From Calycina herbarum (taxonomy: Eukaryota > Ascomycota > Leotiomycetes > Helotiales > Pezizellaceae): 64,000 nt of DNA. The stretch is taken from assembly GCA_001414485.1 (NCBI GenBank), contig LLEY01000072.1, forward strand, positions 310,001 through 374,000, in the 5' to 3' direction. Each line of letters starts with the position of its first letter. The stretch's first letter is position 1. The position numbers and the translations under genes were made by a program. Below, in pieces: positions 1 through 64,000 of the stretch. The notes beneath the pieces were generated by a model. That model saw nothing but the letters and a program-made list of their open reading frames with translations. It made no database searches and was not told the origin of the DNA.

Positions 1-2
1 AA

Positions 3-3000
3 GAAGCAGGCTCTGACTCTGGTTCTGACTCCTCTTCTGATTCAGACGATGATGTTGTTCCTGAGCGCGATGGTTCCACCACAAGCAAAACCAAAGATGT
101 CGTCGAGCAAGGATACCGGGAGGACACCGTGGACCAGCAAGGGGTAGATCAGGATGCTTATGATCAATCGCTCTCCCAGATACCAGATGAGAATGCTCGA
201 GCCAAAATTCGTAAGTTGAATGCAACTTTCCCAGAATCTACGATCGGGCTCTGCGTACACATTTTCCAGGGCGCTCATAAAGATATGGAAGTTTCTTGGA
301 GGGCTTTGTCGACCAATTATAAACCTATTGTATCCAAGAGTGTGTTTACTAAAAGTCTTCAAGAGCAAAATAATATGTCAATGTCACCGAGGCAATTGAA
401 TCCGAAGAAGAGATCTGCTGAAGTTCTTGAAGATGACCTTGAAGATGTTGATGACAGTGCTAGCGATGTTGAAGAAGATAATGAAATGGTTCGCCGGTTT
501 GATCAGCAAGGCTTTCCATCAGGTTCCATCTCTACTGGAAAAGTCTCAGTTACGAATTCCACAAGCCGCCATCGCAAGGAATCGGCCCCTGCTGAAAGTA
601 GCAAGAGCATAAAATTCTCTCCAACAGAAGAAATCCTCTCAAACGGTCTCACCTCTACGCCATTCATCGATAAAGAGTTAGTACAAGAGGAGGAAGTGAG
701 CTCCAACGACTCGTCTAGCAGCGGTTCCAGCGGCTCTAGCGACGAAGACGATCTGGATTACGGTGGCAATAAGGAAGATATGGAAGTCGACAATGATGAT
801 ACAAGCACAAGTGGGAGCGATTCTTCCGATAACAACTCCGATTCTTCCGACGATTCCGACGCACAAGAAGCAAAGAAGCCAGCAAGCTCAGCCACGCATG
901 GCAAAGCAACCTCGATCCGTTCCGATGAGTCTACAACATCTACATCTGGAAGTGATAGTGACTCGGACGAATCCAGCGACTCAAGTGACTCAAGTGACTC
1001 CAGCGATGAAGACGACGATGTACCAGAAGAGGTCTCGAGCAAGTCTACACCACCCATGGTCCAAGTAGCCCCAGGCAAAGGCAAATCAAGTACCAAAACA
1101 CGAAACACACGTAGGAGAAAGACAAATGTGTACCAGAGATATTTGCAAACTGGTATACTGCCAGCTGGGACTACATTTGCCGAGTTCGACAAAGGCAAAA
1201 TCACCGAGGAGATGACGCCAGAAGAAGTGGAAAGAAGACTACTCTCCGCCAAATCCAAAGACCAAGTAATCACAACAGACCCACCCATTTCTACATCCGA
1301 GGAATTCGATATACAGAGACAAAAGTTGCTCGATTCGTTGGCTTCTGGAGGTGTCGAAGTTGGCACACCTTCTCATGTTTCGCCCCAATTATCAAAAGAT
1401 GTTACTGCCTTATCCATCGCGCCGGAGACGCAGCAAGCACCTACACCACTACAGAAGCCAGAGAGTGCCAGTACGGAAGCTCATGATGCGCGTCCCTCCA
1501 CTGCCCCGGAAAATACTGCAAATGCACAAGAGTCATCCAAAGTTGCACCAACCTCTGTCGATTCATCTCAAACCAAACCAACACCAACACGGCGAGCCAA
1601 ATTGGATCTTGGCGCTGGGCGAAGAATGCTATTTCAGGCAATGGGGCTGAGAACCCCCAAAAATAAGGACGATGAGAATAAACTTCGCAATGACCTTATG
1701 AAAGACATCAAGCCGTTGAAATCCGTAAAGCCAGTTGAAGATCCAGTTCCCGATTCTCTTGATGAGGTCGAAAATGAAGACCCAGAAGCATGGAGGGAGA
1801 AGATCAACTACCGAGCTGTTGAATGTTGCCAGGAAGATGTCGAGTTGAGTGAGCCACCATTTCCATTCAAACAAAGATGGGATCCCCAACAACAAAATAC
1901 TTGGTCTCAGGGCGGTAAGCGGAAGAAAAATCAGCGAGAAGAACCTCAATATTATCAAGATTCAAATACATCTAAAAGCCAAAAACGTCGCAAAGGAAAG
2001 CATAACCACGACGACCAGCAAGAGTATCTTGACGCTTCATACAAACCAAGTGGTCAAGAGGACTCAATGTACACTCAAGATTACGATACAACACAAATGA
2101 CAGGCATTGATGATGAGGGAGAAATCGATCGCCAGCTGTTGGAAGACATGGAGAGCCCGCTTGTTGAGAACAGTCAAGTTCCCGATGATTTGGTATCTCT
2201 TCCAGAGGATATGTCATCCCTTCCGGATCTTCAGGATGGTGCTGCAAAGGCTGGTATGGTAATTGCCTTTAAGATAATGGAGTGTTCCGCCGCGACCAAC
2301 TGGGGGCCAGAGATAACACCATTTAAGACTGCCATTATCATCGAAGTCTTGGGGAATGGCTCGCTCGATATAATACTTTCAATTCGAGATCGAATAAAGC
2401 CAAAGTTCGACGAGACAGGCGCAAGAGTTCACGACCCGTTCATGGTGGTAGACGAGGATGGGGAGGATGGAGACGACGAAGATGATGGAAAGCGGAATGT
2501 CACGTATATGGAACTTATCGAGCCGAAGATCGTTAGTTTTCCTTTGGATGCTGATCAGGAGAAGGAGGCAGTGAACGGGCTTTCTCAGCCAAAAGAAGGT
2601 CCTAGTGCAGATGAATCTGACACTCTAAGCCACGAACGACCTAGCCATGATGAAGAAGCCCCGGAAACTCAATTCTCTCATGTTACGGAGACGGTCCTGG
2701 ATTCTGATGCCCCAGAACCAAATCCTGTAGTACAAGAACTCGACCACGACAACGAAGAAGCGGAACCCGCGAAAGTTCCCGACTCGTGTGTCGAAGGAAA
2801 GGAGCCAGATGTTGCCGAGGAAGTAGAGTCCATCGTCCCAGCACCAGATGACCAGAGCACACCAATTTCAGAGACCGTGGACCAAGAACAAGAGCAAGTC
2901 GAGGAACGTTTGTCGACCTCAAGGCCAAACGCTTCTGGCGAGGCTTCGTCGTCCATTCCAGACGCCCAAATCGAGCCAATCTCTGAGACTGTTCTCGAAG

Positions 3001-5291
3001 AACAGGCTGAGGTGGACACCGCTACATCAGAACCAACTGTTCTCAAAGATACAGAGGTTTTAGAGAACCAACCCGATATCACAGATGCGCAAGTCATGCC
3101 AAATGAAGATGCAACCACGAAAAGTCAGGCGGGGGTAGAAACAATGGTTACTGAAGATTCAACAGTATCGGAGCCAAAGTCCCAGGATGTGGTATCACCA
3201 ACTATCGACACTCAAATTTCGGATTTTGTTGAGTCGGAACCACATGCTCAGATTGAGACGGATTTCATGGATACGGAAGCCGAAGATGCCTCCGCACCCA
3301 TTGCTCATGAGCAAATTCAAACAGAAATTGCAGAATCGAAAGCTTCCAATGCACCAGAACCTGCTATCCAAATGCAGGACGCATCACCAGTAGCAACAGC
3401 TGCAAAGGCAATCAACCCTGCTGGTGCAATACCAGTTACTCCCGCAAAACAAACCATCAATGGCCCTGAGGATGTGTCCACGGAGAATAGGCAAACAATC
3501 TCGCACTTGATTAGCGAGGCAGGGTTTCGAGATTCGATTTCCTCCTCGGTCCTCAGGCAAATTGGCCCCGGAAATATCGAAACACCGGATGCGATTACTT
3601 TTGAGAGGCTCAAAAAGGATATGACCGAGATTGAACAAGACCCAGTCTACTCTCCTACATTTAATGGATTCGGTAGCTCCCCTTCGAGACAACAAGATCG
3701 AGAGCAATCACCACCTCACCAAACAGCCCCTGATTCTCCTTCATTCATCGGATTTGGTAGCTCCCCTATGAGACAACAAACATGGCCCCAACAAGCGGCC
3801 TCAGAATCGCCCAAGCTATTTGTTTCACCATCCACGAAAACCACAGCCCACAACGCGGAAGATAATGATTCTGACTGGGAAAGCGACTATGACGAAGACG
3901 AGGAAATGGCTGAAGAGGAACACGAAGAGGAGGTTGGTCAAGGGGCTGGTCATACCGGGGCCTCCGAGTTCAATGTCGATGCATCGAAATTGTTGAAGAC
4001 CACAGCGAAATCCGACGTCGAAATTTCCCAACCTGAGTCTCCAGCACAATCACAGGAAGAAGTCCAGCAATCTGCAGTTCCGTCTGAGGAGGTACCACGG
4101 CTTCCTGTTGAAATTGCAGCACCAGTCATTTTGGAGGAAGATACCCCAGAGGTGGTGATGCAATCTATGGAGGTATCTCCAGCTAAGGTGGCAAAAGCAT
4201 CGGCTGCTTTACAAATCGCTAAGTCAAGATCTCCTGCTCCAAGGACTGAAACTAGATCTCCAAGTAGAGCAGCTGGAAAACGAAAATCATTCACGATGAG
4301 ACGAATGCCACAACCAAAAGCCGCGCTGCTCTGGGAATCAATGGCACCCGAAGCACTCAAAGCTCGCAGCAGACAAACCCAAAGCCCTAAGCCAGTCCCT
4401 GACAGTCCAATGAATGATGCTACTTTTGATGCTGCAGAACTGCGAGACAGCGTTGAACACGCAAAAGTGTCAGTGAATTCATCCTTCACAAGCGTAGTTA
4501 CAGACGCCGGGCGCCAACCGGATTTCAACTTCGATGATAGCACAATGGGCGCTGCAATTAAACACAATGTCTCAGCTCAACCCTCTAGGAGAGGATCTCG
4601 TCAAATGTCAGCTCCTAAGCAGGGCCCAGAGCCTTCCAAAAAGCAGAGCAAATCCGCAGCTGGTAACACTGAGGATCCTTCCGACTCCGACTCTGATTTT
4701 CCTTCCCTGAGAACCTTGAGCCAGAGTCAACCAAAGCGGGAGAAATTGGAAGTGTGTTCTCAACCGCTTCCCCCGAGAAAGAAGACAGCACCTGTGCGAG
4801 CAAGACCCACCATCAAGCATGAGCCTACGCGTGAGGTATCCGTCGACTCGCATGCTTCAACTCCAAAAGCAAAGAAGAAGCAAGGTTCAGTTAGTCGTCG
4901 TTCAGAGAGTTCGAGGCCACCCAGTCGTGCGTCGAAAGCCGGACCGTTTCCCTCGCAATCGCAACGTCAAACTTCGGACAGTCGTCGTGGACCGCTCCCA
5001 TCTCAATCTCAATCCCAAGGTTCGCAGCGCCCAGCTCCCGCAAGTTCTCAGCCTCCTAGTCAGATGATTGATCTTACCTGGTCAAGTGAGCCAGAAGCCA
5101 ACTCTCCACCTAAAAAGAAGCAATCTCCCCCAAAGAAATTCTGGAAGCCTGATTTCTCTGATGATGAGAGTGGCCCTCTAAAAAAGGCTAGCAAACCAGC
5201 TTTTTTTCGACAGGGTGGTGGTGGAGTTGGATTGAAGGATTCTTCGCAGAGTCACCTTAATCAGAATCGTAGGAAGATGGTTGGTAAATGA
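3..5291 (+). CDS. Coilin-like nuclear body protein, 5' end cut off by the window edge
   Basis: The frame is open from base 3, so the true start lies to the left; no ATG is needed inside the window. About 1760 residues are visible. In order (residues counted from base 129) they are: Ser/Asp/Glu-rich disorder (about 90-290), an Arg-rich nuclear-targeting stretch (about 325), a conserved block containing INYRAVECCQ and PFPFKQRWDP (about 560-590), and a Lys/Arg patch. Next comes a segment at about 705-805 with GMVIAFKIME, PEITPFK and a closing ELIEPKIVSF. This last part has the layout of the atypical Tudor domain at the C-terminus of coilin, the Cajal-body scaffold. A further 900 or so acidic and Pro/Ser-rich residues follow, with two SPxFxGFGSSPxRQQ repeats (about 1172 and 1203) and a hydrophobic-acidic MIDLTWSS motif (about 1645) that resembles a SUMO-interaction site. 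No intron is needed in the visible part. The coilin call rests on motif order recalled from the family; the C-terminal extension is unassigned. Confidence 0.7.
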   Translation, partial: EAGSDSGSDSSSDSDDDVVPERDGSTTSKTKDVVEQGYREDTVDQQGVDQDAYDQSLSQIPDENARAKIRKLNATFPESTIGLCVHIFQGAHKDMEVSWRALSTNYKPIVSKSVFTKSLQEQNNMSMSPRQLNPKKRSAEVLEDDLEDVDDSASDVEEDNEMVRRFDQQGFPSGSISTGKVSVTNSTSRHRKESAPAESSKSIKFSPTEEILSNGLTSTPFIDKELVQEEEVSSNDSSSSGSSGSSDEDDLDYGGNKEDMEVDNDDTSTSGSDSSDNNSDSSDDSDAQEAKKPASSATHGKATSIRSDESTTSTSGSDSDSDESSDSSDSSDSSDEDDDVPEEVSSKSTPPMVQVAPGKGKSSTKTRNTRRRKTNVYQRYLQTGILPAGTTFAEFDKGKITEEMTPEEVERRLLSAKSKDQVITTDPPISTSEEFDIQRQKLLDSLASGGVEVGTPSHVSPQLSKDVTALSIAPETQQAPTPLQKPESASTEAHDARPSTAPENTANAQESSKVAPTSVDSSQTKPTPTRRAKLDLGAGRRMLFQAMGLRTPKNKDDENKLRNDLMKDIKPLKSVKPVEDPVPDSLDEVENEDPEAWREKINYRAVECCQEDVELSEPPFPFKQRWDPQQQNTWSQGGKRKKNQREEPQYYQDSNTSKSQKRRKGKHNHDDQQEYLDASYKPSGQEDSMYTQDYDTTQMTGIDDEGEIDRQLLEDMESPLVENSQVPDDLVSLPEDMSSLPDLQDGAAKAGMVIAFKIMECSAATNWGPEITPFKTAIIIEVLGNGSLDIILSIRDRIKPKFDETGARVHDPFMVVDEDGEDGDDEDDGKRNVTYMELIEPKIVSFPLDADQEKEAVNGLSQPKEGPSADESDTLSHERPSHDEEAPETQFSHVTETVLDSDAPEPNPVVQELDHDNEEAEPAKVPDSCVEGKEPDVAEEVESIVPAPDDQSTPISETVDQEQEQVEERLSTSRPNASGEASSSIPDAQIEPISETVLEEQAEVDTATSEPTVLKDTEVLENQPDITDAQVMPNEDATTKSQAGVETMVTEDSTVSEPKSQDVVSPTIDTQISDFVESEPHAQIETDFMDTEAEDASAPIAHEQIQTEIAESKASNAPEPAIQMQDASPVATAAKAINPAGAIPVTPAKQTINGPEDVSTENRQTISHLISEAGFRDSISSSVLRQIGPGNIETPDAITFERLKKDMTEIEQDPVYSPTFNGFGSSPSRQQDREQSPPHQTAPDSPSFIGFGSSPMRQQTWPQQAASESPKLFVSPSTKTTAHNAEDNDSDWESDYDEDEEMAEEEHEEEVGQGAGHTGASEFNVDASKLLKTTAKSDVEISQPESPAQSQEEVQQSAVPSEEVPRLPVEIAAPVILEEDTPEVVMQSMEVSPAKVAKASAALQIAKSRSPAPRTETRSPSRAAGKRKSFTMRRMPQPKAALLWESMAPEALKARSRQTQSPKPVPDSPMNDATFDAAELRDSVEHAKVSVNSSFTSVVTDAGRQPDFNFDDSTMGAAIKHNVSAQPSRRGSRQMSAPKQGPEPSKKQSKSAAGNTEDPSDSDSDFPSLRTLSQSQPKREKLEVCSQPLPPRKKTAPVRARPTIKHEPTREVSVDSHASTPKAKKKQGSVSRRSESSRPPSRASKAGPFPSQSQRQTSDSRRGPLPSQSQSQGSQRPAPASSQPPSQMIDLTWSSEPEANSPPKKKQSPPKKFWKPDFSDDESGPLKKASKPAFFRQGGGGVGLKDSSQSHLNQNRRKMVGK

Positions 5292-7074
5292 GGGGAAGGG
5301 AGATGATTGTTGGTAGATATTTTGGTGGTGATTGATGAGGAAGAAAAGTTTGTGTATTGATATTTGTAGTGTGCGATGGGTGCGGAGAGATTGGAGTTTG
5401 TTTATTATTTGCTTCTTCCTTGATTCTATTCCCTTTTTGCTTTTGCTGATACCTAATTGCAGTACATGTGTGAGTATTACATAAAATAGGGAATATATAT
5501 GATGTGTACATATTCCTGTGGTCTTGTGAAATTGTGATGTTTGAAGTGACAATTCGACCTCGAGACCATGTAAGAGTGGACGGTCATCGTTCTATTGATT
5601 TTACATTGAGCAATTGACTCGATTGCTTAGAAGGCTATTTATCCGAAACTCGTTCGTATTATTGTCTGGGGCCTTTCCTGGGTATACCCAGAATGACGAT
5701 ATGGACTCTTTAGGATGTTGCATGTAGGTATGAAGGAGAAGAATGAACTCACGAAACGCAACTAAAACATATCGTGACGGTTCTCAGGGAACTTGAAAAT
5801 TCACTCAGTCTCCCCAGCTTGGTTACTTTCGTTTATCCCTCATCGTACCTGCTCACCTGGATCAATTCAAAAAGGCTTGGCGGGGATTCCTTCTGGGTCG
5901 CTCCTTCCCTTCTCACAAAAGACCCCAAACGAAGCAAGTATTGCCGTAAATGTGTCAAGCAGAGAAGGAACGACCACTTAAACGCACAAGTACTGCATTT
6001 TTTCCTTCCAGAAAGAAGTAGATGTACTTCGTAAAGTCAAGTAGCGAGATTAAGGTCATGGCTACCTGAATGATATTTGGCAAGACTACAAAGCATCGGA
6101 GCTGTGAAATCAGTAGTTGGAAATCGGACAGTGCTGCATTCTCTCGAAGATCTTTGCTAAAGTACACACTCCTCACGAAGCAGAACATACAAAGAATGTG
6201 GAAAGCTCCAAATAAGGAAAGCCTGGTTAGTCAATTGTAAAGATTATCAACGGTTATACAGACAGCACCATGGGAGCCTGCGCATTAACGTATAAAAAAA
6301 GTGTGTGATTGACAGCCTAAAATATAACACAGGTATCCTTTGTTGTCTTGGCCACCTTGTAAATAGACGTAGTGTTTTGCTGTATTTTTTGGTGGTGTTT
6401 TTAATTTGCACTGACATTGAGCGAGTAGGAGTAAACTAGATCATTTGTTTTTCAATTCTCAACGTAATCCAAACTCTCCCTGCCCTTCTCATAAATGATC
6501 ACAATAGGTGAGAGCCAGCCCAATATACAAGGACCCAAAACCAAACTCCTAGAAGCGAATACAGGTAGGAAATCCAGTCCTCTATCTACAAAAAACGCCA
6601 TTGGAGTAGAAATCATAACTTATTATCCATTCCCCTCATCGTCATTGATCCCTCCCCATATCTGCTCCCGCTCGATACATGCTTAACAAGAAGTCGTACA
6701 TGAGAGGGGTTTACCCCGGACGAATACAAAGGTCCAGGTCGTGCCTTCCGTCAACTCTCGATGTGGCACGTGGTTGCGGTCGAGATCGAGGTTTGGCCTT
6801 GATGTAGAGGGAAGGAGCGACCTTGGGTCGGGACTCGGGTCCATCTCGCGAGATGATTTGGTTGAGAATCGATGTGAAGTCGGGGAAGGAACGACATCGA
6901 ATCCTGTTTCCCGAGATGGCCAAGTCGAGACGAGATCAAGTCAGGAGGCAAGGAGCGACCTCAACCTCGACAAAAAGTGCCACCAAGTCGAACTCAAACC
7001 CAAACTCAAAGTAAAAGCACCAAAACCAAAGCTCCATCTCTTCTACCCTAAATTCCCTCTCATCCATAACCCCC
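5292..7074. other. Intergenic DNA with a GC-rich repeat-like block
   Basis: The first 250 bases or so look like a 3' untranslated region (T/G-rich). No convincing gene is visible. Bases 6711-6970 are GC-rich and carry three copies of AAGGA(G/A)CGAC (6812, 6886, 6950), which reappear as the reverse complement near 26270-26330 (see findings). Short open frames here have no domain or codon signal. Confidence 0.5.
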
Positions 7075-7524
7075 TCACCAACCACCCAAACTCACAAACC
7101 CCCAAACTAATCCAACTCCCAAGACTAAACTCCTCCCAACCTTCCTCCTCTCAGACCCGGCAATCTCGTCTCCTCCAGGTAACACCGGTTCATGCCATCC
7201 ACAGGCAGTAGTAGTTCCCCTGGGTAGACAAGTGTAATATGTTGTTAGATGCCATTTTTGTTGGAAGGAGGGGGTTTGGATGTTGCCGTCTTCGTCGAGG
7301 ATTAATTCTGGTGGGGGTGTGATTTCTGGTGGGGATGAGAGGATTGGTGTGAGAGCTGAGGGTGAAAGAGGTGATGAGGATAATGTTGGGACTGTGAGGG
7401 TGGATGATGGTGTTGGTGTTAATGATGACAGGAATGGCGAGTCTGTTGTTCGAGGAGTTCTGAGGATGAGTCCGCCTCTTACTCCCATTGAGCTGAGAAT
7501 GAGGAGGAGGGTGGTGAATTTCAT
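7075..7524 (-). CDS. Small secreted, probably GPI-anchored Ser/Thr/Pro-rich protein
   Basis: A single-exon frame of 149 residues. It opens with a clear signal peptide (MKFTTLLLILSSMGVRG) and continues with a Ser/Thr/Pro-rich stalk (about 25-85). A compact block follows with WHLTTYYTCLPRGTTTACGW (about 97-116) and two cysteines that could pair. It ends in a basic spacer and a hydrophobic tail (SLVLGVGLVWGFVSLGGW), the layout of a GPI attachment signal. The Cys block resembles one I associate with short fungal surface proteins of unknown role. It probably sits at the plasma membrane or cell wall. Start choice: the ATG directly precedes the signal peptide. Confidence 0.7.
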   Translation of the reverse strand: MKFTTLLLILSSMGVRGGLILRTPRTTDSPFLSSLTPTPSSTLTVPTLSSSPLSPSALTPILSSPPEITPPPELILDEDGNIQTPSFQQKWHLTTYYTCLPRGTTTACGWHEPVLPGGDEIAGSERRKVGRSLVLGVGLVWGFVSLGGW

Positions 7525-8646
7525 TTTATTTTATTCTTCTTTTCCTCCTTTGGTTGTTCTGCTCACGACTTTCTTATCTCAAGTTCTCTTGTACCCAGAT
7601 TCTCAGTCCCGTACTCTTCTCCTCAAAAATACGCCTACTCAAAATCGTAAAAGAATCCCCTCAAAGAAATGCCTCTCAAGACTCGAAAAGCCGCAATCAA
7701 AGCAACAAAAAAGTAAGGCTGAAAAAGAAGGGCGAGATTAATTAGGTAGCTGCCGAAAATGAGATACTTGCAGCTGGCGTATGCGAATGTATGCGTGCAA
7801 CCCCCTGATTGGTCGGATAAACAACTGAGGAGAACCCCACGTTGGAAAGCAAACTTGTTTGTACGTAGAAAGTGGCTTGCTTATTGCGATAATGCGTGTA
7901 TTAAGATGACGATATGACGAAAGAAGAAGAACCTGCTTCTTGTTGCTTATCTGATGAAGTGAAGAATTGAAATGTAAAGGAAGGTTGGATGGAAGAAGGG
8001 AGGAAGGAAGAAAGGAAAACGCGAAAACATGGTGACGAGAGAAGGGGATTGTGGAATGGGATTTACATGTGTACAGTACAGTATTGGATTATATTGAAAT
8101 GGGCTGGATGAGTCAATGGAAAGTTGAAACAAACAAGATATGTTAGGTGTTGAAGTAAGGTGTCGTGGTGGCCGTTGTACTGAAGAATTCAGGGCGGTTG
8201 TGAAACATGTCTTGGCATGAGGGGCGGGTTTTGTGGTCCATACATTTGTGAATGCAAGATAGGGGAGAGATAGTGGGGTAGTTATAGGCGATATTTGGGG
8301 AGGAAATAAGGAATTGAAATCGCGTAGAAGATTATTGAAGTAGAAGCATTGAAGATCTGGGCGAGGGAAATAGAACCTGGAAAGATGTTGACGACACGTG
8401 ATATATCTACTTTTATACCAGGCATTTTCTACATAGAGCCGAGTGAACTAGAAGTCTTCCAGATGTTAAGTGTGAGAAGTGGTTCTGTCATACTTAAAAT
8501 TCGGCTTGATCGATGACTGGACACAAGCTAAAAGTTTTTGGCTCCTATGTCCATTTGCACAATAATGTGTAGCCTTTGCCAGCAGGCCACTGCCAAAGAG
8601 AGGCGAGATTCTCATTACCCCATGATAATACAACTGCCACCATCCC
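7525..8646. other. Intergenic DNA, no gene seen
   Basis: This stretch holds only short frames in low-complexity A/G-rich sequence (for example the GGAAGG-type purine run near 7980-8010). It contains the upstream region of the minus-strand surface protein gene and the 3' flank of EFM3. Confidence 0.5.
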
Positions 8647-9767
8647 TCACGGCATTGAAATAGAATACAAAGCGATTGGGATATTGTCCTCATAAAACGG
8701 CCCCTGTTGCAACTTGGTTGCAACCATAGGAAATTCAATTTCTTCGGCCAAGTACTTGTATGTTTTACAAGTCTTCAAAAATATCTCAAACGTCTCCTGA
8801 TTCCGTAGCGTGGGGGCGATGATGATTTTCACATCAGGAAACATATCCATGAGATCCCCAAGTGTCACCAGCAGTGCCGAGATTCCACTTTCTTCGTAAG
8901 TTAAATCAGCACCAAGAACAACATCGATTTTCTCTCCACCATTCCAAGCTCGTTCTTTTCCGCCCATCAGGGGATGGCCCCATATGAGTTCTTTACCCTG
9001 AATGAGGGAATTATCTTGGAGGTCATTGAGGTAGATGTTTGTTTGTAGACTGTCAACTACTTCTTCCGAGCCATCGGTTGCGAGGACCTTTGTAGCATTG
9101 AGGTGTTTTGCGCAGAGAATAGAAAGATATCCTGTCCCAGCTCCTAGCTCTAGAACAGATTTTCCCTTGACGAGGGCAGGATTGTTGATGAGGTAATTAC
9201 CAAAGTGTAAGGCTGCTTCCCATGTACGACCACCAGTAGTGCCTGATCCGGAAAAGAGGTTTCTTGCTTCATATAGAGTGATTGTTGCTTGAGCTTGAGA
9301 AGACAAAGATGACAGAGAGTATGTGACGTACGACTTCTGTTGTACTGCAGTGACTTCTGAGGGAATAGAGGTTGTGATGAGAGAAGAAAAGGCATTGTAC
9401 AGATTATCAGACAGGCCCTGAGATTGATATGAAGTCAGAACTGAATTATACTTCCATGGGTATTAGACAGAAGTTCAAAGGGAAATTGAGAAATGAGGAG
9501 TGATGTAAATCATACTTCTTCGTCCCAGTTTTGGATGCTCTCTTCGATTCTTTTTAATAACTCTTTGAGGACGCGAACTTGATATATCAAGGGTGGCGGA
9601 TGTGGAACAGAGCCATCTTTGAAAAGGCGGATGTATATGGTTTCTTGAAATGCTTCATTTCTCAGGTATTGATCATGCGGGTAGTCGAGGTGGAGAAAGA
9701 ATTGAAGATATTGACGAGAGAAGCGATCGAGATGCTTTCGCGCATCGATTGGTAATTGATCCTCCAT
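8647..9767 (-). CDS. EFM3: Protein-lysine N-methyltransferase EFM3 (eEF2 lysine methyltransferase, FAM86/EEF2KMT family)
   Basis: Two exons, complement(join(8647..9417,9516..9767)), give 340 residues, the usual length for Efm3. Donor GAAGAA|GTATGA and acceptor CTCAG|GGC with a CTGAC branch site join in phase 0. The N-terminal helical part contains RFSRQYLQFFLHLDYPHDQ. Exon 2 has the family signature ITLYEARNLFSGSGTTGGRT, the S-adenosylmethionine loop VLELGAGTGYLSI (about residue 168) and GADLTYEESG after it. In yeast Efm3 methylates a lysine of elongation factor 2; that substrate is family knowledge, not seen here. The start ATG at 9767 is chosen because upstream in-frame codons lack ATG. The gene is divergent from eS24, with 395 bases between the start codons. 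Confidence 0.87.
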
Positions 9768-10162
9768 CCCCAGTGTCGTTGGAAAAGACAATCATTTGAT
9801 GGAAATGGGAAGGGCTGGTGTTGCACAAGAAGGATTGAAGGATCAGAGACTTCCCCTCACCAACTGCATCTCGCGTCGTACAAGAATCGGATCATGAGAT
9901 GAGGGAAGGGCTGGCAAGTCAAATGTTGCTGCCTCAGGCTCAAACTAAAGCTTAGACCATCTAGGGCTTGTAGCCCTCCGCCGCACAAAAAACCAAGATT
10001 GTCCCGCCACGCTTAGTCATTGGACCCTCGTTAGCGCATTTGGCGGATAAGGTCTGCAACTTTCTACGGCCTCCTCCACGGCAGCGACTCTCGATTTCGA
10101 CCTCATCGACAACCCAACTTAATCCGGAGGCAGACTTACGGATCGATCGACATACCGCAAAC

Positions 10163-10777
10163 ATGGCGGACCGCGAGCAACCCGTTACGCTGCGAACCCG
10201 CAAATTCATTCGCAACCCTCTCCTCGGCCGAAAGCAGATGGTCATGTAAGTGTGCCCATCTCCCAATCTCTCAATCCATCAATTCAGCACCAGCACCAGC
10301 ACCAGCACCAGCGCTCTCCACGATCCCATCGATACGCGCACGAAGGAATGGCGAGAAACAGGAGACTAATGCCAAAAATAGTGATATCCTCCACCCAAAC
10401 CGTGCCAACATCTCCAAGGATGAGCTCCGTGAAAAACTCGCCGGATTGTACAAGGCCAGCAAAGATCAAGTAAACGTATTTGGTCTCCAAACACAATTCG
10501 GTGGTGGAAAGACGACTGGTTTCGCTTTGGTCTACGATTCGCCCGAGGCCTTGAAGAAGTTCGAGCCACACTTCAGACTGGTTCGTGTCGGATTCGCATC
10601 AAAGATCGAGAAGCCAAGCAGACAACAACGTACGTCGCACGCTCCCGCGGAGCACCCCGCATCAGGTAGTATTCAATCCATGCTAATTCATCCACAGGCA
10701 AGCAACGCAAGAACAGACAGAAGACACTCCGAGGAACAGCGAAGGTCAAGGGTGCCAAGAAGAAGAAGGATTCATAG
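10163..10777 (+). CDS. RPS24: 40S ribosomal protein eS24
   Basis: Three exons, join(10163..10245,10382..10629,10698..10777), give 136 residues, the standard fungal length. Introns have GTAAGT and GTACGT donors, and GACTAAT and GCTAAT branch sites. The product matches eS24 throughout: [20 protein letters not shown] at the start, then RKQMVIDILHP across the first junction, [20 protein letters not shown] in the middle, and a basic KGAKKKKDS tail. It is a structural protein of the small subunit. Intron 1 carries a short CAGCAC hexamer repeat (about 10286-10312). Early introns close to the start codon are normal for fungal ribosomal protein genes. Confidence 0.96.
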
Positions 10778-11938
10778 ACGGATCGCTCTCCTCTTGTGCT
10801 GGCTGGAGATGGAGGCATTTGGTGTTGCGGGATGGGCTTTGTCTTTGTATGCATGCATTGGCTCTCCTTAGGTTTTACGAAGGTTCATATTGGAGCATGA
10901 TGGCATGAAAATCAATGGGAACATTCGACCTATACAACAATACAACTGCTTTTCAAACGTAATTCGATGTTCGGAAAATGTGTGCCAAGAAAAGTTTTCG
11001 ATTACGGTTGTTTGGGGGTGGTGGCGTTACATCAAAGCTCTGGTGGAATTGGGATATCTCGCGTCTTATCTTCGAGGCAGCTGTTTTTTTGACATGGGAA
11101 TACTATTTCTGGGATCTTGCTACTCATTCCTCGCAGACTGGGACTTTTGCCTTCTTCCAATACCAGCATCTCTTTGATCTCTCCTTCCTCATCCTCCATG
11201 TGACAATATAGGTACGGTTTTCCATATTTGTATGGTTCCCTTTACTCCTCAAAACATCATATGAGCCTTGCATGTTTGCGTCCTTGATCCAGGCTAATTC
11301 CTGAACCTACTCCCCCAATGATGTATTCAGGCAATTTCTCTCTACCTAGGACACACTCGATATCTAATTTCTGTAATTAGTTCCAGAAAGGGGTTTTTGA
11401 TATTGTCATTTTAAGTGAATCGAATCTTCACTCGAGTTTGAGAGACGCCAAAATTTTAAAATGAAAAATGAAAAGATGGTAATTCACTGTCAGTGTAAAA
11501 GTTCCTTAACAAAGAAGTCAAGTTGTACCGATAATGCTATATTTAATAATTCTATATTTCTGCAACTTCAAGCATTTTGTGGACTAGTTCATCTCTTGAA
11601 GGGAACTGGATAATGGTGAAAATAGATATATGTGTTACTGATTTTGTTGTTTAGAGAAGAACTTCAATAAAAATTTGTTTAACTTATGAACACGTTCAAT
11701 TTTCTCCAAAGTTTAGTGCTTTCCAAACTACGCCCCTAAACCCCGTCGTTGAGCCTCTTCCTACAAACTACTACCCATTCCCCTGCTTCATCTTGACTTC
11801 CCTTTTGCTCCCAATCGCCCTTGCTGGTAAGTACTATCCACACTCTCTTACCCAAAAGTTTTCCCCAACCCACTTTGCTCCACACCTTCTTATTTACAAA
11901 TAACCAAACCCTCGACATCCAAATAACACAACTCGTCA
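10778..11938. other. Intergenic DNA, no gene seen
   Basis: This holds the eS24 3' flank followed by AT-rich sequence. None of the open frames (for example 10890-11211) has recognisable motifs or splice structure. Confidence 0.5.
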
Positions 11939-12037
11939 GGACAGATGGCCGAGCTGGTTATGGCGCCAGGCTAAGGTTACCTTAAAAACAATTTCCTGGT
12001 CTCGAAAGGGGCGTGGGTTCGAGTCCCACTCTGTTCA
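11939..12037 (+). tRNA. tRNA-Leu (anticodon AAG) with a 17-base intron
   Basis: The acceptor arm GGACAGA (11939-11945) pairs with TCTGTTC (12030-12036), followed by discriminator A (12037). D-arm: GGCCGAGCTGG...GGC. The anticodon stem CCAGG (11966-11970) pairs with CCTGG (11995-11999). The anticodon AAG is at 11973-11975. A 17-base intron (11977-11993) sits one base after the anticodon, the canonical 37/38 position. A long variable arm and the T-arm GTGGG TTCGAGT CCCAC complete a class II leucine tRNA. The intron contains CCTTA, which can pair with the anticodon TAAGG as nuclear tRNA introns do. A T-run near 12075 could terminate RNA polymerase III. Confidence 0.93.
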
Positions 12038-12442
12038 AAGAGATCAACTCATTGTTAACAATGATTATTATAATTTTACTTAAAGTTTTGAAGATTGCTT
12101 CGAAAATAAAGGGTATTTTTGATAGTACTTGGTATGAGGGTTTAGTGGTAAAGTGAAGTGGTAAAGTGAAGTGGGGAATGTGTGGTTTTTTAAAGAAGTT
12201 TTCCTGCAGGGGTACGGGTCTGGCAATTTTTTTTTGGCCTCGCTTATGGGACTTTCTTTGAGAATGAGTCTTGAGAAGGAAGTTCAAATTTCAAGATGGC
12301 TTGGGAACTTGTAAATGATTGTTCCTTTTCTAAATCAAAACTGCCAAACTCCTAAAAATGCAATTCCTTTCCCTCAACCTAACATACAAAAATGAGAATC
12401 AGCCGTGGTTTGATTTCCATCTGGACATCCCAGAAACACTTC
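12038..12442. other. Intergenic DNA between the tRNA and the 3' end of a secreted-protein gene
   Basis: AT-rich, with a 5'-GGTAAAGTGAAGT-3' direct repeat near 12148-12172. No gene seen. Confidence 0.45.
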
Positions 12443-13485
12443 TCAATAATCTCCATCAATTTCCTCACTATAAACACTACTCGAAGGTACAGCTGCAACC
12501 GAGGTCGAGTTTTTTGATGTTGCTGAAGCTACTGAAGGATTTACAGTTCCAGTTGAACTTTGTGTCTAAGAAAATCTCATCAGTATTCGAACTCACACTT
12601 CTTCATTCCCACAACACAGCTGCCACAACACAAGGGAGTAATAAAAAGTGAACTCACCAAAGAACCACTTCCGACCACCTCACCCGGCTTCTGAGGTCCC
12701 AAAGAAGGCACAGGAGAGATTCGCCCGGGAACGAAACCTGGAATTACACCTGGTGTAAAAGTTGGGTCTGGAGCACCAGGACCTTTCAAAATGGAGGTGC
12801 TATTTTGATATGTTGGTTTTAGAGTTGTAAGTGGCGTTGGAATTCCTGTGCCTTTAAAGGAGGGCTTTGTGCCGTTTAAAGGGAAGGAGGTTTGGAATTT
12901 AGAGGGTTGTGAGATTGTTACGGTTGCTGTTACTGTTACTGCTGAGGCGGTGCATGAACATGAGGTTTCTGGCTCTGGTTTTTGTGTTTCCGAGGGGTCT
13001 TCTGGTGTTTCTGGGGTTTCGGGATCTTCTGGGTCTGGATCTGGGGTTTCCGTTTCAGTTGGTGGATCTTGGGTTTGTGATTTGGCTGAAGAAGAGGAGG
13101 ATTGGTGGTCTGGCCAGGCAGATGATGGACTCTCGGTGGGAGATGGTGTCTCGGTGGCAGGAGGAGAAGAAGTATGGTCTTTCCATGTACTTCCTCCACT
13201 TGTGATTGAAGTTCCTCCAATAGATGAAGTCTCTGTAACCGTTGAGTTTGAATGCTCCCAGCTACTTGTTGGTAGGGGTGGGAATTTCCCTGTTGACGTT
13301 GCTACATTTATTGATGTGGGCGAAGCTGTAATTATGGAAAAAGTCGTTGAAGTTGTGAAAACACGAGTCTGTTCTTCCTCGCGGGGAATATCTGGGTGTG
13401 GTTGTTTGTTCTCGTGAGCTGGAGAAGCTGAGAGGGTGGTCGCGAGGAGGAAAGTTGTGAGGAGGAAAGTTGATAGTGGGGACAT
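12443..13485 (-). CDS. Secreted Ser/Thr/Pro-rich protein of unknown function
   Basis: My model is complement(join(12443..12565,12658..13485)), 316 residues. The unspliced frame runs past a GTGAGT donor into Cys-rich residues. Splicing at that donor to TTCTTAG (phase 0) instead continues the Ser/Thr composition (TQSSTGTVNPSVASATSKNS), which supports the intron. A signal peptide (residues 1-20) is followed by about 250 residues rich in Ser, Thr, Pro and Glu, including an acidic Pro-Glu-Thr segment (about 140-175) and a CSC pair. There is no GPI-type tail. The composition suggests an O-glycosylated wall or extracellular protein. No catalytic domain is visible. Confidence 0.6.
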
Positions 13486-15077
13486 GATGAATTTGGGAAG
13501 AAGACCAAGACTTGGTTTTCAAAAAATGAAAGAGGAGAAAACGAGTGATGGTGGTGTGGAAAGAATGTGAATAGGAAATGATAATGATTTTTTGCCAAGG
13601 GACAGGATAGCTCTTCTTAATACGTACTTGTAATCAGAAAAACCAACATCCCAAGATAACAATTATTACTCTGCCTAGCCAACAAGAAACTCCGAGCTCC
13701 GTAATTGGTTCAAGCACTGCCATACAACTAACGATACGACATAGCCTTGGGATTTTTGTGCCTTGCAGTTGTGTTCCCGTCCACGCTCCGCTGAAGGATT
13801 CTGTGGCCACCTGGACAGCCGAGGGAGGCTGAATGTGTTGGTTGGTGGTCATGACCGCAGGTCATCATTTCCAAAAACCTAATGTTGGGTTGGAGTTAGA
13901 AACGAAAGAAAATGAAAAGGGAAATCAGACATGACAGGGAGGTTCAGAGATCCGGTCGATGAATCCAGATTCAAGAATTGACTTATTCACAATGTCTCCC
14001 CTTCGAGACTCAACTATGTGATATTTGAAATTCAAACTACTTTCGAGACACACAGACAATCAACTAAACTTCCATTGGATAATCACGGAAATGGTATATG
14101 CTATCACAATGAGAGGAAGTCCGAAGGGGACATGAGGACCTTCAAGTCCTCGTCATCACCAAGAATTTCAACCTCGCAATTTCAGGAATAAACCAGAAAA
14201 AAGATACACAAGAACTAACACAGCAGCTTTGCTTTTTCTTTCTATTATTAAAAATGACAAACAAAAATTTCGAGTAACCTAGCAAGCAAGTGTCAAAACG
14301 ATCCTGAAAATCAAGACCTCCAACTCGCTTATGTCAAAAATGCGCCCCCAACACCAAAATATGCATCTCACTCCTGCCATGCTGGTTCCCATAACCAACA
14401 CCAACAATACCAACAAGCCCACCAATCACACCCTTCCCACCTCCAACTTAGGGAAAATCAAGAGGTCTAAGGATTTACTCAGCGCTTGCAAGTGATGTTT
14501 TCGAAACACCAACATCACAAGACGGCAAACTAGCTGTTTCTACCAACCGGATCTGTTGTTTGGAGCCAGCTATATTTGGAACAATGTCTGGGTTTGAGGT
14601 AAGAGCATCTGTCCCTGAACACCCCGCTTTTTTGATTGTGTAAAGCAGCCCAGAACAATTGAGTATGGTTTGAGGAGTTTTAGAAGAATTAGAAACTTCT
14701 TCGTTCTCCTAAATAACATGAATAATTTGTGTAATTGCCCTAGAATTAATTGTCTTGGGGAACTGGAAAGTAGGTGTACCCTGAGCAATGGCTGACGCTC
14801 TTACTTTCTTTTGCAATGAGCTCTGACCAAGTGTTTGTACTACAGTTAAATTTTGCCAAAAGACGAAAACACTGTTCCAAGAAACTTCTGCCGCATCGCG
14901 GAATGGGACATCGAAAATGCAGCAAGGTCTCGAGAACAAAAATAAAAAATGAAGTAAATAGAACATGTACAGAAGACCGAGAAGTGATTGTGAATGGGCC
15001 GACAGGAAGTCATGCAAAGTGAAAAGACCCAATTTTTATTTGATACACACCGACTATACAATTGCATGATAGAAGCG
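13486..15077. other. Intergenic DNA, no gene seen
   Basis: About 1.6 kb between the upstream region of the secreted-protein gene and the 3' end of Cyp6. Bases 14200-14560 are A/C-rich. Frames near 14570-15032 are short and have no motif. Confidence 0.45.
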
Positions 15078-16560
15078 TCACCTTCTTCCGGTGTAACCTT
15101 CATCCCGGCCTCTCCTCCGGTCACGATCGTTATTGTCGTACCGATCTCTTCCTCCCCGATCCCGGCCGCCACCCATACCCTTTCTATCATCCCTTGAATC
15201 GTAATCTCTTTTCTCCCTTTGAGGACTACGACTTCTACTCCTCTCTCGTTTCTCTGAATCGTATTTGCCCTCTCTCTCATGCCTTTTTCGCAACTCATCC
15301 TCATCATAGACCATTCCATATCTATCTCTCCGGCTTCCAGTACTATAATCAGCAGCTTTGTATTGCCGCTTCTTTTCCAATCCACTGACACCACCAAATC
15401 CCCCACCGCCATGCTTTCGCTTGGTATTCGTGGCTGTGCGCCATGTATCTGATAATTTGGATACGGATTGCGAGAAGTCAACGTGGATTCGATGATCGTC
15501 GATCAAAACACCTTGCATTTTGAAATAAGCTTGTTCACAAGAAGCTTGCTCTTCGTATTCGATGAAAGAATATTGTAAACTGTCACCAGTTCGCTTGTCT
15601 CGGATGACTTCGCAGGAAAGTATTTTGCCAAACCGGCTAAATATCAGTTCAAGATCCTCATCTGCCAATGTTAGCCAAGCCAGTTTTACAGGGACCGTAA
15701 ACTTACGATTTGTGACGGGATTCAATTTGCATACAAAAAGAACGTTTTCTGGTGGTTTCACTTCCGCAAAAGGGAGATCCCCAACCATTTCCAAAGTCAA
15801 AGCTTGCGCCCTGGCTTCGCGCTCTCTTCGCTGTTTCTCAACAGCTTCTACATTTTCCTCATCCAGATTATCGTCCTCGCCAATTCGTACCGTGGCAAGC
15901 TGTGCTTTTGTAGGTACTGGACTCTCGGGTGGTTCAACGAGACCTGGCGGGTCGTCGTAAGGATCGTCTAGTACCACTGTGTGTTTGATTCGAACATCTA
16001 CCAGAGGACGTCCCTTATCGTCGCAAAAGGCATCGTTGATCTTCTCCAGCGCATCGAATCCTTCCACCACTTTGCCGAATATCGCCGCCTTCCCGTCCAG
16101 AAAGTCGAGATTGTCGCCCAGTGTTATGATGAACTGACTACCAGCAACTCTCTCATCCGGGTCTTTCGTTGACGGGACCGTAGCCATACTGACAGTACCT
16201 CTCTCGGCATGCTTCAACTTCGGGTGTATTTCCGCAGTGAACGTCCTCCTCGCCGGGCCGTTGACCAGGCCCCATATTGAGCTTCCCCCATCACTTTCTT
16301 TCGAGTCTGGACCGATGGGGTCGCCGGTTTGAAAGGAGAAGTTCTTTTGTACGTTGTAGACGGGGGAGAAGTTGTAGTATTTGATTTTGCAGAGCTTGAG
16401 GAAGCTAGATCATCGCGGAAGTCTTAGTATCTATGTGTTCAGTTATTTAACAGGCAGAGAGGGGTCAAGCGGTCACTCACTTCTCACACAGGGTAGGCGC
16501 ATAGTCAACCAAAAGGTCAATGACGATGTCGCCGGCGGAGGTTTCGAGGAGAACGCTCAT
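15078..16560 (-). CDS. cyp6: Peptidyl-prolyl cis-trans isomerase-like 4 (cyclophilin + RRM, Cyp6/PPIL4 family)
   Basis: Three exons, complement(join(15078..15661,15707..16404,16481..16560)), give 453 residues. Exon 1 starts [20 protein letters not shown], and the junction rebuilds [18 protein letters not shown]. The cyclophilin domain (1 to about 165) includes [14 protein letters not shown] and [11 protein letters not shown] linker leads to an RRM (about 245-325) with [19 protein letters not shown] and YSFIEYEE. The tail is Arg/Ser/Asp/Gly-rich. This is the nuclear cyclophilin class linked to spliceosomes and transcription. Intron 2 is only 45 bases, a multiple of three with no stop, so retention would insert 15 residues at the RRM start. 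Removing it restores the family spacing NPVTxxEDLEL, so I treat it as a true intron. Confidence 0.92.
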
Positions 16561-16923
16561 GATGGCGGTGGTTGATCAGGATTTACACATTCGATTCCGG
16601 GAGTTTGCGAGGCGTTCGGATTGAGACACGTCACACGTGTAGACTGGGAAGAGCTGCAATTGTTGTTTGTGTACGGATTTGGCCATTTGCATAGACGGGA
16701 GAGGGAGCTAGAGGAGGGCTGGCGTCTATCGGCAAGCGGGCGATTGTCGGGAAGCGGATTAAGCGCGCTCCTTGGAGCTGCTTGGCAACTAATTGGCTTT
16801 GCTCCTATCCAACCAGCCCCGCTCATCCTCCTCAACTACAAACAACAAATTCTATCGGATTTCCACTCAAATGTCTAGGCACGGGACAAGACGATGGAAT
16901 AGAGACGAACTAGCTTCCATACT

Positions 16924-17413
16924 TTAGTAATCGCGACGATTCGCCCACTTCATCTGAACTGTCCTCTTCAAAATATTCACATTTTCTGAATCCACGTGCC
17001 AGGGGGAAAACCCCACCAACAGGATCTCTACCAATCCCAACCCAAATATCAACACCACCTTTTTCCCATCCTTGGGCTGATCTCCCGCCGCTGGACTCAG
17101 CGCTGTGTCTGCTACCCAGTCGATTGCGCTCAACTATTGGGACGAAGTGTGCATCTGAAAGGGTCGCGACTTACTTGGGGTTTCCCGGAGTGTCCTCCGT
17201 GTGGAAGGGTTCCTGAATCCAAACCTGGAACAATATGCTTCTTGTATCTCGCAACACAACACAGACCGGCTCGATCTCCTCTCCTGCTGTCAGACCTTCA
17301 TGATCGACACTTTTGAAGGCGAAAACTCTGGAGAACCCCAGAGGAAGACTTGGAGATCGTAAGATCTGCTTTGTACTTCCCAACACGCATTTGTATATAC
17401 CCACAATGGACAT
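16924..17413 (-). CDS. Small conserved-looking protein, tentative two-exon model
   Basis: I do not recognise this gene. A frame beginning MSIVGIYKCVLGSTKQ (ATG at 17413) runs for 81 residues to a canonical GTAAGT donor near 17177. Joined in phase to the frame at 16924-17110 it would add PAAGDQPKDGKKVVLIFGLG..., a hydrophobic 15-20 residue stretch, and MKWANRRDY at the end. That gives roughly 140 residues, possibly with one membrane segment. The acceptor is uncertain because the nearest AG sites do not keep the frame. The model rests on continuity of composition and the strong donor. It could equally be two unrelated frames. Confidence 0.3.
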
Positions 17414-20104
17414 GATACCTGTGAGAGACAATCTGCTCTTTTCTCGACATCTTCTTGCTTCACAACTATGCAGAAGAACGAATACCAGGCCTGTGGATGT
17501 CTCTCCGTTATCCGCCCACCAGTCGATTTTGAGGAGGATGGCTCGGTTGGGCAAGGAACCCCCTCATTTCATCGGGAGGTTGCAGCAACAAGGGGGCGGA
17601 GACTTTTGGCAGCACTCCATCGTCTCCCCCTTCTGCCACCGCCCGATTCCCCCAAAAAGCCCGTCGCCATGCATTTGCATTACACGCGGTCGCGGATCTG
17701 TCAGAATCTTAACGATGGTTGATTCGAGAGTCGAAGCTAGTCTTTAAGAGCGGGGAAGAAGCTTCCGGCGGCACCTCCAGATTGACTTGCAGCCCCCACT
17801 GCATTGATTCCATCCGGGGAAATGCTCTTAAGCATCCTGGTACTCCCTGGAGGCGAAGAGGCGTCCTTCGATACGAGTGATCCGGCCAGACTACTATCCA
17901 ACTCTCAAAATAGTTTGCTCACGCAACAGCTTTCCAACTGGCCCCCAGATTAACACTATGATCGGGTGTGGCCGAGAATGCGCCGTGCGAGCATGCTATG
18001 CTTCTAAAGGAGTGTGACGAGAGAGATAAGTCCTACCTCTGACAGCATGCGTCCTTTGTGTCTTCGTATCCTCACTCGAATCTCTCGGTTTCTCTGTTGA
18101 ATCCCCCACAGCTCCAGACGTAGAGAGCCCCGGATGAGACAAAGACATGCCACAGCACTGTCAGCTTCCTTCAAGGTGGAGTCTAGATCGTTTCTTGTTT
18201 AATGTCTTTTGTCGCCTTGCCTAGTACCTGCCCGGCACGCTTCGGGCCCTGTCATTGCTAGTTCTTTGAACTTCTTTCCATATGCCGAATATTCTTGCTC
18301 TCCTCAATGTCCTCCTGCCCCGTTCTCCTCACTTTCACGTCTGCGGTGACCCTGTTGCTGTGCTACCAGAGGTTGTGGAAGCTTTTCCCCGGCGTAGAAG
18401 CTTTTCCGTGTCGACCACTTTAGGCTTGCAACTGAACCCCTTTTGGCGTTCGACATCTTGAATCTTCTGCTGTATTTCAAAATCGTCATTTCCATAACGA
18501 AGAACGAACATTCGATTGTGACGCGCTTTGGTGTCACTTCCTCTGGTCACCTACAATTACCTGTAACCATATCAAACGAAGGTTTTGCAGATCTCTAATC
18601 CTTTTGATTGGTTCTCTTATCAACACACTTTCGTCCAAGCATTCTCGTCGAGTGGCAGATGATCTGACCCACATTTGTAAGACGTAACAATATCCTTGCA
18701 TGGTGACTAGCTTGTGTGGTCGTCGTTGCAAGCAAACAATCCATGGAAGTTGGAGCTCGAGCAGGCTTGACAGGGGGGAGTTTGCTCCCCTGTGCCTTTG
18801 GTGATTGCGACCTGGCAGCAAAAGACCTCACCGTGAACGGCCCGATCGCTGCAGCCATTGATGAAGCGGTCAGAGGAAGAGTTGCATCTTCAAGGGAGAG
18901 AACGTTTGGCTTTAATAGATATGTAATTATTCCGGCATGAGTTTTCGCCTTGCTAACTCGCCTCATGCCTTGGAGGCCATGCACTACCTCAAGCGTTTGC
19001 ATCACGACGCGTTACCATTTCGAGGGGTATGTTATCCTCAACAAGCAGGGCTGTAGCGACGTTTCTTCTCATGGTGCTGCAAAGTCATACAAGCCTACGT
19101 TTGCTGATCTGTAGTACCGAAGCCGTTGAGCTTCAAATCATGGCAGAGCCTCTAGCTGTTTGTGATGTTACTTCTATCAGGAACCTGTCATATCTGTCAC
19201 ATCACCAACACCTTACTGCTTTCAGGAAAACCTACATGTGCACCGGTCCATTTTCCCGGTGGTTTAGGGCGACTGTCAAACTTGAAAACAGCAAAGAGTT
19301 AGTATGGCATTTGGCAGATGACTTCAAACTTTGGCCATTATTTGACTTCAGCAAATCTATCGGCGCATAGATTTTCTGTGCCGCTCCTCCCTAAGTCCCT
19401 GTGGAAAACCAACAACCTTTGTCTGCTGCGGCAGCGTTTCATCAATCAAGACATGCTGAGAATCCAGGCTCCTCGGTATTCCATACGCAGGGAATCTTGT
19501 CAGTCAGTCAGTGCTCAGCAACAAGTCCTAAAATTGAAGTAATCCTCCAGTTATCTCCACTTCGCAATTTATCTCTCCCTCTGTTTGTCGAGATTAGCGA
19601 ATGGCTGGGGGCAAGAAGTAGTACCGGCTAAGTGCATCTAAGTGCAAAAGTGGAGAATTTTGTGCTAGAGATTCATGCATGCTGCTTTGAGCTAGCAAGT
19701 ATTAGTGCACTGATCTCATGGAGGCAAGGCTCAGGAAATTTGATATGTGACATATTTCTCCAAGACCAAGGTATGTACTCCCATTCGCAAACATTAGGGA
19801 CCCCGTAACACTCGTTATAACCTCGCCTGACTGCCCCCCCTCCCCCGATCGGCCTATGCTTTCTTTCTTGCTCAACCTCATTTAATCCTTTGAGTTCATA
19901 GTGAACAGTCTTCGTGATATCTACCCACTGAATCATAGATCTCGGTCACCCCCGCAAAGAAGTTAATTTTCGAAATTTACGAGAAACAATATTCTTGAAA
20001 TCGACCACATTCTTTTCATTGTCGGAGAGTTGGAAGAAGGAAATCCTTCAAGGTAAGTCGCGGGTCCAGCCTTCCTACTTACTTGATTCTGACTACAGGT
20101 TTAG
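17414..20104. other. Long intergenic region, no firm gene
   Basis: About 2.7 kb. Overlapping minus-strand frames at 18304-18550 and 18534-19005 show some protein-like composition (for example MFVLRYGNDDFEIQQKIQDV), but I find no domain and no consistent splice model. A likely 5' UTR intron of the downstream Zn2Cys6 gene lies at about 20052-20098 (GTAAGT...CTGAC...CAG), ending just before its ATG. Confidence 0.35.
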
Positions 20105-21702
20105 ATGGTGCAAGTGCAAGTAGCTCGCTCATATTACGATGATGAGGAACCGGGCTTGAGGCGATACAGCAGACACGGATATGCGTTGGGTCACGAACGA
20201 GAATCACCACACGGCCCATACGAAGGACACCCGGGTCGAGATCACCTTTCCGCATCTCATCACGAGAGTCGTGGGGGTAGTCGTGCTCCTGAACCCGACA
20301 ATGCTCGACCAAGGAGTAGAATTCCAGTTGCCGTACGTTCATATTCCAGAAGCTCATGCAATTTACACCTTCTAACCAACTCCCAGTGTGGACGCTGTAG
20401 AAAGCGCAAAATCCGGTGCAGTGGCGATGCGGGTACTGGTCAGCCATGCACTAACTGCAAGAATTCAGGCAATGAGCAATGCCAATTTTTAAGGGTATGC
20501 TGCTTTTCTTCATGCGATTGATCTCGCCTCGCCTAGCGCATTCATTTAAACCCATCTCACATCTATTGTAGGTCTCGTCACAAGGAATGCAAATGAAGAA
20601 TGAGAGTATCGACTTCAGTGCCTTTGAGGCCACCTCTGCACCTCCCCGACTCCAAACTCACATGCTACCTTATAGACCGCACGCTACAACACACCATCAA
20701 CTGACCCAGCAGGTAGTTCCTGATGGATACTATGCTGGCAGGACGTCCATTTCTGGATATCAATATCCAACATCAAGGTACTATGGACTGAATTCTTTCA
20801 ACGACTACTCAGAGGACACTGTCGTTGATTACGGAGTCCAAAGTACGAACAATCCATACCAATTGATGGGATCAGAGCACCTTCTTTCATCGAGTCTGCC
20901 TTCGAGCTATGGAAAGTGGTCGACTCCAGCTGTGCAAGCAACACAGCTTATCAAGAACAACTCGCCGGCTTCCTTGTACTCGGAGCACGACTCGAATTAC
21001 CACCCGAACAGTCATCTTTCTTACCAAAGCGGATATCAGCTTCGACCTACAAACAACCCCGAAGATGTGAAGAACCCATCGATTGTCCATTCATCGCTCG
21101 GCACATCGTCGCTAGGTGGAGAGTCAATCAACTCGATGCCTGCGCCTGATCGGGTACTCCCAGTTCCAGCAACAAATCGCTCGTCGTTTGCAGCCCCAAC
21201 AAATTCCTATTCATATATCCGCTCGAGCTCAACCGCTGCGCTTCCATCCTCCCAAAACCAACAAACAAGTTGGCAAACCTACGATGGTCTCATGGGCGCA
21301 GCACATACCCTCTCTTCAGTCAAGTCGCTACCACAAAGCGATTCTAGCTACCTCTACGCCAGCAGCCCAGAATCCCTAAGCTCTTCCCAAACAACAGCTT
21401 ACAGTTCCCAAAGCCTCTCGTCTTCTCAAAACGATCTCTACACAACGAGCTCAGCAGATCCTTTTCACGGTAATGAGTCCACCGAATCCTCCTACGGTCC
21501 AAGCAGCATCGTCAAACGAAACAATCAAGCTAACGCATCGGAGGCTTCAATATCAAGTATCAACAATACCCTCGCCAACGGACATCCATACATCCCATTT
21601 CCTACTCAAGCGTCATATCCCGCCCCGCCGATGCATAGCATGGCTGCTCCCACTCCCACTCGTCGCCTCACGAATCTTCCTCTTGGCATTTCTGCTTCGT
21701 GA
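20105..21702 (+). CDS. Zn2Cys6 (GAL4-type) transcription factor
   Basis: Three exons, join(20105..20332,20387..20494,20572..21702), give 488 residues, all phase 0. Introns have GTACGT...CTAAC...CCCAG and GTATGC...TGTAG signals. The DNA-binding domain is formed across junction 1 and exon 2: CGRCRKRKIRCSG followed by C-x2-C and a last Cys, spacing CX2CX6CX9CX2CX7C. An Arg/His/Pro-rich N-terminus of about 76 residues precedes it. The remainder is Ser/Tyr/Asn/Gln-rich and disordered, a likely activation region. The usual fungal middle homology region is absent, so this is a short, low-complexity member of the class. Target genes cannot be told from the sequence. Confidence 0.85.
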
Positions 21703-23926
21703 ATTGAGTGTGCATATGGCATAAGGGAGTTGGCTGGGGAGTTTTGGAGTACTGTTGTACTGCACAGGCGTCGCTTGTTTGATTGCGAGCGATGCTTTTG
21801 CTTTTTCCTTGTCATATCGTTACACCGTCTCATTATCTCTGTTCCTTTTTTTGTCTTTATTGGGGTTTACAGTACACATACACGTACCTTTCATACACTC
21901 AATCATTTCATCGGGGGAGGCGAATAAAAGGGGGTTCGGGACTCGGATTCTGGCGATCTGGAAATATTGGTGGGGGCAACTCAAAAATTTCTTCTTATCT
22001 ATTGGGTGGGGGTGGGAAACAGGGGCGTTTCTTATCATTATTCTTCTTTCTGTGCTTAAAGTTCTTTTGATTAAAGGTGGATTTTGAGGGGTGACTGGCT
22101 TGAGTGTGTGTATTGTATATGTACGAAAGTCAAGCAACAACTTTTTCTTGTTGATGGTTGATTTTGGCATGATGGGTTGTTCTTGAGAGCGACGCTAGAA
22201 TAGGTTGCTTCGTAGTTTCTACTTGGCTTGGGTGGCGGGTGGGGAGAGAGGGAGTTGAATAAGGACTTTGTTTGATAGTTTGGTTTTACTTGAGGTAGAA
22301 TTTGGGGTGCGAAGGGGTTGCCTGGCTTCTCAATTTCTGGTTTTTTGTTTGGCGGTTGATACCCAACGGGGTTTACTAGTGTTTTGTTTCGTTCGACTTT
22401 TTTGGCTTTCGGTTTGGCCCTTGGAAAAGGAAATGGGGATGGGGGCGCGATTAGGGATTACAAAAACTTTGGGGAATGATACCTTGGTGGTGCTTTGCGT
22501 CTTGGAGATAAAGGGGTTGGTTTCAGGCATGTTTTTTTTCCGTCGGGGCAGATTAGAGTGGATGGAATGGGATGGGATGACCTCTTGAATTCTAATGTTT
22601 TATTCTTAATTGAGATATCTTCTTCTGATAATTCACAGTAAACTCAGGGTGACTAGGTGTAGTTTAGTTCTTTCCTCTTACTTGGTACTTGTGAGAATCA
22701 ACCTCACAGTGGACATTAAAAATGTCAGTTCGTATATCCCGCGTCGTCATGGGAATAGCTGAACGCAAATTGAACAAATGCTTCCTACAGACTGCAATTT
22801 AGTAAATTAGAATCTTCTGCATCTACCTATATTTTTCATTCATTTTTGTGGCTTTTTAACGTCGAGTAATGATGTCAAACTTTTGATGTTTTGGGCGACA
22901 ACGGGGGATCGCCGCTAAGCGAGCACCTGTTACTAAGGCGATAACTTCATTTTTTGCTGTTAACCATAATAGTTGTAAAGTCAGTTACTTCAAATATGAA
23001 GCGAAATTGTCCAAATGATTTTCAGGTCGTCGAAAAGTAGATGGGAAAGCGTATATTTACTAAACTGTCGCAACTCGTCGTCGTTCAAACCTTTGTCCTC
23101 GCTCAAGACATCTGCTTTGTCGTTTTAGGACGAAATTATAAGATGGATCAGCTACAATCCGAAATATGGCGCGTAAAAAGAAGAAGGAGAGGGAAGAATG
23201 CAGTAGTCAGAGAACAAGAAAGCCCAAGGCCAAAAGATTCAATCAATTAGGTTTGAGCAGCAAAACTGAAGTTCCCCCCCACAAGCCCAATTGTTCATTG
23301 TGGCTTCAGAAACCCCTCACACCGGAACTGGGCGATTATTGAAGATTTTTCAGAACTGAGGACGGCTTTCAACCCTCAGAGAAATGACACTCCCCTAGAA
23401 TGGTGAGATTCTAATGGTAGGCATATTGTTTTTGGTGGGGATTAGAATGGATATTTGAGTTAGGGGGGTAAACTTACTATGTAGGTTTAGGCGTGCGGAC
23501 CATTTAGAAATTTTTTGTTTATTTTTTTGGTTGTTTTTTTGGTTGTTTTTTTGGAAGACATGCGTCAATCGCTTGAGGTAGATGAGAGTGTCTTTTGTTT
23601 GAGTGCCTTTTGACGGGGTAAAGTTGTGGTATTTGAGCTAATATAGTTTTGAATTTCTAACTTCAGATTTCACTGTTGGGACCCACTTGGTGCTGGCGCG
23701 TTTGTGTGGTTGTCGCGCTGGAGCGAATGAAGGCATTCGCGAATCTAGTTAAGCGAGTCGTGTCGGCAAGTCGCCCAACCAAAGTGAAATTTTCGCTTCA
23801 TTAAACCTTGGCGGTAGGCTCCGACTTCCCTGTAGCCTTGCGTTAAAGCCCATCAACAACCTTCAAGCACCTCCAAGATTCGTCCTCAACCTACACGATC
23901 ATTTTCCTTCGCGCAATACTCGACAG
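21703..23926. other. Intergenic region, no gene seen
   Basis: A T/G-rich 3' flank of the regulator (21703-22600) is followed by AT-rich DNA. Near 23516-23555 there is a short tandem repeat, GGTTGTTTTTTT repeated about three times. The pyrimidine/AC-rich stretch at 23820-23925 looks like the leader of the next gene. Confidence 0.45.
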
Positions 23927-25506
23927 ATGGATGAGTCGAAGGAAAACTCATTAGTGCTTTACGCACACGACTATACTCAAGGCTATGGCTCTTTTGATTT
24001 CCTACCGCATCAGCACCGCTGGCAAGAAGCTCAACTGCGACGCTCTATTGTAACACAAACCGTTCCTGATGGGTTTGTCGACCACAACCTCCAGATCTAA
24101 AGAGGCCCAGCTAACAAATGTATGATAGACCTTTCCCCTTCATGCGACTGCCAATCGAGGTCAGAAATCACATTTACAATATCCTCGTCTCCTCAATGTT
24201 TGATACTGCCGACAACTACTTCCCCAAACTTTCCGTCGTCCCCCGAATCAGGTTCACCTTGAGATCATTAGATTGGCAACCAAACCCTGAGAACAATTAT
24301 GAATACGACTTCAAGGTCACTTCACGATATCCTCCCGATGATCCTAGAAATGATCCCAATCACTTCATCGATCTGTACAAGGCAATGAAGGATGGTTCGC
24401 TCCTTTGGAGAAAATTCAATCCAAAATTTAGGAGCTGGAAAAAAGAAATGCTTGTCGAAGGAGAGGAGGTAGAGGAGGAGGAATATGATGGGGAGATGAC
24501 GGATAGTGATGATTTCGACTTCGCTGAAACCACCAAAAAGAAGAGGAACCATATACTCGACTTCATGGACACAAGGCAGATTGCTATTTACTGCGAGAAC
24601 AACATTCCTATACCACCTAGATCTAAAGCCTCGGATAGCCAGGAAAGTTCAAGCGAAGATCGGAGTTCAACTCGAGAGTCTCTGTCACAAGGAGATGAGA
24701 TGGACGTTGACGTAGACGAGGAAATCAACGACGAGACGAGAGACTGTATGGTGATGGACGAACCTTTAGGGAAGATACAGGACCTAAGAGAGGAGTTGGA
24801 GAAGAAGGAGGACGAAGTGGACGAAGTGGACGAAGTGGAGGAAATATCCCAGTCCCAGCCAGATGCCCATGAACCAGAACGTGGCTTCAGGCTCGAAATA
24901 GATTACAATCAGCACACAGCGGGAGATCACCTTCATACGGAGCGCGGGTTTTACGACTACGAAGAGGTTCGATGCCTGACACATGTCAGCCGCCAATTCT
25001 CGCGAGAAGTCGGCGCCTGTCTATGGCACAACTCTGTCCTCGAACTTGAAGATTATGAAATACCTTCCTTGTTTATCAGGAACCGACCTGCAGCACTTCA
25101 GCACGTCAAAGGCATCGTTCTCAACCTTTGCTACAATGGAACCGGTTGCTTGAATTCTTCTACTGCCGATCTCGAAATGCTATTTAATTGGATCTCACAA
25201 AACCTCGAATTACGATTCATCATGATCAATTTGCGAACCCAATTGGTGTATCTTTTGGATTTTGAGAAGGGGAAGTTTGCTGATTGGACGAAGATATTCA
25301 GACGGTCGAAGCCAATGGAAAGATTTCATGTTAGGCTTGTGTTCTACCATTACTGTACTCCGCCGTCATACGTGATCGAAAGATATGGTTGCCGTCCTAT
25401 CAAGAAGAGATGGGAGAAGATTATTGGAGATCTGTGGATGCCGGATTGCTTAAGAGAGGAGGAGAATGCGGAGAAAGCTTCTTACGTTCAATCGCGGCCG
25501 ACTTGA
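23927..25506 (+). CDS. F-box-like / DUF7730-type protein of unknown function
   Basis: A long exon contains FMRLPIEVRNHIYNILV, the LPxEIRxxIY motif that opens many fungal F-box-like (DUF7730-type) proteins. A simple start would be the ATG at 24118 (462 residues). I prefer join(23927..24072,24129..25506), 507 residues. An upstream frame (MDESKENSLVLYAHDYTQGY) reaches a GTTTGT donor. A 56-base intron with a GCTAAC branch site and GATAG acceptor then joins it in phase to PFPFMRLPIE. The middle (about 165-300) is acidic, with Glu/Asp/Val runs (DEVDEVDEVEE). The C-terminal half has CLTHVSRQFSREV and leucine-rich strands. Partner proteins are unknown. Confidence 0.7.
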
Positions 25507-27511
25507 TCTCTCCTCCAGCATGAGTATTTCGAGGCTTTGCAGATATCTGTAACTAGAAAAGAATATGTTCTGTATAATAGGCTTGTCAATATATTTTAGT
25601 TTTCCCTTGAATTCCCATGCCTCCTTGAGCGAGAAATCTGTCGGACTGAAAATGTTTGCGAATGGTTGCGGCCTCCCGTCGGGAGAACCAGACCAAGATC
25701 AATGTTAACCGATTGAACGGTGTGGGCAATTCTGTCACCTTTCTTGCACCTTATCAATATAGAGGTGCCACCAGAGCCTCATCTTTCGAAAGCACCGTCC
25801 CAAAAGCAGGTGATTTGGCCCTTCGAGTTCTCCAAAGGTCACAAATCAACTGCAACGCCCAGCACAAGAACCTGTTGCGGGAAGGACACGTGACCACGCT
25901 AGTGTAGATAGTTACGAGTGCTCCGTACTCTCCTCTTCTCTCTTTAGACGTTTTTTACCACACCAACATAAGAGATTACTATCACTGTACTCACTCGCTC
26001 AGCCATAAGCCGTGAATCGTGAACGAATCCTTTATGCTACACAACCTCAGAAGAATAGAGCGGTTTGAAATTCTAATTAGACACATCAATCATTACAAGA
26101 GAGACCTGCAAATCCTTCAGCCACCACATTCCAACCTCCAAGCAGAGAAACTTCAAGGTTTGTTTTCGTTGTGTATTAAGACGGAGTGGACAGTTTTGAA
26201 TCCGAGGGGGGGGGGGTTATAGTAACGCTAATGAAGAGAAGTGGGTCTAAAGTCACCAGGCGCTTGACGTCGAGGTCGCTCCTTCCGACAGCCCACGCCT
26301 GTCGACGAGCCTCGACCGGGTGGTCGTTCCTTCCCTGATCACCACAACAGAGCTGGCCCTCGCCAACGCCGACCCGGCAATGCGAGGGCCGGGGTCGCTG
26401 TTGAGGTGCTACCGAGAGGGAACGCGTGACCTGCCTCTTGAGTGATGGTCGAGACTCGAGTTGAAGGCTCAACCTCAAGTACTGTCCTCCCTTACCCATT
26501 GGGGCCCAGGTCTAGGTTATATCTCTCTTGCTTTGTCTCAAAATATCAACCTCTCTCGAGTCTCCACCAGACTCCCTCCCTATGCGATGGGAACAGAAAA
26601 AATGGGTCTCTTTCTTCCCCACAGTTCTTGATTTTAATTGTCAATAGATGAATTGTTTCCGCGCCAGGTTTCTCCTCGACTTCATGCCTCAGTTTCAATT
26701 CCTTGATCATTGCATTTGAGTCACGTGATTCAAACGTGCCATCCAGTTCTCATCCTTATGTTTCTTAAGAGACACTAAAGCTTTTGATTATTTGTCATGA
26801 GCTTTTCTGAGATTCTGCGACGAGCTTCAATCTACTCTACTTCTACCAACAATAGGCCAGCTATTATTGTAAAGTGTTGTTTCAAATACGAGTGGTAGCA
26901 TCATTGGAAAAGTCGACTACCAACACTTAAAATATATAGCTGTTTTCCAGTATCTTGAAGCATTACGACTTTCGAGTAACTTTCCAGATCAGTACAGCTA
27001 TACGGTGGTAAGAAAAGAATTGATACGGAGAGCTATTTATGTAAAGTGGTGCAACAAGTACGTGTACGTGAAAGCCCCTGAAAGGTTAGGCGAAGGGGCG
27101 TGAGATCCTGGCACTCCGGCTTCCCGTATCAGCGTCTGTTTTACGCATTCAAGCTTTTCATTAGACATTGCTTTCCAAGAGAGAAAGTCACCCAGTACCA
27201 AGCTCCCCCCTTTTGATCAGAAAGTTTGGCCTGCGGCGGGAATAGGCTGCTATGTTTCCTTACATGGCAGTTCATTGCAGGAAGACTTGGTAATTTGGGA
27301 TCTTTTACGTGGATGGCCGTAAGGCTGATGAGTCTAATTAGTCTGTTGCAAGCTCTTTTTTTTTTTTGGAAGTTTGGGACAAAGGGAAAGATCTTTCGTT
27401 CTTCGAGGAATGTTTGGAAGAGAACTCCACGGCCCCTCAGATCCCAAACCCCGCTAATATTCAATTGTCCTTGTATGGATTGATGATTTATGAGTTCGGG
27501 AAATAGCAACG
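25507..27511. other. Intergenic region with a GC-rich repeat-like block
   Basis: Mostly unique AT-rich DNA. A run of G residues sits at about 26206-26217. A GC-rich block at 26255-26520 shares AGGTCGCTCCTTCC and GTCGTTCCTTCCC with the reverse complement of 6711-6970. A frame at 27141-27584 (minus) lacks motifs. Confidence 0.45.
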
Positions 27512-29766
27512 ATGCAAGCTCGATCGAAGAAGAAATTCGGGGCCACGGGGGGCAATGGAACCAATTACTCAGGAATTCCTCCATCGAACGAAAGCAATAG
27601 ACTCACAAATATTGAGCTAGAATACTTAACATCAATGGAAACGAGCAGCTTCTCAGGCGAGACACCATTCAATGCTCGGTCAGAAAGCTTCTCGAAACCG
27701 AGCGCATCAAACCATGCATTGGAGCCTTGGTACATTATCATATGGCACGACTGGTGGCGCGAGTCATTAACCTCGCTCTTGGTTATTGCAATGTTTGCAG
27801 CTATTGTGGGAACTTTGATAAGATTTGATGGAAGTTCAATTCAAGAGTGGTGTTTAGCATCAGTCTCAACGTTATAGTCGCGATTCTGTTGGTGGTAATG
27901 AAGTCTGCAATGATTATGATTGTCTCTGAAGGTAAGTTTTTTGTCTACTCTCAACCACCATACAGGATAAAACGCTAATATTCTTTTCTCGACAGGACTT
28001 GGACAGCCGAAGTGGAATTGGTTTCTTACAAACCGCCCCCTTAGCGATTTGCAGACTTTTGACTCTTCGACAAGGGGGCCACATGGTGCCATCAAGTTAC
28101 TTTGGGTTCTCCGCGGCAGGTATTGACTCTTGCAGTTCTAATTTTGTTCACTGGCTGATCATTTAGAAATCTTTTCGTCTCACTGGGTGCTATCATAACT
28201 ATACTTGCACTTATCATGGATCCACTCGCACAACAGGTTATCCAGATCGGCTTCCGTAAAATTGAAGTTCCCCCAAACGAAGAGGTTGAAGCCTCTATTT
28301 CTAGGACCAACCTTTATGGTAACAGAAATGCTACGACTGGAGAGAATGTCCCAGTTCCTAAAAGTAATCTAAATGAGGTTCTAAACATAGCGATGTGGGC
28401 TCCATCATATAACGGTATGGAGTTTTTCTTTTCCGGTTTCTGGACTTCTCCTTTCGGCTCCAACATCGAGGATGAAATATCCTGCTAATATTATTCCCAG
28501 AAATGTGGCATGATTGCGACACCGGAAATTGCACCTTCCCTCAACTTTACCACACACTTGAATTTTTCTCCACGTGTATCGATATAACGCAGCCAAATCG
28601 AGAAAAGCTGTCAAACACCTAAAGGCGGTTCACATTACCCTCAAATTCTCCAACGGCACTGGCGTTGAAGAATCTCGGAATTTTCTTTTGTCGGGCGTTT
28701 TATTTTCACAGCTCGTATTTCTCTTAGATTACGAGTTTATCAAATATGCTTTAGAGAACGACTGTGCTAACAGTGAGGAGGTTTGCAGCGGAGCTATTTC
28801 ATGTTCTCTCAACCCATGTATAAATACTCACCAGGCGAATATTTCTAATGCCATATTAAACGAGACACTTGTGTCCTCTGTAAATACGTCTTTAGAGAAC
28901 CCGCTGAACTATACATACTTAATGGTTGATATGCCATGCGCTGGTGAGGTAGAGAAAGCAAAACTGGCAAGTCTTGGATATGGATTTCCCCACAAACACA
29001 GTGGATGGGTTACATGTAAGCAATCCTAGAGGACCTCACTACTTCAGCACCCCATGGGTTCTAGCGCTAGTATTCTGAGAGAGAGAGAGAAAAGCGAGTT
29101 ACTGATTCCTTTTCTAATAACAGGGGCGAAGGATATAATGCAACTGGTCCCCCAACCACCATTTCCGCCCATATCCCCTGGGAATGTACTTATGGAATCG
29201 ACACACTTGCCTCAACCAGCATCCAAGGCCAAGTGAGCGAGTTTTTTACCGGCTCGGTCGTCGCACTAGAGCAACCAAACGAAGGACTTACCGACGATAT
29301 AACGACAAATATTTCAGGCTCCGCACAGCTTGTAAGCTTGTACAATGATCTCATAGGCGTTGGAAGATCCTCCGAGTCACTCTTCACTTTCGCGATGAAA
29401 TTTGAGAATATGGCTGATGGTATAAATACTTTTCTTCGGCGAGATGGTGGCGACCTTTATGCGAATGGCACTTTGTTCGAAACAAGAGCAGTTGTGAAGG
29501 TACGATGGCCGTGGTTGAGTTTTCCTGCTACACTTGTAGTGCTCACGATATTCTTCTTCTTGAGAACGATTGTAGTGGCAGTGCTGATACGCCAGGAGAA
29601 TGCGGGACATAGTTGGAAGAGCTCAGTGTATCCAATACTGTTTGGTGGTGTGGAGCCTGAAGTTTTGAGGTTGAAAGACAAGAATGAGATGAAGCAAGTT
29701 GCGAAGGGTTTGCAAGTAAAGTTGGAATGGACTGAAGATGGTTGGAAGTTCGTAAAAGGCGATTGA
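27512..29766 (+). pseudogene. DUF3176-family membrane protein gene, interrupted by frame breaks
   Basis: Pieces of a DUF3176 protein appear in order. HDWWRESLTSLLVIAMFAAI and LIRFDG form the first membrane region. SLNVIVAILLVVMKSAMIMI, GLGQPKWNWF and the next membrane segment follow, then a Cys/Asn-rich exterior (CDTGNCTFPQLYHTLEF, CSLNPCINTHQAN). The C-terminal membrane anchor is VRWPWLSFPATLVVLTIFFF plus WKSSVYPILFGG. Credible introns lie at about 27932-27995, 28121-28166 and 28415-28500, each keeping phase. The frame slips by one base near 27852 (EW / FSISLN). A TAA interrupts at about 28616 inside matching sequence, and the frame shifts again between 28940 and 29020. GT-AG introns do not repair the first two breaks. 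It is either a decaying gene or has sequencing errors; the last 178 codons remain intact. Confidence 0.65.
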
Positions 29767-30016
29767 GGAATAATTGTGTGAGCAATAAGATATGGCCCCG
29801 CGAGTAGAAATAAGAAACAAAAACCCGCAAGAAAATGACACAACAAAAACAAATTCACAAATGAAATACGGTACCAGCAACAGCCAGAAACCTAGGGTAT
29901 CATGAGTTTTATTATTACAAGTCAATTCTCATCACAAATCTGTTCTCCCCTCCCCCCCTCAATAAACGCCTCCCAATGCACAGCACTCAACCATCACTAA
30001 ACTTTTCTAATAAATC

Positions 30017-33000
30017 CTACAATTGTCCATCCGCTTCTCTCAACCAGGCCCTCGCAAGATCCTTTGCTAATCCAAGTCGCAAGATCTGAAGAACATCCTC
30101 ACCCGTCGTCCCAGCCGAAATACCCTTTCTCCAATCCCACCCACGTTTAACATTCCCCTTCACCAACACACCACTGCTGCTCATCGATTGCTTGAGCTGA
30201 GAGGCGAGCATGGAGCTACCGACCATAGAAAAGCTGCTTGTGCCACTGACATTCGAGGTGGATTTGCGGAGCATGTCGCTAGGTGTGGAATCCTTTAGAC
30301 CCTGACCAGATGCAATGACGATTTGCAAGACCTCTGTGCAATTAGTATATATACGCGAGCTGACTGTTTGAAGATCTTCGATGGCCCGGAGAAGTATGTC
30401 AATTTGAGAAACTGTGATTGTTGGATTTGGTTGGTTGACGAAGACCATTGCCTCTCCCAGCAGGGCTAGTAAGAAGTCGACACTGACGATAGCCCCATTC
30501 TGTTCATCGTAAAGACCGCCCCTGATATTATCACCCGAACTTGTTATTACCGCCATCAATGCTCTTGCAGCCTCTTGTTTTCGTGCGATAGGCCCCATCT
30601 GTGGCTTCTGGCCATTGGTGGACAAAACCTCCTCATCGCGAAGGTCGTAAAATTTGCGTAACGTCGCGTATCCACTAAGCGAGTTGCGAAGAAGTTCGGC
30701 CGCATCAAAGTCCATTTGGGATAATTGAACTAATGAAGTTTTTGGTGACAAAATTAAGCGTTTGAGATATTCATCCAACTCCTCCTTTGCTGGATATGCG
30801 ATCGATTGGACGAGAGAATATGAGATCAACATGTTGAGTACATCTTTTACTTTGTCTGGCTTATGGGAAAGAGCGTAGTACCACATGGCCTCGCCATAGC
30901 TTTTTGTGTCTTCTGCGAGGGAATCGGCATAGGCCTAGAAGGAATTAGCTAAACTTGTGTCGAGTTGTGGACGAGTTGTAACTTACTGCTGCTGAACTCT
31001 CAGCGTGACTGCTCATGCCAATGTTGTTGAGTAATACCCATAATTTGTCGACAGTAGAAGACGAGTCTAGCCTGAAGTCTTTTAGGAAATCTCCCACCAT
31101 ATCCTCGGAGCGACTAGCAGAGTCTAGGCGCCCCAGCACAGCGATGGCTACTTCCCAACCTGCCCTAGAAATAGGTTGTTGACCCAAAGGCCCGGAAGAT
31201 TGCAGTTCTCCGCAACGGGCCACAGCCTTTGCATATGCGATTAATGTCTGGTCCTTGATTCCATCTGGCTTAGTAGGTGATGAGATCCCAAGAAGATCCA
31301 TATCATCTTGATCCAAACTGTCCATGAGACCTGTTCGTTCGGGCTCTGGTAGCCACCCGCCAATTGTTGCTATTTCAGCAACTGCTGATGAGATGGGACC
31401 AGACCATCCTCGTAAGAGGCCGAGAACCGCTTCATAATCTCCCTCGAATATTGACGCGAGCCCGACCTCGATTGGACGTAAAGGATTAACTTCAAAGTCC
31501 ACGTTGGTTCCAATAGCGGCCTCAAAGGATTTTCTGAGTTTGCGAAAGTAAGAGTCGGTTTCCATATCTCTTGATGGGACTTGCAAAGCACGAGTCGATT
31601 GACCTAGAGCTATTCTTCTATCGTCCTTGCTTTCGTCCCACCATACCGTCAATGCAATAGTAGCCTCGCACCAGTCCTGAGCATTCTCAACAATCGCAAC
31701 CCGATCTCCCATGGCAATATTGAAAAGGATAATGAGATTTTGAAATATATGCCAGGGGACCTGACTTGCTGCTCTTTCAGCAATTCTGCTGTAAGAATTT
31801 GGATTGGCCATAGATGATCGGCCAAATCCACTGCTCCTGTTGTCACCATCCCGGTGCTTGCCTTCGGCAAAAGATTTCAAGTCCTCCATGGCTTGAGAGA
31901 CCTTCAATCTGAAAAGCGTCCAGTCACTGCCTTGTGTATTCCAGTCGCCCGACAAACTTGGACATTGTGAAAGGACAGTAATGGCAGCACCCACAGACCT
32001 CTTTACATTGGTTAAAGCTTGACCAGAGTAGCCTGGTTTGCCGTATAAATCTTGGTCGTCATCAAGTCCCACGTTGGCGTATTCCCACCTCGCACGAGCT
32101 AGCAAATCACATGCCTCTCTGGTATTTCCTCGGAGGAAACTGTTGAAGATGACATTCCAAAACTCGGGATGAGCTGACGGGCTTTGAAGTTGCGTGTTTT
32201 GAAGGTCTTCAAGTTGGGATCCGATGGGATTGTGACATAAATCCATCCATTCGACCAGAACTTCCGGCATTGGCTTGGTCTTGATTCCTCGTGGGGTACT
32301 TATAGGGGTTGGGTGATGTAGTTTCAAGGCAAGTCCTGCTAGAAAATTGGCTTTTGAAAATTTCAGAGCCTGATCTCCTGGTCCAATGGATGCTGCATAC
32401 TCTTGATCGCCATGTGTGCCGGATTTTGCGTCATATTCGTCCCAAAGTATTGCCAAATCTCCAGACGCTTCCATCAAACTGGACATGAGTTGTTCTGGAT
32501 CACCCCCGTCTTCAAGTCCTTCCTGGTATATTCTTGTGACGATGGCCTCCGTTCCCAAAACCACTTCGTCGGACTCATCTACTTCTGGTACTCGCATTTG
32601 AGCATGAATGTCTCTGGCAATTTTCCCAAGGGTTGTTATTTCCTGTTTCCCTCCGAAAGATTCTCCCAGGCCCAATGCGCCTCCTTCACGACTTCTCTTC
32701 AGGGTACCAGGAGTGGCTACTGAAAATTCCGAAATGCTTCGCCGTCCATAGGCCCGGCCACCGCCCTTCGAAGTTGGTAGTTCCGACTGGTTTTCATCCA
32801 TATCTTGATCATCTTCATACTGGGCGTCGGATTCGTCCTCCCCCATCGCATCTATATCACGGAAATTGCGACTCCTTGCATTACGACTTCGATGAAAGGT
32901 ATCGTCCTCCTCCTCATCGTACTCGGACATGTCCTCATCATCTTCATATTCGCTTTCCTGTGACGGAGCACGTTGGTTACGCTGGGGGGAATCAGCATTG

Positions 33001-33311
33001 TAGGCAGAACGGCGGGGAGGTGCAGCGGAGCGCGTCGAGTCTGCGAACACCGAAGATCCCGGGCTACCAAAATTGGGCTGTGAAGGGTTGAAATTGCTCT
33101 TCTGGGTGAAAGATATTGGATTGATAGAGCTGCCCATGTATGAGCTGGGCGGCGGGCCTACAGGCGTGAAAGATTTCGCAGAGGATGGCGGAGGGCCGGC
33201 GGGGGTAGTTGAGGGGTTCGACATGGCGAATATGTTTTTGCCATTGTTTGCTCTTCTCTCCGGAGTCTCTGGCGGGCTCGAGGAGTAAAAATCTGGAACT
33301 TGAAAGCTCAT
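30017..33311 (-). CDS. NUP85: Nucleoporin Nup85
   Basis: Two exons, complement(join(30017..30934,30987..33311)), give 1080 residues. A GTAAGT donor and TTCTAG acceptor join in phase 0 with a GCTAAT branch site. Residues 1 to about 220 are disordered: SSPPETPERR, repeated GPPPSS motifs, acidic DDEDMSEYDEEEDD and GGRAYGRRS. From about 230 on the protein is alpha-helical, with ARDIHAQMR, FWNVIFNSFLRGNTREACDL and LGLLRGWSG, and exon 2 adds AYADSLAEDTKSYGEAMWYY. This matches the fungal Nup85 family, a component of the Y-shaped (Nup84/Nup107-160) scaffold of the nuclear pore. The C-terminal Ser-rich loop (about 970-1020) is poorly structured. It is divergent from gamma-tubulin with 400 bases between start codons. 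Confidence 0.82.
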
Positions 33312-33711
33312 GGTCGCGGATGGGAGTGAATGCGATTCGTGGGAAAGACTATTGGGTATTGGTCATAGGCGCCGCTGTAGACTGTGAGATGCGGCAGGAA
33401 TGCCCCGTATAAGAAGCTCAGTGGCAAGAATTTTTGTGATGGGTGTTGGTGTTGACGATGTCAGATCCGGCGTGAATTGTGTGTTGCTGAACGAAGTAGA
33501 GTATTTACTTCCAGGACCCAAACTAAACTGCTAGAGTGCAGGGGTAGAACTAGCGTGTCCCACCTTACGATTCAACGCGACCCCGCGGAATTGGAAAGCG
33601 CGACCGAGTTGATTTCACGATTTACGGTGGGATCTTGAATTCTAGTGTCAACACTCGTCCTTTCTCTACATTTCCACTGCTTCTACGTTGCTTAGAACAA
33701 ATGACCTGATA
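33312..33711. promoter_or_regulatory. Shared bidirectional promoter region of NUP85 and gamma-tubulin
   Basis: This 400-base stretch separates the two start codons, so both promoters must lie here. It is moderately GC-rich, with pyrimidine runs just upstream of the gamma-tubulin ATG (CTTTCTCTACATTTCC). No TATA box is evident. Confidence 0.5.
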
Positions 33712-35434
33712 ATGCCTAGGTTGGTCTCAAACCTAATTGCAAAACTTCCTCGAACCTCCCAGACTAACCCAACACCAGAGAAATCATCACCGTTCAAGCT
33801 GGGCAATGCGGCAACAGCAGTGAGTAGTCCTTGGCCCCCCTCTGCAGTCTGCGATCAAATTCTGATATTCAATCCGCGCAGTTGGTAGCCAGTTCTGGCA
33901 GCAATTATGTCAAGAACATGGAATAAGTCAGGACGGAAACCTCGAGGACTTTGCGACGGAAGGGGGGGATCGAAAGGATGTCTTTTTCTACCAGTCGGAC
34001 GATACGCGATATATTCCACGAGCTATCCTGATTGATTTGGAGCCTAGGGTGTGTAGACCATGATGGATGTGAGAATGCATGACTGGACATCTGGCTAATA
34101 AACTCTAGGTTCTCCACACAATACAAAACGGCCCCTACAAAAATATCTACAACCCCGAGAACTTCTTCGTTGGCAAAAATGGTGTTGGTGCAGCAAATAA
34201 TTGGGGTGATGGTTACCAAACGGGTGAGACGGTCCATGAAGAAATTATGGAAATGATAGATCGAGAGGCGGATGGAAGTGATTCTCTGGAGGTAGGTCTA
34301 CGAAAAACTCGAAAATTGGTTGATGAAAGTCTACTGACAAGTTCAGGGCTTCATGATGCTTCATTCGATAGCTGGAGGAACTGGTTCCGGGTTGGGTTCG
34401 TTCCTGCTCGAAAGACTCAACGATCGTTTTCCCAAGAAGATCATACAAACATACTCAGTATTCCCAGATACAACAAATGCAGGAGATGTCGTGGTTCATC
34501 CATACAACAGTTTGCTCTCAATGAGAAGACTTACCCAAAACGCTGACTCGGTGGTGGTGCTTGACAATGGTGCTCTTTCACGAATCGCAGCGGATAGATT
34601 ACATGTCCAAGAACCATCATTTCAGCAAACGAATCAATTGGTAGGATTAAATGAGCGGTCTCATGGAAATATTTACTTACAATTATTAGGTATCTACGGT
34701 AATGTCGGCAAGTACCACGACTCTTCGATACCCAGGATATATGCACAATGATCTTGTCAGTATCGTTGCTGCCTTGATTCCGACACCTCGATGTCATTTC
34801 CTCATGACATCTTATACACCTTTCACGGGGGACAGTGTTGAGCAAGCAAAAACGGTTCGTAAAACGACTGTATTGGATGTGATGCGCCGTCTTCTCCAGC
34901 CGAAGAATAGGATGGTTTCAACTATTCCCGGAAAGAAAAGTTGCTACATTTCAATATTGAATGTAATCCAAGGAGATGTAGATCCCACCGATGTCCACAA
35001 AAGTCTGCTCCGAATCAGAGAACGAAAACTTGCGACATTTATTCCTTGGGGTCCAGCAAGTATCCAGGTTGCGCTCACGAAAAAGAGTCCATATATACCG
35101 ATGAGCCACCGAGTAAGCGGGCTCATGTTGGCAAACCATACATCCATAGCAACAGTAAGTCCAAAACTGAAGAACCTCAAGTTTAGCATGCTAATTTTAT
35201 TTCTAGCTTTTCAAACGAATTGTACGACAATACACTGGCATGCGAAATCGAAACGCATTCATGGAAGGATACAAGAAAACCGCCCCATTCGCTGACAATT
35301 TTGATGAATTTGACGAAGCCAAGGAAGTAGTAACTGATCTGATCTCAGAGTACGAGGCTGCCGAAAATGCAGATTACTTAAATCCAGATGCGGGCAACTC
35401 GGCAACAGAGGAGGGAGATAATCGTGTACCATGA
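33712..35434 (+). CDS. Gamma-tubulin
   Basis: Seven exons: join(33712..33719,33779..33819,33882..34048,34109..34291,34347..34640,34690..35154,35207..35434). All phases agree and the product is 461 residues, the usual size. Exon 1 codes only for MP and two bases; exon 2 continues [13 protein letters not shown]. Gamma-specific blocks are [35 protein letters not shown] and [13 protein letters not shown]. The nucleotide loop [18 protein letters not shown] is at about 139-156. Later blocks are [20 protein letters not shown] and the acidic end [13 protein letters not shown]. It nucleates microtubules at the spindle pole body within the gamma-tubulin complex. Six introns, several with short canonical GTAGGT, GTGAGT or GTAAGT donors, make the gene intron-rich. 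Intron 1 has a weaker GTTGGT donor. Confidence 0.95.
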
Positions 35435-35916
35435 TTCAGGATTTTGGCATGTTGAATTTCATTTGGCGTCAGGTATCCGCGTGGGCTTGGTCACGGGCGG
35501 GAGTTTTACATGGATGAATAACGATACCAATTTGAAGAGAATGTTGAGAGACCCGATTTTTGTTCCCATTTTTCCAAGTTCGAGAATCCTTGGTGCGTAA
35601 TGTGCATGCAGTTGCTTCACGTCATATTACATTTTGATCGGAGGAAATGCTCCTGAGGCCATGCATGCAGGTTTTGGTAATGATCTGCTGACATTTTGTT
35701 TGTTCGATATATAAGAAAAACGCCCTGTACATTTTCTTTCTTTTCTACTTCCATTCCATACTCACAAAGGACTATTTACTCTACACGACTTCACTACTCA
35801 ATTATCAAAAGCCAAAACAAAAAATCAAAGTACTTCTCCCTCACCAACCTCCACACCCTCATCACCAAATCTAACTATTTAACGAGACACAGTCTACCAA
35901 CCACAAATCCCAAAAA
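35435..35916. other. Intergenic region and leader of the next gene
   Basis: Bases 35700-35900 are C/T- and A-rich with few G residues, as in highly expressed fungal leaders. No other gene seen. Confidence 0.45.
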
Positions 35917-36222
35917 ATGGCCGAACAACAAAAAAGCAAATCCGAAATCATCGAAGAACGAAGAACCAATCTTCCTCTCCCCGAAGATCCACCCACAGCT
36001 TCAGATTGGAACTCGGCAGACGCTCGAAATGTCAACGTCTCTGCGGGCGGTGGTTCGGATGCAAGTGATATCTCTACTGGTGATGCAGCGACGAGTGGAT
36101 TGAGGGGACCGGCGACGAAGGGCAGTGGAGTTAGGGAGGAGGGAGGTGCGGATTTGAGTGCTGTTGGTAGAGAAGGGAAGGATGGGTTGGGGGGATTACC
36201 TCAGGATGCTAAGGCTAGGTAG
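35917..36222 (+). CDS. Small hydrophilin-like protein
   Basis: A single exon of 101 residues (MAEQQKSKSEIIEERRTNLP...). The block NLPLPEDPPTASDWNSADAR resembles one I associate with short filamentous-ascomycete proteins of unknown function. It is rich in Gly, Ser, Asp and Ala, has no Cys and one Trp, and has no hydrophobic core, so it should be intrinsically disordered, like stress-protective hydrophilins or LEA-type proteins. A second protein of similar character is encoded 800 bases downstream on the same strand. Function is inferred from composition only. Confidence 0.7.
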   Translation: MAEQQKSKSEIIEERRTNLPLPEDPPTASDWNSADARNVNVSAGGGSDASDISTGDAATSGLRGPATKGSGVREEGGADLSAVGREGKDGLGGLPQDAKAR

Positions 36223-37023
36223 AGTGGTTTGGAGGTGATGAGGAGTAATGGAACGAATTAAATTTTGTCTCTTCGCTTTTGGGACTTTTCTCGGAGTATA
36301 TTTTGCTGGTGACTTGTTTCTATTTTGATGCTCCATGGAAAAGCGACAGTAAACATTTCAGGTTCCTGCCTACCTAGCTCTCGTTGTTCCAAACATCCTT
36401 AGTGATTGCACAGGCCACATACTGCTGCTTCTTAGCCTTCTTGATCTGAGATTGCGGGATTTGCAGGTCCAATGAAATAGCGGACAGGATTTCGGAGAGG
36501 CTTCCTTGTACCAACGGATGATCCTGTTTGTTTGCCTTCTCGTAAAAAAAAATTGATACTGTGTATAGAGGGGGTGGTGGGGTTGTAAAAGAATGACGTG
36601 AAGAAAAATTGCCTTTCACGTGATTATGTTCCACACAATCCTGGAATTATCCACCCCCCTTTCTGCAAGTAGCCTGCAGATGCATATCTACTTTCATCAT
36701 CTACAAACAACTCGAAACATCTAGAAATGAAATGGTTTCTTGACCGCATCGGGTAACATTAATACTTTTTCCCCCGCAATATGGGTAGCTGAACTTATGC
36801 TTTTTGTGGTTTAGGGTGCTTCCTTTGTGGAGTTGTCTCAAGCCACATACCATCCGAGACCTCTTTAGGTACTGGTTTAGAGGGAGGTGATGTCATGCTG
36901 TTAGAGACGTACATGACTTCAGCCTTTACTTTGTTCAAGTGTTTGTACAATTCAAATCAAGCCTTAAAATATCGTGAACTTTCAATTGAAGTTTCTTCTC
37001 TTAACACCCTTCATACTATCAAA
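36223..37023. other. Intergenic region, no firm gene
   Basis: A minus-strand frame of 86 codons (36374-36634) has weak protein-like character but no motif. The sequence from 36890 on is the probable promoter and leader of the next gene. Confidence 0.4.
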
Positions 37024-37805
37024 ATGTCTACTAGAAACCCAAGTCACGGCCAAAAGGTAAGCTTTCTTTGCTCTTCTATTCGTTTGCATGGCCTCCCGAA
37101 GGGAATGTTTTCCCCAGCTGGAACAACCAACATCACTTCAATCACAACACATTTCAAAGCACAAAGTACTAAAACACCACCCAGGTCACAGACCCAAAGG
37201 CCCCAGTCATAAAAGAAGGCGCAGGAGCCGTAGCCTCCGACTCTCTGGCCGCAGAATCAACTCGATCCGGCGACGGCTTTGCCTCAAACCGCGGCAGCGA
37301 ACCCCTCGGAGTAAAAGGTTCCAACAGCACATTCGCAAACACAGACACCTCCTCAGCAACCCGTCTCGACCCAGCAATGGATGCCGAAATCCGAATGGCA
37401 GAGTCCGACTGGGCTGAAGAGAAGAAACTCGGTGCTTCTGCTTCAAACAATCCCCAAAACTCCGGTGGCCAATCTAAAAGCACTGCTGTTACGGATACAA
37501 CAGGTAGTTACGAGACAGGTGGAAAGACTAGTTCTGCTGGTACCGCACCCAGTTATGTTTCTAGCCAGTATGTGGATGGGAGGGGCCCGAAGGGAGAGGG
37601 ATTGAAGGAGGGTATTGAGGGGAAGGAAGGCAAGAACGCGAGTTTTAATGGGGAGATTGGGGGGGAGAATGATCCTGGACGGGCGGCTTTGGATAAGATT
37701 GTCAGGGAGAATGCTGATCGGGGAGAGATTGCGGGGATGCCTAAGCAGCAGGGCAGCGGTGGTGGTAACGAGTTTGAGACTTTGAAGAGTGATACTCCTG
37801 CTTAA
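37024..37805 (+). CDS. Hydrophilic Gly/Ser-rich protein (LEA/hydrophilin-like)
   Basis: Two exons, join(37024..37056,37185..37805), give 217 residues. MSTRNPSHGQK ends at a GTAAGC donor and CACCCAG joins VTDPKAPVIKEGAGAVASDS in phase 0. SLAAESTRSGDGFASNRGSE and GVKGSNSTFANTDTSSAT resemble motifs I associate with fungal proteins of unknown role. The rest is Gly/Ser/Glu/Lys-rich, with no Cys visible and no membrane segment. It is probably a soluble, disordered stress protein; the function is inference. It lies in tandem with the gene at 35917. Confidence 0.75.
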
Positions 37806-38575
37806 TGCATGGGCTGATGTATTTGGTAGTCGTGTAGTTTTAATTTGACTAGTTTTTACGATCCTTGGGTATTGAGAAGACGCTAGTGAAAAGTTCGTAC
37901 GGTGATGTAATGCAAAGAAAGCCTTCCTTTGAACTACAATTAGCCGAATGTTTCGTTTAAAAAGGGGGCGGAGATATATACTTTTTCTTACTTTGTATCA
38001 TCCAAGCATTGTACAAAGCTTTTTATCGAAATCTTCAGGTTTCTTAGGTATAAAATATATCATTCTATGTTTATTTACAAGTCAATACTATATCTAAGGG
38101 ACTTCTTCGGCACCACCTGACAAAGGGTACAGTAACAACCTTAAACCTCGTAGTTCATCGACAACACATGATTTTAGTTCAAAATCTCAACTTGTCATCG
38201 TCAACATCCGCCATCATCCCGGAAGCTTCTCCCCCGTTCTTACTTTTGCCATTATGCCATTATGCTGACTCGAACTTGAGGGGTAAAATGGTGCCAAGGT
38301 ACGCCAAAATAATTGCCAAGGGGAGTTATTACTAAGCGGAAGGCTGTGCAAAAACAATATTTCCCCATCATCATGAACTCTACCCCAGGAGAGTAACGAA
38401 GTTTCGAGGCCCAAGTTTTTTGTATCATTCATTTATCATTCTTTTCCCTAAAGACTGGTATTTTCGCAGATCATGTTATGACAAGATAAGAGAAGGGCCG
38501 GGCTCCAAAACCACAATCGCATACGGAGAAGTGGTAACCCATATGTAAATTTCCGGAGGCGACACAACACCAATT
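37806..38575. other. Intergenic region, no gene seen
   Basis: AT-rich 3' flank and promoter region; only short frames without motifs. Confidence 0.45.
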
Positions 38576-39804
38576 ATGACGGACGTCCTCGCTGCGCTGA
38601 ATCAATTGGAGGAGGGCCACCACACCAAGAAGAAGGGCAAACTCTCCAGTGTCGAGGAAAATACCAGGAGGAATGCGAGAATTAATAATGCTGCGTATGT
38701 ATTGCCCTGTTGCAAGGCCACGGTTTTTTGCTAACAACCCTTTTTTCCAGCGCCGCCCCTAAACGAAATGCCTCCATCCACTCAGTCAAATCGAACAAGT
38801 CGAATACAGCAGGCGGAAAACGACCACCCAATATAACTCGCCCAGCATCTCTCCCTACACTTGCACAACTCAATAACCCAGGTCCAATACAATCCACCAG
38901 TCGTCCAACCTCCGCCTACACACCCTCTTTGCGCAAAATCTCCTTCGCAAATGAGCTCCCTCGCCCCGTCCTCCAGCGCATGCGCATTCCTACGAAAACC
39001 GACGCTCTTCCCTCTGGTTTCCCATATGACTCGCGACTCTTCAAATTCGGCGTCACGGCAGAAGAGTGGAACGAGTTCAGTTCCAACATCATCGAGGCCG
39101 CAGATGTACCAACCATCACACACGTCCCGATCCTGGCATGGACGTGGGCCTTCCATAAAAGTAAAGTGATCAAGGGAGCGAAGAAACAGATGCTCTACGA
39201 GAGTAGTAAATTGATGAGGGAAATCAAGAGATGGAATAAATTATTTCGACGCCAGGGATTTCAGGTTGTGCTGGAGTTACCAGGTCAAAATACGAAGATG
39301 GGCGATGGCTGGGAGACGGAGGAAGAAAAGAAGCAATTGAGGACGATTTCGAAACGGTTCCGGATATTGATTACGCCGAATGCTGAGAAGGGCGCTGGTG
39401 TCTCGATTTATTCCAGGAATTCGAGTTTGACAAAGGCCATTTCTGGGGAGGGGGCCGCGACAACAGTTACGAAAGTTCCTACAATCGAGTTCGCGAGGGC
39501 CGAAGCCGAGGATAAAGGCGAGGGAGAAGAAGAAGAGGGTGATGGATTTGGCGACGAAAGGGAATCAAACGGCGATGCGTTCTCAGGCTTTGATTATTCG
39601 AGACCAGAGCAGGTGGAGGAGAATGGCGATTCTACTGCTTCGACCCCACAACAGGAGCGTCCGATTACGCCACAGCCAGCGAGAAAGAAGAAGAAGAGGG
39701 TGGAGGAACCGCCGCCAGCTAATAATGCCGGCATTCCTTTAGTTGTGCAACAAATGCTCGCCAGGGCCGCTGCTCAAAAAGAGAAGGAAGCGAATGGATA
39801 TTGA
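38576..39804 (+). CDS. Conserved-looking hypothetical protein
   Basis: Two exons, join(38576..38694,38751..39804), give 390 residues. MTDVLAALNQLEEGHHTKKK ends in phase at a GTATGT donor. The 56-base intron has GCTAAC and TTCCAG. The N-terminus is basic and disordered (about 1-120, KSNKSNTAGGKRPPN). A folded-looking core (about 125-255) contains ISFANELPRPVLQRM, FGVTAEEWNEFSSNIIEA and REIKRWNKLFRRQGFQV. The last third is acidic, then basic (ARKKKKRVEE). I do not recognise a named domain, although the core looks like an orthologous family. The basic patches would suit a nuclear protein. Confidence 0.75.
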
Positions 39805-40797
39805 TCTTCTATGCAAGAATCTATTCCTTAGGCAGGGGATTTTGTTCGAAACTTTGAGCGCGCTTTGAGCCACCTTCATGACAAAATGTCGTTGTCTTTT
39901 GTCTATGGAAGATGCACAACTACCGTCACTCTTCAAGCGTTGATGAATTTCCTGTGTCGAGTATATTTTGTTTTTCCCCAGCGATTTGCGATTCATTGCT
40001 TAACGCTATTATGCGGTCACTACGGCCCATTGTATTATATATTTGTTAACTTACTATGTTTATAAGGTTTGGGGAATATTCAGACTTGGTATACATTGAG
40101 AGGTCACGGAGTTTTGTGTTTTGTTGTATTTTTTTGTCTGGCGATTTTTGTTTATCACGAGATGGAAGGCGTCTTGCTGATACTGGAAAATGGGGGAATG
40201 AGACCTCTAGCGGACGGTATACATAAAATACAATTTTTCTACTCATTTTATTTTCTTGGTGGTTGTTAGTTGTTTTATACTTGATGATTGTGTTTTGAGA
40301 GGTTCTTTATTTCATCTAGAATAGTCCTCGGATTCAGAGCAAAAATTAGACTGAAAATTAAGAGGCACTTGGTTGTTTCTGGGATGTTGGTAGACAACTA
40401 CCAGTGGCTCTAATCGTGCGTGCCGCCACGATTGGGGCACTTGTACCGGTGAACTGTTTCGTTGAGCACCCAAGAATTCTTTAGCAAGCTCCCTTGCCAT
40501 CCGATGGTTGCGAGCTATCCGTCCCACTGCTAGATTCCCTAGCTTTCCCTTCTGAATCTATACTCATCGTTTCACATCCGGGTTGTATGGAGCATAGAAA
40601 CCCGAAATTTTCCTCCTTTGCGTCCTCCATGTCCTGTTAACTTAGTAGCTCGACGGGGCTTCGTGTCCTGGTTGGAATTGGAAAGAATTCGATTTAAAGG
40701 ATGGTAAATGTATAAAAATTGCACAACTTTTTGCAATAGTCCCAAACTTATTGAATGCACTTATCTAGTCCTCGCTCTTGCGGTAGGCAATGAGGCA
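39805..40797. other. Intergenic region, no gene seen
   Basis: A T-rich 3' flank, then mixed sequence. Frames at 40069-40527 have no motif. Confidence 0.45.
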
Positions 40798-41331
40798 TCA
40801 TATATTCCCTTGCATACACCTTCGAAGGCTTTCAAGGCTGATCCGTGGTAGGTCGCGATTCCCACCGAGAACAGCGCGGTTTATGAAAGCCTTTTCCTCG
40901 ATTGCCTCCTTGGTTTTCTGGTAGGGCTTGTCATAAGAAGAGGCGGCCTTGGACACAATTTCGTTCCTTCTGGTACGCATCCCATACTTGCTTTGGCCTT
41001 TCTCCATCAAGAACTCCTCGATAATTGCATCCATTGCCATTGTTGAGTTGGGCATAGAGGGGGTATGAACGAATGTTTTGGGAGTGTAGTTCATGTCTAT
41101 GCCTAAAAGTGGAAAGAGAATGGGGTCTTGTTTGAAGTGGTTTGAAACTTGGGGAAGAAACAATTCCGTACATGGATATTTGTGCCCTTGGCCTTTGAAA
41201 TGATGCATGGCTATTTTGTAGGCGTAGAGTTGTTTGGCGGGCAGGTCGATAATTTTTGGGGGTCCTCGCCTGTGAGGGTTCTGGGAATGGTGGACTTCTG
41301 GGATTTTGTATTGGTATGCTTTATTCACCAA
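40798..41331 (-). CDS. Short paralogue of the gene at 42463-43308; start uncertain
   Basis: A 178-codon open frame of an unrecognised family. Its similarity to the neighbour on the same strand is clear: LPAKQLYAYKIA against LTAKHYYAYRVA, LPQVSNHFKQDPILFP against LPAVLNHVKMDPFLFP, EEFLMEKG against KEFRREKG, and KTKEAIEEK against KTKITEAIKNK. Similarity begins upstream of the first in-frame ATG (41208). The true start therefore lies in an unseen upstream exon or has been lost. The C-terminal 75 residues of the neighbour are missing. No intron interrupts the codons for LPQV, where the neighbour has one. It is probably a truncated or decaying copy; no catalytic motif is visible. Confidence 0.5.
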   Translation of the reverse strand: MVNKAYQYKIPEVHHSQNPHRRGPPKIIDLPAKQLYAYKIAMHHFKGQGHKYPCTELFLPQVSNHFKQDPILFPLLGIDMNYTPKTFVHTPSMPNSTMAMDAIIEEFLMEKGQSKYGMRTRRNEIVSKAASSYDKPYQKTKEAIEEKAFINRAVLGGNRDLPRISLESLRRCMQGNI

Positions 41332-41848
41332 TTATATAACCAACCAATTCTATCTAGCTACATCAGTTTTATAGTTCGTAAAGTAATTTAAGTCTTCTAA
41401 TCGATCTAGAATATTAACATTAAATAAATGTTACTCGGATAGGTATATAATACTTTAGACTTTAAATTATTCGAGACTTTAATTCAATTAACTACTTGAT
41501 ACTATAATATTAATACTATAACGTAGCAAAGTCCATATGTTATGGAAATAACTCAAGTATTCTATATTGTCTTGGATATTCTTTTTAAATCAAGGCTACT
41601 CGGATGAGTATGGAAAACTCTATACTTTTAAAACATTCGTGCATTCATTTAATTAACCTAAATATTCTTAGACAATATGATTGAATAGCCCAACTTACCA
41701 GACTCACCACTTAATACTATACTACAGATGCAAAGGGCTACCTCACAAGGTTAACTCTGGTTTCACACATGAGCAAGTAGGCAAATCACTTGATTATAAA
41801 CTGTAACTGAAAAGTGAATCGAGTGATCAGATTTCCTCCGCGAACACC
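41332..41848. other. AT-rich intergenic DNA with two diverged copies of a repeat
   Basis: Bases 41391-41760 are strongly AT-rich. ACTCGGAT(G/A)(A/G)GTAT followed by a Ttt/Aaa-rich block and TTTAATT(A/C)AATTAAC-type sequence occurs at about 41433-41495 and again at about 41600-41660, as if a unit of roughly 170 bases had been duplicated and decayed. No gene seen. Confidence 0.45.
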
Positions 41849-42356
41849 CAGACTTGGGCGGCGATACGATATTGTATCAGATTATCGCGATATATATCGT
41901 ACGATAAATACCGTAAATTCTTATCCGATAGGATGAATATCGTTAAAAAAGTAACGATAATCGATAAATATCGGGGTTTTGACACTAGTGCCTTATAGTA
42001 CTAAACAAACATCACATAACTTATATCTACTATTTGAAATATACTTTATTATATTAAAAAGTTGTTATATAAATCTTAATTTAGTATAGAGGTCTTATAA
42101 TAAGAAGAGTAATCTCTTAAAGTTATAGATAATTATAATTTACTATATAAAACGTATGACTTTATTTTTATTTTTAGAAAAATAGTAAGACTAAGCATTC
42201 TATTGGCTCTTAGCCGGAAGAACTATTTTCCGCCGATAATCGATATATTATCGGTTATCCTTAGAAATCCGGTATCGATCGCATCACTTAATACGATACG
42301 ATAAATATCGTAGGCCCCCCCCGATATGCCACCGGTAATATCGCCGCCCAAGTCTG
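41849..42356. mobile_element. Non-autonomous hAT-type transposon (MITE), 508 bp
   Basis: Both ends carry an 18-base terminal inverted repeat: CAGACTTGGGCGGCGATA at 41849-41866 and its exact complement TATCGCCGCCCAAGTCTG at 42339-42356. Outside the repeats the same eight bases, CGAACACC, stand at 41841-41848 and 42357-42364, a perfect target-site duplication. Ends starting CAG together with an 8-base duplication are the marks of the hAT superfamily. The interior has no coding capacity. It is AT-rich, and its outer 120 bases at each side are packed with CGATA/TATCG motifs, likely sub-terminal transposase-binding repeats. A hAT transposase elsewhere in the genome would have moved it. Perfect repeats and duplication suggest a fairly recent insertion. 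Confidence 0.88.
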
Positions 42357-42462
42357 CGAACACCTTATCTTGGACAAATTTCTACTCATTCTGGCCTTTT
42401 TTGGCACACATTCGTGTGGGGAATCCTCCTGTATTCGACGAATTGCATGTTTTTAGGAAGTA

Positions 42463-43308
42463 TTATCGCGCTCCATCCTCCAAGTCTCTTTGCCTTTGCC
42501 ATTCAACCTGATACGACCTAATCTCTTGGTCCTCCGATGCCTTCGCAATGTACTGTTGAGTGACCTTCTCGTAACCTTCGGCGTGCATCAATTGTTTGAC
42601 GGCTGAAAACGGATATCCCTTCGGTTCTTCTTGAGGTTCGGATGAGGGGAAATAAGGACTGGAATGGGGTTGCGAAGGTCCAGCTAGAAAGGCGTTATTT
42701 TGTTGGTCGTATGCTTGATGTATCTGCTGAAACGCACCTTTAACGGGTTGATCGCTCTCGGCCGCCCTGTTGACTATCCACACCTTATTCTTGATAGCCT
42801 CCGTGATCTTCGTCTTCGCTGTTTGGCAAAACAATGATGCTTGTTGACCGACATCGCGTGCGGCATCAAGAGATAGTGATATACCTTTCTCTCTTCTGAA
42901 TTCCTTCTCCACAGCCTGTGCTATGTCGGCGGCCGAAGGAACACGGAGACCTTGAGGGAAAGTCTGGAGGGTGTAGTGCATGTTGAGATGCGGGAAGAGA
43001 AAGGGATCCATTTTGACGTGGTTTAGGACTGCAGGGACTGCGGAGGATCTCAGAGTCAGTATTACCATTCTATAAAAGGATGTCTGAGGAGGAAACAGGG
43101 TAGCGAGAAGGAAAGAGTCTTGTCTGAGAAGTGAAACAACTTGAAAGGGAAAGAAAGAACATGGAGAACACCCACGATAGACGCTTCTGAGAGTCCCGCT
43201 GTAACCTCCTTCAGCAGTGAACCGATCCCACGCTACTCTGTAGGCGTAGTAGTGCTTCGCTGTGAGGGAGGCATCTAGCTGCGCAATGCCTTTACTGTAA
43301 GGCGCCAT
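42463..43308 (-). CDS. Unrecognised family member carrying an introner-like intron
   Basis: My model is complement(join(42463..43037,43176..43308)), about 235 residues from the ATG at 43308. Similarity to the neighbour extends further upstream (SQPPHSRK), so the start may be earlier or in another exon. Splicing at TATC|GTGGGT and CCGCAG|TCCC gives RSVYLPAVLNHVKMDPFLFP, which aligns with TELFLPQVSNHFKQDPILFP of the paralogue without a gap; this fixes the intron. The protein has AYRVAWDRF, EKEFRREKG and FCQTAKTKITEAI, a Pro/Ser loop (SQPHSSPYFPSSEPQEEPK) and a charged C-terminus. No known domain is seen; it is probably intracellular, with no signal peptide. Confidence 0.6.
   Translation of the reverse strand: MAPYSKGIAQLDASLTAKHYYAYRVAWDRFTAEGGYSGTLRSVYRGCSPCSFFPFQVVSLLRQDSFLLATLFPPQTSFYRMVILTLRSSAVPAVLNHVKMDPFLFPHLNMHYTLQTFPQGLRVPSAADIAQAVEKEFRREKGISLSLDAARDVGQQASLFCQTAKTKITEAIKNKVWIVNRAAESDQPVKGAFQQIHQAYDQQNNAFLAGPSQPHSSPYFPSSEPQEEPKGYPFSAVKQLMHAEGYEKVTQQYIAKASEDQEIRSYQVEWQRQRDLEDGAR
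43038..43175 (-). repeat. Introner-like intron, copy A (138 bp)
   Basis: This whole intron resembles the intron at 50093-50250 of the unrelated GMC oxidoreductase gene. Both start GTGGGTGTTCT and contain TACCCTGT followed by a TCCTCAxACAT box. Both end in AATGGxAATAxTGACTCxGA and a CxG(C/T)AG acceptor. In the last 27 bases I count 20 identical positions, and nearly all differences are C/T. Confidence 0.8.
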
Positions 43309-43389
43309 TTTTCTAGAGTGTGGTGGTTGGGATGTGTACCAGTTGAAAGGTACTGGGGTATTTTTGGGGATCCATGAAGCTGAAGCCAA

Positions 43390-45243
43390 TTTGTAAGATG
43401 GAGAGTGAAATGTGCCTCTCCCTTAAAGAAGTGAAGTCGAGAGTGAATATTGTTAGTACGCGGCGAGAGATTTCCGCTTTGTCCCAGAAGCACCCCTAGA
43501 TTCTAACACAGTCTCAAACATTCACTGAAAAGATTTAGAATAATCAGACAGACGTGTTCTTGCAGCTCTAAACATAAAACTATATTTGAAACACTTTCCA
43601 ATATGTCGGGCAAGGATACATTGAACAAATACTGTTTCTCTTACATATCATAATTTAAGCCTGAATTCCATTGCGAATTTACTTGGATACAGCTGTAGGT
43701 AAACCAGGAGGTCAGGCATAAGAATTCAAACTAGGGAGGAAACCTGGCACAACATACTTAACATCTCTAGAAAAGATGTCTCTTCACAAGGTTTTGTATT
43801 TGTTTATTTTGGATAAACCCACGAAACCCATTGGTCACTTCAAGGTCCCAGAGCTAATATTCCTAAACAGTGAATATGACTCGGTTCTTAGCGACGAGTT
43901 TGGATCCACTTCTGGGAAAAATATGAATTAAATTCTAGTTGTGAAGATTGAGGGAGTGACAAGGAAGAAGTTGCGAAAAGCTCAAAGATAGCGCAATGAA
44001 GCGCGGTCTCAAAAAGAGTTCGTACGGAGGTGCCAGACGTAAGTTTCGGTACACCGCCCTTTGGCAGAATGAAAGTGCTACATAAATTTTGGTGAAGCGA
44101 ACATTCTGCCAAAAAGCGGTCTACCGAAACTTACGTCTGGCACCTCCGTAAGCTTATTTAGCATGGGAGAGACGATTGGCTTTACTTCCTTTATTTTGTC
44201 CCAAAATTCTCGAGGTAATAAGCCTTTGAGAGACTCTGATAGATATCGGTCAGTTTTACACAGTACGTAGCTACCACTTTTACAGCAGCTTACACGGATA
44301 TGTAGAGCAAGATTAAACTTTTTTGAGATCTAATTCAATGGTGCTGTCTCACCCCAGGATCTCGCTTCTCTCACGCGAGATCGGCTTCCCAACTTCTTTC
44401 CCATAACATACTTGCAGTGAGTATTCTTATCAGAACCCTATCCAACCCATCTAATGTTGATCAAGCAATTTCAATCCATTTTGGCCCCAATACGGTTTAT
44501 ATGCGATGAGGAATTTCATCTCCGAAGTTTGCTTAGGGTGTGTGACAGACGTGCTTCAGGTAATAGACTCAGAACAAACAACACTCTATTCTTAGGACAA
44601 AAGACGAGGAGAGCAGAAGAGCTCGAGAGAACCGGGAACTAAATACAAGTCATCCACGCTAGTGCGTACGCTAGTACTAGTGTGCATATAAGCGAACATG
44701 TGACATCCAGCCTTCGTGACTATAACCGTCACAGGGTGCGTGGGGAGGTCACTGGAAAGTTGTAGAGCTTTCAACTTTATGGTTTCAATTGCAGAACCCC
44801 CTCGACATTTATGAACCTTTAGGAAGAGAAGGGTGGGAAGAGATGGAGGCATTATATATCAGAGAGGTGATTGAAGACGCCGAAGGAAGAAAATATATCG
44901 CTCACACAATAAGTCGGTTGCATACAATGAAAAGTCAATTTTAGTATGCGAACTATGTTGAATAGCCGCCTGGTTAACTTATGAAGAGCAATCCCTAAGA
45001 CTAAAAATCAAAACTCCTAACATACGACCTCTAGAGCTGGAGAATATAACAACAATAAAAGTTCCTAAGAAACAAACACCAGTTAACTTCCTTCTCGTCC
45101 TTCGGAGCAGTGAGAGCTCAAGTCCACAGCATAAACCCCAGAAACAATCGGCAAAAGCAGCAAAGATAGCAAGAATCGTCACAAGAACAAATGAGAAAGC
45201 AAATTAATGAGCGTAAACCCCCTCTTCCCTGAGCTTGGGATGC
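43390..45243. other. Intergenic region containing a fold-back element, no gene seen
   Basis: Apart from the element at 44023-44150, I see only short frames without motifs. The frame at 43888-44112 runs into the fold-back element and is not a gene. Confidence 0.45.
44023..44150. mobile_element. Fold-back (MITE-like) element, 128 bp, TA at both ends
   Basis: The two arms are 49 bases each (44023-44071 and 44102-44150) and differ at three positions. They start TACGGAGGTGCCAGACGTAA and end inward at GGCAGAATG, with a 30-base loop between them. The outermost bases are TA on both sides, compatible with a TA target duplication as made by Tc1/mariner elements, though TA here is also part of the palindrome. 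Too short to code for anything. If transcribed it would form a strong hairpin. Confidence 0.75.
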
Positions 45244-46626
45244 CTAACTGATGTTTTGAGCATCGAAGCTAACACCATGAACTTTCTCGATATGCTTTAC
45301 CATGTCCCTTTTGCGTTTCCAGCCATTACTACCAACACGATCACACCCTGGCTGCTTGCATTGATATTCAGAGATATGGTCCTTCTTGGCATGGGATCTG
45401 AGATCCTTGTCGTTCTCAAAGCCATTCATGCCTACCCTGTCGCAGTTTACGTTAAGACAAACGTAAATCAGTGATTGATGAACTTCACGCATGTGTTCAG
45501 TTAGACTGTTCAAGGTGGTGTAGGCGAAATAGCAAAGGCGGCAAGTTCTGGTGGTAAGCGCGTAATCTTCCATGCGATGAAAGTTGCGCATATGTTGAAC
45601 AAGATGGTCTTTCCGCTTGAACCCGTTTGTGCCGCGATACCTGTGTGGAATGATCAGCTCCTTAACGAGAACCACTAAATGAATTTTGGACTGAGCCATG
45701 AAATTTGCAGACTTACGTTCGACAGTGAGTGTAAGGGTAGGTTGTAGTCTTTTTCTTATGGATCAACTGATGCCTCCTCAGGTCTTTGACTTCGATGCAT
45801 TCTGTGTTGCAATCAGGGAAGCGACACACCATTCCAGCATGTCCGGTACCTTTGCAATGTCGGAGAAGTTTATGGATGAGGTTGAAGCTAAGTCCGCATT
45901 TTGCGCAGGGGTGTAGACTAATATGTGGATGCTGTTCATTAAAATGCTTCGCGATAGGGGCTGATGAAGCTGTAAGAGCTGCATTACATCCAGCAACACT
46001 ACAGTTGAGGATGGTATGGTGGAGCCCAATTGAATGTTTCTTTAGGCCTTTGAAGTCAGCAAACTTCTCGACACAACCTGGAGTTTGGCATGCGAGGGTG
46101 AGATGGCCGAGCTCTTGGCTGCAATCGCAATAGAATGTCGGATGAATGAAATTCAGATCCTGTTCAACTTTGTCTAGAGAACCACCACATGATGCGCATG
46201 TATTTGGCAAGTATCTCGTCAAGGCGCTATTCTCGTCATCTGGCTGGACGTGGAAACGATTTTGGGATTACTTACGTTGACGGCACACCAGAGTGCTCAT
46301 GCTGCTCATGTTGAGTCTCAACCCCACTCGTAGCAGTAACTAAGCAAGGAGGGGCTTCGGAGTGAGGTGCCACAATGCCAAAGGTTGCTGAAGGAGTTGG
46401 AAGACTCGTAGGAGGAATATGGGCAAACATTGACTCATAGTCAGGGATGTAGCCAAGCCCCTGGTCGACCTCGAAAAATGTCGTCGTAGTATATGCCGGT
46501 CGGGACGCCCTTTTTCTATGAGTATTTCTTTTTTTTTTAGACTCACCAATTCTGGTCGGGTTGCAGGAATTGCATCCAATCGTCATCGCCGACAAGGTCG
46601 CTCATGAACGAATCGGGTTCGCTCAT
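45244..46626 (-). CDS. Multi-C2H2 zinc-finger protein
   Basis: Minus-strand exons: 46547-46626 (MSEPDSFMSDLVGDDDWMQF), an exon ending at 46276 (contains FEVDQGLGYIPDYESMF), then 45717-46214 and 45244-45640. The last two junctions keep phase with GTAAGT donors. About eight fingers are visible, including CQTPGC...H-x5-H, CSVAGC...H-x4-H, CAKC...H-x5-H, CRFPDC...HQLIH, FKRKDHLVQHMRNFH (its Cys pair is incomplete), CRLC...HMREVH and CKQPGC...HIEKVH. The spacing suggests a fungal DNA-binding protein. The junction after exon 1 is unsolved: the obvious 31-base intron is too short and would create TGA. A later acceptor (about 46410) or a start at 46586 is possible. A likely 5' UTR intron lies at about 46634-46685. 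Confidence 0.72.
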
Positions 46627-47240
46627 GGTGATGTGGCTGCAGAATGTCAGATTTGATTCGCGCAATGGAAAGGATACAATACTCACCGAGAAAGGGCGCC
46701 TTGCAGAAGGTGGTGTGGGAGACAACGTGGAAAGCGGCGTGGTGTTTTTGAGGCAACTCGGTGGCTGGCGCAGCTTCTGTGTGATGATTTTGGGGAAGGA
46801 AAGTGAAGGAAAGAGTGTGGGTGCTGCTGGGTGCTGCTGGGAAGATATGTTGAGGGTGGGAAGCACTTTCCGCCGCTTTACCGTACCCTTTGGAGGGGAA
46901 GGAACGAACAGCACACAAAAGGGCGCCGAGGATTACTACTGGTGGATGCAATTCTGTGTACAAGAAAGTGAGGCAGTCATCTATCCGGTTCTTTAACTGG
47001 CTTTTCATATCACACTCATCTCTACGCTGATGACTGGCACTCCAATGCCTTTTTTTCACTCAAGCGAAATTTTGCGCGTACGGTACCTAAAGTGAGGTCT
47101 CTTTGATAGAGTAGAGACGCAAAAAATAAGATCACCAAGGTCATCATTTACTTAGAGTTGAATGGCATTATATTCTTCGATAGTCGAGTCGTGTAGAGAG
47201 TTGTCTGCTATCCCCTTTCCGAAATAAGTCCCTCTCAGAA
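46627..47240. other. Leader and promoter region of the C2H2 gene
   Basis: Contains the probable 5' UTR intron (GTGAGT...CTGCAG on the minus strand) just before the start codon. No separate gene seen. Confidence 0.4.
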
Positions 47241-47744
47241 TCAAGAACTGCTCTCGGGGGTTTTCCGACGATATTTATCCCAATCGAAATTCTCAATCTC
47301 CTCCATGACTTCCTCGTCAGTGAGGGGATAGTGCAAAATATCTCTGTCGGTGCTTCCTGATCCCCAGTTGCTCATACCCGATGAAGTGTTGTCCGATTGC
47401 TCTTGCCCAGATGGAAGTAGTTCATTTTGTGTAGCGGTAGGAGCACCCTGGTAGCTGGAGGAGGAGGTTTGTTGCTGGCCTTGCTTTTGTGGTTGAGAGT
47501 TGGAATCCGTCATGGGGGTAAGATGTGAGCCGGGAGTGTTGACGCTTGGAGGTTTCGAGATGGTTCCGCTCTCATGATGCGACTTGCGGCATTTGGAGGA
47601 TTGAGATCGAGAAGAAGAGGTATTTTGCGATCTTGGGGCGGATGAGGAAGTAGGCTTGTTTCTTTCCAAAGTTGCTGAAGAGGTTTGCGTTTTGGAAAGA
47701 GTTGGTTTGTTTCCATCCGTACGGGCAACCTTTTTCTTCGCCAT
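47241..47744 (-). CDS. Ser/Gln-rich hypothetical protein
   Basis: A single exon of 167 residues (ATG at 47744). The start is basic (MAKKKVARTDGNKP), the middle is Ser/Thr/Gln/Asn-rich, and the end is an acidic helix-like motif, YPLTDEEVMEEIENFDWDKY. There is no signal peptide or membrane segment. I do not recognise it. The acidic Trp-containing C-terminus could be a short binding motif, for example for a transcription partner; that is speculation. It lies in tandem with another small frame upstream on the same strand. Confidence 0.45.
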   Translation of the reverse strand: MAKKKVARTDGNKPTLSKTQTSSATLERNKPTSSSAPRSQNTSSSRSQSSKCRKSHHESGTISKPPSVNTPGSHLTPMTDSNSQPQKQGQQQTSSSSYQGAPTATQNELLPSGQEQSDNTSSGMSNWGSGSTDRDILHYPLTDEEVMEEIENFDWDKYRRKTPESSS

Positions 47745-47922
47745 TGTGTGTTGAGGACTTCCTTCGGAATTGGTATCAGTCTTTGTGTTGAAGAGTGTGC
47801 AAGAATATGGAAAGGCAGGAGGAGTTTCTTAAATATCTTACCCGCTTGCTGAAGGTGAATTCGTAGAAGCTTGAACCCAGGATTTCCACTAACACAAGCA
47901 CAAAATGGAAGCGTGTACTCAA

Positions 47923-48303
47923 TCAACAACTTTTCAACTTCAGCTTCAGAACACCCCGCCTCCAAAACTGACGTTTCTTTATCCACCTAATCTTCTCTTC
48001 ACCTTTACCCTGAAGTTCCTTTTCCGTCATGAAAACGTCCGCGACATCTGCGCGTGTCGTTGGTCTGAGTTCTAGGGCTATACGATGGTTCTTCAACAAG
48101 TCCTTTGTATACATATGCTGCACTCGCTCTTCAAGTCCTCCAAATATCTGACGGCTTCCTACTATTCTACATTCTCCGACTATTTTACGGTGATTTAATG
48201 CCAGGGCTAAAATTTCGTCACTTCTCTCCTGGTCTTGCTGTTGTGGCAATATTTTGAGACAAAGTTGGAGGATACAGCTTTCTTTGATTGTCCAGCCACT
48301 CAT
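47923..48303 (-). CDS. Small basic hypothetical protein, uncertain
   Basis: A frame of 126 residues from MSGWTIKESCILQLCLKILP (ATG at 48303). It is helical in character, with a Lys/Arg-rich end (RWIKKRQFWRRGVLKLKLKS). No intron or domain is evident. The upstream in-frame extension is hydrophobic and probably not translated. It may be a first exon of the gene at 47241 or a remnant; support is weak. Confidence 0.3.
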   Translation of the reverse strand: MSGWTIKESCILQLCLKILPQQQDQERSDEILALALNHRKIVGECRIVGSRQIFGGLEERVQHMYTKDLLKNHRIALELRPTTRADVADVFMTEKELQGKGEEKIRWIKKRQFWRRGVLKLKLKSC

Positions 48304-50050
48304 TGTTGACAAGCACAGTAGTATTAGCAATGTGAAGAATCTTTTTACAATCCCCAAGGGGAATGCTAGTTTCAACTTCACTGAAGGTGAGTCTTGGAAG
48401 ACGAAAATTCTTGACTGCTAAAATGAAAGCTTGATGGCCACTTAGGTGAGAATTTGGAGCTTTTTGTAGTTAAATTGGAAAATCAAAGTGTTGCTAGTTT
48501 GTTTAAAGCACCGTCATACATAATGGCTCAATGATCTTTGGTCATGAGTAGTCACGAAGAGATGCTTGTGGTCAGGTGATATGTGGTCATAAGTGAGAAA
48601 CAGACGAGCATGCCTTCATAAGAAGGTATGAAATAGAGATGTGCTCCAGGCCTGGAATATGACTCTTGCAAACATAGCTTTTCATACCTTGGAAATGTGT
48701 GATACTCATTCTAGGTTGCAATATTCAGCGAGCAGTTAGTAAAGAACGAATCAAGGTTTGGTTTCGAGTACACGAAGGTGTTAAAAAAGACTGGAGTCGG
48801 TTTAGATGAAAGAAATTCTGATTGTGAATAAGTATCCACTTTCCTGAAGACGGACCTTTATTTAAGTCATTTCGGTGGGCAGCAAAAACAGCTGTGCGGT
48901 AAGTTTCTGGTAAACTTAGTACTACTTCAAATACTTTGACATAATGAATTCCAAGTCTTTACAATTTTAACAAGTTATCCTAGAAAATTAGAATAAAGAG
49001 GTTTGGGTAGGAAGGTACAAACCTAATGTATCTATTACGAGGGGTTCTCGTGATAGATAGTAAAAGTAGCAGGAAATAGAAGATAGAGTATATCTTTAGT
49101 ATAAGATAGCTTAATAACAACGGCTTTGAAATCTCTAAGGTCTAATAGATATAAGATTTTAGTAATAATTTAATTAAAATTAAAATCTAGATTCTACTAC
49201 TTTATAACTGAAAAGCGTTAGACTTATTTAGCTTAAGCTAGCCTTATTCTAATAGCCTCTATCTATTTAATTTATCTATAAAATAGAGTAATTAGTAGTA
49301 TATTATAATTAATAGAAACTCTTAATAGAGAATAGTATAAATTCTAAAAGTAATTTCTTTATTTTTAGACGTTTTCTTTATAATATATAACTAAGTACTT
49401 CAACGTACTAGAGTAGACTAGAGTATTAGTAATTCTAAAAAGAAATTACTTAAAATAAAATAACTAATTATAAAAAAGCTAAAGAAAAGAGATATTACTT
49501 TAAAGCTTATATTAAACTTAAATAAGAAAGTATTTTCTCTTAGAATTTCTTTAATTTTATATTAATATATAAAAACTTTATATATCATTAGTAAGTAAGA
49601 TATCTTATAATACTTTTATAATAAATATAAACACTTTAATAGAATAAGAGAGAATAAATAATTAAAATGTAAATATTAGTAAAGTAATTAGATACAAAGA
49701 AAAACCTTAAAAAGTATTATTAAAACTCTCTCTTAAATGTTAAAATCTATAAGAATAACTTATAAAAATCTATTACTAATTTTAAATTAATTAAGTAAAT
49801 ATATTCTATCAACTATTATAAAATTTTAAAGATTAAGTAAGTATCTACTATATCTACGATTACTAAACTTCAAAGATTAAGTAACTAAATCTACTATATT
49901 TATTATTATTAAATTTGAAAAATTGCTCGTGTAGTAGAAGTATTAAGCGAGCAGTGCACCTCTCTCCCACTTTATTCCAGGTCTCTTCAATTGCGTCTCA
50001 AAAATATAATATCAAGACCCAAGAAGCCCAAAAAAAACTTCCCTTCCGGT
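48304..50050. other. Intergenic DNA with an AT-rich island
   Basis: 48304-49030 is ordinary unique sequence without a gene. 49040-49930 is extremely AT-rich: nearly all TA, AA and TT, with no open frame of note. It looks like the ghost of a transposon degraded by repeat-induced point mutation. Composition returns to normal at about 49930. Confidence 0.6.
49040..49930. repeat. AT-rich, RIP-like island (about 0.9 kb)
   Basis: Base composition is very different from both flanks, with almost no CpG or GC steps. The sequence is built from TATA, TTAA and AATA words. Such blocks in filamentous ascomycetes are usually repeat copies mutated by RIP. No terminal repeats or protein remnants can be read, so the parent element is unknown. 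Confidence 0.6.
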
Positions 50051-52579
50051 TCACAAAGTCTTCTTGATCCAATCCGCGCATCTTTCAGCCACCTACAGAT
50101 AATCTCGGAGTCAATATTGCCATTTCTAGTAGTATGTTTGAGGAAGTGACAGGGTAGTAGGGAGGAAACAAAGCTGTCTGGGGAGGAAATAGTGTCTTAA
50201 TCCTCCCAAAACAATCTAAAAGAGGAAAAAAGAACTCGAAGAACACCCACCATGACAGCCGGCGCTTGTAGATGTGAAGAGGAAATCTGTGGAAACACGC
50301 TTGTATCACAAACCCGTACATTACTCAGACCATGAACCTTTAATTCATCGTCAACGACACCTGGTTTGGGATCGTTCTCAGGTGCCATCCGACAACTACA
50401 AGCGTAATGGTAGGTAGTTCGTACCCTTTCCCTGATGAATTTATCGAGAGCGTCATCGTTGTCCTTCTTTTCCTCGTCGAACGTGAGGTTTCGTAGAAGT
50501 GGATATCCAGAAGCTTTCATGTCTCGGCCCAGCTTTAAAGAAAGTCGCACAGCAGTTCTTGCAGTAACGATGTCTCTGGGGTCAGACAAGAGACCGAAGT
50601 CAACCTTGGGCCGATCGTGAGGATCGGACGAGCGTAAACGTACAGTGCGTCTAGAGTGAGGTAGTGCAAGAGTAGCCAAGAGAGAGAAAACGCCGAGCTT
50701 GGAGTATAGACGGTTATGCTCTTCCAGGTTGTCCATTGAACTCACTGCTAACGGCATGATTTCGATGTCTGGTATTTCATCTCGGGGCACATAGTTACTG
50801 GAGCGTTTGTTGTTCTTGGGGGTCTCGGATTTGGACGAATTGGCGAGAAGCTTAGTGCCGTCTTTGCTAAGGGAAGTGGTTCGTACAAATAAGGAAAGTG
50901 TCTGTATGGGCATACTAAGAATTCCAGAGCCGAATAAGACATATTTCAGGAATTCAACACCACCTTTGATGATTGGGGAAACCGCTAGTTGAGCAAGTGA
51001 CTCTTTCAGAGGAACCTCCCAGGCCACAGGAACGCTAATATGATCGGTCTAGATGACTCCATAGTTAGTGGGCGACTCAAGTGAAGAAACATCAGCATAA
51101 GTAGGGGGCTGTACCAGTTCGGACCCCACACTAGGAAGGTCATATACAACAGGAATACCAATATCCTCGAGATGCTCACGCGGACCGATCCCACTGGAAA
51201 TCATGGTTGTTAGCATTATAAGTCATAGACAGGAAACGGCAGGTGAGGAGGAGCTTACCTCATCATCAGAACCTTTGGCGAGCCAATGGAGCCAGAGGAT
51301 ATTACAACTTCTTTCTTAACCTTTACCGAGAACACCTTCTCTGCTTTTTGATCGACACTTTTAAGAAGGACTTGCTCAGCATGATGTCCTTTGCCACCCT
51401 CTTGAGAAAACACGATTCGAGTGACGAGTGTATTTGGACAAATTGTCAAGTTGCCCGTTCTCTTCAAAGCAATTTCTCTGGGAAGAAAAGCGTTAAATGT
51501 AGAAACACGTTGGTTGTGGTCATTGACCGTGGAGTCGAACGTAACAAGACCATCGGCAGGGGCATCCGGTGCGTTTGTGTCGGGAACACGAACAAATCCC
51601 ATAGCTTCGGCCATGTCTGTAAATCTAGAGATGATCAACGAGGGAAGGAAGGGTGGGGGGGTGTGATCAAATCCTAACATTTGATAGACCTTGAATAGCC
51701 ATGAGACATATGTGAAAGTCCTAGTAATCCAAGGACCTATTACATGGGCTGTTAGGAAGTCAATTTGAAAGGCGGTTATTATCAAATACCTGAGTCGCCC
51801 CGATAATTTGATTTGGGCTGGTCAAGAGCCTTTTCTCCTTTGACAAAATAGGGTAAGACCTTCTCGTAGCTCCATCTAGAAGATAGAGGGGTTAGTATTT
51901 CGGTTTCAACAAGATTCCACAATGACCGAATGCACCCGATGTAGAAAAAAGGTAGTCACAATAGATCTATTGAGAGAAGGAAGGGGAAGTATAAGCGGAG
52001 ATAATTTACTCACTCAGGATGACCCAAGGCGGCCCATGCGTCATAATCCGCCACACTCCCACGGGAGTATACCATACTGTTACTAATAAAAAATCAGTAC
52101 GTTTTTCTTTTGGCAAAACGAGGACTCGAAAGGATGGAACGTCTTTTGCCAGCCGCAAGAAAGAAGCAAAGATTGTTAGATTGCTCACATTCTCGATCCA
52201 CCGCCCATAAGTTCGCCACAAAAGAAAAGGCTTCGGCGATTATTGCGGAACTTCATGGGCTCACAAAGCCAGCTGGATGCACCACCGTCGGAACGTAGAA
52301 TATTGCTTGAAACGATTGGAATACGAGACATGAAATTGTCATTTACTGGTCCTCGTTCAATGAGGAGAACTGAGATGTTCGGAAGCTCGCTTAATCTAGA
52401 TGCGACTGCACATCCTGCCGTACCCCCTGTTCGCAAAGTGTCAGCATGAAATGTGAAGAATAAGAAATAAAAGGATTGAAATGAATATACACACCTCCTA
52501 CTACAACGTAATCATATGAACGCTCATCTACCTCACTCGGTGAACTTTCGGGATAACTGGAGGCAAATGGCCACCACAT
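50051..52579 (-). CDS. GMC-family FAD oxidoreductase, nine exons
   Basis: Complement(join(50051..50092,50251..51048,51115..51193,51259..51624,51679..51736,51790..51875,52014..52082,52189..52426,52495..52579)). All phases agree and the product is 606 residues. MWWPFASSYPESS precedes the FAD-binding loop YDYVVVGGGTAGCAVASRL. GGGSRINSMVYSRG is the GMC signature, followed by SGSIGSPKVLM and SGIGPREHL. The C-terminus has YHYACSCRMAPEN, GVVDDELKVHGLSNVRVCD and SSSHLQAP with the active-site His. Members oxidise alcohols, sugars or secondary-metabolite intermediates; the substrate is unknown. There is no signal peptide, so it is probably intracellular. The last intron (50093-50250) is an introner-like copy. 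The gene is divergent from a P450 relic, which hints at a former metabolic cluster. Confidence 0.9.
50093..50250 (-). repeat. Introner-like intron, copy B (158 bp)
   Basis: The intron lies between PAVM and VAERCADWIKK of the GMC oxidoreductase, a junction confirmed by the family's C-terminus. It shares ends and internal boxes with the intron at 43038-43175: GTGGGTGTTCT at the donor side, TACCCTGT, TCAxACAT and AATGGxAATAxTGACTCxGA near the acceptor. Copy B has about 20 extra bases in the pyrimidine-rich middle. Confidence 0.8.
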
Positions 52580-53357
52580 CGTGGTAAGCTATCGTGACAA
52601 AAAATAGTTGAAATTGAACTGTCTTCCCAGTGGGCCAGAAGTAAGCAGAAGGTGCCCAAGAAACAGAACAAAATGGAGATGGAAAGCGATGTAGTAGCTG
52701 CAAAAGTGAACAAAAAGGGAAGGGCGCTGTTGGTTTGCGGGGCAATTGTTGGTTAGATACGAAGTAGCCAGTTAGGCTAGTTAGCTCGGATAGCAAGGTA
52801 CCTGATCCTGCTGCCCGTGATGACTGCCGGATAATATGAAACTTGTTGGTGGATGAACCTGGTAAGGAAGGTCGTCTGCATATCAGCTGCTGCATTTACG
52901 GACGGAGCTCTTGCAGGTTGCACCGAGTGTTGGCGGCAGTGAAACCTCATATTATGCGGTCATTAAATGTGGGAGTATTTATTCAATTCGACGGAAACTT
53001 GACAGAGTTCTTGATGAAAAATTGAAGAGTAAAATTTGTCATTGTCTACAGTGCATAATCTGCTTGGTCGCTCGGTTAGGTGCACGCCTGTGATTGGTCT
53101 TAGTTTGTGTAACAGGCCTTACAGAGATCTTCAGCGAATGGAGGCGCTTCAAAGCGACACAATTCCGGAATTATAAGGAATTGAACTTTAGAAAGAATGA
53201 TGCCTGTAGAAGTCGCTCAGCAAAATCAATTTGCCCCTCGCCTGACTTTTCCATGCTGCCTTTCGTGCTTGCTTTTACTTCACTTCCATAACTTTAGCCT
53301 TTTTGAACTCAATTGGATACAAACGATGGATCTTTTAATATTTCAAACCACTGCTTC
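52580..53357. other. Divergent intergenic region between the GMC gene and the P450 relic
   Basis: No gene seen. An open frame just upstream of the GMC start (52528-52713, minus) encodes a signal-like hydrophobic stretch but has no ATG. Confidence 0.45.
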
Positions 53358-54956
53358 ATGCCTTTTTTGGTGATAATCAGTGGCTGCTTTTTCGTTTGGT
53401 TCGGGCCATCACACTTGAACAGTGGTCATCAGGAACCTCCATATATCAACCCCAAACTGCCGGTATTTGGACATCTTGTTGGATTTGCGCAAAGAGGTTT
53501 TGACTATTACTATGGTCTCTAGTAAGATGATCGATCACCACAGAGTATATCCTCATGCTGAAGATGCCACTCCCATAGCAAAGCCTCACACCACGATATT
53601 TACTCGCTAGTTTTTCCTGGCATGCCAGGAGGAAGAGCTTATATAGTAAACTCACCTGAGCTTCTTCCTCATGTTCTACAAAATCATTCCAAATTCTCAC
53701 TCACGCATGTTGATGCAATTTACACATCCAAATTCGCAAATCTGAGTCCTTCAGCCACGAAGGTTCTCTCGGAATATGTTCACGTTGGTGATGCTTAACC
53801 GACATATTTGAAAGAAGGACTCGACAACGTATACTCAAAAATGAAGCCTGACGACACTCTCACGCGAGTCACCGAGACAGCCGTTAACATGCTCGCAGAC
53901 TCTCTGGGAACACTGGAGAGAGAAGTAACAAATCATATTGAGCTTAGCGGTTGGATCAGAAACGAAATCTTGTGTTCCATAACACAAAGCGTCTTTGATG
54001 AAAAGAATCCATACGATAACCCCGAAGTAGTGCAAGCTTTTTGGTAAATTTTCAGCTACTGTGTCTGCACACGAACTAACGTCAAACAGGGAGTTTGAAA
54101 AGCTGTCCCGGGAGTTATGTTCCTGCCATTTCCACAGTATACATGTGCAAAGTCATATGCTGCTCGTTAAAAGGCCATTCTCGCATTCGTGAGATTTTAC
54201 GAAAAGAGAGGCAACGATACCGCATCCTCCTGGGTTCAAGGGGCAACAGCTATATCACAGCGCTACAAAATTGCAGATATCGATAAAGCGGGGATGGATA
54301 TTGCGAACTCCCATGGAATTATAGCCAATACCACACCCACCGCTTTTTGGACTCTCTATCACATAATTTCCGACGTTGAACTCTTACGTGATGTGAGATC
54401 TGCTATGATGCCTCTGTTGACAACGACAAAAAGCAACGATGAGATCAGCTACTCGCTCGATGTGGGGAAGGTTAAGGAGATTCCGCTTCTGAAATCAATT
54501 CTCTATGAGGTCTTGAGGTGTTATGCTAATGGCGTTGGCACACGCTTTGTCGTTGAAGACACCATCATGGCCGACCGTTACCTTCTCAAAAAGGGTTGTT
54601 TATTATTTATAACGAATCAATCTTACCATCGAAACCCATCATCATGGGGACCTACCGTCAATTAATTCAACCCCCGTCGATTCATTGGAACAAAGGAGCC
54701 TCGTGGTGCATTCGTCGGATTTGGAGGAGGTCGAACCATGTGTCCTGGACGCTTCCTGGCTCAATCCCAACTCTTGTCCTTGTGTGCAATGATGGCGCTG
54801 CGATTCAACCTGGAACCACGAGAGGGATTCTGGAACCACCCCGGCATAAATTGCAGCAATACGACAATAAATATTCATCCACCAAAAGACGAGGTTTTGG
54901 TTACCATCTCGGCTAGAGAAGGATGGCTGAGAGGAGATTGGTGCTTCACATGCTAG
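53358..54956 (+). pseudogene. Cytochrome P450, broken by stop codons
   Basis: Recognisable P450 parts occur in order. The membrane anchor is MPFLVIISGCFFVWFG, followed by the proline-rich hinge PPYINPKLPVFGHLVGFAQR and PGMPGGRAYIVNSPELLPH. The I-helix has IIANTTPTAFWTLYH and the K-helix LLKSILYEVLR (ExxR). FNPRRF leads to an intact haem loop, FGGGRTMCPGRFLAQSQ. The type resembles fungal CYP7/CYP8-like enzymes. TAA stops interrupt the frame at about 53797 (after YVHVGDA) and at about 54662 (between WGPTVN and FNPRRF). The exon around 53520-53620 also needs a frame change. Introns do not remove the second stop, because similarity continues on both sides. It is a recent relic, or carries sequencing errors. 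Confidence 0.72.
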
Positions 54957-55577
54957 AACTCGCTACATGATCCTATAACAATAACTTTTCGCTAGCCAAA
55001 CTTTTACAATCACAATTTTGAAGTAGCCCTTCTTGTTATTCTGTTAAGTAGAGTTATGGGAGTATGTTCAGCTGAAATAAGTTGGGGGGGGGGGGATTTA
55101 CAGATCTGGTAGAGGTCTTTCGAAGACTACGTATTGAATCTGTGCCTCGTAAAACAATTGTTATTATTGGATATTGTGGAGCTTTACTTTCTCCATTTTC
55201 CCACCTCATGACTTTTCTGGCTGCCATGCACGTTTGACCCTCTGCAGTTGCCCATTCTTCAAGAAGAATTGCTTTACGTCAAGCATTACGCACCTGCCAG
55301 TTGAGTGTCTTTTCACTAGAGCATGGGTCGAGTGTACCTTTCTTTTAATATATGTAGCTGCACGGCATATTGTGCCAACTTGAACACCCTGCTTGTGCAT
55401 TATCAAAATGCTTGAACATGGTTGTAATGGAACCGAGAAAGATTGCCCCGGTATGCTTGTAGGAAGTGAAGAATGCCAGCGGCTAGTATATCTGATCTGT
55501 GGGCGGCGTGGACAAACAGCTCACTTTCTTTGCCTTCTACCGATCTTTCCAAACCCGATAAAAAGAACTTTGCTGGC
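54957..55577. other. Intergenic region, no gene seen
   Basis: Contains a run of about 13 G residues at about 55083-55095. No motif-bearing frame. Confidence 0.45.
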
Positions 55578-56584
55578 ATGTCTACCGGTATACCGGATTC
55601 GTTCTTGGCGAAATTCACTATCAATCCACCACCAGCTGGATTAAAATCCAATTTTGTTGATCCCCCAGATGCGGGATGGATTTTCATCATTGTTGGTGCA
55701 GTTTTGCTGCTAATAATGTCAATATTCTTGGGAATCAGAATATACTCCGAACTATTCATTATCCAGAAGTCTTCTTGGGATGATTGTAGGTACCATTCTT
55801 TTCAAAATCATGGGTTCGAAGCTAATCCTATCTCACAGTAACTTGCCTTATTGCAGCAGTGAGATATTGATCGCTTCTTTATAAGTTTATACCGCAGAAT
55901 GTCCTAGAGAGCTAACACAATTTCGGCTGTCTAGTTTGGTACAATTGTGTATTACATTATCATGGTCCTTGGTATGGCAAATTATGTGATGTGTAAGATA
56001 ATTAACAAATTTCATGTCATCGAAAAGGTGGAACTGGCAGACATGGCTGGGATATATCTGTTCTTATGTTTATACAACCTTGGTTTGCCTGGGTAAGTGA
56101 TTGACATTATACAATAAGCAGAGAAGCGCATAAACTAATGATTTTACAGCCGGTATACGTTATCAACTGGCTTGGTACTCTCATTCTCCAATCCACGAAA
56201 ATCACCTTTTTCATTTTCTACTTGCAAGGTTTCGACCCCTGACATGGGTAAGAATAAGCTGCTACTTGGGAATTGCCTTCACTTCCGTTGTATTTATCGG
56301 ACTTTGGATTGCCCAAATGGTATACACCACACCCCTTCCCAAAGAATCATGGCTGGAAATGTACTAAGACAAACGAGAGCTGGTTGCTCTAAACTATTTA
56401 TCAATTCCGATTACAGCCATTAGCTTTGCGATTGATATCTTCACATTTGTGTTGCTAATAGCAGCAGTTGCAACACTGAAATTATCACCTCGTCGCAAAC
56501 TTGGAGTTGTAGTCAGAATAATCTTACCCTCGCTTGGACTCGATTTCGCCTTCAAATGTACACTTAAACCTAGAAGGGGGACTT
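55578..56584 (+). pseudogene. PTH11-like (rhodopsin-fold) integral membrane protein, decayed
   Basis: The order of segments fits the fungal rhodopsin/PTH11-like family. AGWIFIIVGAVLLLIMSIFL and an SSWDD motif precede an intron; TCLIAA precedes a second intron. FGTIVYYIIMVLGMA, VYVINWLGTLILQSTKITFF, RFRPLTWVRISCYLGIAF and ISFAIDIFTFVLL follow, then PRRKLGVVVRIILPSLG. Between YLQ and RFRP the frame slips by one base (about 56230). A TAA interrupts after ESWLEMY (about 56365). The join near 56092-56150 also fails to keep frame. At least two lesions make this a likely pseudogene. PTH11-like proteins are surface receptors in plant-associated fungi. Confidence 0.6.
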
Positions 56585-56802
56585 GATTCTCTTCTCTTTA
56601 CTCACAAGCGATACACAAGAAGCAAGGAACTTTTAGCCGAGAATCACTTACCTTTCTTGGTCCGCAAGCAGCTCAATAAATCCTGTCTACAACAAATTAA
56701 ATTTCGAAGATACCGCGAAACCAACCACCTCCCACGCTCAAACGTGTCAAACCCAAAGAAAAAAAGAACACGTCCCCACCAAACCACAACCCCCCCTCAA
56801 AA

Positions 56803-58577
56803 TCAAATCTTCTCATCCCGCTTCTCAGCCTCCTCCAAAGCACCCGGTTCCTCAATATCAACCCCCAACCGTTCCGCCTCCTGCATCTCCCTCTGCGGCC
56901 CAACAAACCACTTCCTCGCACTCAACACCCAAACACCACAACTCCCCACAGCAATAATGCCCACCGCCACAACCGTATAATTCAAAGTCTGACTCGTAAC
57001 CGGATTCGCAGTCGGCAGACAGAAAATAATAGTAATAAAACTGATCCACGCAACAGCAACAAACGCCACGAATCTCGAGAAAATACCTAGATTAAACGGA
57101 CCTTTGCGAGCAGTAAATTGTTTATGGTAAATGAGTCCGATAAGAATGGGTATTCCGTAGGAGATGTAGAGACCGATTGTTGCGATGGAGGTAGCGGCTG
57201 CGAATGCGACAGTACTCCCCAAACTCGGAAGAGCGAGACAGAACGATAAAAATGCAGCGAGCCAGACTGTTCGGATGGGAGACTTGAATTTATCATCCAC
57301 CTTATGGAAAAAATGGGGGATCCCTCCATCACGAGCAAATGCGAACATCATTCTAGAATTAGAAGTCATGGAGAAAAGTCCGCAATGCCATACACAAACC
57401 ATGATTAAACACATCAAGACGACCGCTCCATCATCACCGAAAATATCGATGAAGATTTGGAGTACGGGCTGTGCGTAATCTGAGCCGACTGTGGCGTCGA
57501 AATCTTGGATCGAGAAGAGGAAACTCATGAGTACGAAGAAACCGAAGAGGGAGGAGAATCCGACTGAGGAGACGACTCCGATGGGTGCTGACCAGGAGGC
57601 TTTTCGTGTTTCTTCTGAGAGATGGGCTGAGGCGTCGAAGCCGGTGAGGGTGTATTGAGACATGAGTGCACCACATGCTGCGACGTAGGCGGGAGATGCG
57701 CGGATGCTCCAGCCGTCTGAACCTTCTGCTCCTGTGCCGTCGCTGAAAGTTGCGAAGACGAATTTGGCGGATTGATGGGTTGGTGCTTTTGCTAGAACGG
57801 CGATTGCGAGACTGGTGACTCCTACGGAGTGGAGGAGGATGGAGGTGTTATTTAGGTATCGGAGGACGTGGACACCGAATGTGTTGACGATTCCGTGGGA
57901 TATAAGTACTGCTGCGTATATTCCAATTGTCTTTCCCGCTGTGGGCTCGTAGGAGGATTTCACAGTTGCGGTTGTAGATATGAGACCAGCGCATCCGAAG
58001 GAGATACCAGTTGTTACTGCAACTTGACCTAGAAGGTTGAACCTTCGGGGAATTGTTAGTCTAATTTCTACGCAAGCGAGGTAGAAATAACATACCAACC
58101 AGTAATCCAGGAAGCAAAAGCCGAATGGTTGACCGGAGCCAACAAAGCAGACCAGTAATAAGGTCCTCCAGCCGTAGGAATAGCAGAAACAATTTCCGCC
58201 ATTCCCAAAGCCACAAACATCGTAAACACCGAAACCACAATCCATCCCACAGACATAACTACCCTCTATCAGCCTTTCACCTCCAAAACCTATATATTCG
58301 GATTGCAACATACCTCCAGGTCCACCAGTCACCAAGCCATATTGGAACAAAGTCGTAATACCGGTGATAACAGACTACGAGAATAATTAGCAAGATCCAA
58401 GAAAGCTTGCGCAGGCGAAGAAGAACTTACAATAATCGAGAATGAGATTCCGAAATTATGCGTCAGTCCCCAATCTCTGCGTAACTCTTGTTTGTATCCA
58501 AATTCCGCCAAAACCTCTTCATCCTTCTCCTCCACCCTCGAGGTCCTCCGCTCAACAACAGGTTCGGATTCTGCCAT
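56803..58577 (-). CDS. APC-superfamily amino acid / GABA / choline permease
   Basis: Four exons, complement(join(56803..58042,58096..58258,58314..58374,58431..58577)), give 536 residues; donors are GTAAGT or GTATGT and all phases agree. A hydrophilic N-terminus of about 40 residues ends in FGYKQELRRDWGLTHNFGIS. It is followed by SVITGITTLFQYGLVTGGPG, EIVSAIPTAGGPYYWSALLA, GFDASAHLSEETRKAS and SNSRMMFAFARDGGIP, the hallmark blocks of the fungal GABA/choline permease group (amino acid-choline transporter family). About 12 membrane segments are expected. Substrate could be GABA, choline or another amino compound; sequence alone does not decide. It sits in the plasma membrane and imports nitrogen compounds by proton symport (family knowledge). 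Confidence 0.9.
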
Positions 58578-59644
58578 GATCGCGGATCTCTTTGCCGTCA
58601 AACTCTCGCAGAGGATACAAACTTCAAACTTGCAATTATCAAATCCGCGCTCGATTAAAAATGTAAACAAACACACAAAAGTAGAGAAAGAAGTCTAGAT
58701 CCCAAAGTCGCAGAAAGATTAAAAAAAGAGCAATAGCTTCACGCCGCGTCAGACCTTGTCTACACATGGCCATGGACCCCGAAGCTCCAGCACCGGCATG
58801 ACCGAGGCCCCTCGTCTTCACCCTGTCCGTACAAGAAGAATCCGATCATCTAATTGATCAACTCCCACATGGTAGCTTTCCAACGGTCCTTCGACCTGCC
58901 TTATCCTGATAGCTTCCTCGCAGCTATTCGTCGGGTCATTTTATACCCTGTAAGTTGAGCGATAAGCTGATAAGTGAAGCTTGAACGGCCCGTTTTTTTC
59001 GTGTGACGAGGGGCGTGGAGGCGCAGGGTGAGCTCAAGGATTACTTTGTGGAGTGATAGAAGAGGTTTGGTGAGTTCAGATAGGATGGAATGTTTTTCTG
59101 GGAGTTGCCCGGAAATATGAATATGGTATGACACTTGTTTACTGTCCTTTGCCTTGCTCTGAGCTCTTCAAAAAATTCTGAACCGGCTTCGCAAAAAACT
59201 GAAGGATCAAATGCACTTGCAAACGAGAAATAAGAAATGAGAACAACGTGTGATCAATATCTCTTGGCAACCGTCGTCAGTTCCCCGTTATCTCTGTGGA
59301 GAAATACACCTATAATTGCTTGATTCAGCCTCACCACTTGTGGGGTTTGCCCGGAGAAGATAGCAAATATTGATAACTGGCCCAACAGCAGAAAGTTCTG
59401 TAAATCGATGAAACAAAACGGAACAGAGGGTAATTATATATGGTAAAGTTAACCTCATTCGAGGAATTACCCCCCAAGTTGGTATCTTTTGATATTGCTC
59501 CATAATGGATGGATATGTGTTTTGGTACATGACTTATCCTTTTGTTTCGTATATACAAACCTCCAAACCGATCCTGATAACTCCTAAAAATGCAGTATAA
59601 TAAATCGATATCATGTGAGCGCCTATTTCCAAGAAGGTATATCT
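58578..59644. other. Intergenic region, no gene seen
   Basis: Permease promoter on the left and the 3' flank of RIB1 on the right. The open frame that continues RIB1 past its intron donor (to 59331) is an artefact of ignoring the intron. Confidence 0.5.
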
Positions 59645-60917
59645 TCAACCCCCCATTTCTAACATGTGTCCCATCTTTTCGATCTAAGAAGTTGGTTAGC
59701 AGATATTTCAAACCACTCAATCGAGCTAAATAACATACCTTCGTTTTCAAATACCCACCCACCTCCTCACTTCGGATACCACCAGTCTTCCCTCTCCAGG
59801 CCAATGGAATCATCGGAACTCTTTCTTTCACAACAATCTCCCGGTTTGGTCCTTCCACAGCTCGAACCTTATCCGGGTTATTTGTGAGAAGTTTGATTTC
59901 CTTCTGTCCCAAGTCTTCCAACATCGCTGTCGCGAGACCATAACTTCTGGCATCTGCCGGATGTCGGAGGAGTAAGTTCGCCTGGACAGTATCCGATCCC
60001 AAATCTTGCAGATTGTATGCTTTCAGTTTCTCGCCGAGACCAATGCCACGGCCTTCCTGTCGGAGATATATGATAATTCCCCCACCAGAGCCAGGAAGTG
60101 ACATTAACCTTGCGGCTTCATCGAGTTGTTCTCCGCAATCGCATCGTGCCGACCAGACCGTTTCGCCTGTATAACATTCAGAATGTATTCTCACCATCAC
60201 AGGCTCCAGCTTTTTCTCCTCCCCAGGGACAGCAGGCGCCGCCGCCAATTTTCCGTTTCCGTTCTTACTTGAACTTTCTGGCATTCGTGAAGTCGTCCGG
60301 CCAGGATATAATCGCCCTGTATATGCGCCTCGGATCAACCGGTCCATCTCGGTTTCCCCTTCCCTCGGCCTATCCAAACTCTGACTCCGTATCCCATTTC
60401 CAAAGACAATTGCCAAATGTTCCTTGTTATCCTCGTTATTTTGGTATAAGTGGAGGAACATCTCGGTTCCTCCGATCGTGGTTGGTATTCTCGCCCTCAC
60501 CACACAATTGACTTCCGGCAGCTTCTTAAGGAGTTTCGGCTTTTTCTGCCCACACCCTCCATTTGTGACTGTGCTATCGACTGGGATGGGTCTTGGTAAA
60601 TGTTGCGCTACTCCGGGATGTGAGGGTGTTTGTATGCCAGGTGTTGAAGGCGGAGTGAAGGCGGGTGATACAAGACCCGGGAGCGCGGATTCCTGTTCAG
60701 AATCGGATGGCGTTTCTGTGAGAGTATCGTTTGAGGGGTTTGCTGAATGTGAGATGTTTAAAGAGGTCAAGTCGAGTTCAGAAATTGCGCGCGACACGGG
60801 AATAGGGCGTGGAGAGTAGAAAGGTGGGAGATCTGGTACTTTGTCGGATTCGAGGTTATGGTGGGGGTTCCATGATGAGGGGTGTGAGGGGTTCGAGGAG
60901 GAATCGAGATTGGGCAT
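59645..60917 (-). CDS. RIB1: GTP cyclohydrolase II
   Basis: Two exons, complement(join(59645..59683,59739..60917)), give 405 residues. The GTATGT donor after GGYLKTK joins [12 protein letters not shown], the family C-terminus. The first 130 or so residues are a disordered Pro/Ser leader. The catalytic part has [13 protein letters not shown] and [13 protein letters not shown], with zinc ligands C-x10-C-x-C at about 246-259. It continues with [40 protein letters not shown] and [11 protein letters not shown]. It catalyses the first step of riboflavin synthesis: GTP to 2,5-diamino-6-ribosylamino-4(3H)-pyrimidinone 5'-phosphate plus formate and pyrophosphate. If the intron were retained, a 528-residue read-through protein would result; that is not expected. 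Confidence 0.94.
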
Positions 60918-62255
60918 TCTTGCTGGAGGGGTATCGTTATGGGAGAGGCGACAGCATGAGGCTTTCCAATTTCGAGAGTGTAGATGCCTTCGATCAATGG
61001 AGTTGGAGGTTTGGGGTAAATAGGACCGGAGCGTTGGTTGCGATTATCGGAAAGTCATCCGCTCGGGTGGGGCCCCAGATATCTGTAATCATGCAAATGG
61101 TGAGATGGTGTTAAGTAAGCCAAATTTCCAATCTACAGTCATCAATTGCAATCCAACTTTTCTCAAGAATAAAATTGACGTCAGGCTTAAAATCTCATTC
61201 TTTTAACAAACCTTGAGATCCTCTTGCCCCATCATTTGGCTATCCAAAGAGGAGGACCTCGGGAAGGAGGGAAGCAGCTAGTACGTGCTGGTAACTCAAT
61301 ATGCTTGGCAATGGCGAATTCTCCAAGAACTTCGTCACAACCCCTTCTTTATAATTATGCGCTGACTTATGGTTAGGGCTAGGGCTAGGGCTAGTTCTTT
61401 CATTCAAGTTTCAACCACAAGCCCAGTTTCTTCCAATCCTATGGCTCTACGAGTCAAACCAACTCTCGGTGTTCATGTCCTCGAAGAAATTGCAGATTCA
61501 ATTTCTAGCAGAGGCACCCGAGAGAGAAGAAATCGGCACGAATATTTGTTGCAGATTTCGATAGCGAAATTACTTCTTGCTTTTACTGTCATCCTCAGCC
61601 GTTCTGAACAGGCAACTCGGTTTTGTCGTCTTGTGGACCCGGAACTGCTTCCAAGTACTGCGTATTCTACGGTTATTTGCTCATCAGGACGTTTGTACAA
61701 CTGTTCTGTGGTTCATTCATTATTGTTGGTAACACAGGGATGATAAAATGAAGATGGGCCCGAAATCCAGCCAAGTGGTTAAGCCTTATGGCGCAGTATA
61801 AAGGCTAGTTGGCCCAAAATAGCGATCGACCAAACTCAAGTTAAGCTTTTCGGAAAGGCTCTCGTATAATGTTTCTCCTCTCCAAACAAAGTAATGGTGG
61901 CTGCAAAAGTGACCATGCGCTGAGCCACAAGGTCTAGCTCCCATTTTACACCTTTCAGCACTGCTGAATCCAATGATGTTACTGGCCTCTTATGGTGTAA
62001 AGTTACACGAAGAGTGATACAACTCATGAGGAATTGTATAGGGCCGAACCCCCTGCATTTCGATTTCTAACGCAACTCTTCAGGGATGAGTTGTGATGCT
62101 GGCTGCTGCCGCCAAGGCCGATGGACTTTGCTCCAGGCGGCTCTATCTGGACCACAGATACGTGTCATATTCTACATAACTTATACGAAGTATGGTTTGG
62201 GTGGACGAAAAGAAGAAGAAGCGTTATCTTGTTTTTCTTGGATAAACAAATCAAG
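60918..62255. other. Divergent intergenic region between RIB1 and a Zn2Cys6 gene
   Basis: No gene seen. A short telomere-like repeat, TTAGGG followed by CTAGGG units, lies at about 61372-61394. The open frame at 61369-61743 overlaps it and has no motif. Confidence 0.45.
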
Positions 62256-63675
62256 ATGGACGCTCCAGATAAAATACTCAACACAGCGAGGAGGTCTCAC
62301 CGGAAGACTCGGACGGGATGTCGGACGTGTAAAAGAAGGTACGTTGCATTGAGTGTAGAAATGAGAAGTTTTACTAATGGAAGTGTAGGAAAATCAAGGT
62401 CAGTAATAGAAATCGTTTCTCATTTCTTGTCCTGTTTATTTTCAATTTTCGCTTTTTTAAACCCACCAGTTTTGTGGCCCACATTTTGGGGTGATAATGT
62501 TTTCCACGTCTCAGTTTGGAATATTCAAGTTTTCCCATGAGGAGTTTGGAAATTTCTATGAAGGAAACAAGCTAACTTCGTTATATAAAATAGTGTGACG
62601 AAGGAAGACCTTCATGTTGGAACTGCATCAAGGTTAGTTTCATCTCATCAACACCCAGCTTGGACAAAATCATTAAACTATTATCAAGCATTCCGTCTCA
62701 TGTGATTTTCTTCCACCGGTGGCATCGCCAGCAAACTCTTCAAATGTTGGAACGCCACCATCTCATCCAGTCGCCGGATTCATTGGAAGAACTGGAATCT
62801 GGTCAAGTCCGAACAATACCTTCAACTCAACTCTTTCTATGGCCAACAATGGAACACTACCCGACCTAAATATGAACGACTTGGAACTTCTTCATCATTG
62901 GTCATTATCTACCAGTCTTACCATGACATCGGATCCCGTTCTACGAACTCTATGGCGTAGCAAAATTCCACAGATGGCTTTCGAATTCCCCTTTCTCATG
63001 CGTGGTATCCTCGCCGTGGCAGCTCTTCATCTCTCCTACCTACACCCCGGACGTCGAGACTTTTACATCCCAAATTCAATGCAACATCACGACATAGCCC
63101 TCTCAGGAGCAACCAATGTACTCCCCAACGTCACAAATGATAACTGCATGCCACTCCACATCTTCTCCATCCTAACCTGCATCCACACTCTCGGGCGACC
63201 TCGAAAAGCCGAAGACTTCCTCGTCGTAGGCGACCACGGAATCGCAAAATGGTTCGTCCTCTTCCGAGGCGTCGTCCAAATCATCGAGAACTTCTCGGAA
63301 GCAATGAGTACCGGCCCCCTCGCAGCACTCTTCCACTCCCGCGTACGTCGCCAATGCCAACGCCAATCCTGCACCGAAAACTCAACCATGGATCATCTCT
63401 CCAGTCTCCGCACCTCTATCCTCTCCTCGCCCCTTCCCCCAAATACCATACAAATGTATCTCGACAACATGTCCGAGCTCCAAAACTCTTTCTCCTTTGT
63501 GTATTCATGTCACTCGCACTCCCATGAACTTGGAGATATTTTTATCTGGTTATTTAGGTGTTCGGTCCAGTATCTTCAGAATTTGCAGGAGGGCACCCAG
63601 GAGGCACTTAGTATTTTTGCGTATGCTTGTGTGCTTTTTTGGAAGATGGAGAAGTTTTGGTGGATGGAGGGGTGA
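62256..63675 (+). CDS. Zn2Cys6 transcription factor, C-terminus apparently truncated
   Basis: Four exons, join(62256..62338,62389..62398,62594..62632,62689..63675), give 372 residues. Exon 2 is only 10 bases. Together exons 1-4 rebuild a perfect CX2CX6CX6CX2CX6C cluster: CRTCKRRKIKC, DEGRPSC, WNC, IKHSVSC. The rest carries the fungal-specific region (DLELLHHWSLSTSLT, FLMRGILAVAALHLSYLHP, KWFVLFRGVVQI). The frame stops (TGA) after FWWMEG, but family-like sequence continues in the same frame (NNVWNWLDGEHRGWIE, then a TAG, then PIAEIGW). The two stops appear to replace tryptophan codons (TGG), that is, G-to-A changes. The factor may therefore be a truncated or dying allele. DNA binding should survive; the end of the regulatory domain is lost. 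Confidence 0.72.
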
Positions 63676-64000
63676 AGTGGGTTGATTATGAATAATGTCT
63701 GGAATTGGTTGGATGGGGAGCATAGGGGGTGGATTGAGTAGCCTATCGCTGAGATTGGGTGGAGTCCTCCTGTGGAAAGGAGTTTGGAACAACAGGGTGT
63801 CGCGAGTTGAGGATGGGTTCATGGGTTATGAGTTGGTACTGGATGCCTATGATTTATTTGCTGGTTTTGATTTGACTGGTTTTGGGGCATGTATGGCGTA
63901 TGGTTTGGACGAATGGGTTTACGGAGGAAGTTACCAATGTTTATATTTCACGGCTTCGTTTTCTGCCATATATTCCGTTTCTTTTTTTCTACATCGCATA
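63676..64000 (+). pseudogene. Remnant C-terminus of the Zn2Cys6 regulator, beyond the stop codon
   Basis: In the frame of the preceding gene, bases 63676-63811 read SGLIMNNVWNWLDGEHRGWI and, after a TAG, PIAEIGWSPP. This resembles the usual end of such regulators (tryptophan-rich, EEIGW). The right edge of the window follows without another gene. Confidence 0.45.

What the first reader, a model, noticed from the sequence alone, without database searches (positions are those of the whole stretch)
43038..50250. Two near-related introns in unrelated genes: candidate introner-like elements
The intron at 43038-43175 (gene of unknown family) and the intron at 50093-50250 (GMC oxidoreductase) can be aligned by eye from donor to acceptor. 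Shared parts are GTGGGTGTTCT at the 5' end, a GTTCTTT block, TACCCTGT, TCCTCAxACAT and AATGGxAATAxTGACTCxGA at the 3' end. Differences are mostly C/T. Both introns are confirmed by family protein alignment across the junction, and both are longer than the roughly 45-75 base introns typical of this window. Unrelated genes should not share introns, so these look like copies of an intron that multiplies (introner-like elements, known from some fungi and algae). Only two copies are seen here; a genome should hold more.
Basis: partly seen in the sequence, partly recalled or inferred. Interest (0 to 1): 0.88.

Follow-up and report, generated by a model that had tools for sequence, protein, structure and literature searches.

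The report
Self-copying fungal introns with paired targets
Two look-alike introns in this (likely fungal) genome belong to a family of at least 166 related introns scattered through different genes, which likely multiplied as hairpin-shaped copies that would insert where the bases on the two sides of the site can pair with each other.

Summary
The finding is real. The two introns (both on the minus strand) align end to end, far above chance, and belong to a large family. Pattern scans find 187 matches of the family's 3' core and 173 of its 5' end (one match each for the reversed control). I read 166 copies, 147 with both ends; where the frame is clear on both sides it joins across the splice in 57 of 69.

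What it adds: (1) young copies fold into an end-to-end hairpin whose terminal stem ends right before the acceptor AG, and the fold decays with age; (2) no target-site duplication was found and insertion looks seamless; (3) the exon bases flanking the insertion are coupled. Base -3 is complementary to +1 (77 of 166 copies, 47.6 expected, z 5.5) and -4 to +2 (57, 40.7 expected), in register with the intron's own stem. Ordinary introns and other flank positions do not show this, and a base logo would miss it.

I favour an RNA-based insertion step; a DNA break with two-fold symmetry is the main rival. The 21 held-out copies lean the same way at -3/+1 only and are too few.

The parts
50093..50250 (-). 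introner copy i2 (158 nt) inside a GMC oxidoreductase gene
   Evidence: 40 genome matches, itself included; GMC_oxred_C and PDB alignment run across the junction
50245..50250 (-). 5' splice site GTGGGT of i2, in the family consensus also the outer 5' strand of the terminal stem
   Evidence: sequence; consensus fold
50110..50114 (-). likely branch-point motif TTGAC of i2 (family consensus CTGAC)
   Evidence: sequence; conserved block in alignment A1
50093..50095 (-). 3' splice site TAG of i2; in the family consensus the AG lies just beyond the terminal stem
   Evidence: sequence
43038..43175 (-). introner copy i1 (138 nt), in a gene of no known family; shortened in the first half of the intron
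   Evidence: 17 genome matches, itself included; alignment of 54 unique copies
43170..43175 (-). 5' splice site GTGGGT of i1
   Evidence: sequence
43055..43059 (-). likely branch-point motif CTGAC of i1
   Evidence: sequence
43038..43040 (-). 3' splice site CAG of i1
   Evidence: sequence
50251..50255 (-). exon bases -1 to -5 of i2; with 50088-50092 (+1 to +5) they form the target site (no pairing at -3/+1 in this copy)
43176..43180 (-). exon bases -1 to -5 of i1; with 43033-43037 they form the target site (-3 A pairs with +1 T)
42463..43308 (-). predicted reading frame that hosts i1 (ATG to stop, two exons if i1 is spliced)
   Evidence: no Pfam family

Best explanation
The two introns are copies of an introner, an intron family that has multiplied to at least 166 places in this genome, and each copy was likely inserted seamlessly as a hairpin-shaped intron RNA at a site whose two sides can pair with each other. 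Shown: the family, its GT...AG ends, the joined frames, the lack of a target-site-duplication signal, the end-to-end hairpin predicted for young copies and its decay with age, and the coupling of exon base -3 with +1 and of -4 with +2 in the register of the intron's own stem. Inferred: after splicing, the intron RNA keeps its two ends together through the terminal stem, leaving a 2-base AG tail. It is put back between two exon bases by reverse splicing, or by ligation into a break, of an mRNA or of an opened DNA strand. Products in which the neighbouring exon bases extend the stem are favoured, and the product is then copied into DNA. Once inserted, the hairpin is no longer needed and decays, while the splice signals are kept.
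For: Family and bounds. Joined frames: 57 of 69; Pfam domains above cut-off span the junction in 9 of 10 spliced products and in 2 of 6 more (2 others span it below cut-off). No gap at the junction in the best PDB alignment of 3 of 3 products examined. Paralogues: all 21 non-self matches (E up to 1e-10) of the sugar-transporter product run across its introner position. No TSD: no identity signal between the flanks or with the intron ends. Hairpin: consensus of 70 copies -47.5 kcal/mol, z -4.5; of the first 20 nt, 14.4 pair with the last 26 in the youngest third against 2.2 in shuffles; fold z correlates with closeness to another copy, rho -0.47, p 1e-7, 113 copies of at least 145 nt. No compensatory changes beyond shuffles, so the fold seems to decay after insertion. 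Target pairing: -3/+1 77 of 166 against 47.6, z 5.5; -4/+2 57 against 40.7, p 0.002; at least 3 contiguous pairs (G.U allowed) 27 against 10.9. It holds within groups of equal tail, within phases and within the -2,-1 dinucleotide, and for -3/+1 in both halves of an alternate-row split. Controls: 108 other lag-3 positions have maximum z 2.1; 92 ordinary intron candidates have z 0.8 and -0.8.
Against: The two copies of the window hardly show the target pairing (i2 none, i1 one pair). The prespecified test on 21 further, mostly older copies gave 9 against 5.9 at -3/+1 (p 0.10) and 4 against 5.1 at -4/+2. The -4/+2 signal is uneven: z 1.1 and 3.2 in the two halves and 1.2 in the oldest third. The -3/+1 signal comes from A..T (43) and G..C (22); sites with +1 G or A contribute little (6 of 40, 6 of 28), and a second coupling, -1 with +1 (A with T, G with G), is not explained by the stem. 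G.U pairs do not settle RNA against DNA: enriched at -4/+2 but not at -3/+1, and an A.C control is enriched too. No RNA data and no relative with an empty site; a search for near-identical paralogues of 7 insertion sites found only the sites themselves. In 21 of 166 copies the antisense strand scores higher as coding.
Confidence: 0.45

Rival explanations
1. DNA route: the element, with its inverted ends, is joined into a DNA break made by a two-fold symmetric enzyme with a 2-base stagger centred on exon bases -2 and -1 (a transposase, or a topoisomerase- or Spo11-like cut); only seamless joins that keep the frame survive.
For: The coupled pairs (-3,+1) and (-4,+2) are symmetric about -2/-1, and the same distance outward from both ends of the terminal stem. 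At -3/+1 the pairing is Watson-Crick, not G.U. No gap at 3 of 3 protein junctions.
Against: No 2-base duplication, and -2,-1 equals AG in only 25 of 145 copies. By reasoning, independent half-sites would give preferences on each side, not coupling between the sides. I did not search specifically for a longer copy with a transposase.
Confidence: 0.25
2. Survival filter: insertion is random, but new copies persist only if the flanking exon bases extend the stem and so help splicing.
For: At -3/+1 the coupling is as strong in the old third as in the young third (z 3.5 and 2.6). Surviving copies must be spliced.
Against: The stem itself shows no sign of being maintained after insertion. By reasoning, a stem that closes the 5' splice site would hinder splicing.
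Confidence: 0.15
3. Non-autonomous DNA transposon introner of the Huff type: one splice site comes from the element, the other from the target-site duplication.
For: Inverted terminal sequences; many copies.
Against: No TSD signal at the offsets tested; both splice sites are part of the conserved element.
Confidence: 0.04
4. The similarity of the two introns is chance or comes from gene duplication.
For: Both introns are rich in pyrimidines.
Against: z 10.6 for the pair; copies lie in unrelated Pfam families; flanks are unrelated.
Confidence: 0.01

Closest known systems
Introner-like elements (ILEs) of Dothideomycetes (Fulvia, Dothistroma, Zymoseptoria)
   Same: Many similar spliceosomal introns in unrelated genes, several families per genome, decay with age (PMC4457414: part 1 of 4 of the text read, plus a term search without hits); no TIRs or TSDs reported for ascomycete introners (PMC9860276: two short sections and passages).
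   Different: The exon-exon target pairing is not mentioned in what I read.
Sister stwintrons and type-2 cropped sister introns of Hypoxylaceae and Xylariaceae
   Same: Terminal or near-terminal inverted repeats that bring the intron ends together; seamless; no TSD; the consensus here holds CTTCTAGAAA, 9 of 10 letters of their palindrome WTTCTAGAAA (PMC8469720, PMC12403724: passages only).
   Different: Here the copies are plain introns of 93-171 nt. The passages report no conserved pattern or nucleotide bias in the bordering exons; here a coupling between the two sides is found.
Introners that are DNA transposons (Micromonas, Aureococcus; Huff et al. 2016, not read, known from recall and from its citation in PMC9860276 and PMC12403724)
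   Same: Genome-wide intron gain by a short mobile element.
   Different: No TSD; both splice sites are carried by the element.

Membership tests
fungal introner-like elements | many similar copies in unrelated genes | tested here: met
fungal introner-like elements | similarity ends at the splice sites, with donor, branch point and acceptor | tested here: met
   147 of 166 merged copies have both ends (ends sought as donor-like hexamer and AG); conserved blocks in 70 copies
fungal introner-like elements | predicted stable secondary structure that weakens with age | tested here: met
   (rho -0.47, 113 copies); the feature itself as cited in PMC8469720
fungal introner-like elements | no target-site duplication, seamless | tested here: met
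fungal introner-like elements | spliced in RNA; absent from orthologues of close relatives | not testable with these tools
   no RNA data, no related genome held; paralogues of one gene only
DNA-transposon introners | target-site duplication, one splice site taken from it | tested here: not met
DNA-transposon introners | terminal inverted repeats | tested here: inconclusive
   imperfect inverted ends, a strong predicted RNA stem with G.U pairs
[D1,2] sister stwintrons | an internal intron splits the external donor | tested here: not met
   no internal AG followed by T-R-N-G-T in the consensus, by inspection only
[D1,2] sister stwintrons | sequence similarity to the Hypoxylon family beyond the palindrome | not tested
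   their sequences were not held as text

The most novel reading that the evidence does not exclude
An introner chooses its target by base pairing of the two exon sides with each other across the inserted hairpin: the intron RNA, its ends held together by its own terminal stem, is reverse-spliced where the exons extend that stem. The rule cannot be seen in a base logo, so it may have been missed in all fungal introners.
Probability: 0.35. Interest if true: 0.92.

Novelty: new variant of a known kind. Interest (0 to 1): 0.74.

Why it matters
How introns multiply in fungi is open: a survey of introners names ascomycete families as the outlier without terminal repeats or target duplications (PMC9860276). 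Here a family that looks like one of these has both a predicted end-to-end hairpin and a measurable insertion rule. The rule is a coupling between the two sides, so it can be tested without knowing the mechanism: the same calculation can be run on published fungal introner sets, above all where empty sites are known.

Tried and rejected
Target-site duplication: tested at several lengths and offsets, no signal. Chance or gene duplication: rejected. Covariation of the hairpin: 85.5% of cells paired (39-51% when the partner is slid) but no more compensatory changes than in shuffles; RNAalifold found only 8 pairs. Base pairing judged by G.U against A.C: not decisive. Naming the organism: no 5.8S rRNA match in the assembly; the protein search gave one match, most likely the window's own unspliced reading. 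Empty sites: 7 joined insertion sites found only themselves. Rfam: no family in 42800-50600. Published rules for insertion sites: searches with introner (67 papers, 40 listed), introner/palindromic/insertion site/fungi (2 papers), introner-like elements/secondary structure/target site duplication (0) and introners/ascomycete/mechanism/reverse splicing from 2022 (0); no statement of such a coupling in the listings and passages I saw. Van der Burgt 2012, Torriani 2011 and Huff 2016 were not read.

Rows dropped: 19 of 166 merged copies lacked one end. L127 and L153 were dropped from the target tests because their acceptor was doubtful, leaving 145; 21 new copies were added, giving 166 again by coincidence. 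Of the 40 regions gave usable new complete copies. For the structure alignment I used 70 of 89 non-redundant copies of 150-171 nt. The ordinary-intron control was first 34, then relaxed to 92 candidates. The codon score was trained on 78 of the 166 copies, so it leans towards sense.

Full report
Observation. The window lies in an assembly of 68.8 Mb in 379 contigs, at G000:C350:310001-374000. Both introns are on the minus strand. They align end to end with 106 identical columns of 160, z 10.6 against dinucleotide shuffles. The intron at 50093-50250 interrupts a GMC oxidoreductase gene near its 3' end; GMC_oxred_C reaches two residues past the junction and the best PDB alignment has no gap there. 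The intron at 43038-43175 lies in a gene without a known family. It is 138 nt long, stop-free and in frame, and the only database protein found has the length of the unspliced reading, so its splicing is not proven by the protein; membership of the family is the evidence.

Family. With i2 as query, 40 of 133 first-look candidates were scored; all 40 matched (one is i2 itself), 37 of them over at least 149 of 158 bases. i1 gave 17 matches, itself included. The 3' core AATACTGACTCYGAGAT occurs 187 times with up to one mismatch and the 5' end GTGGGTATTCTCCGAGTT 173 times with up to two, each with one match for the reversed control. I fetched 146 regions. A profile search over these, the earlier loci and the window gave 166 merged copies, 147 with both ends. 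Donors: GTGGGT 110, GTGAGT 16, GTAGGT 13 of 147. Acceptors: CAG 101, TAG 44. The ends were taken as the nearest donor-like hexamer and AG, so these letters are partly built in. Lengths 93-171 nt. Only 8 of 147, i1 among them, could be read through in frame.

Coding frame. Of 69 copies with a clear frame on both sides, the two frames agree across the splice in 57, and in 22 if the intron were kept. 123 of 147 have at least 20 open codons on both sides in the sense direction, 62 of 147 in antisense; with the flanks paired at random the sense figure is 70%, so this count by itself is weak. A codon score, trained on 78 of the copies, favours the sense strand in 145 of 166. Pfam domains above cut-off span the junction in 9 of 10 spliced products (AMP-binding, aromatic lyase, GST, PDR_CDR, aldo/keto reductase, sugar transporter, GPR1/FUN34, polysaccharide lyase 4 domain III, GMC) and in 2 of 6 (melibiase, dienelactone hydrolase); two more span it below cut-off and two, i1 among them, do not. 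The best PDB alignments of the ammonia-lyase, GST and GMC products have no gap at the junction. For the sugar-transporter product all 21 non-self matches listed in the genome run across the introner position. Together: seamless insertion in unrelated genes.

Hairpin. The consensus of 70 non-redundant copies folds end to end at -47.5 kcal/mol, z -4.5. Intron base 1 pairs with the base just before the final AG, so the AG is a 2-base tail. In the youngest third of 113 copies, 14.4 of the first 20 bases pair with the last 26 on average (2.2 in shuffles), in the oldest third 11.0; the mean fold z goes from -2.8 to -1.2. 85.5% of cells fit the structure, but there is no compensatory covariation beyond shuffles. 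The reading is that the hairpin belongs to the copy that spreads and is not maintained afterwards. Part of the stem coincides with splice signals, which splicing keeps by itself.

Target site. No duplication was found: neither the upstream flank with the intron end, nor the intron start with the downstream flank, nor the two flanks match beyond shuffles. The two sides are instead coupled by complementarity. In 145 copies, -3 is complementary to +1 in 68 (41.5 expected, z 5.3) and -4 to +2 in 53 (35.7 expected, z 3.4), while other cells of the 8 x 8 grid stay within about 2.3. These are the pairs that continue the intron's terminal stem outward, past -1, -2 and A, G. With 21 further copies (166 in all) the values are 77 against 47.6 (z 5.5) and 57 against 40.7 (p 0.002); counting G.U, three or more contiguous pairs occur in 27 against 10.9. 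Controls: 108 lag-3 positions elsewhere in the flanks have maximum z 2.1; 92 ordinary intron candidates give 26 against 22.7 and 20 against 23.4. The coupling holds within groups with the same last seven bases, within coding phase and within the same -2,-1 dinucleotide. At -3/+1 it holds in the young, middle and old thirds (z 2.6, 2.9, 3.5) and in both halves of an alternate-row split (z 4.7, 3.1); at -4/+2 the same splits give 2.4, 2.2, 1.2 and 1.1, 3.2. The six copies most alike (at least 96% to another copy) all follow C/T-A and precede T.

Limits. The prespecified test on the 21 further copies, which are mostly older, gave 9 against 5.9 (p 0.10) and 4 against 5.1: same direction for the first pair, none for the second, and little power. 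The window's own copies show none and one pair. The -3/+1 pairs are mostly A..T (43) and G..C (22) of 77. A coupling of -1 with +1 remains unexplained. Whether the pairing is of RNA or DNA is open.

Mechanism (inferred). That the hairpin is strongest in young copies and decays afterwards, that insertion is seamless, and that the exon pairing continues the intron's stem all fit a step in which the folded intron RNA is inserted and the product is held by the joined stem. The DNA rival is a symmetric cut with a 2-base stagger centred on -2 and -1; it predicts palindromic targets but also a duplication, unless the overhang is trimmed. A filter for splicing after insertion is the third reading. I put the family itself at about 0.97, the RNA route at 0.45.

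Known work. PMC9860276 (two short sections and passages) states that ascomycete introners have no TIRs or TSDs and are an outlier. PMC8469720 and PMC12403724 (passages) describe symmetrical stwintrons and derived introns in Hypoxylaceae and Xylariaceae, with terminal or near-terminal repeats, no TSD and no pattern in bordering exons. PMC4457414 (part 1 of 4 of the text, and a term search) describes fungal introner-like elements. The new points here are the coupling across the target and its register with the stem. I saw no report of it in the searches, which cover open-licence papers only.

Noticed in passing
window 44023-44150: A 128-bp inverted-repeat element (arms 44023-44071 and 44102-44150, 94% complementary, 30 nt between). 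Ten full-length copies at 97-100% identity, the window's own included, and some partial ones: likely a recently active MITE, unlike the introner.
   Followed up: partly
window 51049-51051, minus strand: In-frame TAG inside the GMC oxidoreductase reading frame upstream of the introner; the frame is otherwise GMC-like on both sides. The host gene may be a pseudogene, or the assembly may have an error.
   Followed up: no
window about 42000-42190 and 49020-49920: Very AT-rich stretches near both host genes, resembling repeats mutated by RIP (by eye).
   Followed up: no
L051 2023-2189 and 2250-2367; L008 1492-1649 and 85-248; L192: Regions with two introner copies each; in L051 only 60 bases apart.
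   Followed up: no
L033, L069, L092, L099, L165, L048, L147: A subfamily with longer tails after the stem (CCAC+TAG, CCAC+TACAG, CCAA+TAG, CCAC+CAG, CCTC+CAG): the acceptor has moved outward by one to three bases.
   Followed up: partly
145 complete copies: Exon base -1 and +1 are also coupled (A with T in 25, G with G in 32; chi-square 40 against 9 in shuffles), which the stem register does not explain.
   Followed up: partly
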